From assembly GCA_003647765.1 (NCBI GenBank), contig QMNM01000028.1, positions 1 to 10,227 of the forward strand: DNA of 10,227 nucleotides, read 5' to 3'. The notes under the pieces are model-generated. The model had not been told where the DNA came from, ran no database searches, and saw nothing but the letters and a program-made list of their open reading frames with translations. How positions within the stretch are numbered: the first letter of the stretch is position 1; every line of letters begins with the position of its first letter. This document shows, in pieces, positions 1 to 10,227 of this stretch. Source of the stretch: Candidatus Cloacimonadota bacterium. GTDB taxonomy: Bacteria; Cloacimonadota; Cloacimonadia; JGIOTU-2; B8-G9. The position numbers were made by a program, and so were the translations under genes.

Positions 1-2
1 AT

Positions 3-164
3 TCACCTGATATACCTGGATGTGTGACTACTGATAGAACACGAAAAGAAGTGGAGAAAAATATGCGTGAAGCCATTAAATTTCATATTGATGGGATTCG
101 CTAAGAAAGTTATAAGATTCCTGAATCACAAAGTTATGCAATATATGCTGAAGTGCCTGCCTAA
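3..164 (+). pseudogene. hicB: HicB-family antitoxin, C-terminal part, interrupted by an in-frame stop
   Basis: The frame starting at base 3 reads SPDIPGCVTTDRTRKEVEKN, then MREAIKFHIDGIR. This matches the HicB signature (a PGC-type turn, then a helix of the form EAxxNMREAIxxHIxGLR). HicB is the antitoxin that binds and silences the HicA mRNA interferase; hicA would lie just left of the window. After GIR there is a TAA (102-104), but the same frame continues with ESYKIPESQSYAIYAEVPA to a second TAA (162-164), and that tail still looks like the normal HicB end (xxIPEPSSxAxYVEV). The second TAA sits inside the attC R'' heptamer GCCTAAC, just as the antitoxin stop does in the third cassette, so the ancestral gene most likely ended there. 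The N-terminus is outside the window. The truncated product may still work, since the lost 19 residues lie at the very end. Family assignment is fairly sure; loss of function is inference. Confidence 0.72.
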
Positions 165-294
165 CATTCGTTCCACTTGACAGAAACGCAGTGCGACTTT
201 AGGCTAACGCTTGTTATGCCAGTTTAAAGTTAATCACAAAATTTAAGGACATAGAACCATTTGCATTTTTGGCAAGTGAACTCTGCCGTTAGAA
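159..294 (+). repeat. attC recombination site 1
   Basis: R'' is GCCTAAC (159-165) and R' is GTTAGAA (288-294), a 136-bp site. Inside, CGTTCCACTTGACAG on the left pairs with the reverse complement of CAAGTGAAC near 273-281, leaving one unpaired C, as expected for the extrahelical base of the L''/L' boxes. Further in, AGAAACGCAGTG pairs imperfectly with CATTTGCATTTTTGG. About 60 internal bases (for example TTAATC, AAATTTAAGGACATAGA) are shared with the other two sites. The length is like the long VCR-type sites of Vibrio. Confidence 0.75.
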
Positions 295-310
295 GTCACT
301 CTTATTTTAG

Positions 311-316
311 TATAAT
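311..316 (+). promoter_or_regulatory. Possible -10 box for the first complete toxin-antitoxin cassette
   Basis: A perfect TATAAT lies just inside the cassette, 33 bases before the TTG at 346 and 39 before the ATG at 355. The hexamer 17 bp upstream (GTTAGA, 288-293) is only a weak -35 match and would overlap the attC R' box. Toxin-antitoxin cassettes often carry their own promoter; in A+T-rich DNA a lone TATAAT is weak evidence. Confidence 0.35.
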
Positions 317-354
317 ATTGACTTTTTCTATATAGGTTTATTATTTTGACTAAA

Positions 355-585
355 ATGAAATTTACTAAACATTTCCGTGATATGCTTATTGAGCGGAAAA
401 TCAAATTGGAATGGGTTGATCAAGCATTGAGTAGTCCTGATAAAGTAATGAGTGAACCCGATGGAACAACCCACTATTTACGGAGAATTCCAGGGCACGG
501 TAATCGTTGGCTTCGGGTTATAGTAAACACTACGGTTAAGCCCAGTAAAGCCGTGACAGTATTTTTTGACAGGAGACTTAAATGA
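355..585 (+). CDS. DUF4258-like toxin of a cassette-borne toxin-antitoxin pair
   Basis: A small basic protein of 76 residues from the ATG at 355, or 79 from an in-frame TTG at 346, which has a weak AGG 9 bases upstream. It opens KFTKHFRDMLIERKIKLEWV, the family's start (β-strand, then HFxxRxxER-I plus a VxxAL helix), continues with a P-x-K-V turn, and ends FFDRRLK, the basic C-terminal motif. DUF4258 proteins have a small RelE/BrnT-like fold and are usually paired with an antitoxin; action as an RNase is assumed from that fold, not shown. The stop overlaps the start of the next gene as ATGA. The terminal Arg-Arg codons, AGG AGA (571-576), also serve as the ribosome binding site of the antitoxin. 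It is paralogous to the toxin at 994-1236. Confidence 0.8.
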   Translation: MKFTKHFRDMLIERKIKLEWVDQALSSPDKVMSEPDGTTHYLRRIPGHGNRWLRVIVNTTVKPSKAVTVFFDRRLK

Positions 586-782
586 GAATAAAATTAGATA
601 AAGAGGGTGATGCACTCTATTTTCGTCTTTCCGATGAAGACATCTTGGAATCCGAAGAAGTTCGCCCCGGAGTAATTCTTGATTTTGATGATAAAGGACG
701 TGTTGTTGGCGTTGAGTTTCTCAATATTTCTGAACGTACGAATCAACAAGAAATATCTAACCTGCAATTTCAAACAGCATAA
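582..782 (+). CDS. DUF2283-family antitoxin partner
   Basis: A 66-residue acidic protein with the classic DUF2283 pattern: a strand with DxEGDALYFRLS, the core SEEVRPGVILDFDDKGRVVGVEFL, then a divergent tail (ERTNQQEISNLQFQTA). Proteins of this family commonly follow a DUF4258 toxin gene and are taken to neutralise it by direct binding. Its ATG overlaps the toxin stop (ATGA, 582-585), and an AGGAGA begins 11 bases before the start inside the toxin coding sequence, so translation is coupled. The gene ends 30 bp before the attC R'' heptamer. The variable tail is the likely site of partner specificity, because the paralogue at 1233 differs completely there. Confidence 0.8.
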   Translation: MRIKLDKEGDALYFRLSDEDILESEEVRPGVILDFDDKGRVVGVEFLNISERTNQQEISNLQFQTA

Positions 783-812
783 ATCAAAATAATCTATAAT
801 GTACAGAGTGCC

Positions 813-946
813 TTCTAACCCTCGCTTCACTTGACCTGAAACGTAGTGCGACAATTAACTAATGGCTATTATGCCAGAAAAGTTAATCTCAAAATTAAAG
901 ACATAGAGCCAAATTGCGTTTCTGCAAGTAAACTCCACCGTTAGGC
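813..946 (+). repeat. attC recombination site 2
   Basis: R'' is TTCTAAC (813-819) and R' is GTTAGGC (940-946), giving 134 bp. CGCTTCACTTGACCTG on the left pairs with the reverse complement of CTGCAAGTAAACTCC on the right, and GAAACGTAGTGC on the left aligns with the reverse complement of the segment around TTGCGTTTC. The centre shares GGCTATTATGCCAG and GTTAATCTCAAAATT with the neighbouring sites. The heptamers do not pair with each other but each pairs with its own cassette's other end, as expected for cassettes of different origin. Confidence 0.75.
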
Positions 947-993
947 AGAAATTCTTTTATTCTGAACTAAAACTTCATTAAATAAGATATGTG

Positions 994-1236
994 ATGTTAA
1001 AATATAAATTTACTAAATATTTTGAAAATAAGGTCTTGATAAAACGACCTTATCTTAAAAAGGAATGGTGTATTCGGGTTTTAGAGAAACCAATTAAAGT
1101 AGAAAGACAGGAAGGTAATAGATATCGTTTTTGGGGTATAATCCCCGAGTTGGGTGACAAATTTCTTCGCGTAGTAACTTTAGATGATAAAATAACAATT
1201 CATAATGCCTTCCCGGATAGGAGATTTAAAAGATGA
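994..1236 (+). CDS. DUF4258-like toxin, second cassette pair
   Basis: An 80-residue protein from the ATG at 994; a GTG at 991 is an alternative. No clear ribosome binding site is visible. It starts MLKYKFTKYFENKVLIKR, aligning with the toxin at 355, and keeps the EW helix start, the P-x-K-V turn, the strand pair around FLRVVTLDDKITIHNAF and the terminal DRRFKR. The two toxins are clearly homologous but well diverged, so they are independent cassettes rather than a recent duplication. It overlaps its antitoxin by ATGA. The Arg-Arg codons AGG AGA (1219-1224) sit 8 bases before the antitoxin start and provide its Shine-Dalgarno. Function as an mRNA-directed toxin is inferred from fold and pairing. 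Confidence 0.77.
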   Translation: MLKYKFTKYFENKVLIKRPYLKKEWCIRVLEKPIKVERQEGNRYRFWGIIPELGDKFLRVVTLDDKITIHNAFPDRRFKR

Positions 1237-1451
1237 AATTAACATATTTTCCTGAAACAGATTCACTTTATATTGATTTATCTATCAAGAGTAGCGTAAA
1301 AAGTGAAGAGATTTCAGAAGGTGTAGTTCTGGATTATGATTCAGAAGATAATCTTGTAGGGATCGATATAGACAATGCCAGTAGGAAATTAGATTTATCT
1401 GAATTAATAACGATAAAAATGCCCATAGTTTCCCAAAGAATTTCTGCCTAA
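1233..1451 (+). CDS. DUF2283-family antitoxin, second cassette pair
   Basis: 72 residues with the DUF2283 layout: YFPETDSLYIDLS, then SEEISEGVVLDYDSEDNLVG, then IDIDNAS and a private tail (RKLDLSELITIKMPIVSQ and four more). It is coupled to the toxin by a 4-base overlap and the AGGAGA inside the toxin's last codons. Its TAA stop (1449-1451) lies within the attC R'' heptamer GCCTAAC, so the cassette has almost no spare sequence at its end. Compared with the antitoxin at 582, the core is conserved and the C-terminal tail is unrelated, consistent with different partner specificity. Confidence 0.8.
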   Translation: MKLTYFPETDSLYIDLSIKSSVKSEEISEGVVLDYDSEDNLVGIDIDNASRKLDLSELITIKMPIVSQRISA

Positions 1452-1642
1452 CCACCGCTTCACCTCTTAAGAAAGTAATTTACTTTCATTTATAAAAGAA
1501 CTCCGATGTATGGTAGAAGAGTAGCTGACAGAAACGCAATGCCATCTTTAATCTAACGGCTATATTTCCAGAAAAGGTTAATCTCACAATTTAAGGATAT
1601 AGAGCCATTTGTGTTTTTGGCAAGTGAGATTATCCGTTATAT
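1446..1642 (+). repeat. attC recombination site 3, with an internal insert
   Basis: R'' is GCCTAAC (1446-1452) and R' is GTTATAT (1636-1642). The site follows sites 1 and 2 up to CGCTTCAC (ending 1463) and again from TGACAGAAACGC (1526 on), through GGTTAATCTCACAATTTAAGG to the L'-like TTGGCAAGTGAGATTATCC. Between these lie about 62 extra bases (1464-1525). Without the insert the length would be 135 bp, equal to the other two sites. R' is not complementary to this cassette's own R'' and departs from GTTRRRY at one base, as could happen where the array meets non-cassette DNA. Confidence 0.68.
1464..1525. other. 62-bp insert inside attC site 3
   Basis: This sequence is absent from the equivalent position of attC sites 1 and 2. 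It contains a perfect inverted repeat GAAAGTAA-t-TTACTTTC (1471-1487), and its ends carry CTCTT and AAGAG in inverted orientation. It splits the L''-side arm of the stem, where integrase binding is expected. No coding potential is seen. Confidence 0.5.
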
Positions 1643-1667
1643 TTATAGGATTTTTATAGTAAACTCA

Positions 1668-3263
1668 TCACTTAATTATTGTATCTTTTTCAAATTTTTT
1701 TAATGTCTTTGGATAATCGCTATTATAATGCAATCCTCTACTCTCCTTACGAGATATAGCAGAACGGACAATTAAATATGCAATGGTAATTAGATTTCTG
1801 GTTTCAATTAAATCTTGCCGTATTGGATTTCTATGGTAAAATTCTTCTACCTCTTTGTAAAATACTTTAATCCATTGTCTTGCGAATTCCAGCCTACGAT
1901 TAGACCTAACAATTCCTACATAGTTCCACATCATCTCTTTTAATGCATTTTTATTGTGTGATATGATAATCCATTCATGCTCGTCAAATACATTCTCTTC
2001 ACTCCATTGTGGAATTGCTGGGAAGTCAACATCATCGTTATTTTCTGGAAGTTTAGCACAATTATATGCGGTAACAAGGCCCTCTAACAAGGAATTAGAA
2101 GCAAGCCGATTTGCTCCATGTAGACCAATACAAGCAGTTTCTCCAATTGCATATAAATTTTTTATATCTGTCTTGCCGTCAATTCCAGCCAGAATTCCAC
2201 CACAACTATAATGAGCAGCTGGCACAACAGGTATCATATCCTTGCAAAAATCAATGTCATGTTCATAACATTGCTGAAATATATTAGGAAATCGCTTTTT
2301 CATTTTCTCACTGTCAAGATGAGTTAAGTCCAAATATACATAGCTATTGCCATTCTTTATCATTTCGTAATTTATAGATTGTGATACAATATCACGAGGT
2401 GCCAATTCTGCAAGCTTATGATACCTTGTCATAAATCTTTCACCATTCTGTAGTCGTAGATATGCACCTTCTCCTCTAACAGCTTCTGAAATTAAAAAAC
2501 TTTCTCCTTCTGGATTATAAAATGTTGTAGGATGGAACTGTATGAACTCCATATTAGCGACTCTTGCACTTGCACGAAATGCAATAGCAACTCCATCCCC
2601 AGTAGCAATTTTTGAATTGGTTGTATGCAGATAGACCTGTGAACATCCACCTGTTGCTAATACTGTCTTTTTTGCCAGAAATCTATTTACCCTTCTTTTT
2701 TTCATATCAAAAACATAGGCACCCCAGCAAGTAATACCTGTCCTGTATGCATCTAATCCCTTTATATGATGTTGTGTAATTAAGTCCACTGCCATAAAAT
2801 ATTCGTAAATCTTTATATTAGGATGCTCTTTTACTTTCTTTATCAACGCGCGTTCAACTTCCACTCCTGTCCAATCATCAGCGTGAACTATACGGCGATG
2901 AGAATGCGCACCTTCCTTTCCTAAATTTAAGTTATGCAAATTTGGTAACTTGCCATCTATTGTGGTAAAATGAACTCCCATATCTATTAAATCTCTAATT
3001 CTATCAGCTGCACAGGAAACAACCTCTCTAATTACAGGTAAATGATTTAATCTTACACCAGCTTGATAAGTATCTTGAATATGGGATTCAATGCTATCCT
3101 CATCATCTAAAACAGCTGCTATACCGCCCTGTGCTAATTTAGTGTTGGACTCTGATAGCTCACTTTTTGTAATAATGATTACTTGCCCCCTTTTTGCAGA
3201 TTCAATTGCAAATGTAAGTCCTGCAATGCCACTACCTATTACTAAAAAATCCGTTTTTATCAT
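1668..3263 (-). CDS. nadB: L-aspartate oxidase (quinolinate synthesis, NAD biosynthesis)
   Basis: NadB oxidises L-aspartate to iminoaspartate with FAD, supplying quinolinate synthase (NadA) in de novo NAD synthesis; in anaerobes fumarate can replace oxygen as acceptor. The 531-residue protein (E. coli NadB is 540) has the dinucleotide fold GSGIAGL (10-16), the SNTKLAQGGIAAVL segment (39-52), EGAHSHRR (117-124), QFHPTTF (242-248), APRDIVSQ (288-295), PAAHYSCGGI (348-357) and GANRLASNSLLEGLV (383-397). His244, Arg290, His351 and Arg386 fall at the same numbers as the known E. coli catalytic residues. SRGLHYNSDYP near the C-terminus is also typical and separates it from fumarate reductase flavoproteins. 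The ATG has GGGAG 6 bases upstream (complement of 3270-3274). No nadA or nadC is adjacent. Its 3' end lies 25 bp from the last attC, facing the cassettes tail to tail. Confidence 0.96.
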   Translation of the reverse strand: MIKTDFLVIGSGIAGLTFAIESAKRGQVIIITKSELSESNTKLAQGGIAAVLDDEDSIESHIQDTYQAGVRLNHLPVIREVVSCAADRIRDLIDMGVHFTTIDGKLPNLHNLNLGKEGAHSHRRIVHADDWTGVEVERALIKKVKEHPNIKIYEYFMAVDLITQHHIKGLDAYRTGITCWGAYVFDMKKRRVNRFLAKKTVLATGGCSQVYLHTTNSKIATGDGVAIAFRASARVANMEFIQFHPTTFYNPEGESFLISEAVRGEGAYLRLQNGERFMTRYHKLAELAPRDIVSQSINYEMIKNGNSYVYLDLTHLDSEKMKKRFPNIFQQCYEHDIDFCKDMIPVVPAAHYSCGGILAGIDGKTDIKNLYAIGETACIGLHGANRLASNSLLEGLVTAYNCAKLPENNDDVDFPAIPQWSEENVFDEHEWIIISHNKNALKEMMWNYVGIVRSNRRLEFARQWIKVFYKEVEEFYHRNPIRQDLIETRNLITIAYLIVRSAISRKESRGLHYNSDYPKTLKKFEKDTIIK

Positions 3264-3565
3264 TTATAACTCCCATCTAATATAATGCATTATTTATCTT
3301 TATGTGATGTATAATCAACAAACCAAAATTTTTGATAAAACATACAAAAAGCATCTAAACTTATTAAAAATAAATATTGTCAAATTTTAAAGGCAAACCA
3401 GATTCCTTTGTAAGAAATTGCTATAATATAAATATTTCAGTAAGTAGAAATCGCTTTGGTAACTGCCAAACTGAAAAGCTATTTAGTCAATATGAGAAAA
3501 TTCAATAGAGATGTCATCTTATTTTTGACAATAGATTTTACAATTTCCAATTTATCTTTTTTTTA
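3264..3565. other. Divergent intergenic spacer between nadB and the MATE gene
   Basis: This 302-bp, very A+T-rich spacer must hold promoters for both genes. On the plus strand there is a TATAAT (3422-3427) without a good -35, and a perfect TTGACA (3525-3530) with only poor -10 candidates before the ATG at 3566. On the minus strand a TTGACA (complement of 3379-3384) also lacks a convincing -10. A short inverted repeat TTTGG-N6-CCAAA lies at 3455-3470. No small gene or RNA gene is recognised. Confidence 0.4.
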
Positions 3566-4954
3566 ATGGTTGATATAATTATGAAAATAAAAGAGATTGT
3601 AGCAAATAATAAAAGGCCAGATTTACTATACGGTTCAATATTAAAAAGTTTAGTGCTTCTATCAGTCCCTGTAATGCTTTCTAATTTTTCGCATACATTG
3701 TTCAATTTAGTTGATGCTTTTTGGGTTGGTAAATTAGGTAAAGAAGCATTTTCTGCGCCAACTATTAGTTTTCCAATTATTTTCTTTATTATCTCCTTTG
3801 GCTCTGGTCTATCAGTAGCCGCAACTGCTCTAATTGCACAATATACAGGTGCTGGTAAAAAGGATAAATCTGAAATTATAGCAGGTCAGGTCATAACAGT
3901 AATGCTATTTTTTAGTTTAGTAATTTCCACTTTAGGAATTATTTTTCTTAACAATATTTTGAGTTTTCTTAAAGTACCAACATCAGTATGGAATTACACA
4001 CATCAGTATATATTTATAATATTGTTAGGAATGCCTGTTTATTTTATTTTCATTGCATATCAAGGAATAAGATTTGGACTGGGCGATACATTTACACCGA
4101 TGCTTATCCAATTTATTGTAGTTGGGCTAAATATTATACTTGACCCGTTTCTTATTTTTGGTATTTGGATTTTCCCGCGCTTAGATGTAAAAGGAGCAGC
4201 AATTGCTACGGTTTTTTCTAGAGCAGTGGCTGCTATTGTTATTATATACTGGATAGTCAGAGATAGGGAAATAAATATTAAATTAAAACATTTAATTCCT
4301 AATTTCAATTATATTGGAAAAATTCTGAAGATAGGATTACCTGCATCATTGGGACAATCAGGGACTTCGTTAGGATTTATTTTAATGATTTCTTTTGTTA
4401 ATCGTTTTGGGGCTTCTGTGATTAGTGCTTTTGGAATAGGGAATCGGATTGTTATTTTAGCTATGCTACCAGCAATGGGAATAGCTAGTGCTGTAGCTAC
4501 TATTGTTGGACAGAATTTAGGTGCTGATAATATCAAGCGAGCTGTAAAAATTATTTGGTATGCTATGGCAATGGTCGCCTCAATTCTACTTATCTGGAGC
4601 ACTTTTACATTCGTATTAGGACAATATGTTGTAAAGTTCTTTATAAATAATGAAGAGGTTATATTTTATGGAAAAGAATTTTTTAAGATAGTTCCCTATT
4701 CCACAGTATTTTTTGGACTAGCATTTATAATGAATGGAGCATTCCAAGGTTCTGGACATACAGTTCCTGTAATGATTGTTACTCTATCACGACTATGGGT
4801 ATTTCGCATTCCTATATCTTATTTTTTGGCATTCAAATTAAATTATGGTGCAAAAGGTATATGGTGGGGATTTTTTATTAGCAATGTTCTTGCAGGTATT
4901 CTGGCTTATGTTATATTCATAAGTGGGAAATGGAAACACAAAATAATAAATTAG
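3566..4954 (+). CDS. MATE-family multidrug/Na+ (or H+) antiporter
   Basis: A 462-residue polytopic membrane protein with about 12 membrane segments arranged as two homologous halves (roughly residues 27-230 and 250-455), the length and layout of MATE exporters. These carriers extrude cationic drugs or metabolites in exchange for Na+ or H+. Family marks visible: LSVPVMLSNFSHTLFNLVDAF with the TM1 Asp (residue 50), GLSVAATALIAQYTGAG, ILDPFLIFGIW, VGQNLGAD in the second half (mirroring QYTGAG in the first), and FQGSGHTVPVM. The substrate cannot be read from sequence. The start is uncertain: ATG at 3566 or the in-frame ATG at 3581; neither has a clear Shine-Dalgarno. The gene is divergent from nadB, with no obvious functional link to either neighbour. 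Confidence 0.92.
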   Translation: MVDIIMKIKEIVANNKRPDLLYGSILKSLVLLSVPVMLSNFSHTLFNLVDAFWVGKLGKEAFSAPTISFPIIFFIISFGSGLSVAATALIAQYTGAGKKDKSEIIAGQVITVMLFFSLVISTLGIIFLNNILSFLKVPTSVWNYTHQYIFIILLGMPVYFIFIAYQGIRFGLGDTFTPMLIQFIVVGLNIILDPFLIFGIWIFPRLDVKGAAIATVFSRAVAAIVIIYWIVRDREINIKLKHLIPNFNYIGKILKIGLPASLGQSGTSLGFILMISFVNRFGASVISAFGIGNRIVILAMLPAMGIASAVATIVGQNLGADNIKRAVKIIWYAMAMVASILLIWSTFTFVLGQYVVKFFINNEEVIFYGKEFFKIVPYSTVFFGLAFIMNGAFQGSGHTVPVMIVTLSRLWVFRIPISYFLAFKLNYGAKGIWWGFFISNVLAGILAYVIFISGKWKHKIIN

Positions 4955-4976
4955 CGAAGTAATCCTTGTATAAAAA

Positions 4977-4999
4977 AAGAAATTTATGTTAAATTTCTT
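4977..4999 (+). other. A+T-rich hairpin downstream of the MATE gene
   Basis: AAGAAATTT, loop ATGTT, then AAATTTCTT forms a 9-bp stem 22 bp after the stop codon. There is no T-run after it on the plus strand, while a 7-A run precedes it. It could be a weak plus-strand terminator or chance in A+T-rich DNA. Confidence 0.25.
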
Positions 5000-5000
5000 G

Positions 5001-5135
5001 AAAATGTTATATTATAGTGAACCACAAAAAATTTTTAGCCATAAAGAAACACGAAGTTATCATCCATTCATTACCCTTATATTAGTGTTTTTTCGTGTTC
5101 TTCGTGGCTGAACACTCTTCAAAAATGTTATATTA
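5001..5135. mobile_element. Small inverted-repeat element flanked by a 14-bp direct repeat
   Basis: AAAATGTTATATTA occurs exactly at 5001-5014 and again at 5122-5135. Between the copies, 107 bp contain an imperfect inverted repeat: AGCCATAAAGAAACACGAAG (5037-5056) against TTTCGTGTTCTTCGTGGCT (5091-5109). Sequences of the CACGAAGAACACGAA type recur in intergenic DNA of many environmental bacteria. The direct repeats look like a target-site duplication, making this a candidate non-autonomous (MITE-like) insertion between the MATE gene and mscS. It has no coding capacity. Confidence 0.45.
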
Positions 5136-5153
5136 GTATGCAATTATTTATTC

Positions 5154-5184
5154 TTGACAAAAAAACATCAAATCAAGTTATAGG
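5154..5184 (+). promoter_or_regulatory. Possible promoter for the mscS-psd-pssA operon
   Basis: A perfect TTGACA (5154-5159) is followed after 19 bp by TATAGG (5179-5184). The spacing is longer than ideal. If real, transcription would begin near 5190, too late for a leadered TTG start at 5191 and favouring the ATG at 5275 as the mscS start. Confidence 0.35.
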
Positions 5185-5274
5185 AATGATTTGAGAAAAT
5201 TTTTATTATGGCAAGCATCACTTTTGGAAAGTTATTCTATTTCACCTCCTACATATAACTCCTTAACTAATATT

Positions 5275-6345
5275 ATGGATAAAATAATAAATTTTTATAA
5301 TAAAGTTCCATCTTATGTTCGTGAATTATTTATCACTGTGATTATTTTTGTCTCCGCTTTTATTATCAACAAGGTAGTAATTCCGAAGATTAAATTGATT
5401 TTACAGTATATTGCAGAAAAATCCGGAGAGAAACTGGAACATAAAGAGTATAAGAGAATTTGCAACCCTTTACGAATTATCCTCTTTTCATTTGCCTTTG
5501 TATCTATCTTTAATATATTAACATTCATACCAGCCAAAGCCATCAAAACTATCAATAATATATCTTTTGTTATAATAGTATCTTCTTTTGGATATTTATT
5601 TATTAATTTCATTAAATTCATCTTCTTGGTTTTTGCAAATAAATTAAATCGTGAAAGTAACAGAGCAATTGATGAAGGATTTATTTCTATTTTTAACACT
5701 ATATTATCTCTTATAGTATTTGTTATTGTTTTATCTATCATTTTAGGGCATTTTAATATAAATATAAGTTCTTTATTAGCAACATTAGGTGTAGGTTCTT
5801 TAGCAATAGCATTAGCAGCCAAGGATACATTATCAAATATGATTTCAGGTTTTATGATACTAATAGATAGACCATTTCGGATAGGTGATAGATTGATTTT
5901 GGATGACGACTTGATTGGTGATGTAACACATATTGGTCTACGAAGCACAAAAATAGTAACCCTTGATAGACGAACCGTAATATTGCCAAATGCTAAAATT
6001 GCTAATGAGCAAATAACCAATCTTTCTTATCCTGACAATATAATCTATATTAAGACCAAAATTGGTGTAGGATATGGAAGTGATATTGATTTAGTTAAGC
6101 AAAAAATTAGAGAAGCTATATCTGAAATAGAAGATATCTCATCCTATCCAAAGCCGATTATTTCTTTTGAAGAATTCGCAAGTTCAAGTTTGAACTTTAT
6201 GATATGGTTTGCTATTAGGGATTATCGTAATCAGTTTGCTGTTCAGGATAAATTTCATTCTCTATTAAACAAGAAATTTAGAGAAGCAGGTATAAACATC
6301 CCATTCCCAATAATAACTATTGATATGCCTGAAAATAAGGGCTAA
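5275..6345 (+). CDS. mscS: MscS-family mechanosensitive channel
   Basis: Taken from the ATG at 5275 the protein has 356 residues; a TTG at 5191 with AGGA upstream would add 28. Numbered from the TTG, membrane segments lie near 44-66, 93-113, 122-148 and 166-187. The pore-lining helix follows, LGVGSLAIALAAKDTLSNMISGF (199-221), with the small-residue packing and the KD-xxx-N-xxSG end typical of MscS. The β-domain follows (DRPFRIGDRLILDDDLIGDV, LPNAKIANEQITNLS, 265-279), and the C-terminus ends in AGINIPFPIITID, matching the family's IPFPQ ending. MscS channels open under membrane tension on hypo-osmotic shock and release solutes. It is 48 bp upstream of psd on the same strand, probably one operon with the phospholipid genes. 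The start codon is the main doubt. Confidence 0.93.
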   Translation: MDKIINFYNKVPSYVRELFITVIIFVSAFIINKVVIPKIKLILQYIAEKSGEKLEHKEYKRICNPLRIILFSFAFVSIFNILTFIPAKAIKTINNISFVIIVSSFGYLFINFIKFIFLVFANKLNRESNRAIDEGFISIFNTILSLIVFVIVLSIILGHFNINISSLLATLGVGSLAIALAAKDTLSNMISGFMILIDRPFRIGDRLILDDDLIGDVTHIGLRSTKIVTLDRRTVILPNAKIANEQITNLSYPDNIIYIKTKIGVGYGSDIDLVKQKIREAISEIEDISSYPKPIISFEEFASSSLNFMIWFAIRDYRNQFAVQDKFHSLLNKKFREAGINIPFPIITIDMPENKG

Positions 6346-6393
6346 ATACATATCAAGTCGTTAAACCAGTTAATTTAATCAGATGTAAGAAAT

Positions 6394-7068
6394 ATGCTAA
6401 TTAGTAAAGATCATAATGTTGTAAAAGCAATTTTGCCTGTTTTAATAGCTATTTTATTCATTTTACTCTTATTATTCATTGTAAATAAAATAGTTTATTC
6501 TCATAAAATTATATCGTGTGTTTTCTATGTATTTTGTGTTTTATTATTATTTTCTTTATTCTTTTTCAGAGACCCTGAAAGAAATATTTGTCAAAATGAG
6601 AAGATGATTTTATCACCTGCTGATGGAAAAGTCATTAAAATTGAGAATGTATTTAATGGCTTTTTTAATAAGGAATTGAGTAGAATATCTATTTTTATGT
6701 CGCTTTTTAATGTTCATATAAATAGAGCACCTATTAATGGCAAAATAGAGTTTTATGAATATAAGAAAGGAAAGTTTTTTAATGCATCTTTTGATAAAGC
6801 ATCGGAAGAGAATGAGCAAAATTTTTTCGTATTAAAAAATGATAAAATACAAATAGGAGTGAAGCAAATTGCAGGAATAATCGCCAGAAGAATTGTATTT
6901 TGGAAGGAATTATATTCTGAACTTGATAAAGGAGAGAAATTTGGCTTAATTCGTTATGGCTCAAGATTGGAAGTATATTTACCTAAAACTGTAGAAATAA
7001 AGGTTAAAATCGGTGAAAAAGTCAAAGCCGGTGAATCTATAATAGGAGAAATAAAACAAAATGAATAA
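6394..7068 (+). CDS. psd: Phosphatidylserine decarboxylase proenzyme (short type)
   Basis: Psd converts phosphatidylserine to phosphatidylethanolamine at the cytoplasmic membrane with a pyruvoyl cofactor made by self-cleavage. The 224-residue protein has two hydrophobic N-terminal segments (about 11-31 and 38-57), FFRDPER (57-63), SPADGKV (74-80), SIFMSLFNVHINRAP (99-113) with His108 as candidate active-site His, then GVKQIAGIIARR and FGLIRYGSRLEVYLP (183-197). The Gly189-Ser190 pair is the expected cleavage point: Ser190 becomes the pyruvoyl group of the small α chain. The length matches the short bacterial class rather than the longer E. coli form. Only a weak ribosome binding site (GTAAGA) is present. 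The last 8 bases overlap pssA, whose product makes its substrate. Confidence 0.95.
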   Translation: MLISKDHNVVKAILPVLIAILFILLLLFIVNKIVYSHKIISCVFYVFCVLLLFSLFFFRDPERNICQNEKMILSPADGKVIKIENVFNGFFNKELSRISIFMSLFNVHINRAPINGKIEFYEYKKGKFFNASFDKASEENEQNFFVLKNDKIQIGVKQIAGIIARRIVFWKELYSELDKGEKFGLIRYGSRLEVYLPKTVEIKVKIGEKVKAGESIIGEIKQNE

Positions 7069-7786
7069 GAGAATAATTTTACCAAATATATTCACAGGAA
7101 TTAATTTATTTTTTGGGTTTTTTGCAATCTTATTTATAATGGAAGGCAAATTGTTGATTGGTGCATGGTTTATATTATTATGTTTTTTAATGGATGGAAT
7201 GGATGGAGTGGCTGCGAGAATGACTAAAGGATATTCTTTATTTGGAGCAAACTTTGATTCTATTGCTGATATAGTTTCCTTTGGTATTGCTCCTGCAATG
7301 CTAATGTTTTTTGTAAGTAAAAGTATATTCAGAAGTGATATTATCGCTGGCATTGTACCTTATATTTTTGCTCTTTGCGGAGCACTTCGTCTTGCAAGAT
7401 TTAACACACATTTAATCAATCTTGCAGTTAAACATGATTTTATTGGATTGCCAATTCCTATAGCCGCAGTTTTAATGTCATCATTCTTTATCTTCTTTAG
7501 AAAAATAGAAATCAATAGTACTGTTTTAATATTATTCCATTTCTTAGGATTGGTTACTGCACTATTAATGGTTTCAAAAATTACATTTCTCAATTTTAAT
7601 TCAGTAATGAAAAATATTTACCAAAACAAAGTTTTATTTATAATTTCTTTATGCACAGTAGTTACAGCAATGATTATTCCGCACTTTATATTTTTCCCGG
7701 TATTTTTTATTTATTTAAATTGGGATATTATTTTGCATATAGCTGCTATTCATAGAAATATTAAAGTTGAAAATACGAATAGTTAG
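7061..7786 (+). CDS. pssA: CDP-diacylglycerol-serine O-phosphatidyltransferase
   Basis: PssA joins CDP-diacylglycerol and L-serine to give phosphatidylserine and CMP, the step before Psd. The 241-residue protein has about 7 hydrophobic segments and the complete CDP-alcohol phosphatidyltransferase signature D48-G49-x2-A52-R53-x8-G62-x3-D66-x3-D70. The N-terminal LPNIFTGINLFFGF and the CGALRLARFN segment (106-115) are marks of the membrane-bound Bacillus-type PssA and distinguish it from PgsA. The start overlaps the end of psd by 8 bases; AGGAGA (7044-7049), inside psd, lies 11 bases before the ATG, so the two are translationally coupled. It is the last gene of the mscS-psd-pssA run. Confidence 0.95.
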   Translation: MNKRIILPNIFTGINLFFGFFAILFIMEGKLLIGAWFILLCFLMDGMDGVAARMTKGYSLFGANFDSIADIVSFGIAPAMLMFFVSKSIFRSDIIAGIVPYIFALCGALRLARFNTHLINLAVKHDFIGLPIPIAAVLMSSFFIFFRKIEINSTVLILFHFLGLVTALLMVSKITFLNFNSVMKNIYQNKVLFIISLCTVVTAMIIPHFIFFPVFFIYLNWDIILHIAAIHRNIKVENTNS

Positions 7787-7800
7787 ATATTACCAATTAG

Positions 7801-7842
7801 TAGAACACGGATGACACTGATTACACTGATTTTTACTGATTA
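7801..7842 (+). repeat. ACACNGATN short-period array, copy 1
   Basis: After TAGAACACGGATG come units ACACTGATT, ACACTGATTTTT and ACTGATTA, a degenerate period of about 9-12 bases. An inverted relative lies at 8236-8275; both have TAGAACAC at their outer end. Confidence 0.5.
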
Positions 7843-7990
7843 ATTTTAAAGAATAACTGAGCTTACGCAAAAGATGTCTTTAATATTGAACTGCTATCTT
7901 TATGTTTTAGTTTTTCAAATTCTAAAAAAATCTATGAGTCCATTATAAAAACCATTAAAATGGTTAAAATGTGGTTATTGTATTCTCTTA

Positions 7991-8010
7991 CCCACAACTG
8001 AAGTTGTGGG
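7991..8010 (+). repeat. Hairpin 1 of the fold-back
   Basis: CCCACAACT, loop GA, AGTTGTGGG: a perfect 9-bp stem. It is not followed by a T-run on either strand, which argues against an intrinsic terminator. Confidence 0.75.
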
Positions 8011-8045
8011 CTTCAGTTCACCATCTTTCATAGAATCAGAATTAG

Positions 8046-8065
8046 CCCACAGTTTTAACTGTGGG
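8046..8065 (-). repeat. Hairpin 2 of the fold-back
   Basis: CCCACAGTT, loop TT, AACTGTGGG: a perfect 9-bp stem in the opposite orientation to hairpin 1, judged by the flanks (AG before, TA after, against TA before and CT after in hairpin 1). Stem bases 7-9 differ from hairpin 1 with both sides changed together, so pairing is maintained. Confidence 0.75.
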
Positions 8066-8235
8066 TAAAATGTAAAAAAACCTAATTCTAACCTATTCAG
8101 TGGTTTTTAGACTAAGATCATTAGTTTTTTGAAAATTTTTATTGTAAGTTAATTCTTGCACTATCTGCGTAAAGTGAGAGAATAATATATGATGAATAAT
8201 TCTCTGTGCCTCTGTGGTAAAGTAATTTAGTTTTT

Positions 8236-8275
8236 ATCCGTGTATATCCGTGTCATCTGCGGAATCTGTGTTCTA
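8236..8275 (-). repeat. ACACNGATN short-period array, copy 2 (inverted)
   Basis: On the minus strand it reads TAGAACACAGATTCCGCAGA, then TGACACGGATATACACGGAT, the same class of unit as 7801-7842 and ending with the same TAGAACAC on the outside. Confidence 0.5.
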
Positions 8276-8347
8276 TTCTTGCTTTGGCTTGGTAATGAGA
8301 GAAACTGTGTCATTGCTAGGGACTGAGTAATTCTACAATCTCTATAA

Positions 8348-8375
8348 ATGACAGAAAAATTCTGTTTTATATAAC
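8348..8375 (+). promoter_or_regulatory. Possible promoter of the peptidase gene with an internal palindrome
   Basis: ATGACA (8348-8353), 16-bp spacer, TATAAC (8370-8375), about 30 bases before the start codon. Between the boxes lies a perfect inverted repeat ACAGAA-AAA-TTCTGT (8351-8365), which could be an operator. Both calls are pattern-based only. Confidence 0.35.
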
Positions 8376-8395
8376 GCATTTATAACATAAGATTT

Positions 8396-8402
8396 AGGAG
8401 GT
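8396..8402 (+). promoter_or_regulatory. Strong ribosome binding site
   Basis: AGGAGGT is a full Shine-Dalgarno, with 4 bases to the ATG at 8407. It is the best in the window and fixes the start of the peptidase gene. Confidence 0.8.
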
Positions 8403-8406
8403 TACC

Positions 8407-10227
8407 ATGAAAGGAAAATATATAGCTTGGTCTAAAATTATTTGGATAGCTATTCTCTCTTTATGTTCTGTTATTTTTTATGTAAGCCCTGTGGTTTGTG
8501 CTGATTTCTCTAATATTAAGCATCTGCAATGGATTGATAAAGAAGGGCGAAAACCATTGTCTTATAAAGAATATCTCGGACAACAAGAAAAAAAAGGTGA
8601 GTTCTCTTGCAAAACTACTGTTATTGAAAGCCCGAAACAAAAATTAACTATTTCTATTATTATTGATAGCACTTTATCTGAAAAGGTCTCTGCTGAGTTT
8701 TCAGAATATCAAAATGTGCTTATTGATGAGGGCTATCAATTGTTAATTCATCAAGTAAATAGTGGTAATTATGCGGACATAAAGCAAATTATCACTACTG
8801 ATTATTATTCGGGTAGTACTGGTGCAATACTAATAGGCGATATTCCACAACCTTGGTTTGAAATGATTTCATATTGGGGTGATTACGAACAATTTCCCAT
8901 CTCACTTTATTATATGGATGTAAATGGAAATTGGGCTGATACTGATGGAGATGGTCTTTTAGATACACATACTGGCAATGTTTCGCCAGAAATTTGGGTC
9001 GGCTATCTTAACCCACATTATCAAAGTTTTGAATCAGAATCCGCTCTGCTTATTGATTACTTCAATAAAAATGAAATGTATCGCAATGGCACTCTTACTT
9101 TACCACACCGAGCATTATGTTTTAATGATGATGATTGGAATTATTATGGGAATGCTGGTCTAAACGCTGTATACAGCAATGTTATTGTAATAGAGAATAT
9201 TGCACAGACCTGTGCTGATGAATATCTAAACCAACTTCAACAGGGTTATGAATTTATTCATATAATGGCACATTCTTGTCCATGGAGTCATACCTTTAAA
9301 AATGGATATAGTTATGCTGGTTGTGTCTCATATACAGAAATTTACAATCAACATCCACAAGCATTTTTCTATAATCTCTTTAACTGCTCAGGAACGCGCT
9401 TTGTAGAACATGACAATATCGGCAATTGGTATATATTTAATGACCCTTATGGATTAGCAGCTGTTGGCTCGGCAAAAACAGGTAGCATGCTGGATTTCTC
9501 ATACTTCTATAATCCGCTTGGTTCAGGAGCATCTTTTGGAACTGCATTCCTTGATTGGTTTCAGGAACAAGCATACGGCGGATTCTCATCTTTTGAAAAA
9601 AGCTGGTTCTATGGTATGAATATATTAGGAGACCCGACTTTGACTGTGAATAATACATCTTTATCATTTAACATTCCAACAAATAATCAAGATAATCAGC
9701 ATCTTTACAAAGGAATCCAATTGACAACTAATACGGATACTGATTTTTTGCCAAGCTGTGCCAGTTATAATAATATGATATATGTTGCATGGGTTTCTGG
9801 ACGCAATGGTAGATTAAGCGTTTATGAAACGCATTACAATGGTCAGAATTGGAGTCCACAAGTGGATTTGACTGGGTATGAATACTGGGAAATGGACCCA
9901 ATTGTAACCATTGATAATAGTGGGCAGCCACATATTTTCTTTGCTCAACTGAATATGAATAGTGGACAATCCGAATATGATATTATTCATTGTTATCAGC
10001 AGAATCAGATTTGGTATAATGAAAATGTTACTAATGATGTAACTGGCTATTGTGTGCAACCGACTGCTATTGTTGATAATGATGGAAATTTATGGGTTGC
10101 ATGGCAAAGCTATGAAAATGGTAATGCTGATGTAATGGCAAAGTATTATAATGGCAGTACTTGGAGCAATGCAGAATTTGTTGCATCTTCTTTATTATAC
10201 GACGGAAATCCTTGTCTGACAAAAGCA
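8407..10227 (+). CDS. Secreted C25/gingipain-like cysteine peptidase with propeller-like repeats (3' end outside the window)
   Basis: The frame is open for 607 codons to the window edge. Residues 1-32 form a Sec signal peptide (lysine n-region, hydrophobic core, V-C-A before D33). The middle resembles the peptidase domain of clan CD, family C25: AILIGDIPQPWF, a strand with ISLYYMDVNG, a calcium-type loop DTDGDGLLD (178-186), then PEIWVGYL. The candidate catalytic His is H289 in HIMAHSCPWSHTF and the candidate nucleophile is C327 in NLFNCSGTRF. The domain closes with GMNILGDPTLTV (403-414), a usual end of this family. After residue 440 come repeats of about 50-54 residues with a DN-x-G-x4-[VF]-x-[WF] core (around 503 and 557, and a weaker one at 455), like blades of a sialidase-type β-propeller. 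It is probably exported and may carry a C-terminal sorting signal beyond the window. Catalytic roles are inferred from motif position. Confidence 0.78.
   Translation, partial: MKGKYIAWSKIIWIAILSLCSVIFYVSPVVCADFSNIKHLQWIDKEGRKPLSYKEYLGQQEKKGEFSCKTTVIESPKQKLTISIIIDSTLSEKVSAEFSEYQNVLIDEGYQLLIHQVNSGNYADIKQIITTDYYSGSTGAILIGDIPQPWFEMISYWGDYEQFPISLYYMDVNGNWADTDGDGLLDTHTGNVSPEIWVGYLNPHYQSFESESALLIDYFNKNEMYRNGTLTLPHRALCFNDDDWNYYGNAGLNAVYSNVIVIENIAQTCADEYLNQLQQGYEFIHIMAHSCPWSHTFKNGYSYAGCVSYTEIYNQHPQAFFYNLFNCSGTRFVEHDNIGNWYIFNDPYGLAAVGSAKTGSMLDFSYFYNPLGSGASFGTAFLDWFQEQAYGGFSSFEKSWFYGMNILGDPTLTVNNTSLSFNIPTNNQDNQHLYKGIQLTTNTDTDFLPSCASYNNMIYVAWVSGRNGRLSVYETHYNGQNWSPQVDLTGYEYWEMDPIVTIDNSGQPHIFFAQLNMNSGQSEYDIIHCYQQNQIWYNENVTNDVTGYCVQPTAIVDNDGNLWVAWQSYENGNADVMAKYYNGSTWSNAEFVASSLLYDGNPCLTKA

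Follow-up and report, generated by a model that had tools for sequence, protein, structure and literature searches.

The locus raises the question of whether three related repeats lying between short genes at the start of a contig are attC sites of an integron and, if so, where the integrase is. The window, which is the entire 10,227-nucleotide contig C28 of a Candidatus Cloacimonadota metagenome-assembled genome (MAG; G000, 1.97 Mb, 360 contigs, 88.8% complete), contains three attC sites along with two whole cassettes and the end portion of one more. It is interpreted as the 3′ end of a Candidatus Cloacimonadota integron cassette array with no integrase on the contig, a reading to which a probability of about 95% is assigned. 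The integron cassette reading of the original prediction is upheld by the complementarity of the cassette ends, the folding of the circular attC sites, the arrays and IntI proteins of relatives, and the precisely bounded movement of cassette 2. In the comparison set, G000 is the sole member of its own family (genomes and contigs are numbered G and C); the relatives include two genomes of the same order, G008 and G006, which correspond by contig name to Candidatus Cloacimonadota bacterium NIOZ-UU1 and NIOZ-UU3, respectively. The array adjoins nadB (L-aspartate oxidase; positions 1668–3263, minus strand; Pfam FAD_binding_2, E = 4e-88, and Succ_DH_flav_C), which forms its chromosomal flank and whose product is 65% identical to NadB of G005 and 40–42% identical to NadB of most other full-length relatives. 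Beyond the array, the window consists of chromosomal sequence: besides nadB, it encodes a MatE transporter, an MscS-type channel, phosphatidylserine decarboxylase and a CDP-alcohol phosphatidyltransferase, and it contains one large unassigned ORF. An intergenic inverted repeat with 25-nt arms (TTACCCACAACTGAAGTTGTGGGCT and AGCCCACAGTTTTAACTGTGGGTAA) is also observed at positions 7988–8068, and a similar motif is found at C217 (~1640–1780).

The three sites lie on the plus strand and share pairwise identities of 76–78%. Site s1 (159–294, 136 bp) extends from the R″ box GCCTAAC (159–165) to the R′ box GTTAGAA (288–294), site s2 (813–946, 134 bp) from TTCTAAC (813–819) to GTTAGGC (940–946), and site s3 (1446–1642, 197 bp) from GCCTAAC (1446–1452) to GTTATAT (1636–1642). 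AAC and GTT cores are present in the R″ and R′ boxes, and the L″ and L′ arms pair on the bottom strand, as in s1, leaving unpaired bases. With starts at 159, 813 and 1446, at least two attC sites of the same orientation occur within 4 kb. Three related, imperfectly palindromic plus-strand sites with short same-strand gene pairs between them are present as originally predicted. The predicted length of 134–136 bp holds for s1 and s2 and fails for s3, and the R′ boxes of s1 and s3 match the predicted GTTRRRY type only loosely. The length of s3 is explained by a palindrome-rich insert of ~61 nt (~1464–1524) that interrupts the site after CGCTTCAC, has the ends CTCTT and AAGAG and is missing from s1 and s2. 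A second copy of this ~61–66-nt piece, which has a GATGTAT core, is located at C29:2711–2775 with 91% identity. An Rfam scan of the window gave no match. Covariation among six sites of the genome is modest overall, with 85.8% paired versus ~40% in slid controls; the signal is clear only relative to these and weak relative to shuffles.

Within a linear array, every attC site is composite and takes its 5′ core from the preceding cassette and its last bases from the next one. The 5′ core should therefore complement the start of its own cassette rather than the 3′ end of the site. The R″ region does complement the beginning of its own cassette, with 14 of 15 matching bases in cassette 1 (288–302 versus 805–819) and 18 of 18 in cassette 2 (940–957 versus 1435–1452), while the two ends within one attC match over 4–5 bases only. 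Unrelated site pairs, used as the control, have a mean score of 6.0, and 0.4% of them reach 12. Strong pairing between cassette ends, with little within a site, is what excision of the units in circular form would produce. Moreover, when the circular attC sites were rebuilt, their bottom strands folded with z-scores of −4.6 for cassette 1 and −4.7 for cassette 2 (−4.9 without the insert). The linear sites fold with z-scores between −0.2 and −1.4, no better than shuffled sequences, so that the bottom-strand folding check proposed in the original prediction is negative for the linear form and positive for the rebuilt one. Linear-site folding was dropped as evidence against attC once the circular form had been rebuilt and folded. 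The end complementarity and the circular-site folding are the decisive internal evidence for attC.

Sites of this type are not confined to the window. A covariance model (R1) built from the six own-genome sites was searched against 124 genomes of the class and detected attC-like sites in 13 of them, 11 of which belong to the order of the window. The arrays of these relatives comprise two to four sites, the largest array of four being that of G008:C381, and single sites also occur. The end-complementarity test, which is independent of the covariance model, is positive in several of these genomes, with full matches for instance in G008:C381 (13/13), G008:C389 (14/14) and G013:C128 (15/15). Several attC sites of the relatives match the upstream cassette start over 9–17 bases at plausible distances, and many of these matches exceed shuffled controls. 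Hairpin inserts are located at fixed attC positions in G003, G008, G009 and G013, and include a 67–68-nt piece, ACCCCGTTAGATA...TCTAACGGGGT, that itself ends like attC cores.

Neither intI nor attI was found on the contig of the window, which does not contain a complete integron with a functional intI beside an attI and an array. In the rest of the genome, intI is represented by a remnant at C173:90–314 (locus L009, 75–368) that encodes residues 5–79 (~75 residues) with 60% identity to IntI of G006. The remnant is positioned inside its contig and is followed by unrelated sequence, which indicates that it is not cut by the contig edge. A search of the genome for the attI of G008 gave no match. 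The earlier statement that no integrase is visible, with an orphan attC cluster as one option, agrees with these results, the IntI remnant on another contig being all that was found. The array in the window is a CALIN, an attC cluster without integrase. It fits the published definition (PMC9668308), which asks for at least two attC sites spaced by under 4 kb and for the lack of intI; however, the left edge of the contig falls within the array, which leaves room for an intI beyond that edge.

Relatives retain the integrase. Full-length IntI proteins above the curated cut-off are encoded in G002 (where the stretch is crossed by one TAG), G003, G006, G008 and G026, each matching the IntI family model over its full length. 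IntI of G008 scores 463 bits against TIGR02249, for which the cut-off is 265, and its best match among solved structures is VchIntIA from Vibrio cholerae (2a3v), aligned over residues 6–317 through the integron-specific region. An attI-like G^TTAG start is observed 139 bp (G003), 218 bp (G002) or 277 bp (G008) upstream of intI, and these sites follow an AT-rich sequence also present where other cassettes begin. In G003:C4, intI, an attI-like site and an attC are found on one contig, which corresponds in part to a complete integron; the intervening stretch is 4.2 kb long, with an end match of 11 that is no higher than the top value among 50 shuffles.

Cassette 2 (941–1636, plus strand), the ends of which are complementary at all 18 positions, provides a record of movement between genomes. 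Copies of its body (940–1452) occur in G009:C60 (98% DNA identity), G002:C52 (97%) and G008:C43 (94%) over 511–513 bp, and G002:C22 holds a fragment with 89% identity. The RpoA proteins of G009, G002 and G008 are just 53–58% identical to that of the window, and NadB is 41% identical in G002 and G008; the search in G009 returned no closer counterpart than a distant NadB-like protein. All four full-length copies, including that of the window, begin to agree at the G(TT) point and remain alike until just past R″, and their upstream flanks differ between genomes. The flank in G002:C52 matches the attI-like sequence upstream of intI in G008, and the flank in G002:C22 matches that upstream of intI in G002 itself; both G002 copies begin directly behind these attI-like sequences. 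The unit is thus present in three other genomes with the same borders and different flanks, and its sharing is, judged from these sequence comparisons, lateral transfer of a defined unit across genera. Misbinning of one contig is an unlikely cause because the flanks differ and the copies diverge by 2–6%. Cassette 1 (289–940, plus strand) begins immediately after the G^TT point in s1 and ends at the G in s2; a search for it across the order turned up just one match, 59 bp at the R″ end, in G002.

The four copies of cassette 2 diverge after the L″ box. In the window, s3 continues with the insert and then with an attC of the window's own type, and the copy in G009 carries an attC of a different type with a 67-nt insert. 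The copies in G002 and G008 end in other palindromic sequence, and their attC is interrupted or eroded. With the inserts left out, s3 and the G009:C60 attC are ~71% identical. The cassette body and its attC may have separate histories, with the attC arms replaced or converted after transfer, although this idea is tentative and is considered rather doubtful. Hairpin inserts starting at the point of divergence are possibly the route of such replacement. Gene conversion has been proposed behind the likeness of attC sites within a Vibrio genome (PMC1382264). Replacement or conversion would fit the divergence in cassette 2, but one cassette is too few to settle the matter. If true, the mismatch between body and attC would reveal how the attC sites of one genome come to resemble each other, and if general, it would make the within-species likeness of attC sites testable from genomes.

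In the proposed mechanism, the tyrosine recombinase IntI, which is complete in relatives and remnant or missing here, would act on the folded bottom strand of attC and cleave it at G^TT. Each cassette would be released in circular form and then enter attI or a different attC, or more rarely some other chromosomal position. Whether the array still takes part in such exchange is the point on which an alternative fares best, namely that the array is a non-functional relic on which no integrase acts in the lineage any more. This is a realistic possibility, if somewhat the less probable one. The 75-residue IntI remnant, the interrupted s3, the single attC copies without AAC and GTT cores and a frameshifted DUF2442 gene on C97 are all compatible with decay. 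Against decay, s1 and s2 are intact, and the 97–98% identity of cassette 2 in other genera points to movement that is recent on that scale. Moreover, an intact intI may be missing from a MAG that is 89% complete, and IntI proteins from elsewhere could act in trans.

The cassettes of the array contain putative toxin–antitoxin pairs. Cassette 0 is interrupted by the contig edge and retains the 3′ end of a HicB-like antitoxin gene (3–104, plus strand; 33 residues; Pfam HicB_lk_antitox, E = 2e-5, below the curated cut-off). Cassette 1 encodes a DUF4258 protein, a putative toxin of the RelE/ParE superfamily (346–585, plus strand; PF14076, E = 2.4e-10), followed by a DUF2283 protein (582–782, plus strand; PF10049, E = 1.4e-17), a putative antitoxin by virtue of this pairing. 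Cassette 2 repeats the arrangement with a diverged DUF4258-like putative toxin (991–1236, plus strand) and a second DUF2283 putative antitoxin (1233–1451, plus strand; PF10049, E = 1.5e-17), the stop codon of which is located inside R″ of s3. The product of 991–1236 gave no Pfam hit and is 38% identical to the product of 346–585 over 61 residues (E = 1e-9). In both cassettes, a toxin-family gene is adjacent to a small partner, with which it overlaps by 4 bases. As a putative type II toxin–antitoxin module, the DUF4258 protein and its DUF2283 partner would tend to protect the cassettes from loss, as in Vibrio arrays.

The toxin–antitoxin content named in the original prediction holds at the family level for DUF4258, which has been placed among the BECR-fold RelE/ParE-superfamily type II toxin families (PMC11980606); the HicB-like fragment falls below its cut-off, and the antitoxin role of DUF2283 is suggested by pairing. 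The gene pairs could instead be ordinary accessory genes that do not form toxin–antitoxin modules. No function is described for DUF2283 in the literature searched, the antitoxin precedes the toxin in the published gene order for DUF4258 (PMC11980606), which is the reverse of the order in the window, and NCBIfam and PADLOC gave no hit for the toxin–antitoxin genes. This alternative is nevertheless unlikely in view of the toxin-family placement of DUF4258, the 4-base overlap in both pairs and the contents of other cassettes in the lineage, which encode HicA/HicB, ParE-like, RelB-like, DUF4160/DUF2442 and DUF2281/PIN proteins. A PDB sequence search with DUF4258 and DUF2283 returned nothing meaningful, a DNA search of phage records gave no match, and neither did an IMG/VR scan for the DUF2283 protein.

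Outside arrays, the genome contains full-length single attC copies on C97, C101, C41 and C217 and a half copy on C71. These copies have degraded R boxes that have lost the AAC and GTT cores, and three of the four full copies are without an identified cassette. The original prediction had named repeats occurring singly across the genome without cassettes as a sign against attC; such copies exist in part, but the C97 copy retains the remains of a toxin–antitoxin cassette. On C97 (locus L015, 2775–3494), a frameshifted DUF2442 gene and an attC are located between rpsD and rpoA, where the gap is 722 bp versus 16–196 bp in 17 loci of relatives. An intact DUF4160–DUF2442 cassette is found in G008:C123, with the 5′ core ACATAAC in place of the ACATAAT of C97. 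On C101 (locus L012, 4640–4800), an attC-like element directly follows rpiB, whose stop codon it provides, and no gene of a cassette is seen. The single copies look like old off-target insertions. That the repeats are instead a dispersed palindromic (MITE- or REP-like) element between short genes is highly improbable, since such an element would account for the single copies and the palindromic inserts within attC but does not predict the 14/15 and 18/18 complementarity of the flanks of successive copies, the joint transfer of the DNA between copies, bounded by G^TT and R″, attI-like sites beside a real intI, or the DUF2442 cassette remnant of C97 with its intact relative in G008:C123. The cassette-end test rejects this idea, and the cassette 2 borders and the attI-like sites also largely refute it.

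The integron reading extends integrons, with the integrase and attI-like sites of relatives, to Candidatus Cloacimonadota. The phylum is absent from the 2021 list of integron-bearing phyla in PMC8618304, the one list checked, and no paper in the literature searched joins integrons with Cloacimonadota, an absence that is not proof that none exists. The array resembles the sedentary chromosomal integron of Vibrio (VCR) in the likeness of its attC sites within a genome, its two-gene cassettes rich in toxin–antitoxin pairs, its mobility, and the closeness of the relatives' IntI to VchIntIA in the PDB. It differs from the Vibrio integron in its three sites (two to four in the arrays of relatives), the lack of a linked intI here and an attC family of the lineage's own with hairpin inserts. 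As with archaeal integrons (PMC9668308), the parts are found in MAGs outside the usual host range and mostly as CALINs, but the phylum is bacterial, full IntI proteins and attI-like sites occur in the class, and a cassette is traced between genera. The new elements are the phylum, the occurrence in nature of insertion outside arrays, the association of one cassette body with attC sites that vary by host, and the hairpin inserts in attC. Cassette 2 provides a traceable case of one putative toxin–antitoxin cassette crossing genera.

With the single cassettes, among them the rpsD–rpoA copy, the genome offers natural cases of cassettes that settled outside arrays. Insertion outside the integron is known from attG-type events, as cited in PMC12444791, and 'de-recruited' cassettes have been described (PMC1382264). 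The C97 copy, in which one cassette and its attC sit in the chromosome away from arrays, is similar to these events but is natural, decayed and positioned in a ribosomal-protein operon, and its target site is no longer readable. As a separate observation on rpoA, the matches in seven relatives of group g4 each show one TGA within the matched stretch.
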